DNA of 64,000 nucleotides, from positions 1-64,000 of the IMG/VR virus record IMGVR_UViG_3300025141_016305; one strand, 5' to 3'. Of the stretch, positions 1 to 64,000 are shown piece by piece. The notes under the pieces are model-generated. The model did no database searches, was not told the origin of the DNA, and saw only the letters and a program-made list of their open reading frames with translations. Within the stretch, counting starts at the first letter, position 1. Each line of letters begins with the position of its first letter. The position numbers were made by a program, and so were the translations under genes. This DNA is from a virus.

Positions 1-7
1 CTCGCAT
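1..7 (-). CDS. 5' end of an unseen gene (start codon only)
   Basis: An ATG at 7-5 on the minus strand is preceded by a very strong ribosome-binding site (AAGGAGGG, minus strand of 14-21) about six bases away. Only two codons lie in the window, so the product is unknown. The T4-late-like TATAAATA at 25-32 would serve this gene. Confidence 0.5.
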
Positions 8-24
8 GCACAACCCTCCTTGTT

Positions 25-32
25 TATTTATA
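25..32 (-). promoter_or_regulatory. T4-late-like promoter element TATAAATA
   Basis: The minus strand reads TATAAATA here, the exact core of T4 late promoters, followed about 20 bases later by a strong ribosome-binding site and the ATG at 7. That consensus and spacing are known for T4; its use by this phage is inferred. It is the only perfect TATAAATA on the minus strand that I noticed just upstream of a start. Confidence 0.4.
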
Positions 33-42
33 AGCCAGTTCG

Positions 43-252
43 CTAACTAGCACCTCCTGTGCCGTCAGAGCCACCAGAACCTCCTGTGCCGTCAGAGCCA
101 CCAGAACCTCCTGTGCCACCAGAACCTCCTGTGCCACCAGAACCACCCGTTGAGGTTGAGCCTGGCTTTCCAGATTCGCTGGAAGTGCTAAAGATGCCTG
201 AACATCCCGTCGAACAAAACACTAATAAAATAATTACACTTAATACTTTCAT
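43..252 (-). CDS. Small Gly/Ser/Thr-rich lipoprotein
   Basis: The 69-residue product has a hydrophobic signal segment (residues 4-13) ending in a lipobox-like S-T-G-C at residues 14-17, so it is probably cleaved and lipidated on Cys17 by signal peptidase II. The mature part is almost only Gly, Ser, Thr and Asp in GGTGGSDG/GGTGGSG repeats, encoded by tandem DNA repeats. It therefore looks like a short membrane-anchored flexible linker. T4-like phages sometimes use small envelope proteins for superinfection exclusion, but nothing here proves that role. The following gene lies outside the window. Confidence 0.65.
   Translation of the reverse strand: MKVLSVIILLVFCSTGCSGIFSTSSESGKPGSTSTGGSGGTGGSGGTGGSGGSDGTGGSGGSDGTGGAS
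53..142. repeat. Tandem repeats inside the lipoprotein gene (2 x 27 bp, then 2 x 18 bp)
   Basis: Two perfect 27-bp units (53-79 and 80-106) are followed by two perfect 18-bp units (107-124 and 125-142) that are the same unit lacking nine bases. All unit lengths are multiples of three, so copy-number changes keep the frame. They encode GGTGG-SDG and GGTGG-S segments. Confidence 0.85.
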
Positions 253-269
253 ATTTTTTCCTTTCTTTT

Positions 270-530
270 TTATGCTGCGTCTTCCGTGTAATGAAGAACA
301 TTAACTCTTTTAATAAATTTTTTAAACTTACTTGAAATATAACCTGGCTTGTTAACCAATTCAAACGAATCTTGTGGTAACTCTGCCCACTCTTGATTGC
401 ATAGAAAATAAATAATGTGTTTATTGTTCGTTTCAGAGTGCTTTATATAACACCCCTCTTCTCCTTTGATATTGTAATCAAATAAGTCATAATCAACGAC
501 ACACCTTACTGTTTCGCCCTTAGTAAACAT
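270..530 (-). CDS. Hypothetical protein, 86 residues
   Basis: I do not recognise this protein. The frame is open back to 587, but I place the start at the ATG at 530 because AAGGGG (minus strand, about 536-541) sits seven bases upstream and the preceding gene ends at 533. The N-terminal half (MFTKGETVRCVVDYDLFDYN) looks like a small beta-barrel with a Val/Tyr-rich strand pattern. Later segments include GEEGCYIKH and an acidic, aromatic stretch. No membrane segment is visible. It belongs to a run of small genes of unknown role at the left of the window. Confidence 0.6.
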   Translation of the reverse strand: MFTKGETVRCVVDYDLFDYNIKGEEGCYIKHSETNNKHIIYFLCNQEWAELPQDSFELVNKPGYISSKFKKFIKRVNVLHYTEDAA

Positions 531-532
531 TT

Positions 533-817
533 TTATCCCCTTGTAATCAAAAGGTTTTCTTTTAAAGAGTCGGAAATAGTTTGACAAATATTCAACACAT
601 CTTCCCGACTATCACAACACCACGGCTTTTCTTGTAATAAATTCCTTATTCTAATGAAAGTTTCTTCATATGTATCTTCTGCATCTTCAAGACTTTTTGT
701 GTCCAAATTGTCCACAGTATATCCATAAGTCGATCTTAACATTTCCGACCCTTTGTAGGAATGTCCATCCTCAGAAAACCAAGAATAGCCCGCACCTTTA
801 CGAATCTTTCCCGACAT
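533..817 (-). CDS. Hypothetical protein, 94 residues
   Basis: Unrecognised. It overlaps the preceding gene's end (798) by 20 bases and stops three bases before the next start, as expected for a tightly coupled phage operon. The protein starts with a basic patch (MSGKIRKGAGYSWF), followed by a charged helical region rich in Asp and Glu (about residues 38-55) and a Cys-Cys pair in KPWCCDSRED. It is probably soluble, and no function can be assigned from the sequence. Confidence 0.6.
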   Translation of the reverse strand: MSGKIRKGAGYSWFSEDGHSYKGSEMLRSTYGYTVDNLDTKSLEDAEDTYEETFIRIRNLLQEKPWCCDSREDVLNICQTISDSLKENLLITRG

Positions 818-1013
818 TTGGCATTGCCCTTTCTTTTAGCAATAGTTTGTACCACTTGTATTTTCTTATTGTACCCTCATTTAGGCCATTTTGCAAGAAA
901 ATATTATAATAATCTTTACTAAGAACACCCACAACTTTGCCACGAATATTAGTTGGGGATCCAAAAGGATAATCTCTAAGCCAAACAACATCTCCTTTCT
1001 TAAAGTCTTCCAT
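798..1013 (-). CDS. Hypothetical protein, 71 residues, SH3-like beta-barrel pattern
   Basis: The N-terminus (KKGDVVWLRDYP, then NIRGKVVGVLSKDYYNIFLQNG) has the alternating pattern of a small SH3/KOW-type beta-barrel with a conserved-looking K-G-D-V-V-W turn. Such domains often bind nucleic acid or protein, but the assignment rests only on pattern. The start at 1013 follows an AATTAAAG stretch, so the ribosome-binding site is weak. Its 3' end overlaps the next gene by 20 bases. Confidence 0.6.
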   Translation of the reverse strand: MEDFKKGDVVWLRDYPFGSPTNIRGKVVGVLSKDYYNIFLQNGLNEGTIRKYKWYKLLLKERAMPNVGKDS

Positions 1014-1038
1014 ACTTTAATTAGTACAGAACCATTGT

Positions 1039-1161
1039 TTATGGGTTTTTGAGCATTATCTGAATTATAATTGCTGCCGATCCTGCATATAGCAGGACCT
1101 GCAACACGTGTTCTTTCTTTACTTCTGAAAAGATTTCATAGATCGACGGAAAAAGTTCCAT
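1039..1161 (-). CDS. Possible small membrane protein, 40 residues
   Basis: This short frame fills the gap between two accepted genes. It begins at the ATG at 1161, inside the last 26 bases of the upstream gene, and ends with TAA at 1039. The predicted product starts MELFPSIYEIFSEV and ends with a hydrophobic segment (VLQVLLYAGSAAIIIQIML) and a short KNP tail, so it could be a one-pass membrane peptide. The ribosome-binding site is weak (ACGGA, close to the ATG). The fit to the gap and the hydrophobic pattern are the only support. Confidence 0.4.
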   Translation of the reverse strand: MELFPSIYEIFSEVKKEHVLQVLLYAGSAAIIIQIMLKNP

Positions 1162-1627
1162 TTCCGTGCTTTACTTTCACAGTCCAGCCGGTGGCTGAGC
1201 CTGGAGACTTCTTAAGATTTTCCAAAGTAGTCTTAAACTCCGCTGAAACTGTACATCTACCTCTCTTGTGATCGTACTGCTCTATTTCACACCCAATAAA
1301 CTCATCAAGTTCATGAAAGTTTTCTCGGATTTGTTCTCCGATGAAGTCTTCAAACATATCATCGCCGCGCACGTAATCTTCAAGCATCTCTTGTTCTCGC
1401 AAAAGCTCTAGCGCGTTTTCGTTTCCATATGCAGTAACCACTTGTAACTGTGTGTCAGCTACAAGCTCTGCAACTCGCATGGCAGTGTCGGTATTATTTA
1501 CCGCATCTTCCATAAATTCATCTCTACAGTGCCAGCCTTCATAATCGTCCTCATAAGACAAAGTGACTACTGCCTTTTCATCCTTCACAGGAATGTCATT
1601 TACTAAATCAATAATTGTAACGCTCAT
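1136..1627 (-). CDS. Hypothetical acidic protein, 163 residues
   Basis: Unrecognised. The protein is strongly acidic, with helical Glu/Asp-rich blocks between about residues 25 and 120 (for example ENALELLREQEMLEDYVRG). It ends in a beta-like segment (SATGWTVKVKHGNGTFSVDL) that could be a small sandwich. No catalytic motif or membrane segment is visible. A clear AGGAGAAAATA ribosome-binding site lies just before the ATG at 1627, and the gene follows UvdE in the same direction. Confidence 0.7.
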   Translation of the reverse strand: MSVTIIDLVNDIPVKDEKAVVTLSYEDDYEGWHCRDEFMEDAVNNTDTAMRVAELVADTQLQVVTAYGNENALELLREQEMLEDYVRGDDMFEDFIGEQIRENFHELDEFIGCEIEQYDHKRGRCTVSAEFKTTLENLKKSPGSATGWTVKVKHGNGTFSVDL

Positions 1628-1643
1628 TATTTTCTCCTTTATT

Positions 1644-2588
1644 TTAAGCGGTTCTTCTCTTCATTCTATTAAAGACAGATCGATATTCAATCAGCCCTAA
1701 TTCTTTCTTTTTACATTCTAACATCATATCATATACTTGTCCATAGTTTTTTACAGATTTTTTGACATAATCTGAATGAGCCTGTGGCTTGATTTTTGGA
1801 TCGCCGTGTTCAATAGCTCTCGACTCTGAGAGGTGAACAACTGGTTTGATTCCTTTTGGCCAGGTACTTGCTGCGAGCTTGAGTGCTTCTTCTTCGGTAT
1901 GTCCTCCTGTGCAAAATTTATGGTGATGGTAATCGAATACGATAGGAATGCCAGTGTACTGGTGTATTTTATCATAGATCTCCTTTGTTGACCACATGCT
2001 AGCCTTATCATCGTTTTCCAAAGTGATGCGCTTCATGCAATTTTGACCAATGCGTTGGCTCTTAAAATGGGCACAGAAAACTGCTGCAGTCCCATCTTTA
2101 CAACCATATGTCCCTCCTACATGGATATTAATCTTGTTGTAGGGGGATGGCGCAAAACCCATCAGATCAAATACTTCGCTGTGTTGGCGCAGTTCTTTAA
2201 AAGTTTTCTTAACTACCTCATAGTTCGGAGAGCCCATACAATTAAATGGACCAGGATGAAATGTGAGCCTGTGTCCTTTCTTTGTCGCATAATTGCCAAC
2301 TACCTTTAATTGTTCTTTGATCTCCTCATAATCCGGAAGGTCAGCGAACTCATATTCAGACATCCACGGAAAAAGATCAGAAGATATACGAAAAAACTTG
2401 ATCTTGTGTTTTTGATTCCATTTCAAAATTTCCGCCAAAGATTTGGCGTTTTGGAGCGCAAGCTCAGATGCGTATGGTAAGCCCTTGGATTTAAAGGTCT
2501 TTTTGATCATTGATCTATTGGTCGTGATCCGTTGAGACTTTGGTCGTTCAGACAAAGTCATGTTGATACAAGCGTAGCCAAGCTCCAT
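1644..2588 (-). CDS. uvsE: UV-damage endonuclease (UvdE/UVDE family)
   Basis: The protein is a TIM-barrel metal-dependent endonuclease that nicks DNA 5' of UV photoproducts and starts an excision repair route independent of UvrABC. Family motifs appear in order: LGYAC (3-7), FRISSDLFPW (66-75), HPG (111-113), INIHVGG (153-159), LENDD (190-194) and the metal-binding VFDYHHH (217-223). The length (314) fits the compact bacterial/phage forms. It is the first gene after a consensus promoter at 2618-2646, so early expression is likely. An Smr-like gene lies about 1.3 kb upstream in the same direction. Confidence 0.94.
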   Translation of the reverse strand: MELGYACINMTLSERPKSQRITTNRSMIKKTFKSKGLPYASELALQNAKSLAEILKWNQKHKIKFFRISSDLFPWMSEYEFADLPDYEEIKEQLKVVGNYATKKGHRLTFHPGPFNCMGSPNYEVVKKTFKELRQHSEVFDLMGFAPSPYNKINIHVGGTYGCKDGTAAVFCAHFKSQRIGQNCMKRITLENDDKASMWSTKEIYDKIHQYTGIPIVFDYHHHKFCTGGHTEEEALKLAASTWPKGIKPVVHLSESRAIEHGDPKIKPQAHSDYVKKSVKNYGQVYDMMLECKKKELGLIEYRSVFNRMKRRTA

Positions 2589-2617
2589 GAGTGTTCCTAG
2601 GTTTTTAGTGTGATTAT

Positions 2618-2646
2618 ATAATACTATATTTTGATTCAGATGTCAA
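2618..2646 (-). promoter_or_regulatory. Sigma-70-type promoter for uvsE
   Basis: The minus strand has TTGACA (2641-2646), a 17-base spacer and TATTAT (2618-2623), about 30 bases before the uvsE start. The -35 is perfect and the -10 matches five of six consensus bases. The same architecture precedes groEL, the GroES operon and the gp32-like gene. Confidence 0.75.
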
Positions 2647-2651
2647 GTAGT

Positions 2652-3566
2652 TTAAAACCAATCGACACCAAAAATACAGTTCTTAGAATTGTCCCAATGC
2701 TCAAATTTCTGACACTCTGAACGATCATACACCCTAAGAAGCTCAGTTCCAAACGTTGAAGTGCCCTTCTCTAAGGCCGCATTGTATTGAAAATGCCACC
2801 ACTCTGCTCCAGTATATTTTCCACCCCTCAAAAACCAAGACCTAGCCTTAATCGGCTTGAATCCGTGATTTTTAGCTAACTCCGTAAATGAAAAGTAGCG
2901 ACCGGTGACTAGGACTTTTGTACACCTATATGTAAAAGCACTGATCGTCCTTTCTGGTACTTCTTTGTTTCCTGTTCTGCACCATACATTCCATCCCCGC
3001 TGCCCGACGTGTTCAATAGCATACCGCTCCTTGGCGGGGTTTTCCATTCCCGTATCTAAGGCCATGTCAAAAGCTAGACCGACGTAGTGCATCGACTTCG
3101 TGCTTCGCGATTTGGACCGCTTAGAGCTTGTTAGGCGCCTTCTCGCGCCGGCACTACTAATAACCCCCCCGAGAGACACAACCTCCTCTCTAAGGGCGTT
3201 GTAGGCCCTTGCGGCGTCCTCTCTCAAATAGAAGCGGTCATACCCCTCGCTGCCTTCAATCTGATCGGCATCGACCCTAACCCAATCGTATTTACAATCT
3301 GGGGAAGGGCAATCGTCTTCATCTCCTATATCAAACACTAGAACTGAGTGTGCATTTTTCTCCAATGTTTCATTTAAAAGCTTTAATGTTGCTCTTCCGA
3401 CGATGCCATCAGCATATAATTCAACTGATTCTTGAAATTTCTCTACTTGTATTTCAGTGGCGGGGCCGAATGCTCCGTCAGCCATGCCAGGACTAAAACC
3501 GAGTGCGCGTAATGCAGTTTGCAGCTGCACCACATCTTTGCCTTTGGAGCCTAACTTTAAAATCAA
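2652..3566 (-). CDS. Endolysin: peptidoglycan-binding domain plus M15 D,D-peptidase
   Basis: Residues 1-65 form a classic PG_binding_1 domain (LGSKGKDVVQLQTALRALG, DGAFGPATE, DGIVGRATL). The C-terminal half is a zinc D-Ala-D-Ala carboxypeptidase/VanY-type M15 domain with SMHYVGLAFD (158-167, ligands His160 and Asp167) and EWWHFQY (255-261, His258). It should cut cell-wall peptide cross-links at lysis. There is no signal peptide, so a holin or similar pore is needed; a candidate is at 8992-9261. It overlaps the membrane zincin gene by four bases (ATGA). Confidence 0.92.
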   Translation of the reverse strand: MILKLGSKGKDVVQLQTALRALGFSPGMADGAFGPATEIQVEKFQESVELYADGIVGRATLKLLNETLEKNAHSVLVFDIGDEDDCPSPDCKYDWVRVDADQIEGSEGYDRFYLREDAARAYNALREEVVSLGGVISSAGARRRLTSSKRSKSRSTKSMHYVGLAFDMALDTGMENPAKERYAIEHVGQRGWNVWCRTGNKEVPERTISAFTYRCTKVLVTGRYFSFTELAKNHGFKPIKARSWFLRGGKYTGAEWWHFQYNAALEKGTSTFGTELLRVYDRSECQKFEHWDNSKNCIFGVDWF

Positions 3567-3928
3567 AATAAATCCCTCACGTATTTAATCCAAGAATACC
3601 TCTTCCTAGTGTCCAAATAATCCTCAGTATGCTGGTTGTAGTGTGCTTCTCTCTCGAAAGGTATTTCGTAGTATGCGTTACTACCACTCCTATATCTTAT
3701 AAAGGAAACTAGCCAAAAAGTCAAGTACAAAATATAAAAACCAACAAACAATAACTCCAACTGCTGCTGAAAATGGATTGTTTCGTGTCTCTTTAAATTT
3801 GGAGTTAGGTTGACTCTGGAAAAAACAAAAGGTCCCAAGGCGATTGCGGCAATGTTAATCGGCGCAAAATAGCTTAAAATTTTTGGGACCTTGCTATCTT
3901 CTATGAATATGGGCTTCCAAGATTTCAT
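3563..3928 (-). CDS. Membrane protein with HExxH zinc-protease motif
   Basis: The 121-residue protein contains RHETIHFQQQ (HExxH at 48-52) and, about 40 residues on, PFEREAHYNQH (90-100), where Glu92 or Glu94 could be the third zinc ligand. This matches small bacterial gluzincin-like proteins of the 'HExxH...NPFEREA' type. A hydrophobic stretch (about 18-38) and a strong one (LLFVGFYILYLTFWLVSFI, 59-77) suggest that it sits in the membrane with the motif at the interface. Translation is coupled to the endolysin by an ATGA overlap, so a role in lysis or envelope remodelling is plausible but unproven. Confidence 0.65.
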   Translation of the reverse strand: MKSWKPIFIEDSKVPKILSYFAPINIAAIALGPFVFSRVNLTPNLKRHETIHFQQQLELLFVGFYILYLTFWLVSFIRYRSGSNAYYEIPFEREAHYNQHTEDYLDTRKRYSWIKYVRDLF

Positions 3929-4143
3929 ATTTTATCCTCCGTTACAATTATGGTTCCATGATTATAACTATCTTTCTCATGCCAAAACCATCCGTATTCC
4001 TCAACAATTCTCTTTACAACATCCTTCATGGCAATGGAGTTGCCAGTTATGATTTCGCATGGCAAATCTACAAAGTTTAGAAAACTTCTCGTCGAATCAT
4101 CTACTTTCGAGTGTCTAATGCCGTGGAGGTCTAACTTTTCCAT
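3925..4143 (-). CDS. Small Smr-like (MutS C-terminal) protein
   Basis: The 72-residue protein carries LDLHG at 4-8 and ITGNS at 32-36, followed by a helix (AMKDVVKRIVEEYGW) and a strand (HGTIIVTE). This is the order of the Smr domain, which binds and nicks branched DNA or RNA. The usual second motif (HGxG or TGxG) is changed to TGNS, so nuclease activity is uncertain. It overlaps both neighbours (ATGA downstream, 29 bases upstream). The family call rests on motif spacing. Confidence 0.65.
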   Translation of the reverse strand: MEKLDLHGIRHSKVDDSTRSFLNFVDLPCEIITGNSIAMKDVVKRIVEEYGWFWHEKDSYNHGTIIVTEDKI

Positions 4144-4411
4144 CTCTCTTTTCTAACTTAAACAACCAATGAGTTGATATGTACCCTAAATTGTCAGTAA
4201 CCTTATACGTAGTTATCGTACTGTCCCTGAAGAAGTTTTCAAATTTTGTACCTGGCTGGATTTGAACTAGTGCCTTTTCTTTTGGGGTTGATTTAACATG
4301 ATCTATATCTTTAAACCCTATGATCAAACCTATCCACTCCTTGCCGTACAGGGCATGCGTCACCAGATCTCCCACTTCTAGATCCTTCAACTTGGATTTT
4401 TTGTGTGACAT
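4115..4411 (-). CDS. Hypothetical protein, 98 residues, beta-rich
   Basis: Unrecognised. After a basic start, KDLEVGDLVTHALYGKEWIGLIIGF resembles a KOW/SH3-like or CarD-like nucleic-acid-binding strand pattern (L-E-V-G-D-L-V). The ATG at 4411 is preceded by AGGGGTG about ten bases upstream. The tail is basic (KLEKRDGKVRPPRH) and overlaps the Smr-like gene. Function unknown. Confidence 0.65.
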   Translation of the reverse strand: MSHKKSKLKDLEVGDLVTHALYGKEWIGLIIGFKDIDHVKSTPKEKALVQIQPGTKFENFFRDSTITTYKVTDNLGYISTHWLFKLEKRDGKVRPPRH

Positions 4412-4541
4412 AATATTGGAACACCCCTAAAGTAATTAAGCAGGTAATCCAAATAACCACCATAATCAGGCGATATTTATGCAACCAATTCATAACAAGA
4501 TGATACAAATTAATAAAATCATTCAATATTCTACTTGGCAT
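4311..4541 (-). CDS. Possible small membrane protein, 76 residues, overlapping
   Basis: The part lying in the gap between accepted genes (4412-4541) encodes a plausible one-pass membrane protein: a short N-terminal helix, a basic HKYR, then LIMVVIWITCLITLGVFQYYV. The last 30 or so residues run out of frame through the next gene and look random (Gly/Arg/Asp-rich), which weakens the case. The ribosome-binding site (ACGGA) is poor. It overlaps the upstream gene by 11 bases, typical of this genome. Confidence 0.4.
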   Translation of the reverse strand: MPSRILNDFINLYHLVMNWLHKYRLIMVVIWITCLITLGVFQYYVTQKIQVEGSRSGRSGDACPVRQGVDRFDHRV

Positions 4542-5127
4542 AAGTATTCATTTCCGTAATGGCGGAAATATCCCTCAGGCATGCCTGGATCGTGTCGCTC
4601 CGATTTCTTTGTTTGGCGTCATCGATAATCCATTTTAACTTTTCAAAAGATCTCTGACAATTTATATAAAACTGAAATGCCTCTAAGGTTGCAACGAAAG
4701 ACGAATAGACAATAGATCTGGATCTTGAACGGAACTCAGCCAGGCCTAGGCCCTTTATTTCGACGCAAATTGAAACGTCTGTCTTTGCATCGGTTCTTGC
4801 CAAGTTTTTAGCCATAGAAAAGATAGGATTTATTTTTAAATCTGATAATACCATGTTTGATAAGCTGCTATATTTCTTTGAATATTCTTGCAAGCAACCT
4901 TTGAAGAGACAATCCACGAAACCCAACCCAGCTACTTGTTCTAAATTGACTATTTTTATTAATTCTCCATGAGTCTCTTCAAATGAGAAATCAACTTTAG
5001 TAAAATCATCCCGAATCGACTCGTTAACTTCAATGGAAATCGGGGATAATTTGGTTGTAGTCGTTTTGAGAGTTTTAGATAATATTTCTTTTACGCTGGT
5101 TCTTTTGTGTTCCTGTGGCGTCTTCAT
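4531..5127 (-). CDS. Hypothetical protein, 198 residues
   Basis: Unrecognised. The start codon shares one base with the stop of the 868-residue gene, so translation is coupled and a functional link with that protein is possible. The N-terminus is basic and Thr/Ser-rich (residues 8-27). The middle has a segment of alternating strand pattern (TDVSICVEIKGLGLAEFRS) followed by a helix (SIVYSSFVATLEAFQFYINC). No catalytic motif or membrane segment is seen. Confidence 0.65.
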   Translation of the reverse strand: MKTPQEHKRTSVKEILSKTLKTTTTKLSPISIEVNESIRDDFTKVDFSFEETHGELIKIVNLEQVAGLGFVDCLFKGCLQEYSKKYSSLSNMVLSDLKINPIFSMAKNLARTDAKTDVSICVEIKGLGLAEFRSRSRSIVYSSFVATLEAFQFYINCQRSFEKLKWIIDDAKQRNRSDTIQACLRDISAITEMNTYAK

Positions 5128-7733
5128 TATTCCAGCCTTTGCAGCCCTGTGGAGACCTTAAACATCGATTCTACGTTTGACAGTCTCTTAACATCCTTAA
5201 TAATTCTTGCTTTTACGTCTTCGGGAGCGTTAAACTCACCAGGCACAGAAGGTATAAACTTAATAGCCAAACCTGCGATATACCTTCTTTCTCCAATCTT
5301 CTTATTTCTTATCGCCACGGTAACAATAGTTACATTGGGCAAGGCGCGGAGGTCCGCTAGGATGTCATCAAGACCCCTGGCTTTTTCACTCTCCACCGTG
5401 AGACTATAAGAGATCATACAGTGAAACTTGTATATACCTCTCTGTCTTGATCTTCCTTTTTCCTCTTTTATGTTTAACTCTTCCTTTATAGTATCATAAA
5501 ATTTATCTTTTGTCATTAACTTTTTCCTAAAGAATTTATCTATTTCTTCTTGCAGTTGATTTTTAGCCCACGGCGGGATCTCTCTGGGGTTGTTTAGCCA
5601 TTCTTTAGCCAGTTGGCGAATGTCTCTTAAGATCTGTTCCCTCTCTTCTCCTTTTGCTTGATCAAACTTTGGAGATTTACCTGTTGATCTCACGATCTGC
5701 CCGCGCAACTTTTCCGCAAATACAGGATTAAAATACCCTTTATCGACAAGATACTTCGTAAAGTCCAAACTAAGAAGGCCTTCGTCGGCCGCGGATTTCA
5801 GTTGCCTTGAATAGGATTTTCCTGCGAGGGACCAATAGACACCTTGCGGCCCGATGCGGGACGTCCAAAATGCAATACTTTCGCCAGAAAGTGATTTTAC
5901 ATTTAATAGTTTAATTTTGTCAGGATCACTAACCTTTTTATTTAAAATGAGTGGCATTCTATCATTTTCACTCATCGAGTAGTGACGGCCCTGCTCTATA
6001 TCATCGAGGATCTCTTCAACTAGTTCGCCAGACATGCCCTTTGATGAAGATATAACAGAATTCACTCTGCCGGCGCCGGCTTGGATGAGACTGCTAAAGG
6101 GGCCGGCGGACTGCATTTTATAAATTTTTAAAACTTTATTTTCATCAGGATTGGCACCTTTGACGTATTCGTGCATTGCCTGCCCGTAAGGCTTCGCCAT
6201 GCTATCTAGAGGGATCTTATTAAGAGACAGAAGATTTCCCATAAGTTTTTCACTGATAAGGTGGTCTATTATCTCTTCTTTTATTGACAGTGGGGTCTCT
6301 GGCCCGCGCATAAAAGCGTGCATATAAAAGAATTTTTCATCTTTAAGTGGCTCTTTTTTGATTTCTTCTCCAAGCTCCGCCCAGGCCTGTGTCGCAAGGG
6401 ATTGGGCATCAACACCTTTAACAGGGCTATATGTCTCTGTTCTAATACCCATGACAGAAGCTACCTGGCGACCCAACACTGCAGACTTTAGGTTAGCTTT
6501 TAACAATTGGATCCTATGAGCTTCGGTGAGATTTCGGTTTCTGGATAAGCCATAAATATACTGTTGCTTTTGGGAATGAGACCAGTACTGGTCTGGTATC
6601 TCGTCATTCAGTTTTGCTATGATAAAATTAATAATATCTAGATCATCAGTATCCCTTGCCAGATCAATCCCTTGGGTGAGCTTCAACTGCCCAGTGAAAA
6701 ATAGATTTTTGAGTTCTTCAATGGACAATATATTAAAGTAGTCTGGACTATCTTTGTGGTCAAGCTCAGATGCTTGTAACCACTGCTTTATCATTGGTCT
6801 GTATTTCTCTATAGGTGGATCGTTTTGGCGTCCCTTAATTTGATAAACCTTATTGTTGCTGGCGCCAACATCTATTGTCGCATGCGGCTTGTTACCCGGA
6901 GACCTCAAAGAATATACAATTATCTCTCCTGATGAAACTACATCGCAGTAGCCCCCGACACAGTGACCCATGGCACAACCTTCAATATCCAAGTCGTTTA
7001 TTGCACTTCGGATCTTAAACTCGGGGCGATCATGCTCATCCACATCCTTTGCATCGTAGTACTCCTGGAATTCTTGTAATTCTTCATAATCATGAGCCCA
7101 GCCACACTTTAAGCCTTCTTCCTTTGTATAATCTCTTTCTCCTGCCGTGGGATCAACTTCGACTATAGAATATCCATTACTAAATTTATAAACTACTTTT
7201 TTGCCAACATACTTAAGCTTTCCGGATGTCAGCTCATCTTTACCAACCAAGCCGGCAGCGAGTTGGTGATGCCATTGAGTTGCTAGGTCGTGTACTTGAT
7301 AGAATCCAAGGTTCCATAAATCTTTTGGCAGGTCATTGGCAGCGTTGATATAATCAGATATATACCTTACATCATTGTTGTAAATGCTTAAGTCTTCAAA
7401 TTGAGCGCCGAATCCTGGTGCGTGGGTGCCATCAGTCTCTTCAAAGTAAACTGAGTTGGCTAGCCATTTTGCGAACATCTTACGATTGTTGTTGGGAAAA
7501 TAATTGTCTGGTAGGGACTCTACCCAGGAGACCATTTCGCTAGGAAATACTGGATTAAGTTCTTCTGGGTCGGCCTCCATCTTCTGAAGTCTTACGAAGT
7601 AATCTCTCACCTCTTCGTCGGGATTCTTAGGAACCTCCTTTTTGAGGTGATCAATGTTAATGTTTCTTAGAATTTTGGCATCTTTTTTAGCTTCCGCCAA
7701 AAACTCTCGCCACTTATTATGAAAATTTGTCAT
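5127..7733 (-). CDS. 868-residue PcfJ-like protein with capsid-targeting-like N-terminus
   Basis: The N-terminus (MTNFHNKWREFLAE, then AKK) resembles the T4 capsid targeting sequence of internal protein III (MKTYQEFIAE), with a potential prohead-protease cut after Glu14. Residues about 175-310 resemble PcfJ-like proteins: GCAMGHCVGGYCD (252-264), IIVYSLRSPG, KPHATIDV, and VYQIKGRQNDPP (297-308). A long helical repeat-like middle follows. The last 100 residues form a compact alpha/beta domain (FHCMISYSLTVES, LPNVTIVTVAI, LAIKFIPS) of ferredoxin-like pattern. I infer a head-packaged protein that may be injected with the DNA; PcfJ function is poorly known. A motif ACTATTTATA lies just upstream. 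Confidence 0.7.
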   Translation of the reverse strand: MTNFHNKWREFLAEAKKDAKILRNINIDHLKKEVPKNPDEEVRDYFVRLQKMEADPEELNPVFPSEMVSWVESLPDNYFPNNNRKMFAKWLANSVYFEETDGTHAPGFGAQFEDLSIYNNDVRYISDYINAANDLPKDLWNLGFYQVHDLATQWHHQLAAGLVGKDELTSGKLKYVGKKVVYKFSNGYSIVEVDPTAGERDYTKEEGLKCGWAHDYEELQEFQEYYDAKDVDEHDRPEFKIRSAINDLDIEGCAMGHCVGGYCDVVSSGEIIVYSLRSPGNKPHATIDVGASNNKVYQIKGRQNDPPIEKYRPMIKQWLQASELDHKDSPDYFNILSIEELKNLFFTGQLKLTQGIDLARDTDDLDIINFIIAKLNDEIPDQYWSHSQKQQYIYGLSRNRNLTEAHRIQLLKANLKSAVLGRQVASVMGIRTETYSPVKGVDAQSLATQAWAELGEEIKKEPLKDEKFFYMHAFMRGPETPLSIKEEIIDHLISEKLMGNLLSLNKIPLDSMAKPYGQAMHEYVKGANPDENKVLKIYKMQSAGPFSSLIQAGAGRVNSVISSSKGMSGELVEEILDDIEQGRHYSMSENDRMPLILNKKVSDPDKIKLLNVKSLSGESIAFWTSRIGPQGVYWSLAGKSYSRQLKSAADEGLLSLDFTKYLVDKGYFNPVFAEKLRGQIVRSTGKSPKFDQAKGEEREQILRDIRQLAKEWLNNPREIPPWAKNQLQEEIDKFFRKKLMTKDKFYDTIKEELNIKEEKGRSRQRGIYKFHCMISYSLTVESEKARGLDDILADLRALPNVTIVTVAIRNKKIGERRYIAGLAIKFIPSVPGEFNAPEDVKARIIKDVKRLSNVESMFKVSTGLQRLE

Positions 7734-7754
7734 AAGAATTTAAAGCCTTTTTAC

Positions 7755-7764
7755 TATAAATAGT
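7755..7764 (-). promoter_or_regulatory. ACTATTTATA motif upstream of the 868-residue gene
   Basis: The minus strand reads ACTATTTATA about 20 bases before the ATG at 7733, within the near-palindrome TTTACTATAAATAGTAAA (plus strand). It is one of eight related sites upstream of genes in this window and is a candidate phage promoter core; the function is inferred from recurrence alone. Confidence 0.4.
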
Positions 7765-7780
7765 AAAATATATACAAGAG

Positions 7781-8131
7781 TTAATAGAATATTTGGACAA
7801 AGACTATCAAAAGCGATAAAAACAAACAAATCATAGTTTTTGTGGTGAACATGCTCTCACCTAACATATACCAAGTTAATACTGGAAAGATAATGAAGCC
7901 GGTGCAGGACCCTATAAATCTCGCTGACCATGCCGAGGAGGTTTCCTCTGCCACAAACTTCCAAGCATACCAAAATAGGATAGAAGCCGGGAAGCCGAAC
8001 AACACAGCGGCAAGAACCGGCTTGCTCTTCCAATGATCGCTCATTAATTGACTATTTACCTGAAACCATCCTAAAATTTGACCTGCAAAAAAAAGTAAAA
8101 TTCCCAGATATATTTTCACTAGTGAGTCCAT
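7781..8131 (-). CDS. Four-helix membrane protein, 116 residues
   Basis: Four hydrophobic segments are visible: about 6-25 (IYLGILLFFAGQILGWF), 38-57 (PVLAAVLFGFPASILFWYAW), 70-89 (ARFIGSCTGFIIFPVLTWYM) and 96-116. Charged residues are almost limited to the loops. The pattern resembles half of a small DMT-type transporter or a phage inner-membrane protein, but I cannot name a family. It overlaps the next upstream gene by 13 bases. Confidence 0.7.
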   Translation of the reverse strand: MDSLVKIYLGILLFFAGQILGWFQVNSQLMSDHWKSKPVLAAVLFGFPASILFWYAWKFVAEETSSAWSARFIGSCTGFIIFPVLTWYMLGESMFTTKTMICLFLSLLIVFVQIFY

Positions 8132-8460
8132 AAAGGAGACTGGCCAATTTTGATTCTGTAACCCTGCTCTACAACTTTTGAAGTATGCGTAATTATGGTG
8201 AAATCCGTAAAAGGTATTAATACAAACTTTCTTTGAGAATCTAAAGCAATATTAATATATTTGTCTAAACATTGTAATAAAATTCTTGTTGCAGAAGCGT
8301 GCTCTATTAAGTATGTTAAATTTAAGTCCGACTGTTTGTGATTGCCAGTATAGTGATCTCTTAACAATTCGTCTAAACGATGTAGCAGTGGTTCAGTCGA
8401 TGTCTTAATTAACTGTAAAACCTGAACTCTAACTTTTGAATCTTCTTCTTCTTCTTTCAA
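8119..8460 (-). CDS. Hypothetical protein, 113 residues
   Basis: Unrecognised. It starts with an acidic helix (MKEEEEDSKVRVQVLQLI) and continues with amphipathic helices (LLHRLDELLRDHY, ATRILLQCLDKYINIAL), ending in a beta-like segment. It is coupled to the glutaredoxin gene by a four-base ATGA overlap (8457-8460). No motif indicates function. Confidence 0.65.
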   Translation of the reverse strand: MKEEEEDSKVRVQVLQLIKTSTEPLLHRLDELLRDHYTGNHKQSDLNLTYLIEHASATRILLQCLDKYINIALDSQRKFVLIPFTDFTIITHTSKVVEQGYRIKIGQSPLWTH

Positions 8461-8708
8461 CAGTCTAATATCTCCAATAAATCTTGATATCCTCCCACTT
8501 TTTTAGTTAATCCAGTTTCCAGATCGTTTTCTAAAATTATTGGGACGGTTTGGTGTTCATAAAATAATTTATATTCTTCTAGGATAGTCAAGTGTTCTAC
8601 ATAATCTAAAAAAACATGACTAGTTTGTTTAGCTACACATATATCTGCTGCCATTCTGCAAAACGGACAATTGGACCTGCCGATAACTATGTATCTTTTT
8701 TCAGTCAC
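8457..8708 (-). CDS. Glutaredoxin
   Basis: A thioredoxin-fold redox protein of 83 residues. The active-site CPFC is at 14-17, the cis-proline motif TVPII is at 54-58, and VGGYQDL (71-77) matches the glutathione-binding GGxxDL end of glutaredoxins. It probably reduces disulfides with glutathione and could recycle the C-terminal cysteines of the phage ribonucleotide reductase, as T4 NrdC does. It overlaps both neighbours by a few bases. Confidence 0.92.
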   Translation of the reverse strand: MTEKRYIVIGRSNCPFCRMAADICVAKQTSHVFLDYVEHLTILEEYKLFYEHQTVPIILENDLETGLTKKVGGYQDLLEILDC

Positions 8709-8985
8709 TTAAAATCTTTTTTTTACTTTTTTGTTTACTGATTCCAAAAATATTTTCTACAGACCCATGTGCAATTATTTCGCTAATCTCAGGACCCTCA
8801 TTAAACTTTATTAATGAAAATTTGTCTTCCGAATAGGACAAGTTCTCCCTCAGCAAAAAATCGTTTATACCATCATAGTCGGTTGCAGATAGAATATTCA
8901 TCTTATTTAAATAAACATCTTTTAATTCAATTTTTCTATTATAACCATCGCTAGTTATTAGCAATTTTCTTATTTTTATTAACAC
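8701..8985 (-). CDS. Hypothetical protein, 94 residues
   Basis: Unrecognised. The protein is rich in Lys, Ile, Asp and Asn and begins with a strand-like LIKIRKLLIT. It ends in a basic tail (GISKQKSKKKILSD). No membrane helix or catalytic motif is evident. It overlaps the glutaredoxin gene by eight bases and may simply be co-transcribed with it. Confidence 0.6.
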   Translation of the reverse strand: MLIKIRKLLITSDGYNRKIELKDVYLNKMNILSATDYDGINDFLLRENLSYSEDKFSLIKFNEGPEISEIIAHGSVENIFGISKQKSKKKILSD

Positions 8986-8991
8986 ATTTCC

Positions 8992-9261
8992 TCACACATC
9001 AATCGATTTTAACACAACTGCGCCGATAAGGCCAATAACTGTCGTAAATAACGTCCAAATCATTCTGGAAGATGTATGCTTCCAGGATTCTAATTCTCTC
9101 AGGCGAGCATAAAGACCTTGGTCGGGGTTATAGACGGCTTCTTTGATTTTAGCGATATCCTCGCCCATCTCTTCTTGCTTGTCCTGCATCACCTCGATGC
9201 CGTTGCAGACTCTATCTAACTTGCTCTGTACCTCGAAAAAGTTCTCACTATTGTCGGACAT
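8992..9261 (-). CDS. Tail-anchored, holin-like membrane protein (XhlA-like)
   Basis: The frame is open to 9312 (TTG), but the ATG at 9261 has a perfect GGAGGG seven bases upstream, giving 89 residues. The protein has an N-terminal coiled-coil (FFEVQSKLDRVCNGIEVMQDK and onward), a conserved-looking linker (YNPDQGLYARLRELESWK) and a C-terminal membrane helix (WTLFTTVIGLIGAVVLKSI). This order matches hemolysin XhlA-type and marine-phage holin-like proteins. It could form or regulate the pore that releases the endolysin. Role inferred from topology. Confidence 0.65.
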   Translation of the reverse strand: MSDNSENFFEVQSKLDRVCNGIEVMQDKQEEMGEDIAKIKEAVYNPDQGLYARLRELESWKHTSSRMIWTLFTTVIGLIGAVVLKSIDV

Positions 9262-9285
9262 GGCTGGACCCTCCGTACTAGTACT

Positions 9286-9295
9286 AGTAAATAGT
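9286..9295 (-). promoter_or_regulatory. ACTATTTACT motif upstream of the holin-like gene
   Basis: A variant of the recurring ACTATTTAtA motif on the minus strand, about 25 bases before the ATG at 9261. It overlaps the 5' side of an ACTAGTACTAGTAC direct repeat. Candidate promoter only. Confidence 0.3.
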
Positions 9296-9298
9296 GAC

Positions 9299-10867
9299 TC
9301 AAGTCTCGACAATACTATGATTTGTCAGTAAAAGAGTGGCAGCTACTGATACAGCATTCTTAAGAGCACATCTAGTTACTTTTGCTGGGTCGATTATTCC
9401 TTCTTTTAGAAGATTTGACTTTTTGCCTGTTGAAAAGTTAATGCCCTCAAACTCTTTACAGTCAGAAACCTTCAGTGAAGCTACTTCAGAATTTAGTCCC
9501 GCGTTTTCTGACATGGTGTTGAATGGAGCCTTTAGGGCATTCTTAAAAATTGATAAGGCGGTTGATTGTTCCTCGTTGTCAAAATTCACTATCATATTTT
9601 TAGATATATTAAACAAAACCATACCTCCGCCGGGTACAATACCTTCCTGCTGTGCTGACTTTACAGCCTCTAGGGCGTCTTCGATACGATGTTTCTTTTC
9701 GATCATTTCTACTTCTGAAGATGCACCCACTCGGATAATAGCAACGCCAGAAGAAAGGCGAGTAATGCGATTCTGAAGTCGTTCGGCTTCATGAAGATCA
9801 TCAGTTCTTTCAATCTCTTCTTTAACTTTTTCAATTCTTTCCTCTATTTTTTCGTAGTTACCTTCTCCGTCGACGACCGTTGTCTCGCTTTTGCTGATCT
9901 CTATTGAGCTAGCAGATCCAAAATCACTCAACGAAACATTTGTTATTTTATGTCCCATAGATTGCTGGAAAAACTTAGCTCCGGTAGAAAGAGCAAGATC
10001 AGACATGATGGCTCTTCTTTCTTCTCCGTACCTTGGAGCCTTCACGGCGGCGACTTTCATCGAACCCCTCATAGAATTCATTATTAGCGCGGCTAGGGCT
10101 TGACCTTCGATTTCGTCCGCAATAATAATAAACGGCCTATTCTCTCTCGCAGCAATTTCAAGCGCTGGTAAGATTTCATTGACTTGTTCAATTTTGGAAT
10201 CAGTAATCAAAAAGATAGGTCTCTCATATTTGCAGGTTGATCTTCTCTCGTCTGTGACGAATGCATTGGCTATATATCCACTATCAAACCTAAAACCCTC
10301 GACGAGATCTAAAGTTGTCTCATGGGATCTTGCAGCCTCAATTGTTATTGAACCATTTTTGCCAACCTTATCAACAGCTGTAGCTACCAGGTTGCCAATC
10401 ACGGAATCGTTATTTGCAGAAATAGTTGCGATGTGTTCTATGTCTTCGGATGAAGATATAGGAGTTGCTACTTCGTTGATTGTTGTCAAGGCCACTTCGA
10501 GGCACTGCTCAAGGCCCCTCTTAATTTCAATTGGGCTAGTGCCCGTATTAATATATCTATCTGCCTGATTTAATATCTCTCTTGCTAGCACGGTAGATGT
10601 TGTGGTACCATCTCCGGCTTCGGCGTTGGTCATTGCTGATACTTGCTTTACAACTTCTGCCCCTGCATTAACATGCGGATCTTTAAAGGACACGTTTTGT
10701 GCAACGGTCACGCCGTCTTTTGTAACGAAAGGTCTTTTCCCTTTTTGTTGGATCAAAACATTTTGACCTTTTGGTCCAAGTGTAGTAGCTACGTAATCCG
10801 CCAAAGTATTGACGCCTTCAAGGACCTTGTTGCGGAGTTCGGTCCCATGGCTAAGTTGTGTGGTCAT
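9299..10867 (-). CDS. groL: Chaperonin GroEL (HSP60), phage-encoded
   Basis: Full-length group I chaperonin of 522 residues. The ATP site is intact: LGPKG (30-34), DGTTT (86-90), a catalytic Asp near 397 in EDALEAVKSA, and PGGGMVLF (412-419). The apical domain is complete (IIADEIEGQALAALIMNSMRG, VKAPRYGEERRA). The C-terminus lacks the GGM-repeat tail typical of bacterial GroEL and ends TNHSIVET. A GroES-like partner is encoded at 24228-24551. It probably folds phage capsid or other large proteins, as gp31-GroEL does for T4 gp23. A strong promoter at 10895-10923 suggests high early expression. Confidence 0.97.
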   Translation of the reverse strand: MTTQLSHGTELRNKVLEGVNTLADYVATTLGPKGQNVLIQQKGKRPFVTKDGVTVAQNVSFKDPHVNAGAEVVKQVSAMTNAEAGDGTTTSTVLAREILNQADRYINTGTSPIEIKRGLEQCLEVALTTINEVATPISSSEDIEHIATISANNDSVIGNLVATAVDKVGKNGSITIEAARSHETTLDLVEGFRFDSGYIANAFVTDERRSTCKYERPIFLITDSKIEQVNEILPALEIAARENRPFIIIADEIEGQALAALIMNSMRGSMKVAAVKAPRYGEERRAIMSDLALSTGAKFFQQSMGHKITNVSLSDFGSASSIEISKSETTVVDGEGNYEKIEERIEKVKEEIERTDDLHEAERLQNRITRLSSGVAIIRVGASSEVEMIEKKHRIEDALEAVKSAQQEGIVPGGGMVLFNISKNMIVNFDNEEQSTALSIFKNALKAPFNTMSENAGLNSEVASLKVSDCKEFEGINFSTGKKSNLLKEGIIDPAKVTRCALKNAVSVAATLLLTNHSIVET

Positions 10868-10894
10868 TATAACTCGCTTTCATGTGATGTATAT

Positions 10895-10923
10895 ACTATA
10901 ATATATTTTTAGGTAAATGTCAA
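10895..10923 (-). promoter_or_regulatory. Sigma-70-type promoter for groEL
   Basis: On the minus strand TTGACA (10918-10923) is followed by 17 bases and TATAGT (10895-10900), 28 bases before the groEL start codon. Both boxes are close to consensus, so host RNA polymerase could transcribe this gene directly. Confidence 0.8.
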
Positions 10924-10929
10924 GGGGTT

Positions 10930-12474
10930 TTATTCAGAAAAACCAAAACTCAACTGAGTGTCATCGGCTTTTTCTACTGAGGCAATGGCTTCATCTGTAG
11001 CCTCTTTCAGTAACTCAAGATCTTGTGTTGCAGCAAGTGCGTGCTGCTTTCTCCCTTCTCCATCTTGCGACCCCAAGAAGTATTTAGATACGTTATCGTT
11101 AAACCTTCCCAAAAAGGTATAGACTGGGGTGATTGTCTTTTTCATAATATCGCCATAAAGTAGCCATGTTTTTTTCAGCTGCTCATCGCCCAATAACACA
11201 TAAGCTATTTCTCTTTCATTTGCTATACTCTTCGCTTGATCTGGCGTGAACTCAAACTGTTCTTTTTTGATGTAGCCGCGGGTCTTTCTAAGTGCTGCTA
11301 TTATTTCGTTTTTGTCTCCAGTGCTTATAGCTTGCTGCACTGCATTGAACTGTTCACCGGACCCAAACAACCTAGTGGCTTTGACGCTCTTTGTATAATC
11401 TTCTTCCGAATACCCTATAACTGCAGAAGGCAAGTCATCAGCGGCTTGAATCGCTGACATTAATCTTTGTTTTTCTTGTTCTCCCTTCTTTCCTCTTAGA
11501 GAGAAGTTAGATTTTCCCCCAACCCTTTGTGAGAATCGAACCTGGAAGACTCTATCTCCTAGATCTTGAAGTGCTGCGACTAACTCTTCTTTGTTTTCTA
11601 CATTTTTTGTTGCCTTTGCAAATTTCTTGAATGGATCATAAAATACTTGTATGTAATTTGCAAGAGTAATTTCAAACTCGCTAAATAATAGGCTATCGGA
11701 AGCACCGGAACCAGAGCGTCTTGCATCTAAATAAACAACGTGATCACGGCCCCCGGCAAAGTGCTCCACCATGTTTCTCCAAGAACCCTTAACAGCAGTT
11801 TTAGGGTTAAGAAGTTTCAAAGAATACTCTCTATCACCAAGCTGGACGTCCGTTATTGGCTTTCCTGTGGCGTCATCTTCTGCTTCTACATCTGTAATCT
11901 GCACAGACCCTTCTCCAAATAATCCAGCGAGAAAGCCTTCAAAAATAAACCCACCAGCAGCCTCAGTAAATTGTGCCAATATTGTACTTAGCACCTCCAG
12001 TACAACCATAGTTGAAAGAACTTCTCCGACAGATGCCAGCTGAACTTCTCCAGTCGCTACATTATTGATGTGTGCTAGTTTTTCTTCCAAAGTACCACCG
12101 GGAATGCCTCGGGTAAAGCCTTCAATAATTTGCCTGTCGCGAGACTCAGGCACTCCCCAATCTTCCGAGATTCTTAATTTTGGCAGGCCGAGTTTGATTT
12201 CTTCTGCCGTAGGTTCATTTTCTTTCTCTAATATGATTTGATCGAGAGTCTTATTCTCGTTCAACATAGAACGAGATAAAGCGGAATAATCAATGCCAGA
12301 GAAGATTTCTAAAAGAGTATTTTGAAAGAAATCGTCCGAAAGAAGAGATCTCTGCTTGTTTGTTAGTGTCTTTTTTTGATCTTTCCAGACCTCTTCAAAC
12401 AAGGAAAATAGCCCATCCTTTGAAGATATCGTTTGTTTTTTATTCTCAGAAAGCACTTCTCTATACCAAGTCAT
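10930..12474 (-). CDS. 514-residue putative internal head protein with capsid-targeting-like N-terminus
   Basis: The reading frame extends to 12492, but that ATG is part of the ribosome-binding site GGAGGAGA of the ATG at 12474, which I choose. The protein then begins MTWYREVLSE|NKK, matching the ten-residue T4 capsid targeting peptide (MKTYQEFIAE) with a possible prohead-protease cut after Glu10. The rest is unrecognised: a Gly/Ala-rich hydrophobic stretch (about 155-200, VVLEVLSTILAQFTEAAGGFIFEGFLAGLFGEG) could insert in a membrane or bury in a core, then an alpha/beta region with WRNMVEHFAGGRDHVVYLDARR. I infer a packaged protein that may enter the cell with the DNA. Confidence 0.7.
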   Translation of the reverse strand: MTWYREVLSENKKQTISSKDGLFSLFEEVWKDQKKTLTNKQRSLLSDDFFQNTLLEIFSGIDYSALSRSMLNENKTLDQIILEKENEPTAEEIKLGLPKLRISEDWGVPESRDRQIIEGFTRGIPGGTLEEKLAHINNVATGEVQLASVGEVLSTMVVLEVLSTILAQFTEAAGGFIFEGFLAGLFGEGSVQITDVEAEDDATGKPITDVQLGDREYSLKLLNPKTAVKGSWRNMVEHFAGGRDHVVYLDARRSGSGASDSLLFSEFEITLANYIQVFYDPFKKFAKATKNVENKEELVAALQDLGDRVFQVRFSQRVGGKSNFSLRGKKGEQEKQRLMSAIQAADDLPSAVIGYSEEDYTKSVKATRLFGSGEQFNAVQQAISTGDKNEIIAALRKTRGYIKKEQFEFTPDQAKSIANEREIAYVLLGDEQLKKTWLLYGDIMKKTITPVYTFLGRFNDNVSKYFLGSQDGEGRKQHALAATQDLELLKEATDEAIASVEKADDTQLSFGFSE

Positions 12475-12496
12475 ATTACAGTTCTCCTCCAACTAA

Positions 12497-13210
12497 TTAG
12501 ATTATTTCGTCAGCAATACCCATTTTTATCGCTTCTTCTGCCGAGAAGTATGTATCTTTTTGGGTTTTCAAAATCTTGCGAATTTTTGCCGGGGTTAATT
12601 TTGTGTAATTCGCTAGACACTTTATATAACTATCTTGGACCCACTTGATCTCCTCTAGTTCGTTTTCCATTGAAAAGATGGTCCCTCCGGTGCCGGCCAT
12701 TACGTTGTGTAGCATGACTCTACAATTTCTGCCTATCTTTCTCTTGCCTGGGGTTCCGGCGGCGAGGATTGGCACACCAGCTGACATTACCTTTCCGATA
12801 CCGATGGTCTCAATGTCACAAGTTGCCCCTTTAATCGAATCCATAACATCAATAATCGAAAACATATCCGAAGCAGTGCCACCATGAGTTGAAACATACA
12901 TATTAATATTTCTTGCAACCATAATTGGCGAACTTTCCGGATCGGAAGGGTCCTCTAGCATAGTAGTTATAGCTGAGTTTTGAAAAAACAAAAGCGCAGC
13001 AACGACTTCTGATCCTCTCTTCTCTGTTATATCTCCATATAAATTTATAGTTCTTAACTCTGGATGTTCTTGTTCTGGAGGGTGAATGTTGTTAACAATA
13101 ATAAATTGTTCTTCTAATTTTTTCTTTTTTTTCTTTTGCTTTTCTTTCTTTTGCTTTTCTTTCTTTTGCTTTTCTTCTGCGGAAGGCAACGTGGAAACTC
13201 TTTTTATCAC
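12497..13210 (-). CDS. clpP: ClpP-family serine protease with Lys-rich N-terminal extension
   Basis: The protease core (about 50-237) matches ClpP (peptidase S14), with an apparently intact Ser-His-Asp triad: Ser143 in KVMSAGVP, His168 in RVMLHNV and Asp219 in QKDTYFSAEEA. Residues 13-32 are a Lys/Glu/Gln repeat encoded by tandem pyrimidine-rich DNA, not seen in usual ClpP. The start is GTG with AAGGAG five bases upstream. A T4-type prohead protease is present elsewhere, so this enzyme is probably not the main head protease. It may degrade host proteins or work with a host Clp ATPase. It has its own promoter after a terminator. Confidence 0.9.
   Translation of the reverse strand: MIKRVSTLPSAEEKQKKEKQKKEKQKKKKKKLEEQFIIVNNIHPPEQEHPELRTINLYGDITEKRGSEVVAALLFFQNSAITTMLEDPSDPESSPIMVARNINMYVSTHGGTASDMFSIIDVMDSIKGATCDIETIGIGKVMSAGVPILAAGTPGKRKIGRNCRVMLHNVMAGTGGTIFSMENELEEIKWVQDSYIKCLANYTKLTPAKIRKILKTQKDTYFSAEEAIKMGIADEII
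13120..13174. repeat. Pyrimidine-rich tandem repeat in clpP
   Basis: The plus strand carries repeats of a 15-base unit (CTTTTCTTTCTTTTG) plus flanking T/C runs, encoding the Lys/Glu/Gln-rich residues about 13-32 of the ClpP-like protein. Such repeats are prone to slippage; the visible units keep the frame. Confidence 0.75.
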
Positions 13211-13243
13211 TTTTTCTCCTTATGTTAGTGATTTTGTTCTTAC

Positions 13244-13272
13244 ATTATACAATATCTTTACCAAAAAAACAA
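13244..13272 (-). promoter_or_regulatory. Promoter for clpP
   Basis: The minus strand has a perfect TATAAT (13244-13249), with TTGTTT (13267-13272) 17 bases upstream. It directly follows the terminator of the preceding gene, so the clpP transcript seems to start here. Confidence 0.55.
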
Positions 13273-13275
13273 CAA

Positions 13276-13301
13276 AAAAGCCCCATGGGGCTGGGGCTTT
13301 T
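13276..13301 (-). terminator. Rho-independent terminator after the 189-residue gene
   Basis: Minus-strand AAAAGCCCC and GGGGCTTTT form a nine-bp stem around an eight-base loop, followed by further Ts. It ends the transcript of the gene at 13325-13894. Confidence 0.85.
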
Positions 13302-13324
13302 ATGAGTGACGAGTGTATTATGTT

Positions 13325-13894
13325 TTACTTTCTATTCTTTTTTAGTTTCTCTGAAACTATCTTTTTTGTTATTCTTTTTAGGACCTCTTGCACAAGGGCT
13401 TCCTGCTCTTGCATGACTGGTTCCTCTTCTTCCTCTTCGGGTTCGCCTACATCTCCCAGATCTTCCATGTCGTCCATGGGCATTTCTTCCTCGGCGGCGT
13501 CGGCACCTACGAGCTGCTGAAGCCTGGAACCTAAATCAATTAAGAGCCTTGCTTCTTCTTCCGATAAGCTCATATCTGCTTCTGCTGCCGGGGCGTCTGC
13601 TTCGGGCTCTCCCATATCCATCTCTAACTCTTCATCTTCGACTGGGACTTCTTCTTCTTCGTCTCTGGCATACACTCCCATGCCCTCTTCGACGTCTGCT
13701 TCGCGGTTGGCGTTTTCGCCATCAAGATTTTCTTCGATCTCTTCGTCTTCATTAACCTCTTCTTCGTTTTCTTCAGTAATCTCTTCTTCGTTGAAGTTTT
13801 CCTGGATAAAGCTGTTAGACAACGGACCAGTATTGGCCAGTGTCATGAAGCGTCGAATCGTGCTCTCTGAAAGTAGTTTTTTCTCATCACTCAT
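13325..13894 (-). CDS. Acidic head/core protein with protease-site-like N-terminus
   Basis: The 189-residue protein starts MSDEKKLLSE|STIRRFMTLAN, where LSE at 8-10 fits the T4 prohead-protease pattern (I/L-x-E). About residues 35-145 are extremely acidic (runs of Glu and Asp), and the end is basic (VLKRITKKIVSEKLKKNRK). Acidic proteins with this make-up occur in T4-type prohead cores. I infer an internal or scaffold protein. It has its own upstream motif (13940-13949) and a strong terminator, so it is probably a single-gene transcript made in quantity. Confidence 0.65.
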   Translation of the reverse strand: MSDEKKLLSESTIRRFMTLANTGPLSNSFIQENFNEEEITEENEEEVNEDEEIEENLDGENANREADVEEGMGVYARDEEEEVPVEDEELEMDMGEPEADAPAAEADMSLSEEEARLLIDLGSRLQQLVGADAAEEEMPMDDMEDLGDVGEPEEEEEEPVMQEQEALVQEVLKRITKKIVSEKLKKNRK

Positions 13895-13939
13895 TTGTTT
13901 GAATCTCCTTTAAGAATAGTGATTATTCAATAATACAGT

Positions 13940-13949
13940 TATAAATAGT
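13940..13949 (-). promoter_or_regulatory. ACTATTTATA motif upstream of the acidic protein gene
   Basis: A perfect copy of the recurring motif on the minus strand, about 46 bases before the ATG at 13894 and separated from it by an AAAGGAG ribosome-binding site. The gene is monocistronic, so the motif is a reasonable promoter candidate. Confidence 0.4.
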
Positions 13950-13953
13950 AACT

Positions 13954-14211
13954 TTACTTAAGAAAAGTCATATTTTTTATTCGTTTTGAAAGCTTATTTA
14001 GTGCTGCTTTTTCTATTTGAGAAACCCTAACAATAGAAACACCTAACCTATCAGCAATCATTTCGAGGGTCATCGGGCCGTGCTTGTCTATTGATTTTAG
14101 TGCGCAGTTATCATCTTCTGGGCAATCTATCCACATTCTATAATGCTCTTTATCTTTTTCGTCGACCCCACAAGCACAATTAGGGCCACAATTTTCACAT
14201 TTATCACTCAT
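13954..14211 (-). CDS. Sigma-70 region 4-like protein with Cys-rich N-terminus
   Basis: I start the gene at the ATG at 14211, which has GAGGAG ten bases upstream, rather than 14247, giving 85 residues. The C-terminal half (PMTLEMIADRLGVSIVRVSQ and onward to KRIKN) is a helix-turn-helix closely matching sigma-70 region 4, which reads the -35 box. The N-terminus has clustered cysteines (CENCGPNCACG) that may bind a metal. With no region 2, it is not a complete sigma factor; it could redirect host RNA polymerase or act as a transcription co-factor. The start overlaps the upstream stop (ATGAGTGA). Confidence 0.75.
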   Translation of the reverse strand: MSDKCENCGPNCACGVDEKDKEHYRMWIDCPEDDNCALKSIDKHGPMTLEMIADRLGVSIVRVSQIEKAALNKLSKRIKNMTFLK

Positions 14212-14530
14212 CCAAGGCGTGCTCCTCGATAATATCAAATATATCATCCTTATCAGCCTCGGTTATCCCAAGTTCTCTCAATAAATCTTTCGATTGATCG
14301 TAGTCTTTTCGTGTTTTTTTCAATTTATTTTTCCCCATTATATTTTGTTCTTGTTTTATATCATGCACCAGTCTTAACATAACCGGATCTTTGTTGATAT
14401 ATTTTATTAAAATGCTTCTAAAAAACTCACTCTGTTTTAATCCATCATACCTTAATCTTATCTTTAAGTCAATAGATTCGTGCTCATAGCAAAAAAAAGT
14501 GAATGTTGTATTTTTGTTAGGATCCCTCAT
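14204..14530 (-). CDS. Hypothetical protein, 108 residues
   Basis: Unrecognised. The N-terminal part has a strand followed by two helices (ESIDLKIRLRYDGLKQSEFF, then FRSILIKYIN), a layout seen in ribbon-helix-helix DNA-binding proteins. The rest is charged (KNKLKKTRKDYDQSKDLLRELG) and ends acidic. It is coupled by ATGA to the IMPDH/GMPR gene before it and to the sigma-like gene after it, which fits a regulatory role, though this is only context. Confidence 0.6.
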   Translation of the reverse strand: MRDPNKNTTFTFFCYEHESIDLKIRLRYDGLKQSEFFRSILIKYINKDPVMLRLVHDIKQEQNIMGKNKLKKTRKDYDQSKDLLRELGITEADKDDIFDIIEEHALDE

Positions 14531-15534
14531 CGCGGCAGAATATGCGTGCGACTTTCAGCTAAACCAGATACAGATTGTTGAACAAACTTCGCAGTTGTTT
14601 GAAGTTGAAAAATATTTCTGCAGCCGCTGTAAGATAGACCGCTTCTAATGTTTTGCCTCAAGCCATCGAGAATCTTCAAAACACTTCCCTTGTGCGGGAT
14701 TGTAGTTGAAACCCCCTCAAGTGATCTTGCTTCTCCCCTCCAATCTTTCTGGGCTTCAACACTGGCCATTCCCCTATACACCTTGTATTGTTTTCCGTCA
14801 GCTGATAAAAAGGATTCTCCTGGAGATTCGTCTGTGCCCGCGAGAAGAGAACCAAGCATAACAAAATCCGCACCGGCCGCAAGAGCCTTTACAATGTCTC
14901 CAGCACTCTTGATGCCTCCATCTGCTATAATCGGCACATCACAATCGGTGCGCGCACAGTCATAAACTGATTGGAACGTGGGCATGCCATGGCCAGTCTG
15001 GATCCTCGTGGAACAAATAGACCCTCCGCCAATTCCGACCCTAATAGCATCAGCACCCCAATGGGCTAAATCCTTATAAGCTTCGGGGGATGCCACGTTG
15101 CCGGCGATGATAGAGACCGAGTCTCCAAAATTCTCCTTTAGAGTCTTAAGAGCTTCCTTCATTAGTTTATGGTGGCCATGGGCTACATCGACACATATGA
15201 TCTTTACGCCACAATCATACAGGGCCCATGCTCTCTCTTCGAAGTCACCAGAAACGCCGACTGCGGCTGCAACAACACGGAGTTCAGAATCTTTTACCAT
15301 GTCACATTGTTCTTGTATTGTGTTGTACCTGTGTATGACCCCTAGGGCGCCTCGGTCATACATAACCGAGGCCATATCTGTTTCCGTTACCGTATCCATA
15401 GGACTGGATATAATCGGCAAACTAAACTTAGTTTTCCCTATTGTTCTTGTGAGATCTATTTCACTTCTGGATTTAACATCACTGTATTGTGGAAGTAATA
15501 ATACATCATCAAAAGAAAACGCATTCTTAAACAT
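14527..15534 (-). CDS. IMP dehydrogenase/GMP reductase family enzyme
   Basis: A TIM-barrel enzyme of guanine nucleotide metabolism, 335 residues, without CBS domains. Family marks: [11 protein letters not shown] (8-18), SSPMDTVTE (43-51), the flavin-like phosphate loop [12 protein letters not shown], and the catalytic-cysteine loop GGGSICSTR (Cys174). The downstream YRGMAS (near 255-260) replaces YRGMGS of IMPDH and YGMSS of GMP reductase, so I cannot decide between NAD-dependent IMP oxidation and NADPH-dependent GMP deamination. Either would alter host GTP/ATP pools for phage DNA synthesis. It neighbours dUTPase and is coupled to two small genes. Confidence 0.92.
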
Positions 15535-15757
15535 TTTCCAACTCCTTTTCTTCTTCTTTATTATAACAGTTTGTACATACTAAGTCAATATTATCTGAAT
15601 ATTTATCAATGTGCCAATCGTCAATCTTCTCTCCGGGGACAGGTGCGTATCCGCAACGACTACATGCGACTTGTCTTTTAAAGTTTTTCATACTTTTTTT
15701 AAAGTCTTTGAAAAATTTTTGCTGTTGTTTTCTTTTGATTTTTCTTGCAAATCCCAC
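15527..15757 (-). CDS. Small zinc-ribbon protein, 76 residues
   Basis: Two Cys pairs, CSRCG (32-36) and CTNCYN (61-66), bracket a 25-residue loop and make a likely zinc ribbon. The first 30 residues are strongly basic (RKIKRKQQQKFFKDFKKSMK), suggesting nucleic-acid binding, and the tail is acidic. Similar short zinc-ribbon proteins are common in large phages, usually without known function. The gene overlaps the IMPDH/GMPR start by eight bases. Confidence 0.7.
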   Translation of the reverse strand: MGFARKIKRKQQQKFFKDFKKSMKNFKRQVACSRCGYAPVPGEKIDDWHIDKYSDNIDLVCTNCYNKEEEKELENV

Positions 15758-15758
15758 T

Positions 15759-16217
15759 TCATTCCCCTGTCGACCCTAATGCGCCGTGGCCACGAGAAGT
15801 TTCTTTGCCATAGATATTGTCTTCCTCTATAACTTCCAAAGCAGGCGTTGCAACTTTCACAAAAACTCCTTGTGCTAATTTTTGGCCTGGCTCTATCATT
15901 TGTGTTTCTCTTCCGATGTTGTGCAAATTAATAAATATCTCTCCAGTATATCCCTTATCTACAACGCATGCGCCCGTAACAAGAGACTTGCTGGATGCAA
16001 CACCAGACTTATTCATAATTTGCAACATATGACCTTGTGGAACTTCCACCTTTACACCAGTTTGTAACACAACGGAAGACCCGGGGTGGACAACAACCTC
16101 GCCTCTCTCTTGTGGGCAAAAATAAAAATCCATACCTGCATCGTCAGAATGCGCTCTTGATGGAATCTTTGCCGTTTCTCTTACCCTATACACTCTTACA
16201 CTATCTTGTTCAATCAT
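15759..16217 (-). CDS. dut: dUTP diphosphatase (trimeric dUTPase)
   Basis: All five dUTPase motifs can be seen in order: DDAGMDFY, NKSGVASSKSL (the usual P-R-S-G changed to N-K-S-G), GACVVDKGYTGEIFINLHN, GQKLAQGVFV and the C-terminal P-loop-like RGHGALGSTG. The enzyme converts dUTP to dUMP, keeping uracil out of DNA and feeding the ThyX reaction. The length (152) is normal, and the gene sits directly after the polymerase transcriptional block. Confidence 0.96.
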   Translation of the reverse strand: MIEQDSVRVYRVRETAKIPSRAHSDDAGMDFYFCPQERGEVVVHPGSSVVLQTGVKVEVPQGHMLQIMNKSGVASSKSLVTGACVVDKGYTGEIFINLHNIGRETQMIEPGQKLAQGVFVKVATPALEVIEEDNIYGKETSRGHGALGSTGE

Positions 16218-16225
16218 GATACCTC

Positions 16226-19200
16226 CTATGCTAATAACTTGAACATTCTTCTCATACTAAAAGTGGAGAATCCCCACTGCTGATTGTGATTCAGTCTGGC
16301 CATGTAGGGCCGATTGATATGCACAATATCTCTGTCAGGATCAACACCCCAACATCTAATTACGTTTGTTTCGTTATTGTCATCAATAACCTTGACAACG
16401 TAAAAATTCTTACCGTTCTTTGATTTCTTCAGTTTGTATTCTCGCGGGATGAACCAAGTCACACCAAGTTCAGGGTCAAATTCTGAAATAGGCGGAATAT
16501 AAAGTTCGTCCAACTTCTGTCGGACCCTGGGTGTGACTACTGCGCTAATTGGAAACACGCCAGTTAATGAAACTAGGTACTCCAACTTCTCTTCTTCTGT
16601 GAAATCGCCTTCCGGGGCATACGTCTCTATGTTTTCTATCAAATTCTTTTCTTTTCGGGGGCGGTCGACGACGCATGCAGACCAGAAATGCTTAAGGCCG
16701 GTGAATCTATCATCAACCAAATCGTTTAAAGCCTGGCCGCGGCAAAGGGCGTCTAAAGCTTTTTTGTTAAGCTTCGAGTACTTTACCTCGGGATGAAACA
16801 AGAACTCCTCTATCGTATTAAATGGCCGGTGAGCAATAATTTGCTGAATTGCTACTGCTCCAAGGCCCTTAATAGAAGTTAAGGGTTGAACCAACGTTTT
16901 GTCATCTTCTGATATATCCCAGACGGTACCAGATGTATTAACATTTAGAGGCTCAACTTTGTACCCCATAGACTTAGCAGTAGAAATGGCCCTCTCTTTC
17001 CTTGTCTCTGGCTCTTTGTCAAGGAAAGCAGCTAGCCATTCTGCTGGATAATAATTAAGAAGATAAGCACACTGATAAGATAACACACAATACGAAACAG
17101 CGTGAGACTTATTGAAACCATACCCTGAAAAGTACTCAAACTTCTCCCAGAGTTCTTTTGCTTGCCATGGCTGCATTCCTTTTTCGATACACCCATCTTT
17201 AAATTTACTCCAAATCTCGTCCTTCTGCTCTTGAACTTCTCCTGTGCCTTTCTTAGTCAGAAGCTTTCTAAGCTTGTTGCCTTCATCCAGGGTGAGATTC
17301 TTGCCAAGCTTATGAGCAAGCATGGCAATCTGCTCTTGAAAGATCAGAAACCCATACGTCTCTCCTGTTACTTCCCGAATAACTTCGTTAAGATATTCGA
17401 CGTCTTCTGGATTATGCTTGGCATTAACGTATATCTTATCCACTCCAGCGGAGAGAGGGCCAGGGCGGTATATACTAGTAATAGCAGCCAAATCAATGAT
17501 ATTATCTGGTCTAGCTCTTTTACAAAAGCTTTGAGCGCCTGCTTCTGTGAACTGAAATATTCCTGCCCATTTTCCTTCATGAAAAATATTCTCCCATACT
17601 TGCTTGTCGTTCAGATCAATCTTTTCTGGGTGTAAGTTTTCTTCGTAGTAATCTTTAATGTCCTGGAAAGTTGGACTCTCGATGCCATGATGTCTTTTTA
17701 GGATTCTTTCGATTGCACCCTCTAACATACGTAGTGAAGCCAACCCAAGAATATCAAATTTAATGAACCCCATTGGTTCCAAATGTCTAACATTCTGGCC
17801 TTCAGACCAAGGTGTCTGGCGTACGCCTCCAGAATTAATAAGCGGCATCCACTCATCCAAATTCTCACCAACCACAACTCCGCCGGCATGACGAGAAGCA
17901 GACCTTGTTTGGCCATAAAGCTTTTCAACATGCGTCTTAATGTGTGGATATTTTTTCAAGAAATTCTGCAAAGACTCCGAAAACTCCATCAATTCTTCAA
18001 AAGTTGGAGCATAAACACCTGCGGTAATACCATGTCTCTTCTTTGCAAGAGGTGTCGCTTCGTAAACCATCTTGCTTGTCACATTATTAACTTCTGTAAA
18101 CTCTATTCCATAAAACTTTGAAATGTCTTTTACTAGAGACCGCAGCTGCAAAGTGTTCCAGTTGGTAATTGGAACCACTGAGTTGTCCCCCCACTCTTCA
18201 ATGAGTTCTTCTTTCAGTGTCATTGGGTCTGACACATCATAGTCAATGTCAGGATAGCCAGAACCTCCCTTGGTCAAAAATCTTTCGAACTGAAGCCTGT
18301 ATTTAATGGGATCAACCTGGGTGATGTTCAACACATAAGCGACCAGTGAGCCGGCTGCAGAGCCTCTACCTGCTCCAACCAACTGTCTATCAACAGCAAC
18401 ATCAGCAATGGACTTCATTGTTAAGAAATACTTGGAAAAGCCTCGGTCTTCGATAACACTTACCTCGTATTTGAGTCTCTCAACGTATTCTTTGTTGTTT
18501 TGTAAGTTAAGAGAGCGCAAACCCTCAACACACAGAGCTGATAACGTCTGGCCAGCAGTGGAACCTTCTGGAACTACAAAATCAGGCAACCGTACAGTGT
18601 TGTCTGGTAAAAAGGAGTCAATGCGCTCATGAGCAATCTTATAAGTTCTGGCGATGGAAGCCAGAACGACCTCATCATCATACTCTACGCCGGATTCTGC
18701 AGAATACTTCTTGTAAGATTCCCACATCTGATCTCCGTTTTTTGGATAAAGTTCATAGCCAATCTCTTCGACGGAGATGGGCAACTCTTCGGATAAGTAA
18801 TCAGGCCGACCTTTGCCAAGCCAACCTAGACGCTTATAAAGCTCTCTATCCTTCCAAACGCCAGGGTTATAATAGTGAGAGTCTGCAGTAGAAATAAGTT
18901 CAATACCAAATTCCTGATGCATTTGAATAATGTATTGGTTTAGTTCATGTTGTTCTGGTATGTTGTTCCATTGCAACTCACCGTACCAGCGGTCTCCAAA
19001 AATAGACTGCATTTTTTGTGTTGTTTCTCTCATAGCTGAGAGCACCATGTCTGGGCCGGTGTCTCTGTTTTCCCAATAGTTTCCAGCATAGACGCCACCT
19101 AAACATGCACTAGCACCAATCACACCTTCGTTGTGTTTCTTAAGCATTGCATAATCGACTCTAGGATAGCGATAAAAGTTATCGCCACTATAGGATCTTG

Positions 19201-19657
19201 AAATCATTTTGAAGATGTTTTGCAAGCCAGTTTGATTCTGTGCTAGGAGAATAAGGTGGCGCCGCCTGTTGAGAACAGACTTTATCTTCTTTTTTGATTC
19301 TTCGTTCTCCACTGTTGTGCCGGAGTTGTCTGCTTCATACTCAGACTTGTTCTTGGCGGCCGCTCTTATTTCTTCATATTCTTCTTTCCACTTTGCAACC
19401 GAAGGAATAAAATAAGCTTCAACTCCAAAGATTGGCTTGAAGTCGCGGGATTCTTTCTTCATCCTCTTTGCATGCAACACTTGGTACGCAAGGCCGTTGG
19501 CATTGCCATGATCTGTTAGTGCCATGGCATCAAGGCCATTGTCATATGCAAAATCCATGTGCTCTTGTGGGTAGCCAAGAGCGTCAAAGGGCGATCCCGC
19601 AACGGAATGTGCATGTAAGCCCACAAACGGAATAGAACTTTCTACTCTATTCTTCAA
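16226..19657 (-). CDS. dnaE: DNA polymerase III alpha subunit (family C replicative polymerase)
   Basis: The 1,143-residue protein begins with a PHP domain (GLHAHSVAGSPFDALG, ALTDHGNANG). The palm carries GRGSAAGSLVAYVLNITQVDP, catalytic GYPDIDYDVSDP and KFDILGLASLRM, so the three expected aspartates are present. Helix-hairpin-helix and OB-like regions follow (ITSIKGLGAVAIQQI near 890). The start is TTG with AGGAGG eight bases upstream. T4 itself uses a family B polymerase, so a DnaE-type enzyme is unusual in a phage with a T4-type virion. It is presumably the phage replicase, working with the DnaB-type helicase. Confidence 0.96.
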   Translation of the reverse strand: MKNRVESSIPFVGLHAHSVAGSPFDALGYPQEHMDFAYDNGLDAMALTDHGNANGLAYQVLHAKRMKKESRDFKPIFGVEAYFIPSVAKWKEEYEEIRAAAKNKSEYEADNSGTTVENEESKKKIKSVLNRRRHLILLAQNQTGLQNIFKMISRSYSGDNFYRYPRVDYAMLKKHNEGVIGASACLGGVYAGNYWENRDTGPDMVLSAMRETTQKMQSIFGDRWYGELQWNNIPEQHELNQYIIQMHQEFGIELISTADSHYYNPGVWKDRELYKRLGWLGKGRPDYLSEELPISVEEIGYELYPKNGDQMWESYKKYSAESGVEYDDEVVLASIARTYKIAHERIDSFLPDNTVRLPDFVVPEGSTAGQTLSALCVEGLRSLNLQNNKEYVERLKYEVSVIEDRGFSKYFLTMKSIADVAVDRQLVGAGRGSAAGSLVAYVLNITQVDPIKYRLQFERFLTKGGSGYPDIDYDVSDPMTLKEELIEEWGDNSVVPITNWNTLQLRSLVKDISKFYGIEFTEVNNVTSKMVYEATPLAKKRHGITAGVYAPTFEELMEFSESLQNFLKKYPHIKTHVEKLYGQTRSASRHAGGVVVGENLDEWMPLINSGGVRQTPWSEGQNVRHLEPMGFIKFDILGLASLRMLEGAIERILKRHHGIESPTFQDIKDYYEENLHPEKIDLNDKQVWENIFHEGKWAGIFQFTEAGAQSFCKRARPDNIIDLAAITSIYRPGPLSAGVDKIYVNAKHNPEDVEYLNEVIREVTGETYGFLIFQEQIAMLAHKLGKNLTLDEGNKLRKLLTKKGTGEVQEQKDEIWSKFKDGCIEKGMQPWQAKELWEKFEYFSGYGFNKSHAVSYCVLSYQCAYLLNYYPAEWLAAFLDKEPETRKERAISTAKSMGYKVEPLNVNTSGTVWDISEDDKTLVQPLTSIKGLGAVAIQQIIAHRPFNTIEEFLFHPEVKYSKLNKKALDALCRGQALNDLVDDRFTGLKHFWSACVVDRPRKEKNLIENIETYAPEGDFTEEEKLEYLVSLTGVFPISAVVTPRVRQKLDELYIPPISEFDPELGVTWFIPREYKLKKSKNGKNFYVVKVIDDNNETNVIRCWGVDPDRDIVHINRPYMARLNHNQQWGFSTFSMRRMFKLLA

Positions 19658-20504
19658 TATCTAATCCTCCTGAGAACATATATGGTCTCATAAATTGTTT
19701 TGTTGGTCTAGGTATCTTGAGATCCGACGCATAATATTCTCTCAAACTCTCCCAAGAATCAAGAGTATAATATTCGTCGATCTCTATAACCTTGTCTATT
19801 GATAATACATCAATATTGAATATTTTGTCAAGTGTAAAATGACGACTTGACCATCTTTTTTGTGCTGGAATTTCTCGGCTTCCACCTGTGCATTGTTCTT
19901 TTGTATGCCATTTAAATTTTGGCCAATCTTCGGGGAAAAAAGTAAAACTCAAATACTTGTTGTCTCGAACTGTTTGCCCTTTGTAAGATGTATAAAAGGA
20001 ATTAGGGCCGCGAATCGCGGCACGGTTCTTGGCCACAAATCTTGGACAATAAATCCCATAAGGGAAGGATACGAAATACTTTGATGGTACAACCCATTTG
20101 CTAAGCTTGTCCGACATAATAAACGAGGTTAGTGATCCATGTAAAACCGACCAACCCAAACTATCTCTTCGATCTCGATCTTTTTGTGAAATTGGCGTAT
20201 AAAATATTGGTGTCCACTTTTCATGGTAGTCCTTCCTTTTTACGAAATCTTTTATCTCAAAATATTTTGGGTTCATTACATAATCACCAATACGACTTTT
20301 AACTAGAGGTGCTACATCGTCGTTACAGACAATCCAAATACTATCGCATCCAGCGTATGCACATTCCCATACAGACCTCTCAACAGCCAGCATTCCCTCC
20401 CTTAGAGGTTGTAAGTAGTCTGGCCATGGAAAATCAAAAGTATTGTGGTGACCCGAAAGTGGAACAATGCCAGCCAGGTGTCTACCTTTTGGTGGGGGCT
20501 TCAT
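19647..20504 (-). CDS. Unknown protein, nucleotidyltransferase-like N-terminus, 285 residues
   Basis: The first 80 residues (AGIVPLSG, PWPDYLQPLREGMLAVERSV, CAYAGCDSIWIVCNDD) follow the order of sugar-nucleotide or NTP transferase folds: a beta-strand, a loop, a proline-leucine dimer motif, then a helix and strand ending D-D. The classic GxGxRL signature is missing, so activity is uncertain. The remainder is aromatic and basic (WPKFKWHTKEQC, KRWSSRHFTLDK). It is wedged between the polymerase (11-base overlap) and another unknown gene (23-base overlap), suggesting a role tied to replication or nucleotide modification. Confidence 0.6.
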   Translation of the reverse strand: MKPPPKGRHLAGIVPLSGHHNTFDFPWPDYLQPLREGMLAVERSVWECAYAGCDSIWIVCNDDVAPLVKSRIGDYVMNPKYFEIKDFVKRKDYHEKWTPIFYTPISQKDRDRRDSLGWSVLHGSLTSFIMSDKLSKWVVPSKYFVSFPYGIYCPRFVAKNRAAIRGPNSFYTSYKGQTVRDNKYLSFTFFPEDWPKFKWHTKEQCTGGSREIPAQKRWSSRHFTLDKIFNIDVLSIDKVIEIDEYYTLDSWESLREYYASDLKIPRPTKQFMRPYMFSGGLDIEE

Positions 20505-21267
20505 TAATTATATCTTCCAGGGTCATGTCCAAAAACTTTACATTATCAGAATCTTGATAGACGCTATTATCCTTTTCGAAAACCAGACGCTTCACATGTT
20601 TAACAATTGGTTTTCTATATTTCGGGTTACCGTTTTTATAAAAATTCATGAATGCGCCATGGGCGCCGATTGCTTCCAGATGTCTTTCAATCACAAATCT
20701 AGCCATTGTGTCTGAGTACTCAAAGCTATAAAGCTGCTCTTTTGTTAAAAAGGATTCGGTGACACAATCACTTACAAAGGCACACCCATCAATTCTATCC
20801 GAAATATAAAAATGAGCTTGTCTAACAAAATTCTCGGCCGTCTCTAAACTAGGTAAGTGCTCTTTTTTGCCGCCCAATCTGGAAACCTCAAAATCATCTA
20901 AGACAAGATAAGAATCGGCTCTCGCTAACGATTCTAAATTTTCGTGTTTTATTCCTGTACTGTCAAAAATAATGCAACTTTCAAACTCATACTGAAATAT
21001 CTTTCCGGACTCAGATACTTTGATTTTATTTTCTTCTATCTTAAAAGTATCAAATTTATCGAAACTGCACCTTAAACCTAAAAGGCCCATCATAAAATTG
21101 AGCCTGTTCCAGGCTCCGGGCTCAGTCTTATGTCCTAAAATTGGAACTGATAATTTCCTATAAAACATCGGTGGTGAGCGCCTGATTGAAATGTAGTTAT
21201 ACTGATTTATAAATGCATATAGGATTGACTCTATCGTGCTACCTATTACTACATTCTTTAAAAGCAT
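20482..21267 (-). CDS. Unknown protein, 261 residues, Rossmann-like N-terminus
   Basis: The start LLKNVVIGSTIESILYAFINQY resembles the first strand, turn and helix of a dinucleotide-binding Rossmann fold, but the glycines of GxGxxG are partly replaced. The middle has FESCIIFDSTGIKHENLESL and YLVLDDFEVSRLGGKK, both strand-helix units. No family can be named. It is coupled to its partner (285 residues) by a 23-base overlap, and the pair may act together. Confidence 0.6.
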   Translation of the reverse strand: MLLKNVVIGSTIESILYAFINQYNYISIRRSPPMFYRKLSVPILGHKTEPGAWNRLNFMMGLLGLRCSFDKFDTFKIEENKIKVSESGKIFQYEFESCIIFDSTGIKHENLESLARADSYLVLDDFEVSRLGGKKEHLPSLETAENFVRQAHFYISDRIDGCAFVSDCVTESFLTKEQLYSFEYSDTMARFVIERHLEAIGAHGAFMNFYKNGNPKYRKPIVKHVKRLVFEKDNSVYQDSDNVKFLDMTLEDIINEAPTKR

Positions 21268-23528
21268 ATGCCAATTTCATAATCATATCTATAAAATGCT
21301 GCCAGAGCTGTTAGTATATAATTCTGGGCTCTTGTTCGATTATACGCCTGCTCTTCACTTTCAGAGTTTGGACCCAGACAAGCTTCATCTATAATCGACA
21401 TAAGGTTTTCATACATCTGGTTTTGGTTCCAAGTCAGTTCAAATTGTCTACCTCCAGTTTGCACAGCCCAGTCTTCCCAAGTCCCGGGGTTATATGGCAT
21501 TATAAAAGTGTATAACTTAAACCTTGCTATACCAGTTAAAGAATCTGTTATTACATCCGGAGCTATCTCTGGATCTAACCACGATTGGTCTTCTTCATCG
21601 GTAAAGACAATTACAATTTTGTCTACATTTTGTCTCCAATTAATTTTGAAATTTTCTTTACTTGGTGTTGATGTCGTGTTCGAGCGCCAATTGGCATTTC
21701 CGACGTCAAAATTAGCATTTGGAGAAATATCCCTTATAGAAAAATACAGAGCATCCCTAAGCATTTCTTCACTCGTATCCATACCATCACTATTAAGAGC
21801 AGCAAAAGAACTAAGAAAGTCTTCAAAAGGAGAGATATCAGAAATTAAGTATAGTCGCTCCCTTTCCAGATCATCTTGTCGTGGGCCGACGACTAAGCCC
21901 CATTGTAACTTTCCTTGATCTTGAAAGTGGGCTGCGAATCTGTTTAGAGCTGATCGGACGGCTGCTATTTCTTCTGCCATTGAACCTGACCAATCAACAA
22001 TGAATAAGATATCTGTATCTTTAATTTCTTCGCCGTAGTCAGTCACTCCATCGCAATCATTATCGGCTCCATCGCAGACCTCCTGTGAAGGTATAATCTC
22101 ATCTTTGCAATAGTCTCTCCGAAACCTATCCCAGTTGTCGGTGTTTCCCCATTGACCTTGATTGCAAATCATACTTCCAGCTAAACACACTCCAACGTCC
22201 AAAGTTTCTTGTGGGCCGGTGTAACATGCCACCATCAATTCTTCATCTATCTCTTGGTCGCAATCTTCATCAAAGTTATTGCATATTTCATCCTGTATAA
22301 TCATACCAGTATACGGATCGCATTCCTGGTCTGTCAATATATCTAACTGTGTGCATAAAGCTAGACACTCAGACATTGTTAAATTGGTGCACTCCGGTGG
22401 ATCATTACACTGACAAGCTTTGAATCCCTGACCGCAAGTAAGTGGTGGCTCCGAGCAAGGAATCAACACCCCTACATCATCTACTGTGCAGTCACAATTA
22501 AGTCCTTCATCTATTAAGCCATCACAGTCTTGATCCACACCATCACAAGGATCAGTTTCATCTGCAGGTTGAGGAACAGTACAGGATATCCAACTACCCA
22601 CTGAACAGGTTTCGAATCCAACACCGCAGATAGTTTCGCATTCACGAATCAACTCTTCATCTATCTTTCCATCACAATCGTCATCGATCCCATTACATTC
22701 ATCGACAGGGACTGGGCCGCAGGTGTCACATTCATTTCGCTGACCTTCGTCTATTTTTGTATCGCAGTCATTGTCTTCATAATCACAAACTTCCTCTTGA
22801 GCGGGTGGGGCATCGCAATCAATGATCTGCCCTTCAATGCAAAAGCCCCAGCCCATCCCACAATCTAATTCGCACAAAAACCTTCCCTCATCAACATGGT
22901 CGTCGCAATCATTATCTTGACCATCACACATTTCATCCAAGCAAGGCTGACAAGGACCCTGGACAAGACTGCCCTTATTACAAACAACTCTTTGCATTCC
23001 AAAGCGGCCATCGCCAAGTTCGCAATCAAACCACTGAATTTGATTGATTTCAGTGTTTGGAGGACATTCAAATGCTAATTCGCATGGTTCCCTGTTAATA
23101 ATTTGCGGTGGTGGGCAACCCTCATCTATGCCAAATTCACAAGGCTGATTAGACTCATCGCAGATCGCCACAGTAACCCGAGTTCTATGAATTTGATTAT
23201 CTGGACGAGGAGGGCAATACCATTGCTGCTGCTCGCAGCATTGAGGATTGCACCTGCAGAAGAACTCGAAATCAGCAGGGCTTTCCTCTCCATCACATTC
23301 ACTGGTGAATCCGACTTCGCTTACCGGTGGCAGATCTGAGCCGCCAGGGGTAGCTGGAGTGGATTCATCGATCGGGACAGATCCGCCGGTGGGCTCCTCG
23401 TCTACAGGCGCTGTTGGCACCGATAAGGCTGGTTGTTCTTCTGGGGGTGGTGTCCCATACTCCGAAGATGGTGTTTTTTTATTGCATGATATGGCTGCAA
23501 TTGCGGCCAATAATACTGCATATCTCAT
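21258..23528 (-). CDS. Large lipoprotein with MopE-type Cys/Asp repeats and a vWA domain
   Basis: The 756-residue protein starts with a lipoprotein signal (LLAAIAAISC, lipid Cys15) and a Pro/Glu-rich linker. Six copies of the CDGxDNDCDGxxDEG motif lie at about 201-215, 248-262, 278-292, 328-342, 415-430 and 485-500. This is the MopE/PF11617-like metal-binding repeat known from Myxococcota and relatives. A von Willebrand A domain follows from about 506, with the metal-site DWSGS at 512-516 and a later TDEEDQSW. The protein should sit on the outer membrane or cell surface, anchored by lipid. It is unique in the window in composition and looks transferred from a host. A role in superinfection exclusion, adhesion or host mimicry is only inference. 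Confidence 0.9.
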   Translation of the reverse strand: MRYAVLLAAIAAISCNKKTPSSEYGTPPPEEQPALSVPTAPVDEEPTGGSVPIDESTPATPGGSDLPPVSEVGFTSECDGEESPADFEFFCRCNPQCCEQQQWYCPPRPDNQIHRTRVTVAICDESNQPCEFGIDEGCPPPQIINREPCELAFECPPNTEINQIQWFDCELGDGRFGMQRVVCNKGSLVQGPCQPCLDEMCDGQDNDCDDHVDEGRFLCELDCGMGWGFCIEGQIIDCDAPPAQEEVCDYEDNDCDTKIDEGQRNECDTCGPVPVDECNGIDDDCDGKIDEELIRECETICGVGFETCSVGSWISCTVPQPADETDPCDGVDQDCDGLIDEGLNCDCTVDDVGVLIPCSEPPLTCGQGFKACQCNDPPECTNLTMSECLALCTQLDILTDQECDPYTGMIIQDEICNNFDEDCDQEIDEELMVACYTGPQETLDVGVCLAGSMICNQGQWGNTDNWDRFRRDYCKDEIIPSQEVCDGADNDCDGVTDYGEEIKDTDILFIVDWSGSMAEEIAAVRSALNRFAAHFQDQGKLQWGLVVGPRQDDLERERLYLISDISPFEDFLSSFAALNSDGMDTSEEMLRDALYFSIRDISPNANFDVGNANWRSNTTSTPSKENFKINWRQNVDKIVIVFTDEEDQSWLDPEIAPDVITDSLTGIARFKLYTFIMPYNPGTWEDWAVQTGGRQFELTWNQNQMYENLMSIIDEACLGPNSESEEQAYNRTRAQNYILTALAAFYRYDYEIGICF

Positions 23529-23530
23529 TT

Positions 23531-24238
23531 CTACTCCATGTGTGTCTTTTTATATGCCTCCACTGAATGTGGAAAATGTTGCTCTGCTATCTTTAAACAG
23601 GCGGCAGCGACCTGTTGAATCTCCCACTGGGCTCCTTCATGAAGGCGAAGAGAAACAAATTTAAGCAGATTGTGTAAGTTAACTGTTCCGTAATACTGAG
23701 TGTAAAGATTTTGAGGTAATACCCCTCTTGCTTGCTCTCTACAGACTCCTGCATCTAACAGCTTTTCAAAAAGGCTGACAGAAGAACGATGATGATTTTC
23801 TACTGCGCGATTGGCTAAATATGGCGGAGTGGGCCATGGCTTATCAAGAGTATGGTTGATATCTGGATTGACCAGTTCGTCATTGCTCGCCTGGCGATTG
23901 GATTTATGTTGCGTCCTAAATTGTTTTGGCTCGTAAAACCTCAAATCTACATCCGTATATCTTCTACTTATCTCGTTATATGCCCAAGTCCTATGTCTAT
24001 GATGCTGAGACCTTATAAAAAGAGGAACAGTAAAACGCATTGTAACAGCGCAGTGTTCAAAAGGACTAGTATGATTATGAGACATAAGATACTTGATGAG
24101 TTTGATGTCTTTTTCATCTACTGTTTCTTTTTCTACACCGAATGATACACGAGCGGCATTAACCACAGATAGGTCATCGCCCATATGAGATATATATTCG
24201 ACTGCACCGTAATTGTCGTTAAATAAGTCAATCCTCAT
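23531..24238 (-). CDS. thyX: FAD-dependent thymidylate synthase ThyX
   Basis: ThyX makes dTMP from dUMP with methylenetetrahydrofolate, FAD and NADPH. The signature RHRTWAYNEISRR is at 81-93, close to the family pattern RHRxxSxNExSxR, although the usual Ser of RHRxxS is Ala here. FEHCAVTMRFTVPLFIRSQHHRHR and LRLHEGAQWEIQQVA supply the flavin and substrate-binding residues. The length of 235 is normal. With dUTPase and class II ribonucleotide reductase it makes a complete route to dTTP. The gene lies three bases upstream of the MopE/vWA lipoprotein and overlaps the GroES-like gene by 11 bases. Confidence 0.96.
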   Translation of the reverse strand: MRIDLFNDNYGAVEYISHMGDDLSVVNAARVSFGVEKETVDEKDIKLIKYLMSHNHTSPFEHCAVTMRFTVPLFIRSQHHRHRTWAYNEISRRYTDVDLRFYEPKQFRTQHKSNRQASNDELVNPDINHTLDKPWPTPPYLANRAVENHHRSSVSLFEKLLDAGVCREQARGVLPQNLYTQYYGTVNLHNLLKFVSLRLHEGAQWEIQQVAAACLKIAEQHFPHSVEAYKKTHME

Positions 24239-24551
24239 CTAGTCCTCTAAGAATCCCAATAACGTAGTTTTCTAGAATAACATAATGTGTTTTATCTTTT
24301 AAAGAAACTTCTTCAATCATGGTCCTGTCAATGACTATAGTCTTCTCTTCATGCCCCAGGCGGCGGATTCTCTGAAAGTCAGCTGCACAGTCAGCTGCAA
24401 CATCTACGACTGTCGCAGAAATATATCTATCTTCATCATGTTTGAAATCCTCTGGTAGCAAGACTCCGGAGTTTGTTTCATTTTTGCTGATATGCGGAAC
24501 AATGACCAGGTGTCGATTAACCGGTTTAAGTCGCTGAATCAAAGGTGCCAT
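24228..24551 (-). CDS. groES: GroES-like co-chaperonin
   Basis: I start at the ATG at 24551, which has AGGAGG eight bases upstream, giving 107 residues; the frame continues to 24581. The protein resembles Cpn10/gp31: LKPVNRHLVIVPHI, a mobile-loop region with SGVLLPED (the hydrophobic tripeptide that docks on GroEL), YISATVVDVAAD, and a C-terminal strand THYVILENYVIGIL. It probably caps the phage GroEL encoded 14 kb away. The stop of the upstream gene and the start share bases (TGATG), so the two are co-translated. Confidence 0.88.
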   Translation of the reverse strand: MAPLIQRLKPVNRHLVIVPHISKNETNSGVLLPEDFKHDEDRYISATVVDVAADCAADFQRIRRLGHEEKTIVIDRTMIEEVSLKDKTHYVILENYVIGILRGLDED

Positions 24552-24820
24552 CACGGCATCCTCCTGACGGCGCGCTGGCACTTATCAACATAATCCGTTA
24601 ATACTTCCATATCTGTCTCCGACTCATAAAGCCTATAGGCCTTTACAGCTAATCTCATTTCTTCCTTGGTGAGCCAGCCATTCTCATTATACGACTCTCT
24701 CAAATCTTTTCTCTGTTCCTTGAAAGGTTCCATGGCATCTTCAATAGCCACGAATGTTTTAATATAGTTGGAAAGATGCTCTTCCTTGCTCAAAAGTTTA
24801 TCATCATTGTTAGAACTCAT
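24551..24820 (-). CDS. Small helical protein, GapR/DUF2312-like pattern, 89 residues
   Basis: The open frame reaches 24874, but those 54 bases contain the promoter and AAAGGAG ribosome-binding site, so the true start is the ATG at 24820. The product is helical (YIKTFVAIEDAMEPFKEQRK, YNENGWLTKEEMRLAVKAYR), with an order similar to the GapR/DUF2312 DNA-binding family: helix, 'NGWxTKE', helix. The match is by pattern only. It is first in the operon with GroES and ThyX. Confidence 0.6.
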   Translation of the reverse strand: MSSNNDDKLLSKEEHLSNYIKTFVAIEDAMEPFKEQRKDLRESYNENGWLTKEEMRLAVKAYRLYESETDMEVLTDYVDKCQRAVRRMP

Positions 24821-24845
24821 TTTTTCTCCTTTACGTTCTTTTAAT

Positions 24846-24874
24846 ATAGTATGATATTTTACATGGTTTGTCAA
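24846..24874 (-). promoter_or_regulatory. Sigma-70-type promoter for the GroES/thyX operon
   Basis: Minus-strand TTGACA (24869-24874), 17-base spacer and TACTAT (24846-24851), about 25 bases before the ATG at 24820. The long form of the gene would run through this promoter, which is why the shorter start was chosen. Confidence 0.75.
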
Positions 24875-24880
24875 GCTGTT

Positions 24881-26743
24881 TTAAACAAATTTTACTTCGC
24901 AAACTCCGCCGGCACAAGCAACTTCGCCTTGCAAATCGGTGTTGTCCTCGTCTTCTCTAACATTTGAGAGATCAACACTAGAAAGACTGGTCATCATTGC
25001 TTCGTACTTTTCTCTGGAGCACTCTTCAAATGGGGCTTGCGTATATGTACCTCCGTCATGCGGTAGAACAGAGAGTCCGTTATAACTACTTCTGTTCTCC
25101 CACATCCAGTCTCCGACGTCAGCCCACTCAGCGTCCTTTATGGACACTGTTGCTGAAATATTGTGAGTGTTTTGCCCCTTTCTAAATCCGGGCTTTACCC
25201 ACAAGTCTGTTACGTTTTTTACCCTCTTGAGAAGCTGAAGGGCTGATTCGGTTCTGGTAATGGATCCATCTGGAGCCTTTTGTGGAACTGAAATGACCGC
25301 AGTATCGTGAGGACTAAAGAATTCGTCTTCAACCAGTTCTGGGTGGCTATTTTTAAGATACGAATAAATCGGCTCATTTTTTCCAACTCTTATTCTTCTA
25401 ATATAGTATTCTGAGTGCCACGCGTGGATGCCTGAAGACGTCCCGAGTGTTAGGCTTGTGGTCCCGGCTGGCTTTACACAGGTGGTTCTAGCTGCCTTAT
25501 TAATTCCTATAAGTTCTGCGACTCTTTCATTTTCCCATTTTACTTGGGCGGCTGCGGCGCGAATATCAAGTTCCAGAACCTTGCCTGACGCGATGCCGGT
25601 CATAGACACTCCGATTAGTGCATCCTTTTCTGTCGTCCTTCTCCAGATGTCGCGGAGATAATGAAAATCAGTATAGCTAGCCTGTAGAGTGCCAATAAAG
25701 GCTGCGGCGCGGACACGATTTTCAAGGTCGTCTTGATTTTCAACATTAGAGACATTTACTTCCGTCAAATTGCAGAATTGATATGGGCGGAGGCCTATCT
25801 CGCAACAAGGGTTAGTTCCCCAATCTTTGTCATTAGAAAAGTAGAACCCGGGTTCTCCCGCCTTCGAAGCTTCAACCCTATTCCAGAGGCCCATAAAATA
25901 TTCTCTGTCAATTTTGTGTCTGAGTAGGACAACTGAGTTATTCGCTCTGCCTCTTTGCGGGTTTGACTCCCACCAGTTTCCAGTCTTTGCGGACAACATC
26001 TCTTGGTCATCGGCGGAAAAAAGAGAAATCAGAGCTGCTCTTCGAATGCCACCTGCAAGTACAGCATCAGCAATATGACAAATCATATCATGGACTTCAA
26101 TTGGCCTCAATTTGTCCCCGTCCTCCTTTGAAGAAAGCATACCCTCCAACTTAACCAAGCACTCTCGAAGAGGCTGTGGTCCAGGAGCTTTTCCTCCCGA
26201 TGTAATCAGAGAAGAACCCTTCGGGCGAACGTCAGAATAATCAAACCTAAGTCTCGAACCTCCATTGAAATAAGATCTCATGAGTGCTTTCACTGCGTCT
26301 GCCCAGCCCTCAATGGAATCTCCGATTAAAAACCTTCTAGTTCTCTTTGCGTTTGGTTTTCTAATTTCTGGCAGATTCTCAACATGATGACTCTGAATAC
26401 TATAGCCAACTCCCGTGCCCCCTAGAAGCAAAAACATGGCCTCGCTGAAAGACCTCCAATCATCGATAGGCATAAACGCACAATTAAAAATGCGATTTGG
26501 AGCTACTTCAATGGGCTTACCACCAAATTGCATAGAACGCATTGAAGGGAGAACTTTCTTATCAAATACATGCTTATATGCCCTTACTATCTGAATCTCT
26601 AATTCGGGAAACTTCTTAAGGTGCATATTCATATTTCTTGCCACTAATTCGTTCCATGTTTCCCTTCTCTTCTTATCTTCCAAGTACCTCGCGTACTTCA
26701 TGTGCACAGTTATTTCAGATAGTATTTGATTTGATATCTCCAT
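24881..26743 (-). CDS. nrdJ: Class II (B12-dependent) ribonucleotide reductase
   Basis: The 620-residue enzyme resembles the monomeric, adenosylcobalamin-dependent ribonucleoside-triphosphate reductases. Visible marks are VLPSMRSMQFGG, RIFNCAFMPIDDW, FLLLGGTGVGYSIQS, NPCCEIGLRPYQFCNLTE (radical cysteine and active-site loop), CVKPAGTTSLTLGTSSG, and the C-terminal redox pair Cys610 and Cys615. No class I beta subunit (NrdB) or class III NrdD/NrdG is visible in the window. It needs host B12. It starts with AAAGGAGG just upstream and overlaps the helicase end by 29 bases. Confidence 0.94.
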   Translation of the reverse strand: MEISNQILSEITVHMKYARYLEDKKRRETWNELVARNMNMHLKKFPELEIQIVRAYKHVFDKKVLPSMRSMQFGGKPIEVAPNRIFNCAFMPIDDWRSFSEAMFLLLGGTGVGYSIQSHHVENLPEIRKPNAKRTRRFLIGDSIEGWADAVKALMRSYFNGGSRLRFDYSDVRPKGSSLITSGGKAPGPQPLRECLVKLEGMLSSKEDGDKLRPIEVHDMICHIADAVLAGGIRRAALISLFSADDQEMLSAKTGNWWESNPQRGRANNSVVLLRHKIDREYFMGLWNRVEASKAGEPGFYFSNDKDWGTNPCCEIGLRPYQFCNLTEVNVSNVENQDDLENRVRAAAFIGTLQASYTDFHYLRDIWRRTTEKDALIGVSMTGIASGKVLELDIRAAAAQVKWENERVAELIGINKAARTTCVKPAGTTSLTLGTSSGIHAWHSEYYIRRIRVGKNEPIYSYLKNSHPELVEDEFFSPHDTAVISVPQKAPDGSITRTESALQLLKRVKNVTDLWVKPGFRKGQNTHNISATVSIKDAEWADVGDWMWENRSSYNGLSVLPHDGGTYTQAPFEECSREKYEAMMTSLSSVDLSNVREDEDNTDLQGEVACAGGVCEVKFV

Positions 26744-28118
26744 TTTTCTTTCCTCCTTCTTTCTTGAATGCTTGATACTTCTCTTTAAGATTTGACAATC
26801 TCTCGGCAGAAGATCTCTGAATTATATCATTGACACTTTCATTGCTTTTGTTCAGCACCTTTATTTTCACATTACTCGTATCCATAAAAATAGGATATAC
26901 GAGCCCATCAGGACCATTCCTGTTCTTCGCTATAAAAATACGCCCAGTATTTGTATTCTTATCCTCAACCGTCCTAGAAACAGTGAAGATAAAATCTGCG
27001 ACAAAGCATTTGTTAAATGCTTCCGAGATTGATTCCATTGTAATGACCTCAGCATTCAACCCCGAACGGTTTGTCTGTGAAGCCGTCCAAACAGGACATT
27101 CGCATATTTGAGCAAGACCTCTAAGCTCCTCATAAATAGTCTCCAACTGATGCCTTTTTTCGTCTTTTCTGGAGTTTTCTGGCTTTATCAGATCTCCGTA
27201 ATCAACGATGATCACGTCCGGATTAAATTCTCTTCTTCGTAACTTATCGATATGATTCTTAATTGTCTGTATTGAGGCTGATCTAGTTGGGTATTCTTTG
27301 ACTATTAATTTTCCTTCGATATCTTTTACTTCATCGTAAATTTTTTCTTTGAAGACAGTTAAGTTCTTAAGCTCCACGCCAGTAATCGCAGAATCGTAAC
27401 GACCTGCAACGACAGTATCTGCAAGCTCCAGCGTATAATGCAATACATTTTTTCCTGCTTTGAGAGCTTGGGCGCCCAGATGTACCAGGACCATAGACTT
27501 GCCGGCGCCAGTAGGAGCAACAACGACCCCAAGCTCTCCTTTGCCTAGGCCACCCTTGACAATGTCGTCTATATCAGCCCAACCAGTTGTGATTGGTCCG
27601 CGGTGTTTCTTGATAAAACGCTTCTCAAAATCAGCGATATAGTCGTAGCCTAAAGTATTGTCTGATCCTAACTTTAATGCATTATCAATAACCTTTGAAA
27701 CCTCATCATACGAAGAGGATTTTATAAGATCAACAGACTTAATCAGAGCTTCTTTGAGCTTTTGCTTTTTACAAAAATCAAGCGCTGTATCTTTAATATA
27801 TTCCGAAGAACTCGGAATTTCACCTTTGGCCAAAACTCTGGCATAGTATTCCCTGATCCTGACCTTGACTGATTCTGCTTCTCCATCCAAACCTGTTCGT
27901 ATGATGGAATGCATAATATTAGATGTGGGATGGACTCCATATTTCTCTCTATATCTCCTAATCCTCTCGACAAAAACCCGAAGATGTTTGAGTTCTAAAA
28001 AATTAAGGTCTAGAACTTCAAACATCTGATCCGCAAAAGGCCGATCGTTCAATATCAAATGGCACAAATCTTCTTGGAAAGACTTTCCAAACTTGGAAAA
28101 ATTAGTCTCATGTTCCAT
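26715..28118 (-). CDS. DnaB-type replicative DNA helicase
   Basis: A 467-residue hexameric helicase (RecA fold) with N-terminal helical domain and ATPase domain from about 175. Walker A is APTGAGKS (201-208); Walker B-like DVIIVDYGDLIKP is near 305-317; a catalytic Glu follows VLHYTLEL. It moves 5' to 3' on the lagging strand and would pair with the phage DnaE polymerase. The primase is not in this window. T4 gp41 belongs to the same family. The gene is preceded by an ACTATTTAAA motif. Confidence 0.94.
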   Translation of the reverse strand: MEHETNFSKFGKSFQEDLCHLILNDRPFADQMFEVLDLNFLELKHLRVFVERIRRYREKYGVHPTSNIMHSIIRTGLDGEAESVKVRIREYYARVLAKGEIPSSSEYIKDTALDFCKKQKLKEALIKSVDLIKSSSYDEVSKVIDNALKLGSDNTLGYDYIADFEKRFIKKHRGPITTGWADIDDIVKGGLGKGELGVVVAPTGAGKSMVLVHLGAQALKAGKNVLHYTLELADTVVAGRYDSAITGVELKNLTVFKEKIYDEVKDIEGKLIVKEYPTRSASIQTIKNHIDKLRRREFNPDVIIVDYGDLIKPENSRKDEKRHQLETIYEELRGLAQICECPVWTASQTNRSGLNAEVITMESISEAFNKCFVADFIFTVSRTVEDKNTNTGRIFIAKNRNGPDGLVYPIFMDTSNVKIKVLNKSNESVNDIIQRSSAERLSNLKEKYQAFKKEGGKKNGDIKSNTI

Positions 28119-28135
28119 ATTTATCCTTTCGCGTA

Positions 28136-28145
28136 TTTAAATAGT
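28136..28145 (-). promoter_or_regulatory. ACTATTTAAA motif upstream of the helicase
   Basis: A variant of the recurring motif, about 20 bases before the helicase ATG at 28118. It is in the 37-base gap after the exonuclease gene. Confidence 0.3.
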
Positions 28146-28155
28146 CTATCAGATT

Positions 28156-29118
28156 CTATGTAGAAAAGGAAGATATAATATCATTAAATTTTTGTTCTAA
28201 GTCTTGCATATTAACAGTCAAAACTCCGTCAGAAATCATTAGCTTTCTTATCTCTGTTTGATTATAACAAGGCGAGAACTCTTCAAAGGTTTCATCAATC
28301 CTCTTCTTTGCTTGAATTGATAACATTGGAGAAGATAGTTGCATAATCTGATAGTTAAACTCAACTAACTCTTGCTCCTCGATAATATTTGAGAATACTT
28401 TTTGTTTATTTTCAGCTTTTTCGCACTCATCGATGATATCAGATAAATAACATGTTTTCTCTTCTCTCAAGAAGGGAAACCTCTTAGCGACCGTTTCCAG
28501 TCCCACTCTAGGAACACCCGGGAGGTTATCGCTAGGATCTCCCACTATAGCTCTTGCTAGTGCAAAGTTGTTTGGGTGGATTCCGAACTTTTCAACAATG
28601 GCATTCTTGTTGAGATACTCTTTTTGAATCGGTCTATGTAAAATTGTCTTGTCATCCAAAAGTTGGATGAAATCTTTATCCGCGGACACAATTACTTTTT
28701 GCCAGCCTGAAAACATCGATGAAGACTTGACATAAGAGATTACATCATCTGCCTCTACCTCTGGTTCCATAAATTGAATAATTGGTGTCTGATTAAGGTA
28801 TTCTATAACTCTTAACTGTTGCCACAGCTTATTATTATCTGTATCTTGTGGAGTCATTTCTTCAGTCGACCAATTAACTCTCAAAGGCTTTCTGCCGGCT
28901 TTGTAGTTTTTGTTCATCGCCCGCCTCTTTTGAGAGCCCCCTTTGCCATCCCAAATAACAACCACCATATCAGGTTTAACCTCTCTAGTGATCTTGTTTA
29001 AAATATTAATAAATGTCCGCATGCCACCGATTGGCTGCCCATTAGGACTCTTACTTGGATCTACAATGTAACCTCGAATAAACTGGTTATACGCATCTAC
29101 GATCATAACTCTCTTCAT
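28156..29118 (-). CDS. 5'-3' exonuclease/flap endonuclease (Pol I N-domain / T4 RNase H type)
   Basis: The 320-residue protein has the FEN fold: VMIVDAYNQFIRG (first Asp), VVVIWDGKGGSQKRRAMNK (metal Asp and helical gateway), VEADDVISYV, VIVSADKDFIQLL and the H3TH region IVGDPSDNLPGVPRVG. Metal-binding acidic residues look intact. It should remove RNA primers and flaps in lagging-strand synthesis. The family A polymerase at 35222-36352 lacks this domain, so the functions are split between genes. It is coupled by ATGA to a tiny upstream membrane gene. Confidence 0.94.
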   Translation of the reverse strand: MKRVMIVDAYNQFIRGYIVDPSKSPNGQPIGGMRTFINILNKITREVKPDMVVVIWDGKGGSQKRRAMNKNYKAGRKPLRVNWSTEEMTPQDTDNNKLWQQLRVIEYLNQTPIIQFMEPEVEADDVISYVKSSSMFSGWQKVIVSADKDFIQLLDDKTILHRPIQKEYLNKNAIVEKFGIHPNNFALARAIVGDPSDNLPGVPRVGLETVAKRFPFLREEKTCYLSDIIDECEKAENKQKVFSNIIEEQELVEFNYQIMQLSSPMLSIQAKKRIDETFEEFSPCYNQTEIRKLMISDGVLTVNMQDLEQKFNDIISSFST

Positions 29119-29228
29119 TTTCTACCCTTTCTCCAATAACCCCACCAGAGTGCGCCAAAAAAAAGCACATCAGCAATTACGCCCCATATTAAGGCGTGAT
29201 CAATTAAATATTGTGTTAGTGTAAACAT
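29115..29228 (-). CDS. Small one-pass membrane protein, 37 residues
   Basis: This short frame starts with ATG at 29228, preceded by AAGGGATAAG, and ends with TGA at 29115-29117, overlapping the exonuclease ATG by four bases (ATGA). The product begins MFTLTQYLIDHALIWGVIAD, continues as one hydrophobic helix (VLFFGALWWGY) and ends basic (WRKGRK), a positive-inside type. It was too short for ordinary gene calls, but the ribosome-binding site, the coupling and the topology make it likely real. Function unknown. Confidence 0.65.
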   Translation of the reverse strand: MFTLTQYLIDHALIWGVIADVLFFGALWWGYWRKGRK

Positions 29229-29244
29229 CTTATCCCTTAAACAA

Positions 29245-29270
29245 AAAAGCCCGCCAAGAGGCGGGCTTTT
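29245..29270 (-). terminator. Rho-independent terminator after uvsX
   Basis: AAAAGCCCGCC and GGCGGGCTTTT form an 11-bp stem with a four-base loop, then T residues on the minus strand. It closes the uvsX transcript six bases after its stop. The structure is symmetric and would also work on the plus strand. Confidence 0.92.
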
Positions 29271-29276
29271 GGCTAA

Positions 29277-30404
29277 CTACTCTTCAGGCGAAGGATCATC
29301 TGAATCATAGAAGTTCTCTGCTTTGCCTTCTCTATTCTTGAACTTCATAATAACATCATTATCCATGATTGTCAATACACTTTCTCTGAAATCTTCCTTT
29401 TGCAATTTTTCAGCCCAGTTCTTACGCTGAAACTTCTCTTCTGAGCCGTCATTTTTGACCAAAGAGAACCATGCTCCAGATTGTTTGAGCCTTTCAGAGA
29501 CTTGAATAGCATCGAACCAACTTTCCTCATCTTGTACGCCGATCGCTTCGTCGCCCCAGAGGATCTTGAAGTTGCATGTTCGGCCAGCTGTACCAAAACG
29601 AGACTTTTCTAACTTAACCTTCACTTCTGACCCGATACGGTAACCATTATCGTCAGTAATAAATGAAGCCTTAGCTTTTCTTGCAGTTAGCCAAACCCTG
29701 AGAGAATAAGCATATGCCATTGCTTTTCCTCCAGGAGTAAAATATGGTGTTGTCATCGCTTCAGCTGGTGTGCGAGCTGCCATATTTGTTTTCAGCTGAT
29801 TTAAAACCAAGAGAGTGGCACTATTGTCCGCAATAGGAAGGGTCAATTTGGCCATTCCCTTGGACAAAATCCTTGGCTTTACAGCCATGGACGATTGAGG
29901 GTTAAAGTCCCCCTCAACGTCCGAAATGGATGGCGTAAGGGCCAAAGAATCCCAAATAAAGAGCCACCTATTTCCTGTTGCTAGTAACTCTTCTATTGTT
30001 TCAAGCACAAATTCGACCGATTCGGCCTGAACATACATAAGCCGATTTAAGTCGCAACCTGCACGTTCCAAAAAAGATGGATCAATTGCAGACTCTGAAT
30101 CAAAATATACCACGTCAATTCCCATCTTTTGGGCATTACCGGCAACTTGAGCAGCCATAAAAGACTTTCCTGTTGCTTCTAATCCTGCAATCTCGGAAAT
30201 TTTGCCGACCGGAATTCCGGCGAGGTGACCTTTACAGACAATTGAGTCGAGCCAGCGAGAGCCGGTTGGGATCCACTCCTTTACTTCTGTCGGGTTGTCA
30301 CCCTCTAGAGAGTGGGCGACTTCTCGTCCAGCTTTCTTGTTGATGATCTTTCGAATAGAGGCAATGTCAAGTGAGCCTTTTTTTAACTTAGTTACTTTAG
30401 CCAT
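29277..30404 (-). CDS. uvsX: RecA/UvsX-like recombinase
   Basis: The frame continues to 30659, but the first 85 residues overlap the upstream gene and look random. The ATG at 30404 has AAAGGTGG upstream and gives 375 residues. Walker A is GLEATGKS (74-81), preceded by GIPVGKISEIAG. VVYFDSESAID, WLFIWDSLA (Walker B) and LLVLNQL (L2 side) are all present, with TPGGKAMAYAYSLRVWL near the subunit core. It forms filaments on ssDNA for strand exchange and recombination-dependent replication. The stop lies six bases before a strong terminator. Confidence 0.93.
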   Translation of the reverse strand: MAKVTKLKKGSLDIASIRKIINKKAGREVAHSLEGDNPTEVKEWIPTGSRWLDSIVCKGHLAGIPVGKISEIAGLEATGKSFMAAQVAGNAQKMGIDVVYFDSESAIDPSFLERAGCDLNRLMYVQAESVEFVLETIEELLATGNRWLFIWDSLALTPSISDVEGDFNPQSSMAVKPRILSKGMAKLTLPIADNSATLLVLNQLKTNMAARTPAEAMTTPYFTPGGKAMAYAYSLRVWLTARKAKASFITDDNGYRIGSEVKVKLEKSRFGTAGRTCNFKILWGDEAIGVQDEESWFDAIQVSERLKQSGAWFSLVKNDGSEEKFQRKNWAEKLQKEDFRESVLTIMDNDVIMKFKNREGKAENFYDSDDPSPEE

Positions 30405-31650
30405 TAGCCACCTTTCTAGTCTTAGAGTGCCTTGGAATCTCTGACAAATCTGCTTGAAGAATATCACTATACAGATTGTCGAACTCAGCTGCCAATTCTT
30501 TAGCTCTCTTTTCAAGATGAATTTTTTGATGTGGCAAACCAACCCACGAATTATAGAAAGCTTTGGACTCCGGCTTTGGGCCTTGGCCATTATCATAAAG
30601 CACCTCTGCAGCTGATTCGTTCTGCCTTCCTTGCTTTTCCAACTCTTTATCGAGATCATAAATTATAACATCTAAATCTTTTCCATGGTTTTTCTTAAAA
30701 GTGCGCTTGGAATCAACCATATGCTGTGCAACAATAACAATTGCCCAAAACGACTGATTTGGAAACTGACCACTTTTCTTCTGTAGATTAGATTGTTTTG
30801 GGGCCTTCATCACGCTGGCTACAATATCCATAATTTTGTAAAACCTTTGCATATGCGAGTTATGATATTCTGCGACACTCCCTCTTGTTTTTGAAATTCC
30901 AATCTCATAAATATTATCTAGCGCTTTTTTATTTGTAGAAGTCCATCTAAGTACCTTGTGAGTGGCCACAAAAACTTTAAGTAACAGTTCTACGTCACCC
31001 ATTCGAAGAATGTCATCAGGTTTAACAACTCTCTCAAAAACATCTCTATATTCATTTTCAGCCTTTTCTCTTAACTCGTTAGAGATCCATGTGTTCATAG
31101 AATTTCTTTTTTCTTGATTTACCAGCGGCAAGCCATCATTAATAGACAGAAAAATTACATTGAGGTCTCCATAAAGAAAACCATTGAACACGACAACAAG
31201 CATTGTAAGAGAGTCCAAAAACGATTTAACCTCTAGAGGAAGTTCGCTATATTTGCAATCTTCAAGACTGTACTCTTTGCCTGATCTTTTAAAGTTGAAG
31301 GTAATTCCAAACTCATCATTATAAAAATCAAGAATTGTTTCTCCTCTATTTTGGGCATCTAAAGACGTGAGGCCTTTTTTGCGAGTTTCAAGTACTTCGT
31401 TATACTTGTTTATAGACACTTGATCGGCATCATGTATAGAGCGTTCTAAGCCAGACTTGGCATCTGCAAAAGCAAAAGTACCTGATTCAAACTGTCTAAG
31501 CAAATTAATAATATAACTCTGTTTTTGTTCTAGCGGCCAACAAACCCTTCTTTGAAAACTCGGGTCGACATCGACCATTGGCAAAAACCTATGAATAAGC
31601 TCGTCTAGACGAACTTGCATGGGTTGTCGGGATGCTTGATTAATAATCAT
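30397..31650 (-). CDS. DUF262 (GmrS/SspE-like) domain protein, 417 residues
   Basis: The ATG at 31650 with AAAGGAG is chosen over an in-frame GTG at 31668 that lies within the ribosome-binding region. The N-terminal domain has VDPSFQRRVCWPLEQKQSYI, a motif near LDAQNRGETILDF (the DUF262 D-G-Q-Q-R site, here D-A-Q-N-R) and LPLVNQEKRN. DUF262 is a ParB/sulfiredoxin-like NTPase found in GmrSD, SspE and other DNA-defence proteins. The second half lacks an obvious HNH nuclease (DUF1524) motif. It may act in host takeover or anti-defence, but the sequence does not settle this. Confidence 0.75.
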   Translation of the reverse strand: MIINQASRQPMQVRLDELIHRFLPMVDVDPSFQRRVCWPLEQKQSYIINLLRQFESGTFAFADAKSGLERSIHDADQVSINKYNEVLETRKKGLTSLDAQNRGETILDFYNDEFGITFNFKRSGKEYSLEDCKYSELPLEVKSFLDSLTMLVVVFNGFLYGDLNVIFLSINDGLPLVNQEKRNSMNTWISNELREKAENEYRDVFERVVKPDDILRMGDVELLLKVFVATHKVLRWTSTNKKALDNIYEIGISKTRGSVAEYHNSHMQRFYKIMDIVASVMKAPKQSNLQKKSGQFPNQSFWAIVIVAQHMVDSKRTFKKNHGKDLDVIIYDLDKELEKQGRQNESAAEVLYDNGQGPKPESKAFYNSWVGLPHQKIHLEKRAKELAAEFDNLYSDILQADLSEIPRHSKTRKVANG

Positions 31651-31664
31651 AAATTTCTCCTTTC

Positions 31665-32420
31665 TCACGCATTAAGGAGGTCATTGAATGCAGCCTCCAC
31701 CGGGTCAGAACCACGCTTTTCTTCGTTGTTGCTCCCAAACCTGGAAACTTCAGTATTTCCAGTCTCGCCTGACAAGTACTGGTCCATAATGCTTTTGACC
31801 TCTTCCGTTGATTTTCTCTCAAAAAGAGTTTCGAAATCTGGAATGGTTTCTAGCAACTCTGCACAACGATCTTCTCCACCAACTGCGTCGTCGCAAAGAA
31901 TTGTCTTTCGAGGGCGAGGGCGAATATCTGTACGAGGAAAACTAGCTCCTGGCAGTTTGCCGTACATCAACTTAAGATCGTTGCCAGTTTCTGGATCTGT
32001 AATGTCTCCGTAGTCCGGATCGAGAACAATGGTCAAAAGCTTCTCATAGGCCATCTTACCATACCCCCACACTCGGATTCCCTGATCTTCCTCCCCTCGA
32101 ACCAAGACCGGTGAGAAAAAGCGTTGCTTAGCAAACATTTCCTTTGCTTGTCGCTTACTATCCTCAGTGCCCTCGTTCCAGAGCTGATTTGCAAAGTTGC
32201 AAGCGGGACAGTCATCCCCAAAGTTTCGCTTCGGACAGAGAAAGGACTGTCCACCAATTCCGTAGTGGAAAAATTTCTCTTTGAAAGGGTCGCCGTCGGC
32301 CGTCGAAACAATACGAATATTGCTCTCGCCATCCTCTGGTCTCCAGAAGTTCTTCTTTCCTTCGCCCTTTCCATTAAGTTTATCTAACTTCGCTTTCATT
32401 GCGTCTAAATTAAGTGCCAT
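31665..32420 (-). CDS. gp32-like single-stranded DNA-binding protein
   Basis: The 251-residue protein matches T4 gp32-type SSBs. A basic N-terminal domain (LDAMKAKLDKLNGKGEGKKN) precedes the OB-fold core with FWRPEDGESNIRIV, the zinc-binding FLCPKRNFGDDCPACNFAN and WGYGKMAYEKLL. The tail is acidic and ends VEAAFNDLLNA. It coats ssDNA and coordinates UvsX and the polymerase. Its own promoter and AGGAGGT site (just upstream) suggest strong expression; in T4 this gene is autoregulated by translation. Confidence 0.92.
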   Translation of the reverse strand: MALNLDAMKAKLDKLNGKGEGKKNFWRPEDGESNIRIVSTADGDPFKEKFFHYGIGGQSFLCPKRNFGDDCPACNFANQLWNEGTEDSKRQAKEMFAKQRFFSPVLVRGEEDQGIRVWGYGKMAYEKLLTIVLDPDYGDITDPETGNDLKLMYGKLPGASFPRTDIRPRPRKTILCDDAVGGEDRCAELLETIPDFETLFERKSTEEVKSIMDQYLSGETGNTEVSRFGSNNEEKRGSDPVEAAFNDLLNA

Positions 32421-32502
32421 TTTTTATTACCTCCTATGGTATGTTGTTTTTTTGCACGTTTGGCTATAGCAGGTCAGCAAATATCCCGACCAACTGTTTA
32501 TA

Positions 32503-32531
32503 AATGTATCATATTTTTGTGATGATGTCAA
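32503..32531 (-). promoter_or_regulatory. Sigma-70-type promoter for the gp32-like gene
   Basis: Minus-strand TTGACA (32526-32531), a 17-base spacer and TACATT (32503-32508), followed by an 82-base leader. The -35 overlaps the last codons of the methyltransferase gene. Confidence 0.6.
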
Positions 32532-33751
32532 AAACAATTTTCAAATTGTTCTTCTGTTAGAAAACAGTTTTCTAACACTCTTTGTTTGAAAATGTATCTG
32601 CCGCCAACTTTGACAGAAAACATCTCCCAGTCAATGTTGTTGAACACGCCTACTACTTTCTCGATATCCATTGTATCATCTTTTGGAAAAATTGCAAGGA
32701 CACTTCCATCATAATTTTCACATTCATGAAAAAAAAACGGATTGGTTGTCCTTGTCTTGTTATTAACATAAATTCTTTTACCAGATTGATTTGACTGGGG
32801 TCGGCCCCACTTCCACCAGTCCTTCTCGGTCCATTGTTTTTTTATTTTTCGATCAATTAGTTTTTCGCGGTTTGCTTCGAGCCATGACGTAGGAGAGGCC
32901 TCGTCGATCATTCTCCTGGTTTTTCCAGTAGATCGAGTTTTTGAAAAGACAAAATCTTTGTTTCCCCTGGTGGGATCCACAAAAAAATTATCTAAACCTG
33001 TAACTGCGCCCACCTTAACTGCAAAGTAATCTCCAATTCTCATCAACTTAGAGACATCAATTCCGCTTTTTAGAAACCAAGAGATGCCCCGAGAGTCGAC
33101 ATAGTAGTTTTTTACACTTTGCTTTATAATTTTATTTTGCTCTTTGTCGAAAAGATGCATTTTTGTTTTTCTAGTAAAGTTTCCCTTTTCAAATCTAAAA
33201 ATGCAGGTTTCATGCTCAGGTGCAGCATCGGATCCGAATGGTGTAGTGTCCCCATAGAGAACTAAGTCTGTTATTGTCCCAAGTGATGACATTTTTTTAT
33301 TTAACTCTTGGCAACTGGTTGCTTTTAGAAAAACAGAAGGCACAATAAAAATCAATTCACCATTAGTATCAAGGTGATCCAGGCTTTTTTCTATAAAAAG
33401 AACAAACAGATTTGTCTTTCCAGACCACGTTCTCAATTGTGATACTTTTTCCCTTGTTGAATCAAGTATCTTATCATTTGCCACGTAAGGTGGGTTGCCA
33501 ATAATTGTAGCAAACTTATTTTCTGCACTGAAGTCGAAAAAATCCATGACAATCGCTTTTTTCGGCGCGACGGTGGCGTCCATCTCAACCCCAACAGTGC
33601 TGTGAGGTAACTTTTGTAAAAAAGCCCCATCGCCACATGAAGGCTCAAGCACTGGGCCAGAATTTTGGATCAAATCCAACATAAAATTAACCTCTCGGTC
33701 TTTGGTGAAAAATTGACCAAGTTGAAGTCTTTGTTCTCTGTTTTTTAGCAA
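32528..33751 (-). CDS. DNA N6-adenine methyltransferase (NPPY class)
   Basis: The 407-residue protein has the SAM-binding motif VLEPSCGDGAFLQ (34-46), an acidic motif II region (VGVEMDAT) and catalytic IGNPPYV (84-90). A C-terminal target-recognition-like region follows (GKRIYVNNKTRTTNPFFF, VGGRYIFKQRVLE), the order of M.TaqI-type gamma-class enzymes. It methylates adenine in a specific DNA site. The gene upstream (33745-34377, seven-base overlap) looks like a type II restriction enzyme, so this is probably the protecting half of a restriction-modification pair. Confidence 0.92.
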   Translation of the reverse strand: MLKNREQRLQLGQFFTKDREVNFMLDLIQNSGPVLEPSCGDGAFLQKLPHSTVGVEMDATVAPKKAIVMDFFDFSAENKFATIIGNPPYVANDKILDSTREKVSQLRTWSGKTNLFVLFIEKSLDHLDTNGELIFIVPSVFLKATSCQELNKKMSSLGTITDLVLYGDTTPFGSDAAPEHETCIFRFEKGNFTRKTKMHLFDKEQNKIIKQSVKNYYVDSRGISWFLKSGIDVSKLMRIGDYFAVKVGAVTGLDNFFVDPTRGNKDFVFSKTRSTGKTRRMIDEASPTSWLEANREKLIDRKIKKQWTEKDWWKWGRPQSNQSGKRIYVNNKTRTTNPFFFHECENYDGSVLAIFPKDDTMDIEKVVGVFNNIDWEMFSVKVGGRYIFKQRVLENCFLTEEQFENCF

Positions 33752-34377
33752 TTTATAAATGATTCCTTAAGTATTTTAAGATCGTCCTGGGCTTGCTTCT
33801 TCTCAATTGATTCAATGTAGGCGCCAAGTACAAATTTGCGGGCTTGAGTGTAAGTCCTGCTCTGACTTGGTCTTTTCCAATTATACTTCCAATTTATTTG
33901 GAATGGCAAATTGTTTCCATTTGATGTAAGTTTTGAAAGCGTACATAGAGTTGTATGATACACTTTACCAGTGTTTTTGTCAATACAAAAAATATCCATA
34001 TCTCTAGGTTTTTGATGTTTTGAAACATTGTTAGCCAAAACTCTTTGTATTGTTTTGTGCCTATTCCCAAGGATATCAATCTCAGACTCTTCAAGATCTG
34101 TAAGCGCATACGCAATTGATTTTTTGCTGCTCCAATTGTCAGTGCCGCCGGTAGAAGACTTAATTTGCACTGGTTTGTCATTAATTTTTACATCATACCA
34201 GTGTCTAATTGGTGCTTTTTCTACCTTGAAGCCTTTGTGATTTTTTGAAATATCAATTAATGCATCAATTAACAAGTCTTCGTCTATCAGGCTGTTAATT
34301 CTTCCATCAGCATTCTGCTCACATACTGATATCTTTGCAAGATAATTTAATATCTCTATTGGTTCTCTTTGTTTCAT
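33745..34377 (-). CDS. Probable type II restriction endonuclease
   Basis: The 210-residue protein has a PD-(D/E)xK-like core: Asp62 in HWYDVKIN, then PVQIKSS (Gln71, Lys73) in place of ExK, and DNWSSKKSIAYALTD. This V-x-I-K...DNxSSK...YALT order is shared by several type II restriction enzymes. A basic patch (WKYNWKRPSQSRTYTQARK) could bind DNA. Its overlap with an adenine methyltransferase gene is the strongest support. I cannot predict the recognition site or be certain that it is active. Confidence 0.65.
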   Translation of the reverse strand: MKQREPIEILNYLAKISVCEQNADGRINSLIDEDLLIDALIDISKNHKGFKVEKAPIRHWYDVKINDKPVQIKSSTGGTDNWSSKKSIAYALTDLEESEIDILGNRHKTIQRVLANNVSKHQKPRDMDIFCIDKNTGKVYHTTLCTLSKLTSNGNNLPFQINWKYNWKRPSQSRTYTQARKFVLGAYIESIEKKQAQDDLKILKESFINC

Positions 34378-35225
34378 TTTAAATTTATTTCTTGGATTTT
34401 GGGTGAAAAAAGCTCAACATAAATATAATCATTTTCATATTGAGTGGGATAAACTCCGAAGCTTACTTTTCTTTCCTCGGTTATTTTTTCTTTTATTTTG
34501 TCTGTTATTGTTCGAAAGAGATTTTCTTCAGTTCTTAATTTCTCTTCGTTAATACCATAATAGTATAACACATCCACTTCATCTTGGAAAGGAAAAAACA
34601 AACTTTCTTTGCCTTCCAGCGAGTCCAAGCCAATTGTGGTAATTCTACAAGACTCTCTAGGTTTTTTGAAAGTAGAAATAATAGGCTTCGTATTTTTAAA
34701 CACGTCTATCATGTAGTAAGTGCTTGTAAAAACATGATTTATTTGTTTAAAGTAGTCAAAAACGTTTGTTGAACCAGCAAGCTCCTCTAAGTGAAGATTG
34801 GATACAAGGCAAATTTGTTCAAACAAGCCACTTCTTGCAAAATTTTGTAAAACACCAGAAACAGATCTTTCATGAAGAGCCTTTGCATCTGATAAGACAT
34901 CCACTTCTGGTGTGAAATATATAATATCTATTTTTACTTTACTCTTATACAACACCTCAAGGGCTCGGAGTGTGATCCCGGCAGAATCAGACCCACCACA
35001 TACTATCACAGTGCAAGAATTATCAACTTTTTTAACCCAACGATGAAGTTTTGACATATCTAAGTTTTCATATTCTTCCGGTCCTGCGCATTCCGGAAGG
35101 GCAAATTTGTATTTTGATGTTTTGTTGATTTCGTTTGAAATATAAAAACATTCATATACTGGGTATTGCGACAATTGTTCTACCACATTACAACCGGCGT
35201 TGCCGATGCCTAAAAGTTTTTTCAA
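34374..35225 (-). CDS. Divergent tubulin/FtsZ-like protein
   Basis: The 283-residue protein begins LLGIGNAGCNVVEQL (4-18), matching the FtsZ/tubulin first strand and GTP loop. TVIVCGGSDSAGITL (72-86) takes the place of the tubulin signature GGGTG[ST]G. A region like FtsZ helix H7 follows (LVSNLHLEELAGSTNVFDYF, INHVFTSTYYMIDVF), and the C-terminal half is alpha/beta. The signature is degenerate and the protein is short, so GTPase activity and polymerisation are uncertain. Jumbo phages use the tubulin PhuZ to position the replication nucleus. The gene is coupled by ATGA to both neighbours. Confidence 0.55.
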   Translation of the reverse strand: MKKLLGIGNAGCNVVEQLSQYPVYECFYISNEINKTSKYKFALPECAGPEEYENLDMSKLHRWVKKVDNSCTVIVCGGSDSAGITLRALEVLYKSKVKIDIIYFTPEVDVLSDAKALHERSVSGVLQNFARSGLFEQICLVSNLHLEELAGSTNVFDYFKQINHVFTSTYYMIDVFKNTKPIISTFKKPRESCRITTIGLDSLEGKESLFFPFQDEVDVLYYYGINEEKLRTEENLFRTITDKIKEKITEERKVSFGVYPTQYENDYIYVELFSPKIQEINLK

Positions 35226-36352
35226 AACTTCAACTCCTTCATTTCTCCAAAATTTTTTCCGATTTGGATCGTGCTTAAAAATTGACCATATCTAGTTGTT
35301 TCGAAAATATTTTTAATTTCTCTCACCAAATCACGATCCTCCTTTGCAAAATCCAAAACCACCGAATCATGAAGTGTAAAAGCAACACTCGATTTTCTAT
35401 TTTCAAGAAGTTTCATTATTTTGTATGCATTTTCTATCACTATATCAGATGTTGTTGATTGAAGCAAGTAATTTTGTGCTTTTTTTTCCTCTACGTACAG
35501 CTTTCTGCCGTACGGGGTTGTGACAAGCTGGTCTGCGACGGAAAAAAAATCCCGGAAGATTTCGCGGTTATAACATTGCTCTAACGACTCGTCAATGGCG
35601 ACTGGATTATAGAGCCACGCAAACATTCTTTGTTTGGCTTCTGAGCGACTTAGCGAGCTATTGAATAGTTCTGATGTGTTCCACTCATGAAGGTCGATAT
35701 CCGGCTGTTCTTGGCCTGATAGGGCCAACAGGGTTCGCAATTCTGCTGCATTAATATCTAAATCAAGAAACATATCATTATTCGGTGTTAGTTCGGATCT
35801 TTGCTCTTTCTTTAGGGTCAAAACAGGAATGGAATCTCTAAATGTAGTTAATCTCCCGGTGGCGGAGCCAAATATATTATATCTTACTCTTCCTACTTTT
35901 TCTCCAAACCTAAATTTATTATGTGATATTTCTGTTGTTAAAACGTGTGCTTTGTGAAGAATCTCATAATCAGTTGGTTTAATGTCTGCTTGGTAAAGCC
36001 TGTTTAAACATTGTCTGCGAATAGAAAACCATCGTAAAAGCTGATTTTCTGGAATTATATCAAAGAAGCAGAGGTCATGCAATTCAATTTGTGCCGTTCT
36101 CGCTGCTTTTGCATGCGACTCCATTTTTAACTTGTATTCTTCATACATTTCCGGGTCTAGAGCGTATGGAGACAAATCTTCGCCTTTTAAGTATAGGAAC
36201 AGATATTCACACTTCTTGTCATCCAAAACAGGTGAATGTTTCCAGGCAAGGTTCGAACTCTCTACGATTTCATCAAAATTATCAAACAAAAACGAACTTT
36301 TATGAAAAATTCCAGTGCAATTATCTTTTATATCGAGGGTTTGTATAATCAA
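35222..36352 (-). CDS. Reduced family A DNA polymerase (palm/fingers only)
   Basis: The 376-residue protein has only the polymerase part of a Pol I-type enzyme. GSATGRL (162-168) matches the T/R-x-x-G-R-L motif; motif A is LDLDINAAELR (196-206, catalytic Asp199); a shortened motif B is SEAKQRMFAWLYNP (near 236-249); and motif C is FTLHDSVVL (325-333, Asp329, with VHDE changed to LHDS). There is no 5'-3' or 3'-5' exonuclease domain. It could fill gaps or assist repair, while DnaE replicates; alternatively it has another nucleotidyl-transfer role. Confidence 0.82.
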   Translation of the reverse strand: MIIQTLDIKDNCTGIFHKSSFLFDNFDEIVESSNLAWKHSPVLDDKKCEYLFLYLKGEDLSPYALDPEMYEEYKLKMESHAKAARTAQIELHDLCFFDIIPENQLLRWFSIRRQCLNRLYQADIKPTDYEILHKAHVLTTEISHNKFRFGEKVGRVRYNIFGSATGRLTTFRDSIPVLTLKKEQRSELTPNNDMFLDLDINAAELRTLLALSGQEQPDIDLHEWNTSELFNSSLSRSEAKQRMFAWLYNPVAIDESLEQCYNREIFRDFFSVADQLVTTPYGRKLYVEEKKAQNYLLQSTTSDIVIENAYKIMKLLENRKSSVAFTLHDSVVLDFAKEDRDLVREIKNIFETTRYGQFLSTIQIGKNFGEMKELKF

Positions 36353-37567
36353 TTAAGGGCCGTATATTTCTTTTAACTTGTTACTACAAATGGCTCCTAT
36401 TTTCTCAGAAGCCTGTCTTATACCATAACCCGGAAGGTCCAAAAGTTCAAGTATTATTCTGAGATTATTTGTAAAACCTGAGCCTCTCAAGGGCATGCCA
36501 AGTTCCAACATCCTGGTTATATACAACAATTGCATATTAAAGTGTGGATCATCGTATATGCCGTTTTCGGCCCCTGCAACTAATTCAGTAAAAGCGTCCA
36601 TGCCATTAAAAATCACATAAAGCTTAGAAACGAAGTTTCTTAAATAAATCCAGTCATCTAAGTGAGTTTTTTCAACTAAAGTATTATAATAATCCATGGA
36701 AGAATGCGAATCAGATAAATTTACACTTTGCACCATGTATTCCCTCATTTTTGGGGAGTCTAAATCAGCTATCAATCTCCATGGAACATTTTTATCGATA
36801 AAAAATCCATATGCGTTAGCGAAATCAGCAAAGCACCTGAACTCGGTGCTAGTTATCATTTCTCCTTTTGGCTCATCTATTGATCTGTTCAGAGACGCCA
36901 GTTCAATGCACAGGCCTGTCGTTAGAATAGAACGGTTTGCAGATGTAGAATAACCGCTCCTAGTGATTGGGTAACTTCTGGCGGTTATTCTATCTCCGTA
37001 GCCGCTTTGCATTGCCTTTAGAAACGCTTCGGCAACCCCTCGATAAGTGGTTGTGTCCTTTTGCCCAAAAGCTGGTCTTCCAATTGCAGCGGCAACTTTC
37101 CTTAAGTGAAAACCAGTATAATTTTGATATTGCCTTTCGAAGTCCACATACCCACTTTTTGGGACAATGTTTCCAATATGTTTGGGATAAGAAATAGAGC
37201 CTAACTTTTGCTCTGTATCAACAAAGCCAATTCTTGCTGCGAGTTCTGCTAGGTTTCCACCATTATCTATATAGTCTATGTATTCTTTTCTCATGTCTTT
37301 GAATGCCCGGGCAACAAAAGGCAAAACATACACAGACGAGGCGTACTCTGGAAAATTTTCTAAATTTGCCTGTTGTGACTCGACAATGGGGAATATTGGT
37401 TCAAAATTCTTATTAAAAATTCCATAATTTATTTTTTCAAAAAGAGTATCTATAGTTTTAAAAGATTGAAAACCAGAATAATTTTGATACTTCTTCCTTT
37501 CATCATACTCTTCAAACAGAGAGTTGGTACCACCACCAGTAAATTTAATATCATCAATAATCGCCAT
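36353..37567 (-). CDS. Unknown protein, probably baseplate or tail, 404 residues
   Basis: I begin at the ATG at 37567, which has GGAGGTG six bases upstream; an in-frame GTG at 37576 lies in that ribosome-binding site. The protein is rich in Tyr, Phe and Asn, with two repeats of the motif Y-Q-N-Y-[ST]-G-F (YQNYSGFQSF near 26-36 and YQNYTGFHLR near 148-157). No enzyme motif is seen. Its position directly after a large baseplate gene, with a 14-base overlap, suggests a structural role. The repeated YQNY[ST]GF motif is curious. Confidence 0.65.
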   Translation of the reverse strand: MAIIDDIKFTGGGTNSLFEEYDERKKYQNYSGFQSFKTIDTLFEKINYGIFNKNFEPIFPIVESQQANLENFPEYASSVYVLPFVARAFKDMRKEYIDYIDNGGNLAELAARIGFVDTEQKLGSISYPKHIGNIVPKSGYVDFERQYQNYTGFHLRKVAAAIGRPAFGQKDTTTYRGVAEAFLKAMQSGYGDRITARSYPITRSGYSTSANRSILTTGLCIELASLNRSIDEPKGEMITSTEFRCFADFANAYGFFIDKNVPWRLIADLDSPKMREYMVQSVNLSDSHSSMDYYNTLVEKTHLDDWIYLRNFVSKLYVIFNGMDAFTELVAGAENGIYDDPHFNMQLLYITRMLELGMPLRGSGFTNNLRIILELLDLPGYGIRQASEKIGAICSNKLKEIYGP

Positions 37568-40238
37568 TGGTGTCACCTCCCGAATCCATCGTACCTGCTC
37601 TTCTCTGGCTTACGCTTGATTCTAGCTCTTCTGCCTCTTCGCTTGTTGGGCGCAAGTTAGGTGGAACACCGCGGGGGGCATATTGCGAACTCGCGGGACT
37701 GGTTCGACGAGATGGGGCCGGGGTTGGCCTTCTGGAGCCTCCAAACTCTTGAAGGTCCCTTTCTCTCTGGCGAGCTTGCTCTTCTCTCATTTCCGTCATA
37801 CGGGGGCTTTCAGGTCCATAAAGCCCAGAATCACTTGGACTGGGCAGCGCTCGGCTTGTGGGCGATGGCGGAGGCTCAGGTATCTCTGTTGCATCTTCAG
37901 ACAATGCAGCATCAGCGGCATTGACCGAATTGACTGATGGGTTCTTGGTCGCTAGTTCCGGTGATGTGGGTAACTTTGTGGCACCTTCTCTAGTTGGACT
38001 AGAAAATGAACACTCTAAGTTTGTAGCCAAGCTTCCTTCATTTGTATAGGTTGTCGCCACTTTTATTACTGTATAGTAGCCACCCAAGCCCAAATTGGCT
38101 GCTGGGGAGTTTTCATCTCTGGGGTCTCCAAACCCTACAGAAAACGGATCAATGTAAATTTGACTTCCCGGAAAGAACATCATATTCCCAAACATTGAAA
38201 CGTTCGCATGATATGGCATCTTCAACTCATCATACAGTCCGATCTGACCAACCATCAAACCTTCTCTTCTATAAGTTATGTCAAATTTTGAAAAATTAAT
38301 ATTTTTTATTATACCACGATCTTTGCCTAAGTCAAAATGAAATATACCGTTTTTTAAATCCTTTTTTCTGTCTCCAGCCTTACGACTTGAGGGTATTTTT
38401 GTGTTTGTTTGCGGATATATAATAAAATATTCTCTTTCATTATTGGCTTTATCTATTTCAAAAGTATTCATAGGTATTGCAGCTGCCACTCCTCCGTCAA
38501 GCGGGCCCGGGGCTTGATCGGGAGAGATTTCTCCTGGTTCCATATCAGAAAAACTTTCTTTTAGTTTTGCACCAGTATAGGAAACAGCTGCAAAAGTTGT
38601 ATCTGTATTTTTAACAACATGAGGAGCAATGTCGTCAAAGCTAGAAAAAACCTTATCCAAAACAGCTTTGTAAGAATCTTCCAAAAACTTTTTTATAGTG
38701 TATTTCTTGTCAGCCATATTTACAACTTCATTAAAGATGTATTGCTGGTATATTTCTACTGAAACTGGCAAATCTGCAATATTAACTCTTGCAATTTTTC
38801 CATCATCGAAGCTTATATGCACATCTGCCAACAAAACTGTCATTTTTTTAAAATTTTCAAAATCTTCCTGAATCTGTTTTGCAACAGATTCATCTTCGTT
38901 TTTTGCCCTAGCATACGCATCCGTAAAATCTTTCTCTTTTTTCAAGAAAAAAGCCTCTATCATATCTCCAAAAGTAAAGAAGTGCAACGTTCTTGCAGAA
39001 GCTTCAAGTCTTTGCAGGAGATTCTTTGCCTCAATCTTTGCGTCTGTACTAGATGAAGGCTCATCTGCTGGGAGTGCCGGGGGCGTGCTGCCAGCTGTAG
39101 GCAAAGAGGATTCATCTTCTTGGCTTTCTCCTTTCAAGTGGTTTGGAAAAGAATACAGTTGCAAGAGTTCCGGAATTACATCGATGGAAAAGAGCCTTTC
39201 TCTTTGTTCTAAGATTTCACTAATTTTTCGAATTTCATTCTGAATTTCTATTACTTTTTTCTGTCTTTTTTTTGTTCGCGAGGCCACGTCTGAAGCGTTG
39301 GTGGGTCCTATCATGTTGATAGTTCTTCGCGGGGTCTTAGTCGACGATCGCGTGAGGGCCTTTTCAATCATATCTCCGGGGCTCTCAATCAAGCTTGCGT
39401 GATCTAACCTCGAAGAGTCAATAAATGCAGTAAATTCAACATCTATGGTGGCGGATCCATCTTGATTCACGTTTATGGTATGATCCCCGGGGTACATTCT
39501 TAAGGAGAGAAAGTTTTTTTCAACCTGCTCTATTTCTGCATCTGTAAAAACAGAACCGGCACTGTCGGCAGACGAATAAGCTAAAATAACAGCTATTTCG
39601 TTTTGCTTGCGAAGTTGGCCGCGGCCAACAACCTTTCCTCCTGCCTTTTTTTGTGATCCAGCCAATTCTGTAGAAAAAGTAAATAAATCTGCTAGACGCG
39701 CATAGCCTGGTTTTTCTATGAAAATATTTGCCAAACTATCAATTCTAAGTGTAAGATTGCATTTGATATATCTGGAAGAAGTGAAAAAATCTTGACCTTC
39801 GACAACTACACCGAAGTTTTCAATAGTTGTATTTCCTCCAACATAGCCCGTAAACTCTGCAGAGCTATTTTCAAGAGGATCAAAATCTGAAATTATTGGA
39901 AAATAAAAAGGTATCAATGTGTCGTTTGAAACTTTGTAAAATCTAATTTCGGGAACCAGCATGCTTAATTTATATGTCTCCATATCAAAAAAGGCCATGA
40001 CTGGGTCTTGAATTGTCGGATAATTCGCCCCTGATTTAAATTTGCTGTTTAAACTACTCACTATAGAGTCTGGGTCGTAATCTCCTTTTAATTTTTTGAC
40101 ATACTTATAGTAAAACCTATTTGGAGACGAGCCAAGCATTGGCATGTCAGTCAATAGGCTGGGACTCTTAATTCCCAAAAGCCACATTAAATATGCCTGT
40201 GAAACTAAAGAGTTTTTTGGGTTCTGTTTTTTACTCAC
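37554..40238 (-). CDS. Large baseplate/tail hub-like protein, 894 residues
   Basis: No full-length family is obvious. A helix-rich middle (about 300-480) contains a coiled-coil (TKKRQKKVIEIQNEIRKISE). Near 640-760, FSKFDITYRREGLMVGQIGL, NVSMFGNMMFFPGSQIYIDP and LGLGGYYTVIKVATTYT resemble the beta-barrel hub domains of contractile tails. The last 120 residues are Ser/Pro/Arg/Glu-rich and likely disordered. The gene is coupled by ATGA to the LysM-like gene. It is probably a hub or wedge component. Confidence 0.65.
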   Translation of the reverse strand: MSKKQNPKNSLVSQAYLMWLLGIKSPSLLTDMPMLGSSPNRFYYKYVKKLKGDYDPDSIVSSLNSKFKSGANYPTIQDPVMAFFDMETYKLSMLVPEIRFYKVSNDTLIPFYFPIISDFDPLENSSAEFTGYVGGNTTIENFGVVVEGQDFFTSSRYIKCNLTLRIDSLANIFIEKPGYARLADLFTFSTELAGSQKKAGGKVVGRGQLRKQNEIAVILAYSSADSAGSVFTDAEIEQVEKNFLSLRMYPGDHTINVNQDGSATIDVEFTAFIDSSRLDHASLIESPGDMIEKALTRSSTKTPRRTINMIGPTNASDVASRTKKRQKKVIEIQNEIRKISEILEQRERLFSIDVIPELLQLYSFPNHLKGESQEDESSLPTAGSTPPALPADEPSSSTDAKIEAKNLLQRLEASARTLHFFTFGDMIEAFFLKKEKDFTDAYARAKNEDESVAKQIQEDFENFKKMTVLLADVHISFDDGKIARVNIADLPVSVEIYQQYIFNEVVNMADKKYTIKKFLEDSYKAVLDKVFSSFDDIAPHVVKNTDTTFAAVSYTGAKLKESFSDMEPGEISPDQAPGPLDGGVAAAIPMNTFEIDKANNEREYFIIYPQTNTKIPSSRKAGDRKKDLKNGIFHFDLGKDRGIIKNINFSKFDITYRREGLMVGQIGLYDELKMPYHANVSMFGNMMFFPGSQIYIDPFSVGFGDPRDENSPAANLGLGGYYTVIKVATTYTNEGSLATNLECSFSSPTREGATKLPTSPELATKNPSVNSVNAADAALSEDATEIPEPPPSPTSRALPSPSDSGLYGPESPRMTEMREEQARQRERDLQEFGGSRRPTPAPSRRTSPASSQYAPRGVPPNLRPTSEEAEELESSVSQRRAGTMDSGGDTNGDY

Positions 40239-40612
40239 TTTTCCTTATTCCACAATTGCAAAATATCTTTTAAAGGCCTAGGTATATAGATTATGTCTCC
40301 TGGCTTACAATAAAAATCAGCTGGCTTTTGGTTCCACCAAGCAATCAGGTACCAATACCTTGTATCGCCATATGCATCAAAAGCAATTTTAAACAATCTA
40401 TCCCCCAATTTAAAAATATATTTTTCGTTGTCAAAACTGGCTCTGTCTATTTCTGTAATCTCATTGATATCTTGTTTTGTGTATTGGTCTATAAACTCTC
40501 TTTGCCTTTTGGCTATATTGAGAGCCATTGGGTTACCTGCAGGACCGACATCTTTTGCGGCGTCATTCCTGACAACTTTTGTATTCGGATTTTTATATCT
40601 ATTAATAGGCAT
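40235..40612 (-). CDS. LysM-domain baseplate protein (gp53-like)
   Basis: The C-terminal 70 residues form a LysM-like module: KLGDRLFKIAFDAYGDTRYW, LIAWWNQKPADF and CKPGDIIYIPRP. T4 gp53, a baseplate wedge protein, has such a LysM fold and binds peptidoglycan or other wedge subunits. The N-terminal 50 residues are charged and probably extended. The gene lies between the tail-completion-like protein and the large hub-like protein, in keeping with a baseplate job. Confidence 0.75.
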   Translation of the reverse strand: MPINRYKNPNTKVVRNDAAKDVGPAGNPMALNIAKRQREFIDQYTKQDINEITEIDRASFDNEKYIFKLGDRLFKIAFDAYGDTRYWYLIAWWNQKPADFYCKPGDIIYIPRPLKDILQLWNKEK

Positions 40613-40631
40613 CTCTTTTTATCCTCATATT

Positions 40632-41315
40632 TTATATTATTCCAATAGACATTACATTAGCAACGTCTGCTCGACCGTTAGGGGAACTAGATTCTGTTGC
40701 ATCCGACGCTATTGGGGTTTGCGTTTGTCCGTATGGAAATTCTTGTGTTAAAAAATCACCAGATGAATTAAAGCCAATTTCCGAATCGTGTTGTGGCACG
40801 AAATTGAAAGATATTCTAAAAATCTGCGGAACAATGGTTCCGTCTTCTCTAATGAAGTGGCTCGATTTAAAATCCGGGTCAAAAGTTAATCCGCTGATGC
40901 ACCCTATGAGCCCATCGGAACCGTTGGCTGATTGAATATAGTTCATAAGCTTTACTTTCAAGATAGGTGGCGCTTTTATTGTTCTAGCGGCAGAGCCCCT
41001 CGTATTTAATGGCTCACTATAAACTGGGTAAAGCATTTGAATAAACTTTGAATATTGTGTTAGGTTTTCTTCCGCTTTGGCACGGTCGGGGGCGAGAACA
41101 GATAAAGTAAGACTGATTCTTCTGCTTGTGCCTCTATATTGCTTTACTGGGTCGACGCGGCCAAAACTCTCTTCGTTGCCCCAACTTACGTTATAATTAT
41201 CAGAAAAGTTGTCTATAAAAGCCGGAAAACTTACAGATTGACCCGTAGTTACACTTACAACACTAAGTATTTGGCCTTTTTTTCTTGCTATTTTCTCAAA
41301 TGTTACTATTGACAT
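40632..41315 (-). CDS. Tail/baseplate protein, 227 residues
   Basis: A beta-rich protein with FPAFIDNFSDNYNVSWGNEE, VKQYRGTSRRISLTLSVLAP and a conserved-looking LTQYSKFIQMLYPVYS helix, then GLIGCISGLTFDPDFKSSHF. This pattern occurs in tail-tube-baseplate adaptor proteins of contractile phages. It follows the tape-measure gene, where T4 encodes gp48/gp54-type or hub components. Assignment is from position and fold pattern. The last 40 residues are low-complexity. Confidence 0.65.
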   Translation of the reverse strand: MSIVTFEKIARKKGQILSVVSVTTGQSVSFPAFIDNFSDNYNVSWGNEESFGRVDPVKQYRGTSRRISLTLSVLAPDRAKAEENLTQYSKFIQMLYPVYSEPLNTRGSAARTIKAPPILKVKLMNYIQSANGSDGLIGCISGLTFDPDFKSSHFIREDGTIVPQIFRISFNFVPQHDSEIGFNSSGDFLTQEFPYGQTQTPIASDATESSSPNGRADVANVMSIGII

Positions 41316-41335
41316 TGTTTAACCTCCATTAACAA

Positions 41336-43111
41336 TTATGGTCCCGCCATGGCCAAAACTCTTGAAAAGAACTTCATAAGAAATTGGGTAAACGCTTTTG
41401 CGCTTTCCTCGTTCATAAACACCTTGTTTATTGCGTTCATCGCTTCTTTCGTCTCTTCCTCAGACATGCCACCTTTAGAAAATTTTTCACCGGCTGCGTA
41501 CGCTGCTTTAATATCTGACATTGATGATTCAGCGGTCCGCGCTATAAAGGCGCCACCGGCGTCGAATTCGGCGCCCGGGAGAGATTCTCCAGTAATAGGG
41601 TCTCTTTTAATGCCAGCTGCAGCTGTTTGGAGCGGTGTCATCCCGGGGCCGCCGGGGGTGCCTAGCATTTTTTGCAATGCGGCAATAACAACAGTAGCGG
41701 CAATAGGGCTTTCTCCTGCGATGTCGAGGCCCGTTTTTGCTATACCAGCAATCATACCCGCAAAAACAGGGTTTGTTTTTGCCATATCTGCCAATTCAGT
41801 ATCAAAAAAATCTGGTCTTATATCTCTATCCGGCTGATATGGCTCTCTTGCTCCCCGCATTGCGGCATCACCGGCCAGATTTCTGTCCATTCGGCCGAGA
41901 AAGCCGGCTTGGAGAAGTTCGAGTATTCTTTCTGGGTTGTCTCTGAGAGTTTGCTCGTCAAAACCTGCTGCGGCACCTGCTTGTATGAGACCTTCTCTTG
42001 TGGCGCCTTCGGCTGCTCGCGAAAGGTTGATGGCCATGTCTTCTAAGGGAGTTCTTAGGTTCTTTATGGTTGTTTCTAACTTTGCCATCTCATCAGTAGC
42101 CAAGGTAGTGCTCATTGCAAACTTATCCATGTCATCGCCTGCCATGATGCCTTCTAGAGGTTTTGCGCGTTCGTCGATCTCTTCCCCTAAGATTCTTTTC
42201 ACAGCATCGTCGGGGCCCTCTGTTAAAAGCTTCCTGACATCTAATGGTGACATACCTCCTAGCGCTGTTCCAATTGCTTTAAGTTCATACTTACCAAGTT
42301 CATCGATATTTACCCTTTCACCTAGCCTTTGTTGTATTGTTGCAACTCTTTCTGCCTCATCCATACTCAAAAGCTCTAGTGGGTTAAAAACATTGGCGCC
42401 CAGGATTTGGTTTAATTTGCCGGCCATTTCAGTTGCGCCGCCGAATGTATCTAGCCCGTCACCAAACTTTTCGGCCATCGTAGAAAATTCAATGCCTGTC
42501 TTTCTTGACTGTTTTTCCATTCTTGTAAAAACATTTAAAGTTTTTTCTGCATTATAAGCAAAATTAGTTTGGGCAAAACTAAAATCATCCATTAGTTTTT
42601 TAGGGTTTATGAACAAATCTCTAGATATCTTGCTCATTGAAGCTGCGAAGACCTCAAGCTGATTTCGATTGGCTCCAAAAGCCATGGCTTGATTATCTAT
42701 GGCTTTCGCTAAAGCGGCAGACTCGAACCCCATCTCTCTCATTAGGGCCGTCGATCTTGCCAGAGCAGCTTGGCCGCTTTGGTTTATACCTAAAAAAGAT
42801 GTCATGTTGGTGGCAAGATCTGTCATTGCCTCCGCGCCGCGTTGGGCGGAACCAAAGAAATCGGTTGAAAAACGTACTGCTTGGTCTAATGCTCTGCTGA
42901 ATTCGCCTCCGGGGGCAAACTTGCTAAAGTAATCCCCTCCAGACTTGACCATCCGTTCATTGGCTTCGCGCATTTGAATTGCAATGTCCAAATGCTTCTC
43001 AAGGGGGCCCATGATGTTACTAAGCTCTTTATTATATTGCTTGTAAAGACCGGTCAGGTCATTAACAACCCCTTTAATATCATCTCCAATTTTTCCAGGT
43101 CCACTGCCCAT
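41336..43111 (-). CDS. Tail tape-measure-like protein, 591 residues
   Basis: A long, mostly helical, Ala/Met/Gly-rich protein with coiled-coil segments (LYKQYNKELSNIMGPLEKHL and similar) and the repeated polar/hydrophobic pattern of tape-measure proteins. Hydrophobic stretches (AGMIAGIAKTGLDIAG, AATVVIAALQ) lie near 450-490. The product sets tail length and is ejected with DNA. Its location downstream of the tail-assembly chaperone-like pair (43169-44234) supports this. An ACTATTTATA-like motif lies 35 bases upstream. The tail length implied is only approximate. Confidence 0.75.
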   Translation of the reverse strand: MGSGPGKIGDDIKGVVNDLTGLYKQYNKELSNIMGPLEKHLDIAIQMREANERMVKSGGDYFSKFAPGGEFSRALDQAVRFSTDFFGSAQRGAEAMTDLATNMTSFLGINQSGQAALARSTALMREMGFESAALAKAIDNQAMAFGANRNQLEVFAASMSKISRDLFINPKKLMDDFSFAQTNFAYNAEKTLNVFTRMEKQSRKTGIEFSTMAEKFGDGLDTFGGATEMAGKLNQILGANVFNPLELLSMDEAERVATIQQRLGERVNIDELGKYELKAIGTALGGMSPLDVRKLLTEGPDDAVKRILGEEIDERAKPLEGIMAGDDMDKFAMSTTLATDEMAKLETTIKNLRTPLEDMAINLSRAAEGATREGLIQAGAAAGFDEQTLRDNPERILELLQAGFLGRMDRNLAGDAAMRGAREPYQPDRDIRPDFFDTELADMAKTNPVFAGMIAGIAKTGLDIAGESPIAATVVIAALQKMLGTPGGPGMTPLQTAAAGIKRDPITGESLPGAEFDAGGAFIARTAESSMSDIKAAYAAGEKFSKGGMSEEETKEAMNAINKVFMNEESAKAFTQFLMKFFSRVLAMAGP

Positions 43112-43146
43112 TTATAAATTTCTCCTAAAGGATACAACTATACACT

Positions 43147-43156
43147 TATAAATAGA
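43147..43156 (-). promoter_or_regulatory. TCTATTTATA motif upstream of the tape-measure gene
   Basis: A near-perfect copy of the recurring motif on the minus strand, about 36 bases before the ATG at 43111. It lies in the gap between the chaperone-like gene and the tape measure. Confidence 0.35.
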
Positions 43157-43168
43157 ACTTAATATATT

Positions 43169-43387
43169 TTATTTTTTACTTGACTGACTTTCTTTGACGT
43201 GTGCCAAAGTTCGCTCGACAAACCAGCGTCTAAGTCCAATGGGTAGGCTATATGCTTCAGTAAAAGACCAGTTTCCTTTTTGCATTAAGAAAAAGATTTC
43301 TTCGTAAGGGCCTTCTTTTATATAATCACTCGTTATTCCAAAACCATGCCCATGAAAAGGGCACCTCTCTTTCAGCTTCACCGCCAC
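43169..43387 (-). CDS. Tail-assembly-chaperone-like extension, probably made by frameshift
   Basis: This frame encodes EEIFFLMQKGNWSFTEAYSL, then PIGLRRWFVERTLAHV, a segment that looks conserved and helical. It has no credible independent start: the only upstream candidates are GTG at 43387 and 43381 with no ribosome-binding site. It overlaps the end of the gp26-like gene by 62 bases in the +1 frame. The overlap contains CCC-TTT-T (43346-43352), where a tRNA on TTT could slip +1 (or -2). I infer that it is the T-part of a fused chaperone, placed directly upstream of the tape measure as in many phages. Confidence in the coding region is higher than in the mechanism. Confidence 0.65.
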   Translation of the reverse strand: MAVKLKERCPFHGHGFGITSDYIKEGPYEEIFFLMQKGNWSFTEAYSLPIGLRRWFVERTLAHVKESQSSKK

Positions 43388-44234
43388 ATGAAGGGCAGGG
43401 TACCTCTTGGTGCATTCTAAAGCTTGGTGTCAAAGAAGAGTGAGTTATTTTTAACTTTTTAGAGTCCAAAGCCGGAATAAAATCTAAAAACTGGGATATT
43501 ATCTCCGGATCAGTTATTGGAATTGCGTTTTGGCTTGAGTTGGGCTCTCTAATTTCAACGATCATTCTTCGAAGTAGTTCGACAGTATAGTTGTAGTCTA
43601 ATGAATGTTTTTTTCTTTGCTTTTCGAGTTCAATTAAATATTTAAAATCTTCATTATTTAAAACTCGACAAACAATATTGTATTTACAGACGGGAAGATC
43701 AAAACTGAACGTTCCAGTTTCCTCGTTAACTAAAACATCTTCAGGCGAATTATTTAATTCCCCTAAAGCATTGGATACTAGTTCATCCAAGTCAAAATCA
43801 AAAATCTGTTCGGTATTGCAACTTTCACAATGCATTTTCATTTGATAATTTGGACCATATCCTGTTTTTCTTGCCTGAACAAGAATTGCCATCTTATCAA
43901 CGTCTCCAATATCGGATACTGTTATTGACTTGTCGATTAGTAGAGATTCAACTAGTTTATCTAATACAATTCCGCGAGAGATATAGTCCTGATTTACAAG
44001 AATATCCTCCTCTCTTGCTGTCATATACTTTATTTCAACCTTTTGAATATTTCTAAGTGTGTTTCCCTCAGAATAAAACTTACCTCTCGAAGGCAAGTCA
44101 ACAAACTCTGTTGGCACTACAAAAGAAGGTTTTGCAATTGCTTGTGATGGCGGGGTTGGCACAGGCTGTGGCTGTGGGGTTTGGTTATTGTTTTGTTTCG
44201 GCCTATTATTACGCCTTGAGCTATTTCTAGACAT
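43326..44234 (-). CDS. gp26-like baseplate/tail-assembly protein with zinc-binding Cys pairs
   Basis: A 302-residue protein resembling the T4 baseplate family that includes gp26. A Pro/Gln/Asn-rich disordered start (residues 1-35) precedes VPTEFVDLPSRGKFYSEGNT, IKYMTAREEDILVNQDYISR and a helical core. Two Cys pairs, CESCNTEQ and CPSCGGEAE, probably bind zinc. The stop (43326-43328) is read before the +1-frame extension discussed at 43169. It acts in hub assembly in T4; its position directly before the tape-measure gene is what is expected for a chaperone-like role. Confidence 0.75.
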   Translation of the reverse strand: MSRNSSRRNNRPKQNNNQTPQPQPVPTPPSQAIAKPSFVVPTEFVDLPSRGKFYSEGNTLRNIQKVEIKYMTAREEDILVNQDYISRGIVLDKLVESLLIDKSITVSDIGDVDKMAILVQARKTGYGPNYQMKMHCESCNTEQIFDFDLDELVSNALGELNNSPEDVLVNEETGTFSFDLPVCKYNIVCRVLNNEDFKYLIELEKQRKKHSLDYNYTVELLRRMIVEIREPNSSQNAIPITDPEIISQFLDFIPALDSKKLKITHSSLTPSFRMHQEVPCPSCGGEAEREVPFSWAWFWNNE

Positions 44235-44246
44235 TAATTCCTCTTT

Positions 44247-44927
44247 TCAATATTTATCTCTTTGAATGGCAAAATCGCTAGGACTATCACTAGAGTCCGA
44301 ATAGAACGCGGTTTCGCCCGCTTGCCAGGCTAGTCTCCATTTGTGACCGTTATCAACCATGAACTGTTTCACCATTTTACCTACGGGGCTGTGTGGAGAA
44401 TAATCGTGGCCTGCAAGAAATCCTCCCGGTTTAACTTTTTTAGACCAATGTTTTAGGTCTGCAGCGACTGCTTCTTTGCTGTGGTCTCCGTCGATATATA
44501 CAAGGTCGAAAAAACCATCCTCATATAACTTTACAGCCTCAAGACTATAGTCGACTATTATTTCCACATGTGGCTGGTTGCCAAAATGGTTGAAAACATT
44601 ATTTCTGCACCTTTCGTTTTCCATTCTTCTAACACCTGTACTGTTTTCTTCCGTTAAATATTTATCCCACGGATCAACTAATACTAATTTTTTGGGTTTT
44701 AAAAGTTTATTAATTCTATACGCGTTTTTGCCAGAACGAACTCCAATTTCGATCACGTTTGTGTTTTCTGGAAAAGAGGCGAAGAATCGATTTCGCATGT
44801 GGTTCCAATGATTGAGGTTCTTCATTCCATCGTGTTCTAATTTAATGCATTCGTTTAAGAAATCAATATCATCTTCACAATAAAGACTCTTAGGGGTTGT
44901 AGTACTTCCAAACTCAAAGTCAGCCAT
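44247..44927 (-). CDS. Class I SAM-dependent methyltransferase, 226 residues
   Basis: The Rossmann core has motif I VIEIGVRSGKNAYRI, KLVLVDPWD (motif II), an acidic YIDGDHSKEAVAADL (motif IV region) and KPGGFLAGHDY. This matches the Methyltransf_24-type small-molecule or sugar methyltransferases. It lacks a DNA-binding region, so it probably modifies a small molecule or glycan. It is an odd insertion between the tail-tube and gp26-like genes, suggesting a moron or virion modification role. Confidence 0.82.
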   Translation of the reverse strand: MADFEFGSTTTPKSLYCEDDIDFLNECIKLEHDGMKNLNHWNHMRNRFFASFPENTNVIEIGVRSGKNAYRINKLLKPKKLVLVDPWDKYLTEENSTGVRRMENERCRNNVFNHFGNQPHVEIIVDYSLEAVKLYEDGFFDLVYIDGDHSKEAVAADLKHWSKKVKPGGFLAGHDYSPHSPVGKMVKQFMVDNGHKWRLAWQAGETAFYSDSSDSPSDFAIQRDKY

Positions 44928-44929
44928 TA

Positions 44930-45544
44930 TTAGAATCCACTGTTGCGGGTGTTATCACCAGTATAGCCGCCGCGGCTTAACTCACCAGATGGCCCAGTGG
45001 GAGTTTCAACATTCCATGGAACAGCTGGACCGTCGCCGGCGTTGGTTTCAACGGTAGCCCAGTCATAATTTAAATTAACTGCAATATTAACCAATCCTTC
45101 ATTGCTATAATCCAAATCGCCAAAATCAACAGAGGTTATCAGAGGGTTATGAATTGTCCAAGTTTCAATTGGGGCGCCGTCTTGGTTTAATTGACTAAGC
45201 TTGATTTGTGTTCCCAAAGATTCAACCATTCCTTTTTTTGAAATCGTTGAAGGTCCTGCTTCATTATATTCTGGCGGTATTCTATATCCTGCATTTTTCA
45301 AAATGGCATATAAACTTCCTGTTGAATCCGGACTTACAGGATCAACAATTGTGAAATTAATAGGAGCCCAAGTAACTCTACCTGGATATTTAAACTCATA
45401 ATTCAAAAAGTTGTGAGGAGTGTTCCCTACACTAAACCCGGGCTTTTTTACCTTTGTAACGATAAACTGTGGCATACCTGATAAATAAAGTAACCACCTA
45501 AACGATCTTTTAGGCTCGACGCCTGGTTGATTCCAAAACGGCAT
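44930..45544 (-). CDS. Tail tube protein (gp19-like)
   Basis: A 204-residue protein with the beta-rich pattern of contractile-tail tubes: GMPQFIVTKVKKPGFSVGNT, YEFKYPGRVTWAPINFTIVD and TWTIHNPLITSVDFGDLDYS. It matches T4 gp19 in length and in the strand-loop order that polymerises into hexameric rings. It follows the sheath gene directly (56 bases), the usual sheath-tube order. The C-terminus is Gly/Pro-rich. Confidence 0.88.
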   Translation of the reverse strand: MPFWNQPGVEPKRSFRWLLYLSGMPQFIVTKVKKPGFSVGNTPHNFLNYEFKYPGRVTWAPINFTIVDPVSPDSTGSLYAILKNAGYRIPPEYNEAGPSTISKKGMVESLGTQIKLSQLNQDGAPIETWTIHNPLITSVDFGDLDYSNEGLVNIAVNLNYDWATVETNAGDGPAVPWNVETPTGPSGELSRGGYTGDNTRNSGF

Positions 45545-45600
45545 ATTTTTAGTCTCCTATTACTATTAGTATATATCATCCGGAAAACTTTTTTCAGTCT

Positions 45601-48600
45601 TTATTCCGGTTCGCCAAAACCAGCTCCGGTTCTAGTTATGACAAAATCAACCGCTATAAATTCTATAGACCTCGCAGGCTTAAGAAAAATCTTAGCATAC
45701 ATAATATTTCTATCAACCAAGTCAGCTGTAGTAGTTGATTTATCTAAAATAACTCGAAAATCAGTTAAACCAAGTTCTGTCTTAACTCCTTCCAAGAAAG
45801 GCTCCACTTTACTCTTAAATCTATTCCAAGTCGCTTGGACATTCTGATCGAAAAGCAAGGTGCTAGCAATTGTCGAAATCCTTCTCTTAACAAAAATCAA
45901 CAATCTACGAACATTGATTCTGTCCAAAGCGGACTGCGTAGTTTGCAGTGTCTTTTGGCCGAAAACCACTAGACCCTCCGAAATAAAAGAGGCAATTGGA
46001 TTAATGTTTGCTTCATAGAGTATATCCCTCTGCTTGGCCAAAAGTTGCGTTGTAACTGCCAACACAGGAAGCCCTGCATTGCCTTCATTTAATCCACCGC
46101 GGTTAAAACCTGCAGGGGCAAACCATACTGCATTTGTCCTCTCTTCACTGTAGGCCATGACACCAAGGGCAATAACAGATGGCGGCACCCAAACATCTCT
46201 ATTAAAACTGTTGTCCCTAACTTTTACCCATGGGTAATAAGTTGCACCATAAGAAGAATTAATTTGTCTAGCTGTCAAAGCAGTAGCAACCTGTGTTGGG
46301 GTCTTAGAGTTAATTCTTTGTTGGAAATTGTCGCATGCGGTGTGCCATGGTTCAATATATACATCCGGGAGATCGATAATTGCCAAAGAATCTGCTCTCG
46401 CTTCACAAGTGTCGACCAACTTCTTTGTTAAGTTTTCATTTGTGACACCGGGCATTGCTGCAAGATTCATTTCAATTGCTTCTGGATCTCTTATGAGTTC
46501 GATTGCCCTATCAATACTAGCATATGCATAATTGTTAGCTGTGGTGGCATCTGCATTTACAACGTGCATATTAAAGGGATCTGCTTCTCTTACATCAATG
46601 CCTTCACACCCACCAACCAAAGGCATTCTAAAAGAGTCTATTACATCTCTTGCTAGGGCCCGGGCTGAACCGTTACTTAGTGCAGTGTAGGCAGTTCCTG
46701 CAACTTGAGATCCTGTGACAAAGCTTATTTCAGTTGGTGTAAAACTAGAAAGATCTGCAACATTGGATGTGGTGGTTCCGGTGATGACAGTATCGTCCAA
46801 GCTGAAAATATAAGAATGACCAACTTCAGTGTCAGTTGCCGAAACTATACCACTAGTTTGTCGAGCATTAGTGGTCGCCCAGATTGGGGCTCTTCTTCCA
46901 TAATCAACATAGCTTTCGTTTAGAAGCGTTCCCTCAGCTTTAGTAGAAGTCATACGATACGGGCGCGCGCCTAAAGTTGGATTTGTCGACAAGTTTGTTT
47001 CTGGAACTTTTTCAACATACAGCCCTCTCGGAAAATTAAAGCTCACCGAGGCCGAATTGATGGTGCCAGCCATTGTGCTTCGGGCTGGGAAATTCAGTAG
47101 GGCATGATTGCCAATCCATTTGTCCTCACCAAATGTAATTGTATTGACCTCTGTAGCTCCCGAGCCGGCCCTTGTAAGGGCGCGAGGGAAAGCTTTTGGT
47201 ACGATTGGACCAAAGTATCCGAAAGGAGCAGCAGAGTTATTGTCTGGTCCTGTTTCGGAAATATCTCTATGAACTTCCACTCTTATAAATTGAGAAAGAT
47301 TTGGATTTGTTCCATAAACCTTGTTTCTCTTTTCTATTGTATCCCAAGCAAAATATTGGTCCCCCATTTGCTTAGCTATAAAGTTTTGAGAATTTGGATT
47401 TAGATTACATCTGTCAAATCTCTCAACAACCACTAAACCAGTAGGAGTTATCATCTTGACGCATACACTAAAAGTACTGTAAGGGTTTGCTGCGCCGGTT
47501 TCTGGTATTTTGATATTTTGTATCTCTACAATATGATTTTTTGGAAAATGCTCGCCATCTTGAATCGCGATAATTCTAAAAAGTTTCTGTAAATTGCGAG
47601 CGTCGTAGCTACCGGTAGCTGCGAAATTTTGATGGAAAACCCATCCGGTTTGTCCGGGGGCAGCGTCATGAGTTGCTGATTTAAAGTCACCCATTGAACC
47701 GGAAGCTGCGGATACTTGAAGTGGCAAAGTAAATGCCAATATGTTGGTGCTCGCGATGGCGATATGAGTGTTTATTCTTCTGTACTCTTCTTCGAAGGTC
47801 TCACCCAGCCAGTATTTGTTAGATAAAGTACCAGATGTGATATTTGATATCCTCGTCGTTGTTCGAACTGGGTTTGTGTTTAGAACATCCCTTATATACT
47901 CCGGATCACCTGGTGTAAATGAAACTGTTTGCTTAAAAGTGTCGGTGCCATCTTTAAGTTCTAGTATATATTTTCCGGCTGAATGTGGTTCTGCAAACGA
48001 AGACGTTGGCGGGGGCCCTGAATCAAACCTAAGAGAAGAGGTGTTTGCTGTTCGAGTCTGGTCGCCGCCAATGCATGTTCCGTACAAACCAACGGTAAAA
48101 TCAGCATCTGTTCCATAAAATACAGCTGCTAATGACGCTGTAATTGGAGCTGAGGCCGCGGAATGGAAACCGTCACCCTTACCATCTTGCCCATTTGTCG
48201 AGCCAGAGGCGGCTAAAAACAGGCCCCAAGGCTTTGTCGATTCCCAGCCAGGATGGGCATTGGTCTCTCCCGCAGAAGCATTATCACCTAAGACCCCCCC
48301 TAAACGTATCATTGTTACTGGTGTTTGTGACTTGAGATATGCTTGTGCGGCATATGGGGCATAAGCTGTAGCCAAAAGACCTGGATTTCTCCATGGATCG
48401 CCAGCCTGGTTTCCAGGGACGGTTTGACCAAAAACAGCCTCAAATTCTTCAAAAGAACCCACTTTATAAGGCTTCATCGTTGGACCTTTTCTGGTCCGAC
48501 CTATAATAACAGGGCCGGTGCGGCCGGGGACCTTTGGAAGTTGAGAATTGTCGATTTCTTTAAGAAAGACTCCTGGGGAAACGAACTTAAATTTTCTAGA

Positions 48601-48606
48601 TGCCAT
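45601..48606 (-). CDS. Tail sheath protein (gp18-like)
   Basis: A 1,001-residue contractile sheath. The N-terminus (FVSPGVFLKEIDNSQLPKVP, GPVIIGRTRKGP) and the C-terminal domain (NIMYAKIFLKPARSIEFIAV, DFVITRTGAGF) are classic sheath motifs; they make the inter-subunit 'handshake' strands. The central 600 residues are variable insertion domains, larger than T4 gp18 (659 residues). The protein contracts to drive the tube through the envelope. A recurring ACTATTTAAT motif is 55-64 bases upstream and a clear AAGGAG is just before the ATG. Confidence 0.96.
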   Translation of the reverse strand: MASRKFKFVSPGVFLKEIDNSQLPKVPGRTGPVIIGRTRKGPTMKPYKVGSFEEFEAVFGQTVPGNQAGDPWRNPGLLATAYAPYAAQAYLKSQTPVTMIRLGGVLGDNASAGETNAHPGWESTKPWGLFLAASGSTNGQDGKGDGFHSAASAPITASLAAVFYGTDADFTVGLYGTCIGGDQTRTANTSSLRFDSGPPPTSSFAEPHSAGKYILELKDGTDTFKQTVSFTPGDPEYIRDVLNTNPVRTTTRISNITSGTLSNKYWLGETFEEEYRRINTHIAIASTNILAFTLPLQVSAASGSMGDFKSATHDAAPGQTGWVFHQNFAATGSYDARNLQKLFRIIAIQDGEHFPKNHIVEIQNIKIPETGAANPYSTFSVCVKMITPTGLVVVERFDRCNLNPNSQNFIAKQMGDQYFAWDTIEKRNKVYGTNPNLSQFIRVEVHRDISETGPDNNSAAPFGYFGPIVPKAFPRALTRAGSGATEVNTITFGEDKWIGNHALLNFPARSTMAGTINSASVSFNFPRGLYVEKVPETNLSTNPTLGARPYRMTSTKAEGTLLNESYVDYGRRAPIWATTNARQTSGIVSATDTEVGHSYIFSLDDTVITGTTTSNVADLSSFTPTEISFVTGSQVAGTAYTALSNGSARALARDVIDSFRMPLVGGCEGIDVREADPFNMHVVNADATTANNYAYASIDRAIELIRDPEAIEMNLAAMPGVTNENLTKKLVDTCEARADSLAIIDLPDVYIEPWHTACDNFQQRINSKTPTQVATALTARQINSSYGATYYPWVKVRDNSFNRDVWVPPSVIALGVMAYSEERTNAVWFAPAGFNRGGLNEGNAGLPVLAVTTQLLAKQRDILYEANINPIASFISEGLVVFGQKTLQTTQSALDRINVRRLLIFVKRRISTIASTLLFDQNVQATWNRFKSKVEPFLEGVKTELGLTDFRVILDKSTTTADLVDRNIMYAKIFLKPARSIEFIAVDFVITRTGAGFGEPE

Positions 48607-48660
48607 ACTGATATCTCCTTGAGGAACGTGATTAAAACTAAATAACTAGTATTTTACTTT

Positions 48661-48670
48661 ATTAAATAGT
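48661..48670 (-). promoter_or_regulatory. ACTATTTAAT motif upstream of the sheath gene
   Basis: A variant of the recurring motif on the minus strand, between the terminator of the fibre gene (48704-48725) and the sheath start. Placing it right after a terminator makes a promoter here likely. Confidence 0.4.
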
Positions 48671-48703
48671 TTTTCTTAACTCGAAAGGAAAAAAGAAAAG
48701 GAA

Positions 48704-48725
48704 AAGCCCGGTAAAAACCGGGCTT
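48704..48725 (-). terminator. Rho-independent terminator after the long tail fibre gene
   Basis: AAGCCCGGT and ACCGGGCTT form a nine-bp stem with a four-base loop, followed on the minus strand by TTCCTTTTCTTTTTT. It ends the 48757-51090 transcript. Confidence 0.9.
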
Positions 48726-48756
48726 GTAAGGTGGGAAAAAAGCAGGATTATTTTGA

Positions 48757-51090
48757 TTAGCTGGCGAGATACTTGATTGTAAGTATATCGTCGCTGTCAA
48801 GTGTTTCTGCCAAGACGATATAAACGCCACCATCACTAGGCAAGGATCCAGTTGGGTTTTCCCAAACACGAGCCTGGCTAGGGCCGGTGGTGACCAGAGT
48901 ACCACCGCTGGTACCACCACTGACGTAATAATCCCAAATTCCGATGCCGGCGCCGGCAATGGCTGGCGTGCCCGTGCCGACAGTACCTGATGTAATCGGA
49001 TAGGTCATCGGACCAGTAGAGCCACTCAAAGAACCAGAAGGTGTCAGCAACATACCATTTAAGTATATTTCCAACGAACCAGCTCTTGGGTACCCATGTG
49101 CATTGACCTCTAGTGATGCAGTGTAAAGATCAGCTGACATACGGCCTTGGCCTCCGGTATTAACGTTTGTTGCATCACTCTGACTAGCACTAAAGAACAG
49201 CGACGTTCTTGGAATGACCGAATTGTTCTGGACGTAAGTGGTAAGATCACTCAAAGCAACCTGCTTCATTGTACCAGCATCGTTACAGACAAATCTATCT
49301 GCATCAACAAGAGTGGTTGACGTAGCAGCAGTACCGCCATCTACGACGTTTAGCTCTGCGGCGGTTGTTGTGACAACAGTGCCTGCCAGCGCGAGGCCCT
49401 TAGTGGAGCCATCATGCTGTGGAAAATCCACGACACCACTACCTGACATCTTCAAAAGCTGGTTGTCGTTTGAGTCTCCACCACCGGAATATTTGCCATC
49501 ATCTGGCAAAGCGACATTTGGATCCGAACCAGTGGAGAAAATCACAAAGGTTTCATCCGTCTTATTATAACCCATACCGTAACGGTTTGCAGTGTGATTT
49601 CTGTTGGATTCAAAAATAACCCTAGTATCTCTTTCATACTGTGACGCGCCACGCTTACCAATGATCAGATCATCAACGACACGTTTACCGGATGCGTTCG
49701 ACGCAGAAGCCGCGATACTAACCTGGCCTTGCACCTGGTATGAACCAGTTCTGTTCATTTTTACAAGACTTGAAATCTTGACTTTTCTAGTTTCTGGTGC
49801 GCCGAGGTAATTGATATCATGAACAATAAATTTATCGTCAAGATTAAGAGAAATCTCCGAAGCTCCAGCTACATCGATGTCTAACAAGTTAATTTCGGCT
49901 GGTGTAGCCGCAATTGCTGTTGTTGAGGCCGCAGAAAATGGTATCAAAGTACCATCAACATTAGCAAGGTTTATTGTGCGGTCAGCTGTTGGATCAACGA
50001 CGCCAAGTGTGGTTTCGAAATCATTAGCTGTGGCACCTTCAAACCTAAGAGAACCTGTAATTCCAAGTGTAGTAATATCAAGCTCTGTTCTGGTGCCTGC
50101 AACAGTAAGATCACCAGGAATGTGCACATTCGTAGTTCCTCCGCCCACCGTTAGGACATTTGCACCAACAGACGCACCAATTGTCAAAGCACTGGCAGCA
50201 TCAACATCAATAGAAGTACCGCCTACAGTGAGGTTACCGTTTCCGATTGTTACATTGCCAGAAGCATCTATCTCGAAATCATTGACGGAGTCAAAAGCGT
50301 TGCCTGTGTTGATTGCAAAAACATCCTGATCGTCATCAATACCCACTACTGTCTTTAGAGTGCTGTGGCCGAAAGTTAGAATCCTATCAGTACCGTCGGC
50401 ATCAGGGCCAATTGAGACAGTTCCGGAAGCGAACAGCGTACTATGAACAACAGCAGCACCGGTTGCATCGACATCCATGGCCCGTTCGCCGTCGCTGGCT
50501 TGAACAAGGAATTGGGTTGCAGCCGTGGTGTTACCAAGCTTCGCGACAACGTGATCAGATGAACCTGCGTTCAATCTCAAGGTTTTCGACGCGACCAATT
50601 CTGTTACCTGCCCGCTTGTCCCGGCGCTTTGGATCGACATGTAGTCGGTTTTAGCGGTGTTGAGCGCGAGCTTAGTGGTGTTGTTTTTTAAGTTAAGAAC
50701 TGCACCAGTCTTTGTAAGTTGCAAAACTTGGACCCATGCATTTGGTCCAATGTTTTCTATTACTGAAAAGCCTATGTTTCCATTGTTTTTCGAACTTGAA
50801 AGGGCAATGCCGTTATCTTCATGAAAGCTGAGGTATCCTATGCCGGCTAAGGAACCCGAGACACCAATCTCAAAGCTTTTGCCATTAGTTGTTACGGCCA
50901 AACGTCGTCTTATTTGATCCGTTGTGATAATAATATCTTGATCATTACCAAGCTGAATAGTACTTCCATCAGCAAGGAATAAATCTGAATATTCATACGT
51001 GGCAGAACCCAATGAGGCTCCATCGGCGGATTTTGGCAACAAATCACCGGTGATTTCGAGTTGGGTTTGCGAATTAATCTTAGTTCCCAT
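48757..51090 (-). CDS. Tail fibre / virion protein, 777 residues
   Basis: A beta-repeat protein rich in Gly, Ser, Thr and Asp. Repeats such as 'TAAELNVVDGGTAATSTTLV' and 'TPAEINLLDIDVAGASEISL', and DASGNVTIGNGNLTVGGTSI, resemble marine T4-like fibre and virion proteins. The C-terminal 110 residues form a module (LEIYLNGMLLTPSGS, DILTIKYLAS) that also ends the 410-residue protein at 51993. It probably trimerises and contacts the host. It is monocistronic, with its own terminator. Confidence 0.8.
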   Translation of the reverse strand: MGTKINSQTQLEITGDLLPKSADGASLGSATYEYSDLFLADGSTIQLGNDQDIIITTDQIRRRLAVTTNGKSFEIGVSGSLAGIGYLSFHEDNGIALSSSKNNGNIGFSVIENIGPNAWVQVLQLTKTGAVLNLKNNTTKLALNTAKTDYMSIQSAGTSGQVTELVASKTLRLNAGSSDHVVAKLGNTTAATQFLVQASDGERAMDVDATGAAVVHSTLFASGTVSIGPDADGTDRILTFGHSTLKTVVGIDDDQDVFAINTGNAFDSVNDFEIDASGNVTIGNGNLTVGGTSIDVDAASALTIGASVGANVLTVGGGTTNVHIPGDLTVAGTRTELDITTLGITGSLRFEGATANDFETTLGVVDPTADRTINLANVDGTLIPFSAASTTAIAATPAEINLLDIDVAGASEISLNLDDKFIVHDINYLGAPETRKVKISSLVKMNRTGSYQVQGQVSIAASASNASGKRVVDDLIIGKRGASQYERDTRVIFESNRNHTANRYGMGYNKTDETFVIFSTGSDPNVALPDDGKYSGGGDSNDNQLLKMSGSGVVDFPQHDGSTKGLALAGTVVTTTAAELNVVDGGTAATSTTLVDADRFVCNDAGTMKQVALSDLTTYVQNNSVIPRTSLFFSASQSDATNVNTGGQGRMSADLYTASLEVNAHGYPRAGSLEIYLNGMLLTPSGSLSGSTGPMTYPITSGTVGTGTPAIAGAGIGIWDYYVSGGTSGGTLVTTGPSQARVWENPTGSLPSDGGVYIVLAETLDSDDILTIKYLAS

Positions 51091-51252
51091 ATTTAAAGTC
51101 TCCTTATGTTGTTTATGGAAAACACAAAGTAAATTTATACTAAATAAAATAAACTGTAGATTATATTAATTGAAGAAACGGTATAGTAAGGTAAGATAAG
51201 GGTAAGAAATAAACAAAACGAGGCGCTACAAATTATATAGTTTTAAAGGCGC

Positions 51253-51465
51253 TCAAGAGAATAGAATTTTTTTAAGATTTCTGACATTGTTATCAAATTT
51301 GCAAAAATCTGAATCTAAAAATTCTAAGGCTGTGATTGCACACTTATTAAAATCATCTTCAAAAACAAAATGAAATTTTCCGGTCTCCAGACGCTTACAT
51401 TCAATAACTTTAAAACCATTTAATTGAAGATAAGCGGCGATTCCGATATCACTTGTTGTATACAT
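51253..51465 (-). CDS. DUF5659-like protein, 70 residues
   Basis: The protein matches the small DUF5659-type pattern: MYTTSDIGIAAYLQLNGFKV, FHFVFEDDFNKC and FDNNVRNLKKILFS. Members occur in phages and bacteria and have no known function. It is soluble and 70 residues long, with a good ribosome-binding site (AGAGGTAATT). It lies between neck/tail genes and the fibre gene with non-coding stretches of 161 and 106 bases on its two sides. Confidence 0.65.
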   Translation of the reverse strand: MYTTSDIGIAAYLQLNGFKVIECKRLETGKFHFVFEDDFNKCAITALEFLDSDFCKFDNNVRNLKKILFS

Positions 51466-51571
51466 ATCACAAATTACCTCTTTATTGTTGAATTCTTGCT
51501 AAATTCTTACAGCACCGTAAAAGCCAGGTTCAACAAACTAATTAGTGAGATGCATCAAAGAAAGTTTCTCT

Positions 51572-51937
51572 TTACTGATCTTTTCTTATGAAGAAGGCTT
51601 TTTCGCCCCGGCTGGCCGGGAGTTTAAGCTCATACGTTATTGCCCCGTCTATGTTCATAGATTCTTTAAGTTTTCGGCCTTCTTGAATCGCAAAAGCTTC
51701 GGTTTCCCTTAATTGAGTCATAAGTTGAGTTTTAAACTTTTCAAATTGTAAAAAAGCTCTCGATAGCTGTAGCTCGATTTGCGCTGTGACCTCTGTGGCT
51801 TTGTAAATTTGCTCTACTTGTTCCCACTCGACATCAACTACTTCGGAAGTGATTGGTGTCACTTCTTCTTTCTTTTCTTCTTCTCCTGTGGCGTCGAGGC
51901 CACTCAGATTAACTTCTAAATCTTCCATTTTTATCAT
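51572..51937 (-). CDS. Hypothetical protein, 121 residues, coiled-coil
   Basis: Unrecognised. An acidic N-terminus (about 1-40) is followed by a long amphipathic helix (EVTAQIELQLSRAFLQFEKF and on to REAEAF-like residues) that should form a coiled-coil. The C-terminus (YELKLPASRGEKAFFIRK) is beta-like. The start at 51937 has AAGGAG four bases upstream. It may be a tail or head accessory protein, judged by its neighbours only. Confidence 0.6.
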   Translation of the reverse strand: MIKMEDLEVNLSGLDATGEEEKKEEVTPITSEVVDVEWEQVEQIYKATEVTAQIELQLSRAFLQFEKFKTQLMTQLRETEAFAIQEGRKLKESMNIDGAITYELKLPASRGEKAFFIRKDQ

Positions 51938-51992
51938 TTTACTCCTTTCTTAATGTAAAAATTGAATTTTTCATCCACGTAACTAAATTCTA

Positions 51993-53225
51993 CTACTCTA
52001 CTACATAGGTAATATAGAGAGAATCTCCCGCAACTAAATTTTCTGCCAATGTTATTGTGTTTCCACTTATTGTATAGTCGTGGGCACCTCCTACAGCTAA
52101 TATTATACCATTTAGATATAAAGATTCAGTGTTTTCTTTAATATTTCCACCTGTAACTGTGACAACGTTTGCTGGACTTGGAGGATCTTCGCCATCTTCC
52201 TTTAACATCTCTCTAATAACTAAATTATCCTTCAAAGTTTGCGCAAAATTATCAACTGTAATAATATTGCCTGAAACTGTGCCGCTGCCTCCTCCTGTGG
52301 TTCCTGCTGTCACGCCAGATGCTGCAGCAACATTGGAAAAAAATGTTGCAAAGGGTGCCAATTTTTGTGCTTCAAAAGCCGGGATTCCGGCCAGGCCATA
52401 ATATTGGCCATACTCATGTTCTGGCACTTCTTGCAAAGATATTCTTTCTCTAGGTATTTTTACTTCTACTGCGTTTTCTCTAATAGAATAATGTGGCTTT
52501 ACTCTATTATCGCCCTCTCCTACCAAATATCCAACAACTTTTAAGTTAATATTTGTTTCAAATTTTCTTTCCTGAGAGGAATATTCACTTATGTTACTTT
52601 GTTCTTGATAATCCGGCTGAAGGAAGCCTTCGTACCTATGTTCTCCTTCTTTTAGCTTTACAAAATTAATTGTACCAGGTGTTGTTATAAAAGGCAACAT
52701 TAATTCATTCATTTGTTGTTGATATTCTGTTCTTATGGTTATTTCATACACAACTTCAATATTCACCGGCATGGGGGCCGAAACAGTTCTATAAACTACT
52801 TTGGGGTTTGGTCTTGGGTAGTTATTTTGCTTATTCAACCTAAGAGCGTCCGCATTTGCGAATTTTAACGTTTTTTCCTGGTATATCACCCTGCTCACTT
52901 CTAGCGAGCCACCTTGCTTGTCATCAACTTCTGGTATATTTCCTTGAAACGTCCCTGCAGATTTTAGATTTTTTTGAATTGATTTTCTACTAACTGAAAT
53001 TATTGGGAAAACCAACGCCCCAAGATTGTCTCTTATGTCTTTGTCATTCTTTGACAAAAACGCTCTTTCCGAAGTTGCCCACAAAACTGGTACTTTTTTC
53101 CACCCTTTGTTTGTGTTTGTAAACAAATTTAGACCTTCTAAGTAATTTAAAACTGATTTATCAACAGTTTCTATTGTCGATGCCTCGAAATGTAACTTTC
53201 CTATTTGGTCATTATTGTCAGGCAT
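51993..53225 (-). CDS. Structural tail/neck protein, 410 residues
   Basis: An unrecognised beta-rich structural protein. Segments include KVVYRTVSAPMPVNIEVVYE, TIRTEYQQQMNELMLPFITT and HRYEGFLQPDYQEQSNIS, reminiscent of tail-terminator or sheath-stabiliser proteins. The last 60 residues (ESLYLNGIILAVGGAHDYTI, LVAGDSLYITYVVE) form the same small C-terminal module as in the tail fibre. It is coupled to the connector gene upstream by eight bases. Confidence 0.65.
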   Translation of the reverse strand: MPDNNDQIGKLHFEASTIETVDKSVLNYLEGLNLFTNTNKGWKKVPVLWATSERAFLSKNDKDIRDNLGALVFPIISVSRKSIQKNLKSAGTFQGNIPEVDDKQGGSLEVSRVIYQEKTLKFANADALRLNKQNNYPRPNPKVVYRTVSAPMPVNIEVVYEITIRTEYQQQMNELMLPFITTPGTINFVKLKEGEHRYEGFLQPDYQEQSNISEYSSQERKFETNINLKVVGYLVGEGDNRVKPHYSIRENAVEVKIPRERISLQEVPEHEYGQYYGLAGIPAFEAQKLAPFATFFSNVAAASGVTAGTTGGGSGTVSGNIITVDNFAQTLKDNLVIREMLKEDGEDPPSPANVVTVTGGNIKENTESLYLNGIILAVGGAHDYTISGNTITLAENLVAGDSLYITYVVE

Positions 53226-53709
53226 TAAATAACCCCTCTCTTGCTCTTACACACTCGGCTATAATCTCAAATTTAGAATCAACTTGCCCATAAAGCCAAA
53301 CTGGCTCCTTTAGGGTCAATATCTCATAAAAATTTACGCCATATTGCACAAAATCTCCTTCTCTTACAAACAAGTCTTGGTCCTCTGTAAGTCGCCTCTT
53401 GTGGAAAGACACCGTGATTCTTTCGATTCTATCAATTCCCAATGGTGTAGTGCTTGTATTCTCGCTCTCATATTTCACCATGGCATAAACCCTCACCGGG
53501 TCTAAAAAAGTTTTATCAATCGCTTCACCATAAATGTTGTGAAAATTTGTGTGTTCTAAACTAATGGGATAATATACAACTGTCTGGCCAACAACTCTTT
53601 CAATGATCTCATCATTAACCTGTTTTACAAAATCTTTTTCCTTTTTTCCCGTAAAAAGGGGTGGAGGAGGACTTTCAGGTTGAGACCACTTGTTATCACT
53701 ATTCGACAT
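53218..53709 (-). CDS. Head-tail connector/neck candidate, 163 residues
   Basis: The sequence has strands and conserved-looking positions (VVYYPISLEHTNFHNIYGEA, DPVRVYAMVKYE, ITVSFHKRRLTEDQDLFVRE, DFVQYGVNFYEI). The Asn/His-Gly-Glu segment and its position just after a gp13-like gene fit a second neck protein (gp14-like) or a head-completion protein. I cannot name the family. Confidence 0.65.
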   Translation of the reverse strand: MSNSDNKWSQPESPPPPLFTGKKEKDFVKQVNDEIIERVVGQTVVYYPISLEHTNFHNIYGEAIDKTFLDPVRVYAMVKYESENTSTTPLGIDRIERITVSFHKRRLTEDQDLFVREGDFVQYGVNFYEILTLKEPVWLYGQVDSKFEIIAECVRAREGLFNA

Positions 53710-53715
53710 AATTTA

Positions 53716-54975
53716 TTACCCCACGTAAATATGATAAGGCACCTTTTCGAGCACTTTTCCTGTATTTTCAACCATTCCGGCATCTTGTTCTGTCAGCTTA
53801 GCGTATGTAAGTTCTGCAAGTGTGGCCTTTAATTCTTCTCTTAATTTCTCTTGTTCATCCTTTCCTTCTGCTATAAGTGCGGTGCCATTTAGGTTAATTG
53901 TTTGTCCGGGCACAGGTACTGTTCCGAATTTTGATCTAATTTGGCCCAAAGTCTCTTTACACAAGGACAAACAAAACCTCCTAATCCACTGCTTTCCAAT
54001 GGCATTGATATTGTTAAATGGCAAATTGCCAATTGGCAAGGTATTCATGTTGTTGACGCCGTCTAGTTCGGCATCGGTCCCAGCCCAGATGTCTTCCCGT
54101 ATAGAAAATTCAATCTTCATCGTACTGGGACTGCTAATATCTGGTGTTGGGTATAATCTGATTTTATTGTTTTGTAGCTCATACGAAAAGTGAGATAATC
54201 TTGTGTATATGGCATCCTCAAAAGCCATGGCTTGTGCTTTATTGTGCCATGTCGGAATTAGTTGAAAAGTAGAATCGTCAGAGAACTGTCCATAGTTATG
54301 TAAATTACCTACAACGTTTAAGCCACCATAATATCCATAAAACCTCCACATCGCATGCGGTGTTTTATAATACACTTTTTTAATTAAAATTCTCTTATTC
54401 CCAACAGAGCCCGAAAACAGCTCTGATGTTCCTACTATATTTTGCAAATCATACTCTTGCACATCTGCTGTAACATCAAAAGACGCTGTATGTTGAACTG
54501 ATGCATTAAGGCCTATTTCTGATCCTATGCCATCTGCAATCCTCCTTGTCATGCTATAGTCGAATTTTGGGTATTTGAGGGCCACATGGTCCCTTCCAAG
54601 CGAAGAACTAAGCGCACCCTCTTGAAGGTTACCTTTTGAGTCAAAAGAGCCCGTAGTGTTGCCTAGTGCGTCTGATAATATATTTGTTGCTTGGTGTATA
54701 TTTACAAGATAAGAATACTCCAACACTGCTTCTTCATACGAAGCATATACATTACCCTCTGTTAATTCTATATCAAGAACATCTCCACCTAATTTCTTAT
54801 ATACATAGGAAACTTGATCAACGGCGCCGGCTAGAAAGTCGCTAGAGTACAGAGGAGAAGTACTATCAGAATAAATTCTATACGGCACAGTTGTATCTAC
54901 GTTATCTGTCGCGCCGGTGACGGGCAGAACGACTGCTGATAGCGTACTAGATGGTGTTAAGGTAGGTAAAGACAT
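53716..54975 (-). CDS. Neck protein (gp13-like), 419 residues
   Basis: The C-terminal region (FCLSLCKETLGQIRSKFGTV, PVPGQTINLNGTALIAEGKD, EQEKLREELKATLAELTYAK) matches the conserved part of T4 gp13 and its relatives: a helix, then P-x-P-G...LNG and two helices. The N-terminal half is variable (LDIELTEGNVYASYEEAVLE). Gp13 forms the neck ring to which the tail attaches. It precedes two other connector genes in the expected order. Confidence 0.78.
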   Translation of the reverse strand: MSLPTLTPSSTLSAVVLPVTGATDNVDTTVPYRIYSDSTSPLYSSDFLAGAVDQVSYVYKKLGGDVLDIELTEGNVYASYEEAVLEYSYLVNIHQATNILSDALGNTTGSFDSKGNLQEGALSSSLGRDHVALKYPKFDYSMTRRIADGIGSEIGLNASVQHTASFDVTADVQEYDLQNIVGTSELFSGSVGNKRILIKKVYYKTPHAMWRFYGYYGGLNVVGNLHNYGQFSDDSTFQLIPTWHNKAQAMAFEDAIYTRLSHFSYELQNNKIRLYPTPDISSPSTMKIEFSIREDIWAGTDAELDGVNNMNTLPIGNLPFNNINAIGKQWIRRFCLSLCKETLGQIRSKFGTVPVPGQTINLNGTALIAEGKDEQEKLREELKATLAELTYAKLTEQDAGMVENTGKVLEKVPYHIYVG

Positions 54976-55036
54976 GCATAAGTCCTCGCAAGTTACAGTT
55001 TATCAATATAACTAGTTCTTGAAAGAAACAAATACT

Positions 55037-55387
55037 CTATGCGCTTGTTTTTGTTTTGGTGGCACGTGATTTACGAGCCGTAGAGGCAGTCTTCTTTGCG
55101 GCTGGTTTAGTTATCTTGGGTTTTCTTACCCTCTTCGGCTTTTCGACTTTTGGTTTCTCTGTGGCGGCCGGTTCGTCGTTTTTAACCGTTTGCTTTAAAG
55201 CATTGATTCTTGGCTTAACAGTTTCTTCTACTTTCTCGACCACTTCTTGAGCTACCTCTTGAATGGTCTCTTGAACTGTTTCAACGGTTTCTTCTATTTG
55301 TCCGCGCAGTCTTGCAACTGTTTTTCTAAATGCCAATGCTTTCGCAGCGTACTTTGGACTTCTTAACTTTCTTGATTTCTTTCCCAT
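55037..55387 (-). CDS. Histone H1-like, Lys/Ala/Pro-rich basic protein, 116 residues
   Basis: The open frame reaches 55477, but the ATG at 55387 has AAGGAG just upstream, and the longer version runs through the terminator of the previous gene. The protein has a basic start (GKKSRKLRSPKYAAKALAFR), a Glu/Val helix (IEETVETVQETIQEVAQEVV) and a Lys/Pro/Thr/Ala tail like histone H1 C-tails (KPKRVRKPKITKPAAKKTAS). It probably binds DNA in the capsid or head assembly, though this is inferred from composition. Confidence 0.65.
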   Translation of the reverse strand: MGKKSRKLRSPKYAAKALAFRKTVARLRGQIEETVETVQETIQEVAQEVVEKVEETVKPRINALKQTVKNDEPAATEKPKVEKPKRVRKPKITKPAAKKTASTARKSRATKTKTSA

Positions 55388-55410
55388 GGGGAACTCCTTT
55401 CTTGTTATAT

Positions 55411-55420
55411 TATAAATAGG
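55411..55420 (-). promoter_or_regulatory. CCTATTTATA motif upstream of the H1-like gene
   Basis: A near-perfect copy of the recurring motif, about 24 bases before the ATG at 55387 and directly after the terminator of the upstream gene, so it is a strong candidate for promoter function. Confidence 0.45.
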
Positions 55421-55432
55421 TTGGATATAAAA

Positions 55433-55462
55433 AAACCCCCAACCAAGATTGGAAGGGGGTTT
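55433..55462 (-). terminator. Rho-independent terminator after the 206-residue gene
   Basis: AAACCCCC and GGGGGTTT form an eight-bp stem (with an inner CCAA/TTGG hairpin) followed by T residues on the minus strand. It ends the transcript of the gene at 55498-56118. Confidence 0.85.
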
Positions 55463-55497
55463 AGTCGATAAATTCATACCCTACAGAGTATTAAGTA

Positions 55498-56118
55498 TCA
55501 AACAGCGCTTCCTGCAAACGTTGCATTTGCGACCCCGGTACCCAAAGCAACGCCCTGCCAACAAATTCTCCAGAAACCGTCTGTAGCGCAGTAGAAAGCT
55601 AATTCTGCCCCTACATTGCTCTGGTTATTTGTCGCTGTCATGGAAATCGTAAGCGTGTTATGTGTTGCTGCGATCGTAGCTATCTTGCCGAGTGTCTGCG
55701 TGGTTGTAAAGTCCGTTCCAAAAACCCGCGGGCCCACTGCACCAGCACCCGCTCCAAGTGTCGGCAAATTCAGCGTTTGTGCGGCGAAGAAATCGCCGGA
55801 GTTTGTAGTGACGACTAGGTTAGAACCACCAGCGTTCTGGGCCGTCATCTTCATCACGACTAACGCACCCGCTGTTGCATCTGGCAGCGCTAAGGCATTG
55901 CCTGCATCGCCAAGGGCGGCACATTCGTGTAGTGTATTCACTGTAAATGTGAACCCAGTGTCGCAATTAGCGTCTGTTTTTGTTAACAGTGAAAGACCAC
56001 TGTAATCTCCGGAGATAAATCTCCACAAGTTCGATGTAGAAGCTTTGTGGTTCAAATCTCTCTTCAAATTCTCTATTAGTGCCTCGACTCTTGCGAGTCC
56101 TACTCTTTTAGTACCCAT
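55498..56118 (-). CDS. Head decoration-like structural protein, 206 residues
   Basis: The start MGTKRVGLARVEALIENLKR is a conserved-looking basic helix, and the rest is Ala/Gly/Thr-rich beta-structure (LPDATAGALVVMKMTAQNAG, TLTISMTATNNQSNVGAELA). Such proteins sit next to capsid genes in marine T4-like phages and are probably virion decoration or head proteins. The gene is flanked on both sides by terminators, so it is transcribed alone. A TATAAATG at about 56145-56152 on the minus strand may be its promoter. Confidence 0.6.
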   Translation of the reverse strand: MGTKRVGLARVEALIENLKRDLNHKASTSNLWRFISGDYSGLSLLTKTDANCDTGFTFTVNTLHECAALGDAGNALALPDATAGALVVMKMTAQNAGGSNLVVTTNSGDFFAAQTLNLPTLGAGAGAVGPRVFGTDFTTTQTLGKIATIAATHNTLTISMTATNNQSNVGAELAFYCATDGFWRICWQGVALGTGVANATFAGSAV

Positions 56119-56213
56119 ATTTATAACCCTCCATTGGTTTTACCATTTATAATCATGTCATGAAACTGGGTAGTATCATTACAATCATTATTAACTAGTG
56201 CTAGAAAAAACGA

Positions 56214-56243
56214 AACCCCCAGCCAAATTAATGACCGGGGGCT
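56214..56243 (-). terminator. Rho-independent terminator after the major capsid gene
   Basis: Minus-strand AGCCCCC and GGGGGTT pair, with an inner GTCA/TGGC stem and a six-base loop, followed by TCGTTTTTT. It ends the major capsid transcript 30 bases after its stop. Confidence 0.82.
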
Positions 56244-56274
56244 CTGTTGTTCTAATCGCTAAATTTAATAGCTA

Positions 56275-58020
56275 TTAGGCTGTTGCACCTGCCTCACCAA
56301 GGAGACCACGTACGATAACGAGACCATACATATCTGGTCGAACCATCTTCTTCGCATAGCGCGTCATGACGCCCTTACGAGGCACGAAATCTTCCGTGCC
56401 GAAAATGGTAGGTGTGACCTGGAGTGGTACATACGGGGCGTATACAAATCCACTTTCGAGGAAGCTACTACCCTTTCTACCAACAAGGACAAGGTTACGG
56501 ATGAAGTAAGGATCGACATAAACATCGAATTTCTTACTCAAGCTACCCGCCTTGACAGCGCCGATGGTACCACGATCCTGATCGGCGGTTACGCTTGCGC
56601 GGAAACCACTTGTGAATTCAAGAATGTTGGCAACCTCAGGAGAACAAACAACAAAGTTTGCTCCGCCTCGGAGTGTCTTACGGTGGATCTGAGCGCTGAC
56701 ATCGTTGATAGTCTCAATGAGTGTCTCATACCACTCACTGACTGTACCAGTGAAGTCAGGCGCAGCAGAACTTGCACCAATCTCAGCACCTGTGCTATTA
56801 ACGAACAGGCCTGGGGATCGGCTCCAGTAACGAGTACCAGCTGATGCACCTTCAACAAGCTCACTAAGAAGCTCACGATCAATCTCAAGAGCAATCTGCT
56901 CAGAAAGAATGCCGGTAAGCTCAACCTCAGCATCCAAGTTGTGATAAGCATTAAGGTCCTGGCCAAGCTCAGGGGTCCATTTTGCCTTCAGTTTCTTGGT
57001 CTGCGCGGTGACAGCGATGCTATCAACCTTGATGTCAATTTCGGCAATACTTGTAGTGCCTTGCGCGGCGCCAGAAGCCTTAGCTCCGCCAAGAGAGCCG
57101 CCTGCAGGGGTTGGTTCTTCAAGTCCCCATATACCATGAGTAACAGAACCAGCTTCACCACCACTTTCAAAAGTGTCGGCTACTGGATATTCACATCTCA
57201 TCACTCCTGTACTGGCTGCAACTCCACCGTCATCAGCAACAATGGTTACGGTAACCTTTCCGGTGGATGAGGAGTAGCTAGTCAATCGACGAACGATGGT
57301 GTCGTTGTCGGCCAAGCCTGTCAATACCAAACCGGCGAGCGCACCTTTATCAAGTCTTGTAGGAGCATCAAAAATGTACTGCTCAACCTGTGTGCTATCA
57401 GTAAGGGCTAGCAAGTCAGCATCATAACGAATCAACTTCTTATTAGCCTCGGTAACGCTGCCATTTAGAGCAAATTGAACTGCCCCAGCTGTTGGGTCGG
57501 CCAAGGTAACCATTACTGAACCTGTAGGAGCAGACAATTGATTACCAAAGTTGTAGTGACCACCTGCGCCGGCGTCATTGAAAGAAGCAAGCGGATCAGA
57601 AAGATCAACACCGCCTGTTAACTGAGCACCGACCACGTTACCACCATACACTGAAAGGGCATCAACTGCTCCAAGCCTGGTGTCACTGTGTGTGAAGTCA
57701 AGGAAAAAGATGAGGCCGCTTGGCAAGCTCATTGGCTGAACCGAAACGAGATCATTTGCGATCAACCCGCCGAATACACGACGGACGATCGGGAAAGCAA
57801 CTGCAGCGAAGCCTTCGACATCGCCTGCAGACATCGCAGAAGCCTCGCGAAGAAGCTCCTTTGCCTGGTTTTCGAGAAGAACTGCCATACCTTGCTTCTG
57901 CTGGCCGTCATCTAGGCCTTCGAGCAAGCCGGTAGCTTCCCATTTGTTTAGAAGTGCTGCTCCTTCTGCGCGAAGATCGCGAGACTGAACTCCTTCTGTT
58001 AATTTTTGTAAAATAGACAT
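56275..58020 (-). CDS. Major capsid protein (gp23-like)
   Basis: A T4-type capsid protein of 581 residues with HK97 fold. Family segments include VEGFAAVAFPIVRRVFGGLI, ANDLVSVQPMSLPSGLIFFL, WTPELGQDLNAYHNLDAEVE and KAGSLSKKFDVYVDPYFIRN. The N-terminus is probably removed by the prohead protease after LLRE59|A60, similar to T4 gp23 cut after residue 65. The phage GroEL/GroES pair may fold it, as T4 gp31 with host GroEL folds gp23. It follows the scaffold gene by 27 bases and has AGGAGGTG just upstream. Confidence 0.96.
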   Translation of the reverse strand: MSILQKLTEGVQSRDLRAEGAALLNKWEATGLLEGLDDGQQKQGMAVLLENQAKELLREASAMSAGDVEGFAAVAFPIVRRVFGGLIANDLVSVQPMSLPSGLIFFLDFTHSDTRLGAVDALSVYGGNVVGAQLTGGVDLSDPLASFNDAGAGGHYNFGNQLSAPTGSVMVTLADPTAGAVQFALNGSVTEANKKLIRYDADLLALTDSTQVEQYIFDAPTRLDKGALAGLVLTGLADNDTIVRRLTSYSSSTGKVTVTIVADDGGVAASTGVMRCEYPVADTFESGGEAGSVTHGIWGLEEPTPAGGSLGGAKASGAAQGTTSIAEIDIKVDSIAVTAQTKKLKAKWTPELGQDLNAYHNLDAEVELTGILSEQIALEIDRELLSELVEGASAGTRYWSRSPGLFVNSTGAEIGASSAAPDFTGTVSEWYETLIETINDVSAQIHRKTLRGGANFVVCSPEVANILEFTSGFRASVTADQDRGTIGAVKAGSLSKKFDVYVDPYFIRNLVLVGRKGSSFLESGFVYAPYVPLQVTPTIFGTEDFVPRKGVMTRYAKKMVRPDMYGLVIVRGLLGEAGATA

Positions 58021-58047
58021 TATAAAATCACCTCCTTTTCTATAGAT

Positions 58048-59175
58048 TTATGTTGTCTTTATGCCTGCCAATCTTTGCATTCTATTGAATAAAGGGTTGG
58101 CATCCTTTTGGTTTTGCTCTTTTCGAGCTGCGACAAGTAGTGAAGACTTCCTTGAAACCATTTCACTTAATGTTGTTTCTTTCCTGTCGACTTTGGAAGA
58201 GGCAACGTTTTCGCTTAATGTCTCAAATACAATCTTTGCTTCTTGTACTGTTGCGGCTTTCGAAATGGCTTCGACAACTTTCTTTCTTTGTCGCTCATTC
58301 AGGGAGGCATTCTCTAGAGCCTGGTTAATATACAACAACTTTGCATTGGAAACATTCATGGTTTCCAATTTTTCTTGCAGAGTATCAAATGCTGTATTAT
58401 AATTTTCGTTCTGCGCCTTTAACTTAGTGGCGGCAGAAACTAGAACTTTGTTTTCTTTTTGTAAGGCTGCAACTGTTTTTCGCAGCTCTTCGTTTTCTTC
58501 TTTTACTTTAGTATCTTGTTCGCGAGCGAGGAGCATCTGCTCGTACTCTCTCATGATGGTTTCAGGAGTTCCTGCCCATCCGGATTTTTGTGGTTCAAAA
58601 TCGACCCTTACGGCTTCCATAACCTCTTCGAGATCGATTTCTTCATCAATATCCATTTCCTGGAGGACTTCTGCAACCATTGCTGGGGTGATATCTACTC
58701 CAACATCTGCAACTGGTGCGGGCTCTGCTTCGAAAGAAGGTGCGGTTTCTATATCGGCAACGTCAGCGACAAATTCATCATCGTCTATATTAATTCCAAT
58801 TTCATCCTCTTCAACCTCGCCATCGAGGGCCCTTTCGTTCTCGTCTTCTATATCCGCTTCCAGCGAATCCAGCTTAATATTAATAATTTCGTCATCGTCA
58901 TCCGTCATAAAAGCATCGGGAATGTTACTTATAATTGAATCCGCACCAAAGTCTATCTCTGAATCTTCTTGATCAATTGGCTCTTCTTCTAATTGCGTCT
59001 GGTCGTCACCGAAGAGATCATCCATTGCAACTTCTTCTTCTGCTTCGAGGAGTCTAGACATTGCTTGTTTTATTTCATCAGAGTATTTCTCAACAACGAG
59101 TTGTTCTGCATTTTTAAGTGCAGCTTCCTTTAAGGCGGTGGCGTCTATAATAGCTCTTTCAAGTAGATTTGACAT
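58048..59175 (-). CDS. Prohead core scaffold protein (gp22-like)
   Basis: A 375-residue very acidic protein. Long helices at both ends (LLERAIIDATALKEAALKNA; LKAQNENYNTAFDTLQEKLE and VSNAKLLYINQALENASLNE) bracket an Asp/Glu-rich middle. The sequence NERQRKKVVEAISKAATVQE and the terminal IFETLSENV are characteristic of gp22-type scaffolds. It forms the inner core on which the capsid assembles and is digested by the prohead protease. It lies directly upstream of the capsid gene and downstream of the protease/S21 cluster. Confidence 0.85.
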   Translation of the reverse strand: MSNLLERAIIDATALKEAALKNAEQLVVEKYSDEIKQAMSRLLEAEEEVAMDDLFGDDQTQLEEEPIDQEDSEIDFGADSIISNIPDAFMTDDDDEIINIKLDSLEADIEDENERALDGEVEEDEIGINIDDDEFVADVADIETAPSFEAEPAPVADVGVDITPAMVAEVLQEMDIDEEIDLEEVMEAVRVDFEPQKSGWAGTPETIMREYEQMLLAREQDTKVKEENEELRKTVAALQKENKVLVSAATKLKAQNENYNTAFDTLQEKLETMNVSNAKLLYINQALENASLNERQRKKVVEAISKAATVQEAKIVFETLSENVASSKVDRKETTLSEMVSRKSSLLVAARKEQNQKDANPLFNRMQRLAGIKTT

Positions 59176-59229
59176 GTTTTAGCTCCTAACATTAATAAAA
59201 AACGATTAAACGAAATAATCCTATCTCTA

Positions 59230-59239
59230 AATAAATAGT
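59230..59239 (-). promoter_or_regulatory. ACTATTTATT motif upstream of the scaffold gene
   Basis: A near copy of the recurring motif on the minus strand, about 55 bases before the scaffold ATG at 59175. The 102-base gap has no gene and no obvious terminator. Confidence 0.35.
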
Positions 59240-59277
59240 TGTGTGAGTTTTAAAACGGAAGGAAAAATTTTTCGACC

Positions 59278-60471
59278 CTAAAAGGTGCTGGTAGCCGCGG
59301 CAAAAAGGTCCGTGGCCAGAAGGTCGTCTTCCCCGGTTGATTTAAAGTAGACTCTATCAACACCAGATACTTCAAAAACATGAACCATATCCACTGTTGC
59401 GTCTTCTGTTAGTAACTTTACCTGAGTTCCACCTGTATCATATAGGAGAGACCACGTGCCGGTAGCATGGCTGTACCCATAGGCAGTTATTTCGTGATCC
59501 TTATCATTTTGCTCTGCCTTCCAGCGAAGATGAAGAAACCTCTGGTTCTCTGTCACATACCCAGCAGAGGCTCCAGCTGGATCTATTTTCGGCATTGCTC
59601 CGGAGATACCGCCATGTATATAAACGCCATGATCTCCTGCTACATTTTTTGGCTGCCTAGTTCTTCCCCAGCTTGTATAGACGTGACCTTCTGGTCTGAT
59701 TCGATCCGTAGGCAAAGATGGAACTGCGATGATTGCAGCATCTGCCTGTAAAGTTCCGTGGTTGACACCTTTATAATCCTTTATTCCGGCAGTACCAGGA
59801 GCGTCTTGGTCATCTCCCAGTTTCCACCAGCTAATCAGATTGCTATAAGTTGTTGCCTTTGTCATATCCTTAACTTTGCCAGAATTATATATTTCGGCAA
59901 CCTCTGTTGCTGTCAGTTCTTTATCAAATATACACACATCTGCCATTTTATCCTCAAAATAACCATCGCCATTATCATAGCCACCAATAGTAAAAGCAGT
60001 TCCATCGTTGCGCATTTGGACATAAATTCCACCATTAGCATTGGTTTGATGAATTGCGTCGGCGGCGCCGTTAATATAAATCTTTAAGCCGTTTTCGGAC
60101 TTTGAGCCATCATAAGTGCCAACAACATGATACCATGTTGAATCCGCAATGGGAGTGCCTGCTGAGGCGGCCATCAGTCGACAGTTGCCAACGCCGACAT
60201 CATATAAATAAAAGAGAATTTTACTGTTCGACCCTCGGGCGATTATGTATTCGTGCTCAACGTTATCGACATGCGCGATGCCTGCTATATGGCTGGCGCT
60301 GGCGTCGTCACTCACATCTGCGACGAATATCCAGGCAGATATTGAAAAAGGCTTTTCAGTTGCTCCTGCTTGACCGAAACTTAATTTTGAGCGGTCAGAA
60401 CTGTTGGTTACTGTTATTTTGTCGCCGGCGCCGTCGAATTTTATTGCGTTTAAATTGACTCTTTTAGACAT
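59278..60471 (-). CDS. LamG/ConA-like lectin-fold virion protein, 397 residues
   Basis: Residues 1-205 form a jelly-roll of the LamG/concanavalin type (SISAWIFVADV, TWYHVVGTYDG, LKIYINGAAD, DVCIFDKELTATEVAEIYNS). A second part (about 265-397) is paralogous to the whole 136-residue protein at 60481-60891: SWGRTRQPKN, YVTENQRFLHL, YSHATGTWSLL, FEVSGVDRVYFKSTG and LFAAATSTF. It may be a sugar-binding decoration or head-fibre protein that contacts the host surface. It is an unusual lectin-like gene within the head cluster. Confidence 0.75.
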   Translation of the reverse strand: MSKRVNLNAIKFDGAGDKITVTNSSDRSKLSFGQAGATEKPFSISAWIFVADVSDDASASHIAGIAHVDNVEHEYIIARGSNSKILFYLYDVGVGNCRLMAASAGTPIADSTWYHVVGTYDGSKSENGLKIYINGAADAIHQTNANGGIYVQMRNDGTAFTIGGYDNGDGYFEDKMADVCIFDKELTATEVAEIYNSGKVKDMTKATTYSNLISWWKLGDDQDAPGTAGIKDYKGVNHGTLQADAAIIAVPSLPTDRIRPEGHVYTSWGRTRQPKNVAGDHGVYIHGGISGAMPKIDPAGASAGYVTENQRFLHLRWKAEQNDKDHEITAYGYSHATGTWSLLYDTGGTQVKLLTEDATVDMVHVFEVSGVDRVYFKSTGEDDLLATDLFAAATSTF

Positions 60472-60480
60472 TATGGACCC

Positions 60481-60891
60481 CTAGAATGTTGAGCATGCGG
60501 CAAAGAGCTTATCACTGCCGTGGGGAGTCCCACTGCTTTTAAAGTAGACTCTATCAACTCCGCTTATTTCAAAAATTTGCACTTTTGTTTGACTGGCAGT
60601 CGCTGTCATGGTGACCGCGCCGCCTAGTCCTGTGAGTTTTCCCCAAGTCCCAAAAGCATGCGAATACGCCCATACGGTAACTGTTGGAGCCACTCCGCCG
60701 GCTTCAGTGTAAGCTAAGTGGAGATATCTTTGATTTTCTGTGGCGTAGCCGTCTGTTACTGCGGAAGGGTCTGCTCCCCCAGAGGCAACCAAGGTAACAG
60801 TCGCAGAAGCCCCTTGGGCATGTGTTAGGTTCTTCGGGCCCCTTGTTCTACCCCAACTTGTGTTTTTAAAGACATTATTGTCATGTGCCAT
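60481..60891 (-). CDS. Head/decoration protein, 136 residues, paralogue of the lectin C-domain
   Basis: A single-domain beta-rich protein with SWGRTRGPKN, YATENQRYLHL, YSHAFGTWGKL, IFEISGVDRVYFKSSG and LFAACSTF, matching the second domain of the adjacent 397-residue protein. The two genes are ten bases apart in tandem, suggesting duplication plus fusion to a lectin domain. A virion surface role is likely from location. Confidence 0.7.
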   Translation of the reverse strand: MAHDNNVFKNTSWGRTRGPKNLTHAQGASATVTLVASGGADPSAVTDGYATENQRYLHLAYTEAGGVAPTVTVWAYSHAFGTWGKLTGLGGAVTMTATASQTKVQIFEISGVDRVYFKSSGTPHGSDKLFAACSTF

Positions 60892-60909
60892 TGGCTTTAT
60901 TCTCCTATA

Positions 60910-61149
60910 TTACTTATATTCGTTTTTGAATTTATCTTTATATTTTTCTGTCATTTGCTGATATTTTCTTTTTCTGTTTTCTCTTTTTTCTTTCAAAGTT
61001 TGAGATTTCTTCTTAAAATATCTTCTTCTGCGGACTTCGTCAAAGAGGCCTGACTTCTTGCATTTCCTATTAAACTTTTTAATCAACCTTTGAAGTTGGC
61101 TTTGGTCTCTTATTGTGATCTCTATGTGACAAGGTTTTCCTCTGCTCAT
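60910..61149 (-). CDS. rpsU: Ribosomal protein bS21 homologue
   Basis: A 79-residue protein with RLIKKFNRKCKKSGLFDEVR, then RRRYFKKKSQTLKEKRENRK, closely matching the basic helix-turn-helix core of bS21 ([26 protein letters not shown]). The tail is very basic and rich in Lys. bS21 sits at the 30S platform near the anti-Shine-Dalgarno and helps initiation. A phage copy could replace or compete with the host protein and favour phage mRNAs. It is placed inside the head-gene cluster, not with translation genes. Confidence 0.9.
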   Translation of the reverse strand: MSRGKPCHIEITIRDQSQLQRLIKKFNRKCKKSGLFDEVRRRRYFKKKSQTLKEKRENRKRKYQQMTEKYKDKFKNEYK

Positions 61150-61160
61150 TATTTATTCCT

Positions 61161-61583
61161 TTACTTTAAAACATTCCACTTTTGGCCGGCGAGGCCAAAT
61201 AACCCACTTATATCAACGCCCGCATCATTAGGGTCTCGCCCTGACAGTGCGCCGGATGCTGTAGAGGCGCCTGGTGCACCACTTGATTTAAGCGGCTCTG
61301 TACCTTCGAAGACGTTTTTCATCCTGGAACTTCCCATTGCATCAAGCATTTTTCTTTTGGTCTCAAGGAGCTTCTTTCTTTTTTCTTCTTCTGCTTCCTT
61401 TTTCGCCTTTAAATTAACTTTTGGTTTAGTTTTTTGTGGTTGCTGCTTTTGCTCCACGACTAAACCTTGGGCCTTTGTTAATCCAAAAGCAACTTCTGCT
61501 ACCAAATTAGATAATATGCCTTCCTCAAAAAGGATTTCTTTTACACACTCTTTTATTATCTTTTTTAATTCTGATTTTTTCAT
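61161..61583 (-). CDS. Hypothetical head-core-like protein, 140 residues
   Basis: The N-terminus MKKSELKKIIKECVKEILFE is amphipathic and contains an I-L-F-E site that could be cut by the prohead protease. The middle is Lys/Glu-rich coiled-coil (VNLKAKKEAEEEKRKKLLET) and the end is Gly/Ala/Ser-rich. It lies between the protease and bS21 genes, where T4 has small prohead core proteins (gp67/gp68). I infer a core or scaffold accessory. Confidence 0.6.
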   Translation of the reverse strand: MKKSELKKIIKECVKEILFEEGILSNLVAEVAFGLTKAQGLVVEQKQQPQKTKPKVNLKAKKEAEEEKRKKLLETKRKMLDAMGSSRMKNVFEGTEPLKSSGAPGASTASGALSGRDPNDAGVDISGLFGLAGQKWNVLK

Positions 61584-62185
61584 TATTTTTCAAACTTATA
61601 TAATATGCTGTTTAAAGCACGATTAATTTTATCCCCCTTGTTGAAAATATTTGTTGGTCCTTTGGCTTCCGTCATCATAAAGGCACCGGGGGTCGATGGA
61701 TCTGAAACCATGTCAAAACATATTAATTGAAAATCGTCCTCTACCATGGTTTGCCCGTTCCTCTCTGTAACTGAGCCCATTCCTCTAGAGGAGATGCCCA
61801 ACATTACTCCTGATTCTACAAGTGATCTAAGTATTTTTCCGGAAGGCGTTTCTAGAACTCGTATAGTTCCCATGCATTTATTGCCTTCCATCCAAATTTT
61901 CGTCACCATGTGTGAGGCATTTGCAAGATTGATAACTGAAGAGTCGGGATGGTCTAGCTCTCCTAGGGCTCGGTTTTCTTTGACCAAGCGAGCAAAATTC
62001 TTAACTTCTCGCTCTAAGATAGAGTGAGGATAAACTCTGCCATTTCCGTTTTGAGTCTCAGACATCTGCATTAATCCGGAAAGCATAATTCCGCCGTCGG
62101 AGACAAACTTCTTATCAGCCTCTGATAAAAGATCTTGGCAAACGCCACCTTCGCATAATTCGTAATATTCTCTTATAAGTTTCAT
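61583..62185 (-). CDS. Prohead core protease (gp21-like, U9/S80 family)
   Basis: The ATG at 62185 with GAGGT is chosen over an in-frame GTG at 62197, giving 200 residues. Catalytic His and Ser of the herpesvirus-assemblin-like fold appear as GELDHPDS and LGISSRGMGS, then FDMVSDPSTPGAFM, all typical of T4 gp21. It cuts scaffold, capsid and internal proteins after I/L-x-E during head maturation. The neighbourhood (scaffold, capsid) is the T4 order. Its likely substrates are the N-termini of the 868-, 514- and 189-residue proteins. Confidence 0.94.
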   Translation of the reverse strand: MKLIREYYELCEGGVCQDLLSEADKKFVSDGGIMLSGLMQMSETQNGNGRVYPHSILEREVKNFARLVKENRALGELDHPDSSVINLANASHMVTKIWMEGNKCMGTIRVLETPSGKILRSLVESGVMLGISSRGMGSVTERNGQTMVEDDFQLICFDMVSDPSTPGAFMMTEAKGPTNIFNKGDKINRALNSILYKFEK

Positions 62186-62285
62186 TTTATACCTCACTTA
62201 TTAGCGGGGGCTACCCGCCTCATCTAAGATCCCTTGCAACAGCGAGCGACCGGTCGAATCATCCATCTTATTTTTGTTAGTGGCT

Positions 62286-62615
62286 TCATTTTTCTCCTTT
62301 TTCTCTTGTTGTAACTCTTAAACTTCTCTCTATTTTAAGGCCTTCATCGCCAAAAACCATATTTGGTACATAGGCCGCGGCGGAGGCAGCAAACCCACAT
62401 AAGAATGCCGTAACTAAAGAATCGTCAAAAGTAAATAGTTCTGTGTGATCCTTTACGAACCACAAAAATATTCCAACCCAAAAACCCATACACATTGGAC
62501 AGCTAAGCAATTGCCCTAACTTTCCTGATTCTGGGCGGATTAGGTCTAGAATTTTTCCGTATACGAGGATTTGGGTGAGCCCATACGAAATAAGGCAAAA
62601 CCAGATAAAGCTCAT
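62286..62615 (-). CDS. DUF1360-like membrane protein, 109 residues
   Basis: An N-terminal membrane segment (FIWFCLISYGLTQILVYG), the CxxC-bearing LLSCPMCMGFWVGIFLWFVK and a third helix (LVTAFLCGFAASAAAYVPNM) fit the DUF1360 pattern (short membrane proteins with CPxCxGxW). The tail is basic. The start overlaps the stop of the upstream gene by one base. The role is unknown; its position between head genes is odd for a membrane protein. Confidence 0.6.
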   Translation of the reverse strand: MSFIWFCLISYGLTQILVYGKILDLIRPESGKLGQLLSCPMCMGFWVGIFLWFVKDHTELFTFDDSLVTAFLCGFAASAAAYVPNMVFGDEGLKIERSLRVTTREKGEK

Positions 62616-63157
62616 TAATCTTCACTTTCACCCTCTCTAACAAGAGAGTAATTATATTGAAACCCAAATGGCCTGACTCGGCTATCCATTGAACCCTTTT
62701 TATCTGATTGGGGCACATCACCTAAATCAGTTGAATCTTCGTTGTCTGGGAGTAATAAGGAGTCTAGCCTGTCTTCTTCGTAGTCCGCGGAAGACTTAAA
62801 ATATGGTTTTTCTTCTTGTATGTATTGATGAACACTATATAGGAAAGCCTGCATCTGATCGATTCCTGGAATTTTAGACTCTAGCATTTCTGCTTCTAGA
62901 GATCCGAAAACATTTCCGCCTCTTACACTATTCCTGCTTATAAGGCCCTTATTTGCCAGAAATTTAAAAATCCTATCTTGTGCAGAATACACTTTATCCG
63001 ACATATTATCTTTAGGAAAAGTTACAAATTTCTTTTTTTCGTGCATTAAAACTATATCGATATCTTCATGATCCATAATCATGATATCGCCATTTAAAGT
63101 TCTTCTAGCCTTCAGAGAGACCCTAGGGTCTAACTTTATGTCTACACTAATCGTCAT
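62615..63157 (-). CDS. Hypothetical protein, 180 residues
   Basis: Unrecognised. The start (VDIKLDPRVSLKARRTLNGD, DHEDIDIVLMHEKKKFVTFP) is beta-rich and charged, and a helix follows (SDKVYSAQDRIFKFLANKGL). The C-terminus is acidic and then aromatic (GFQYNYSLVREGE). It overlaps both neighbours. Because it lies in the head cluster it is probably a head or head-assembly protein, without direct evidence. Confidence 0.6.
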   Translation of the reverse strand: MTISVDIKLDPRVSLKARRTLNGDIMIMDHEDIDIVLMHEKKKFVTFPKDNMSDKVYSAQDRIFKFLANKGLISRNSVRGGNVFGSLEAEMLESKIPGIDQMQAFLYSVHQYIQEEKPYFKSSADYEEDRLDSLLLPDNEDSTDLGDVPQSDKKGSMDSRVRPFGFQYNYSLVREGESED

Positions 63158-63977
63158 TTTTATTTATCTCTTCTAAGAGGTCTTGCGTTTTTAAAACAAC
63201 TTCTATGGTTTCTGTGTCTATCTCTTTGTTTTTTGATAAATCTAGAATATTATAAACTTTTTCTACCTTTTCTTTAAGGGAATTATCATTTTTTATAAGC
63301 TCTTCTCTTTTCACAACTTGAAGCTTGTCCTTCAGTTTTCCTATTTCTTCGTTCAAATACATTTTTAGGCCTAGGCCGTTGTCAGCAAAAGAAGAAACAT
63401 AGTGACCAAGAAGGTCCCTTTGACCTTCGTTTAGAGCATCGGCATATTCTTCGTTAAATTTGCTAACAAAAGTATTATATACAAGAGAGTCAATTGGCTG
63501 TTGCCCTTCTTGCTTTGTTTCGACAGAGGCAGACATTTGATCAACTATATTCTCCTCTAACAAAACTCGATCCTTTACAGGCAACGCATCTTGAAATATA
63601 GAATAAACAGAAGCTATACTTTTAAAATTAGGAACAAAGTTAGTGAAAACCTTATTAGATAGCATTTTATTGATCTTATTTATCAAAGCTGATTGTTCTT
63701 GAAAAATCTGCTTCTTGTTAAGTGAATTATATCTATTTTTAGCTTCTACTACAATTTTCTCCGCGGTGTTCTTTTCAATATGTCTAGTTTCGTATATTGA
63801 TCGATATAGGTCCAGCTCCTCTTTTAATATGGAAGCTCTTCCAAAATGGTCTTTTATAATTGAAACAATTTTGTTTTGTTTGTTTTTATTGTTTTTGACA
63901 ACAGACTCTGTTAGCTCTCTGACTAATGCCTCATAAACAAAAGCAGTGTTACGTTTCTTATTATGTTTCAGTCTCAT
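63147..63977 (-). CDS. Hypothetical helical head-cluster protein, 276 residues
   Basis: Strongly helical and basic at the start (MRLKHNKKRNTAFVYEALVR). Long helices (LTESVVKNNKNKQNKIVSII; EKNTAEKIVVEAKNRYNSLN) are coiled-coil-like, and the tail is acidic. A similar KKRNTAFVYEALVRELTE start is common in marine T4-like head clusters, where it is of unknown function. The start has GAGGGACG about ten bases upstream. The gene is complete; the window ends 23 bases beyond it. Confidence 0.6.
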   Translation of the reverse strand: MRLKHNKKRNTAFVYEALVRELTESVVKNNKNKQNKIVSIIKDHFGRASILKEELDLYRSIYETRHIEKNTAEKIVVEAKNRYNSLNKKQIFQEQSALINKINKMLSNKVFTNFVPNFKSIASVYSIFQDALPVKDRVLLEENIVDQMSASVETKQEGQQPIDSLVYNTFVSKFNEEYADALNEGQRDLLGHYVSSFADNGLGLKMYLNEEIGKLKDKLQVVKREELIKNDNSLKEKVEKVYNILDLSKNKEIDTETIEVVLKTQDLLEEINKNDD

Positions 63978-64000
63978 CTTTTTCGTCCCTCGCTTTTAAA

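What the first reader, a model, noticed from the sequence alone, without database searches (positions are those of the whole stretch)
5127..7733. Capsid-targeting-like N-termini on an 868-, a 514- and a 189-residue protein: probable head-packaged, injectable proteins
With starts set by ribosome-binding sites, three proteins begin with short peptides ending in L-A-E or L-S-E: WREFLAE|AKK (868 residues; cut after Glu14), MTWYREVLSE|NKK (10930-12474; cut after Glu10) and MSDEKKLLSE|STIRR (13325-13894; cut after Glu10). T4 internal protein III starts MKTYQEFIAE, its capsid targeting peptide, and gp21 cuts after I/L-x-E. A gp21-like protease is encoded here (61583-62185). The two large proteins are not recognisable virion shell proteins. 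They are candidates for a head-packaged effector set delivered with the genome, as T4 Alt and IPI are. One contains a PcfJ-like domain.
Basis: partly seen in the sequence, partly recalled or inferred. Interest (0 to 1): 0.82.

Follow-up and report, generated by a model that had tools for sequence, protein, structure and literature searches.

The report
Portable head-targeting tag on phage cargo
The 868-residue protein of this marine phage starts with a 14-residue peptide that also starts dozens of unrelated proteins in related phages and looks like an address label for being packed into the virus head and injected into the host.

Summary
The three N-termini are in the sequence as described. 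A longer pattern is highly specific. The 868-residue protein begins W8-R-x-F-L-x-E14, in register with MKLIMENW[RK]x[FY][LV]xE. That tag starts at least 47 unrelated protein bodies in related marine phages. Its conservation stops at Glu14, it is absent from 1,418 genes of random viral contigs, and one shuffled control gave no hit.

The tag survives in the 868 slot even when the middle of the protein is replaced by an unrelated one. A shared C-terminal domain also survives, always preceded by [LI]xE. A late-type upstream motif precedes the gene in all four genomes checked. The best-scoring tagged gene lies outside the window (154796-155989, FtsK-gamma).

The 514-residue protein is weaker: its first nine residues are 56-100% identical over a 21-26% identical body, but Glu10 varies and one close relative lacks the peptide. 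The 189-residue protein is one conserved acidic family, more like a prohead-core protein than cargo. Packaging and cleavage remain untested. This looks like a new, clade-wide variant of T4 capsid targeting.

The parts
5127..7733 (-). CDS of the 868-residue protein (p868): N-terminal tag, PcfJ-like domain, helical-repeat middle, conserved C-terminal domain
7692..7733 (-). Residues 1-14 of p868, MTNFHNKWREFLAE: tag with W8, R9, F11, L12, E14 in the same register as MKLIMENW[RK]x[FY][LV]xE; candidate cleavage after E14
   Evidence: (W8, L12, E14, A15 invariant in four homologs)
6804..7019 (-). PcfJ-like domain (residues 239-310), invariant H257-C258-x-G260-x-Y262
   Evidence: PF14284, 36.3 bits, cut-off 25
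5463..5471 (-). Residues 755-757 I-K-E, candidate second prohead-protease site at the body/C-terminal-domain boundary ([LI]xE|EKGRSRQRG in 7 of 7 homologs)
5130..5462 (-). Conserved C-terminal domain (residues 758-868), predicted beta-alpha-beta-beta-alpha-beta order, 65-78% identical between proteins with unrelated middles
7757..7764 (-). ACTATTTA upstream motif, 31 bases before the p868 start; also precedes tail sheath, scaffold candidate, head-tail adaptor, baseplate wedge, p189 and many tagged genes
10930..12474 (-). CDS of the 514-residue protein (p514); no known family; invariant E179, D195, K220
12445..12474 (-). Residues 1-10 of p514, MTWYREVLSE: conserved N-terminal peptide, Glu10 not conserved
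12497..13210 (-). ClpP-type protease gene between p189 and p514 (a second candidate head protease)
   Evidence: PF00574 E 7e-30; phrog_94 head maturation protease E 4e-23; gene order kept in relatives
13325..13894 (-). CDS of the 189-residue acidic protein (p189); probable prohead core/scaffold-type protein
13799..13894 (-). Residues 1-32 of p189: conserved block LLxE(N/S)T[IV]RRFM.LA...E32; L8, E10 and E32 invariant in 9 aligned homologs
13942..13949 (-). ACTATTTA upstream motif, 55 bases before the p189 start
61583..62185 (-). S77 prohead protease (gp21-type), the candidate processing enzyme
   Evidence: PF03420 E 1.6e-31; phrog_207 E 2e-54
56275..58020 (-). gp23-type major capsid protein; conserved K-L-T-E near residue 9 and L-L-R-E before the mature domain, consistent with an L-x-E cleavage rule in this clade
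   Evidence: PF07068 E 6e-74
58048..59175 (-). Candidate scaffold/core gene next to the capsid gene, with the ACTATTTA motif upstream
   Evidence: position

Best explanation
p868 is a head-packaged cargo protein. Its first 14 residues (MTNFHNKWREFLAE) are a variant of a portable capsid-targeting peptide used by this clade of marine T4-like phages. The peptide would bind the prohead core during late head assembly, be cut after Glu14 by the S77 prohead protease, and leave the mature protein among the DNA for ejection into the next host. The body is exchangeable: at the same locus other phages carry an unrelated body between the same tag and the same C-terminal domain, and a conserved [LI]xE before that domain suggests a second cut, as in T4 Alt. 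p514 probably uses a related targeting peptide whose processing site is not conserved. p189 is more likely a prohead-core protein. Shown: the sequence features, their specificity, conservation, swapping and upstream motif. Inferred: targeting, cleavage, packaging, injection, and any host effect.
For: PSSM from other phages ranks p868 second of 172 genes, above all 52,062 internal windows. W8, L12, E14 and A15 invariant in homologs at 41-57% identity. MKLIMENW[RK] starts 82 distinct proteins in 47 unrelated body clusters; at the positions the search did not fix, R/K, K/R, F/Y, L/V and E14 (74% of clusters) are conserved, then conservation drops. A shuffled pattern gave 0 hits against at least 120; 257 Gb of bacterial and archaeal genomes gave 1. 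Codons vary synonymously, so the peptide is what is kept. Same slot, unrelated middles, same N-peptide and C-domain. S77 protease encoded, and L-x-E kept at the expected place in the capsid protein. ACTATTTA motif before p868 in all four genomes, before p189 and before virion genes; tagged genes 7/12 against 40/686 others. T4 precedent: internal proteins share only the CTS (PMC3012670); gp21 cuts after L/I-x-E; a CTS fusion carried beta-galactosidase into the head; Alt is cut at both ends (PMC9026906).
Against: No virion proteomics exists for this uncultivated clade, and no tagged named phage was found. Bare L-x-E is not enriched. In some 600-residue relatives of the slot the P1 residue is Q or K. 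p514 Glu10 varies and one 80% identical relative lacks the peptide. The association with S77 is confounded by clade: tagged contigs share one capsid lineage. The upstream motif also precedes a replicative helicase. Homology to the T4 peptide cannot be shown at this length.
Confidence: 0.66

Rival explanations
1. The tag is a docking peptide for some other phage structure or a host target (baseplate, replication compartment, membrane, a host chaperone), not a capsid-targeting sequence.
For: Conservation alone does not name the partner; tagged bodies include an M23 peptidase and P-loop/methylase-type enzymes, some of which could act in the cell rather than be packaged.
Against: The conserved stretch stops exactly at a [LV]-x-E, the T4 gp21 rule, and the clade keeps L-x-E in its capsid protein. 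Late-type upstream motif shared with virion genes. Cargo islands of unrelated tagged genes parallel the T4 internal proteins.
Confidence: 0.2
2. The shared N-terminus is a by-product of DNA-level mosaicism: a mobile promoter/start region that different genes have landed behind.
For: Tagged genes cluster in tandem and many share the ACTA[TC]TTA motif upstream.
Against: 35 distinct 24-base versions with synonymous variation; the 868-type tag shares only W, R/K, F/Y, L and E in register; upstream spacing and ribosome-binding sites differ.
Confidence: 0.06
3. Chance: L-x-E is a short, common motif, and hydrophobic-x-Glu occurs near many N-termini.
For: True for the bare motif (185 genes against 169 expected), and true on sequence score alone for p514 and p189.
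Against: The extended motif is 12 N-terminal against 0 internal, and 0 of 1,418 in random contigs; p868 N-terminus conserved in homologs and across body swaps.
Confidence: 0.05
4. p868 and p514 are prohead core/assembly proteins (scaffold-like, cut and lost) rather than injected cargo.
For: Fixed gene slots with conserved neighbours, late-type motif, adjacency of p514 to p189, a ClpP-type protease and GroEL.
Against: The p868 body is swapped for an unrelated one at the same slot, unlike an essential core protein; p868 carries a PcfJ-like domain and helical repeats rather than a coiled acidic scaffold.
Confidence: 0.15

Closest known systems
T4 internal proteins IPI/IPII/IPIII and their capsid targeting sequence
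   Same: About 10-19-residue N-terminal peptide ending in hydrophobic-x-Glu, shared by unrelated bodies, with an S77 protease encoded. T4 IPIII starts MKTYQEFIAE; p514 relatives start MTWHKEFLSE, the same length and pattern. T4 IPI also lacks Glu at residue 10.
   Different: The tag here is 14 residues built on W8-[RK]-x-[FY]-[LV]-x-E14, nearly invariant across at least 47 body clusters, against three small internal proteins in T4. Bodies include large and enzymatic proteins. Packaging not demonstrated.
T4 Alt (packaged ADP-ribosyltransferase)
   Same: Large head-packaged protein with candidate processing at both ends (N- and C-terminal sites in p868; PMC9026906 for Alt).
   Different: p868 is unrelated in sequence; its C-terminal domain is conserved across swapped bodies.
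phiKZ/SPN3US ejection (inner-body) proteins with prohead-protease propeptides
   Same: Head proteins carrying N-terminal propeptides cut C-terminal to Glu (PMC9026906, PMC10052503, PMC7411985 as retrieved).
   Different: No short portable peptide shared by unrelated bodies is described in what I read; different phage lineage.
PcfJ-like proteins (PF14284; phrog_3169, 8470, 7484)
   Same: p868 residues 239-310 match above the curated cut-off and three phage families.
   Different: Function of PcfJ unknown; the rest of p868 is unrelated to the plasmid protein.

Membership tests
T4-type capsid targeting sequence (T1 tag, p868) | Short N-terminal peptide ending in [LIV]-x-E | tested here: met
   MTNFHNKWREFLAE; E14 invariant in four full-length homologs. 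In some body-swapped relatives P1 is Q or K.
T4-type capsid targeting sequence (T1 tag, p868) | Same peptide on unrelated protein bodies | tested here: met
   82 proteins, 47 body clusters; unrelated middles at the p868 slot
T4-type capsid targeting sequence (T1 tag, p868) | Phage encodes a gp21-type (S77) protease | tested here: met
   also in 11 of 12 tagged contigs of 110 kb or more
T4-type capsid targeting sequence (T1 tag, p868) | Late expression with head genes | tested here: inconclusive
   Shared ACTATTTA motif with virion genes, but also one helicase
T4-type capsid targeting sequence (T1 tag, p868) | Sequence homology to the T4 peptide | tested here: inconclusive
   Shared pattern only (Y/W..F-I/L-x-E); too short to prove descent
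T4-type capsid targeting sequence (T1 tag, p868) | Incorporation into the prohead and removal by the protease | not testable with these tools
   Needs virion proteomics or reporter fusions
T4-type capsid targeting sequence (p514) | Conserved P1 Glu of the processing site | tested here: not met
   LSE, LSE, LSE, LSN, LSK, LST, and absent in L004. T4 IPI also lacks Glu10, so targeting is not excluded.
T4-type capsid targeting sequence (p514) | Peptide conserved while the body diverges | tested here: met
   5/9 to 9/9 identity in residues 1-9 with bodies at 21-26%
T4-type capsid targeting sequence (p189) | Peptide shared by unrelated bodies, conservation ending at the Glu | tested here: not met
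   62 of 65 distinct proteins with this N-terminus form one body cluster, and conservation runs on past E10. Acidic low-complexity sequence may inflate the clustering.
PcfJ-like (PF14284) | Profile match above curated cut-off | tested here: met
   36.3 bits against 25
PD-(D/E)xK nucleases (lead for p514) | E ... D ... xK core with the matching fold | tested here: inconclusive
   E179, D195 and K220 invariant but no profile hit and the model is too poor (pLDDT 42)

The most novel reading that the evidence does not exclude
A clade of marine T4-like phages runs a general head-delivery system: interchangeable N-terminal address tags (the WRxFLxE tag, and a second one, MKITKxxLxxIIxEE) put on dozens of unrelated cargo proteins held in variable late-gene islands, plus at least one slot (p868) where cargo is swapped between a fixed tag and a fixed, protease-released C-terminal domain. 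Any gene that gains the tag becomes an injected protein.
Probability: 0.42. Interest if true: 0.88.

Novelty: new variant of a known kind. Interest (0 to 1): 0.7.

Why it matters
Which phage proteins enter the host with the DNA is mostly unknown outside T4 and a few giant phages. If the tag is a capsid-targeting signal, the injected repertoire of a whole uncultivated clade can be read from sequence: search for the tag and list the cargo. It would also give a short signal for loading chosen proteins into phage heads, and a handle on PcfJ-like, FtsK-gamma and many unknown proteins as candidate counter-defence or take-over factors acting in the first minutes of infection.

Tried and rejected
AlphaFold2 of p868 was moderate (57) and Foldseek gave no match at E 0.001 or better: only weak importin-alpha-like helical repeats, one PcfJ-like phage protein and, near the C-terminus-sized length, a phage SAM lyase; no enzymatic claim rests on these. 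Profile searches of PDB with p868 and p514 found nothing useful. Searches of named phages found no relative of the three proteins and no tagged phage. L-x-E alone was rejected as evidence. Co-occurrence with S77 (14/23 tagged against 5/17 random contigs) was set aside as weak, because capsid proteins show the tagged contigs are one clade. A first random control pattern was too rare (1 hit) and was replaced. Literature search for the peptide found nothing relevant, and none for PcfJ-like proteins in phages. Two early calls failed on strand or coordinates. p189 as injected cargo was considered and judged unlikely.

Full report
OBSERVATION. The window is bases 1-64000 of a 175,011-base virus record. 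The three N-termini are as reported, on the minus strand, and relatives confirm the start sites of p868, p514 and p189. The S77 prohead protease and gp23-type capsid protein are present. None of the three proteins has a relative in 50,697 named phage records, so evidence came from uncultivated viral contigs.

CHANCE. A bare [LI].E within 24 residues occurs in 185 of 712 genes of four related genomes; 169 are expected from the internal rate. The longer pattern shared by p868 and several other genes does: W[RK].[FYL][LVI].[EQ] occurs 12 times at N-termini and never internally in these genomes, and never at the N-terminus of 1,418 genes from random viral contigs. A six-frame scan of every start codon in G000-G003 and five related contigs gave 18 matches, nearly all at real gene starts.

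THE TAG. In sister genomes the pattern is part of a longer, near-invariant peptide, MKLIMENW[RK]x[FY][LV]xE. One shuffled version of the same peptide gave none, and 257 Gb of bacterial and archaeal genomes gave one hit, again at an apparent gene start. 82 distinct tagged proteins fall into 47 body clusters without detectable similarity at E 1e-3. Positions 9-14 were not fixed by the search pattern except that residue 9 is constrained by the partial codon MR. Weighted by cluster they read R/K, K/R, F/Y, L/V, x, E (E14 in 74%), and conservation falls off after E14. 35 different 24-base versions with synonymous codons show that the peptide, not the DNA, is kept. Tagged bodies include an M23 peptidase, a GNAT acetyltransferase, a cytosine methylase and P-loop proteins; most are unknown. 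They sit in tandem and in a variable island between conserved genes in G000, G001 and G002.

P868. A matrix learned from those other phages puts p868 (MTNFHNKWREFLAE, W8 and E14 in register) and a 397-residue protein outside the window (154796-155989, MKHQLIMESWRKYLRE, C-terminal FtsK-gamma domain) above all 52,062 internal windows of this genome. W8, L12, E14 and A15 are invariant in four full-length homologs at 41-57% identity. At the same slot, between the same neighbours (116- and 198-residue genes), G002, L007, L004 and L017 carry a 595-625-residue protein whose middle is unrelated, but with the same kind of N-peptide (MQFNKQWKEYLIE, MNFNNTWRNYVNQ/K) and a C-terminal domain 58-78% identical. 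That domain has a predicted beta-alpha-beta-beta-alpha-beta order at low model confidence. It is always preceded by [LI]xE|EKGRSRQRG (7 of 7), a candidate second processing site at the module boundary. T4 Alt is processed at both ends (PMC9026906). The p868 body holds a PcfJ-like domain and a helical-repeat stretch.

P514. Its sequence score is not above chance. However, residues 1-9 (M[ST]W[HY][KRE]E[FLV]LS) are 56-100% identical between proteins whose bodies are only 21-26% identical, and an 80% identical relative starts directly after the peptide. So the peptide is conserved and separable. Glu10 varies (E, E, E, N, K, T), which argues against a fixed cut there. T4 IPI also lacks Glu10, and in T4 targeting and processing depend on different residues of the peptide (PMC9026906). 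Invariant E179, D195 and K220 hint at a PD-(D/E)xK-type nuclease, unverified.

P189. L8, E10 and E32 are invariant. 62 of 65 distinct proteins with this N-terminus form one body cluster, the conserved block continues past E10, and the rest is acidic with a conserved C-terminal coil. This fits a prohead core or scaffold-type protein better than cargo.

EXPRESSION AND PROTEASE. ACTATTTA is the most enriched upstream word in three genomes. It precedes the tail sheath, head-tail adaptor, baseplate wedge, scaffold candidate, p189 and p868, and p868 in all four genomes. 7 of 12 tagged genes have it, against 40 of 686 others (orthologs are not independent). 33 of 87 tagged loci in the wider set have it, against 3% of random positions. 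One replicative helicase also has it, so late expression is likely, not proven. S77 occurs in 11 of 12 tagged contigs of at least 110 kb against 3 of 6 random ones. The tagged contigs are one capsid clade, so this is not independent support. The clade's capsid protein keeps K-L-T-E at about residue 9 and L-L-R-E before the mature domain, consistent with the T4 L/I-x-E rule.

MECHANISM. Most likely: late expression; the tag binds the prohead core; S77 cuts after Glu14 (and perhaps at the C-terminal boundary); mature cargo stays with the DNA and is ejected. Everything after the sequence facts is inference. T4 supplies the precedent: internal proteins share only the targeting sequence (PMC3012670), and large fusions such as beta-galactosidase can be packaged and delivered (PMC9026906).

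VERDICT. It works like the T4 capsid targeting sequence. Membership by descent cannot be shown for so short a peptide, and function is untested.

Noticed in passing
G000 73154-73324, 156338-156919, 170443-172611, 174321-174716 (outside the window); G002 182713-183818: A second portable N-terminal peptide, MK[ILM][TS]KxxLxx[IL][IV]xEE, on unrelated proteins: 14 genes against 0.3 expected in four genomes, 10 of 14 with the ACTA[TC]TTA motif upstream. It also occurs at a low rate in random viral contigs (4 against 0.4 expected).
   Followed up: partly
G000 154796-155989 (outside the window): 397-residue protein with the best match to the tag and a C-terminal FtsK-gamma (KOPS-binding type) domain (PF09397, E 2e-9): a candidate injected DNA-binding protein.
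   Followed up: partly
window 7757-7764 and about 22 other sites in G000: Stranded upstream word ACTATTTA, probably this clade's late-promoter element.
   Followed up: partly
window 12497-13210: ClpP-type protease matching head-maturation protease families, beside p189 and p514: a second candidate prohead protease in a phage that already has S77.
   Followed up: partly
window 9299-10867: Phage-encoded GroEL (PF00118; phrog_5725), conserved in position in relatives.
   Followed up: no
window 21258-23528: 756-residue protein with a lipoprotein-like N-terminus, MopE metal-binding repeats and a weak VWA domain.
   Followed up: no
window 1644-2588: UvdE-type UV endonuclease (PF03851, E 2e-59).
   Followed up: no
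G000 about 117500-141000 (outside the window): Long run of genes that read like sugar-nucleotide, sialic-acid-type and glycosyltransferase functions by eye; not searched.
   Followed up: no
G000 157364-160546 (outside the window): 1060-residue protein with a ligase-like EKTDG...ARNKG stretch by eye and an N-terminus ending LLLEGG, flanking the variable tagged-gene island in three genomes; Pfam gave nothing above cut-off.
   Followed up: partly
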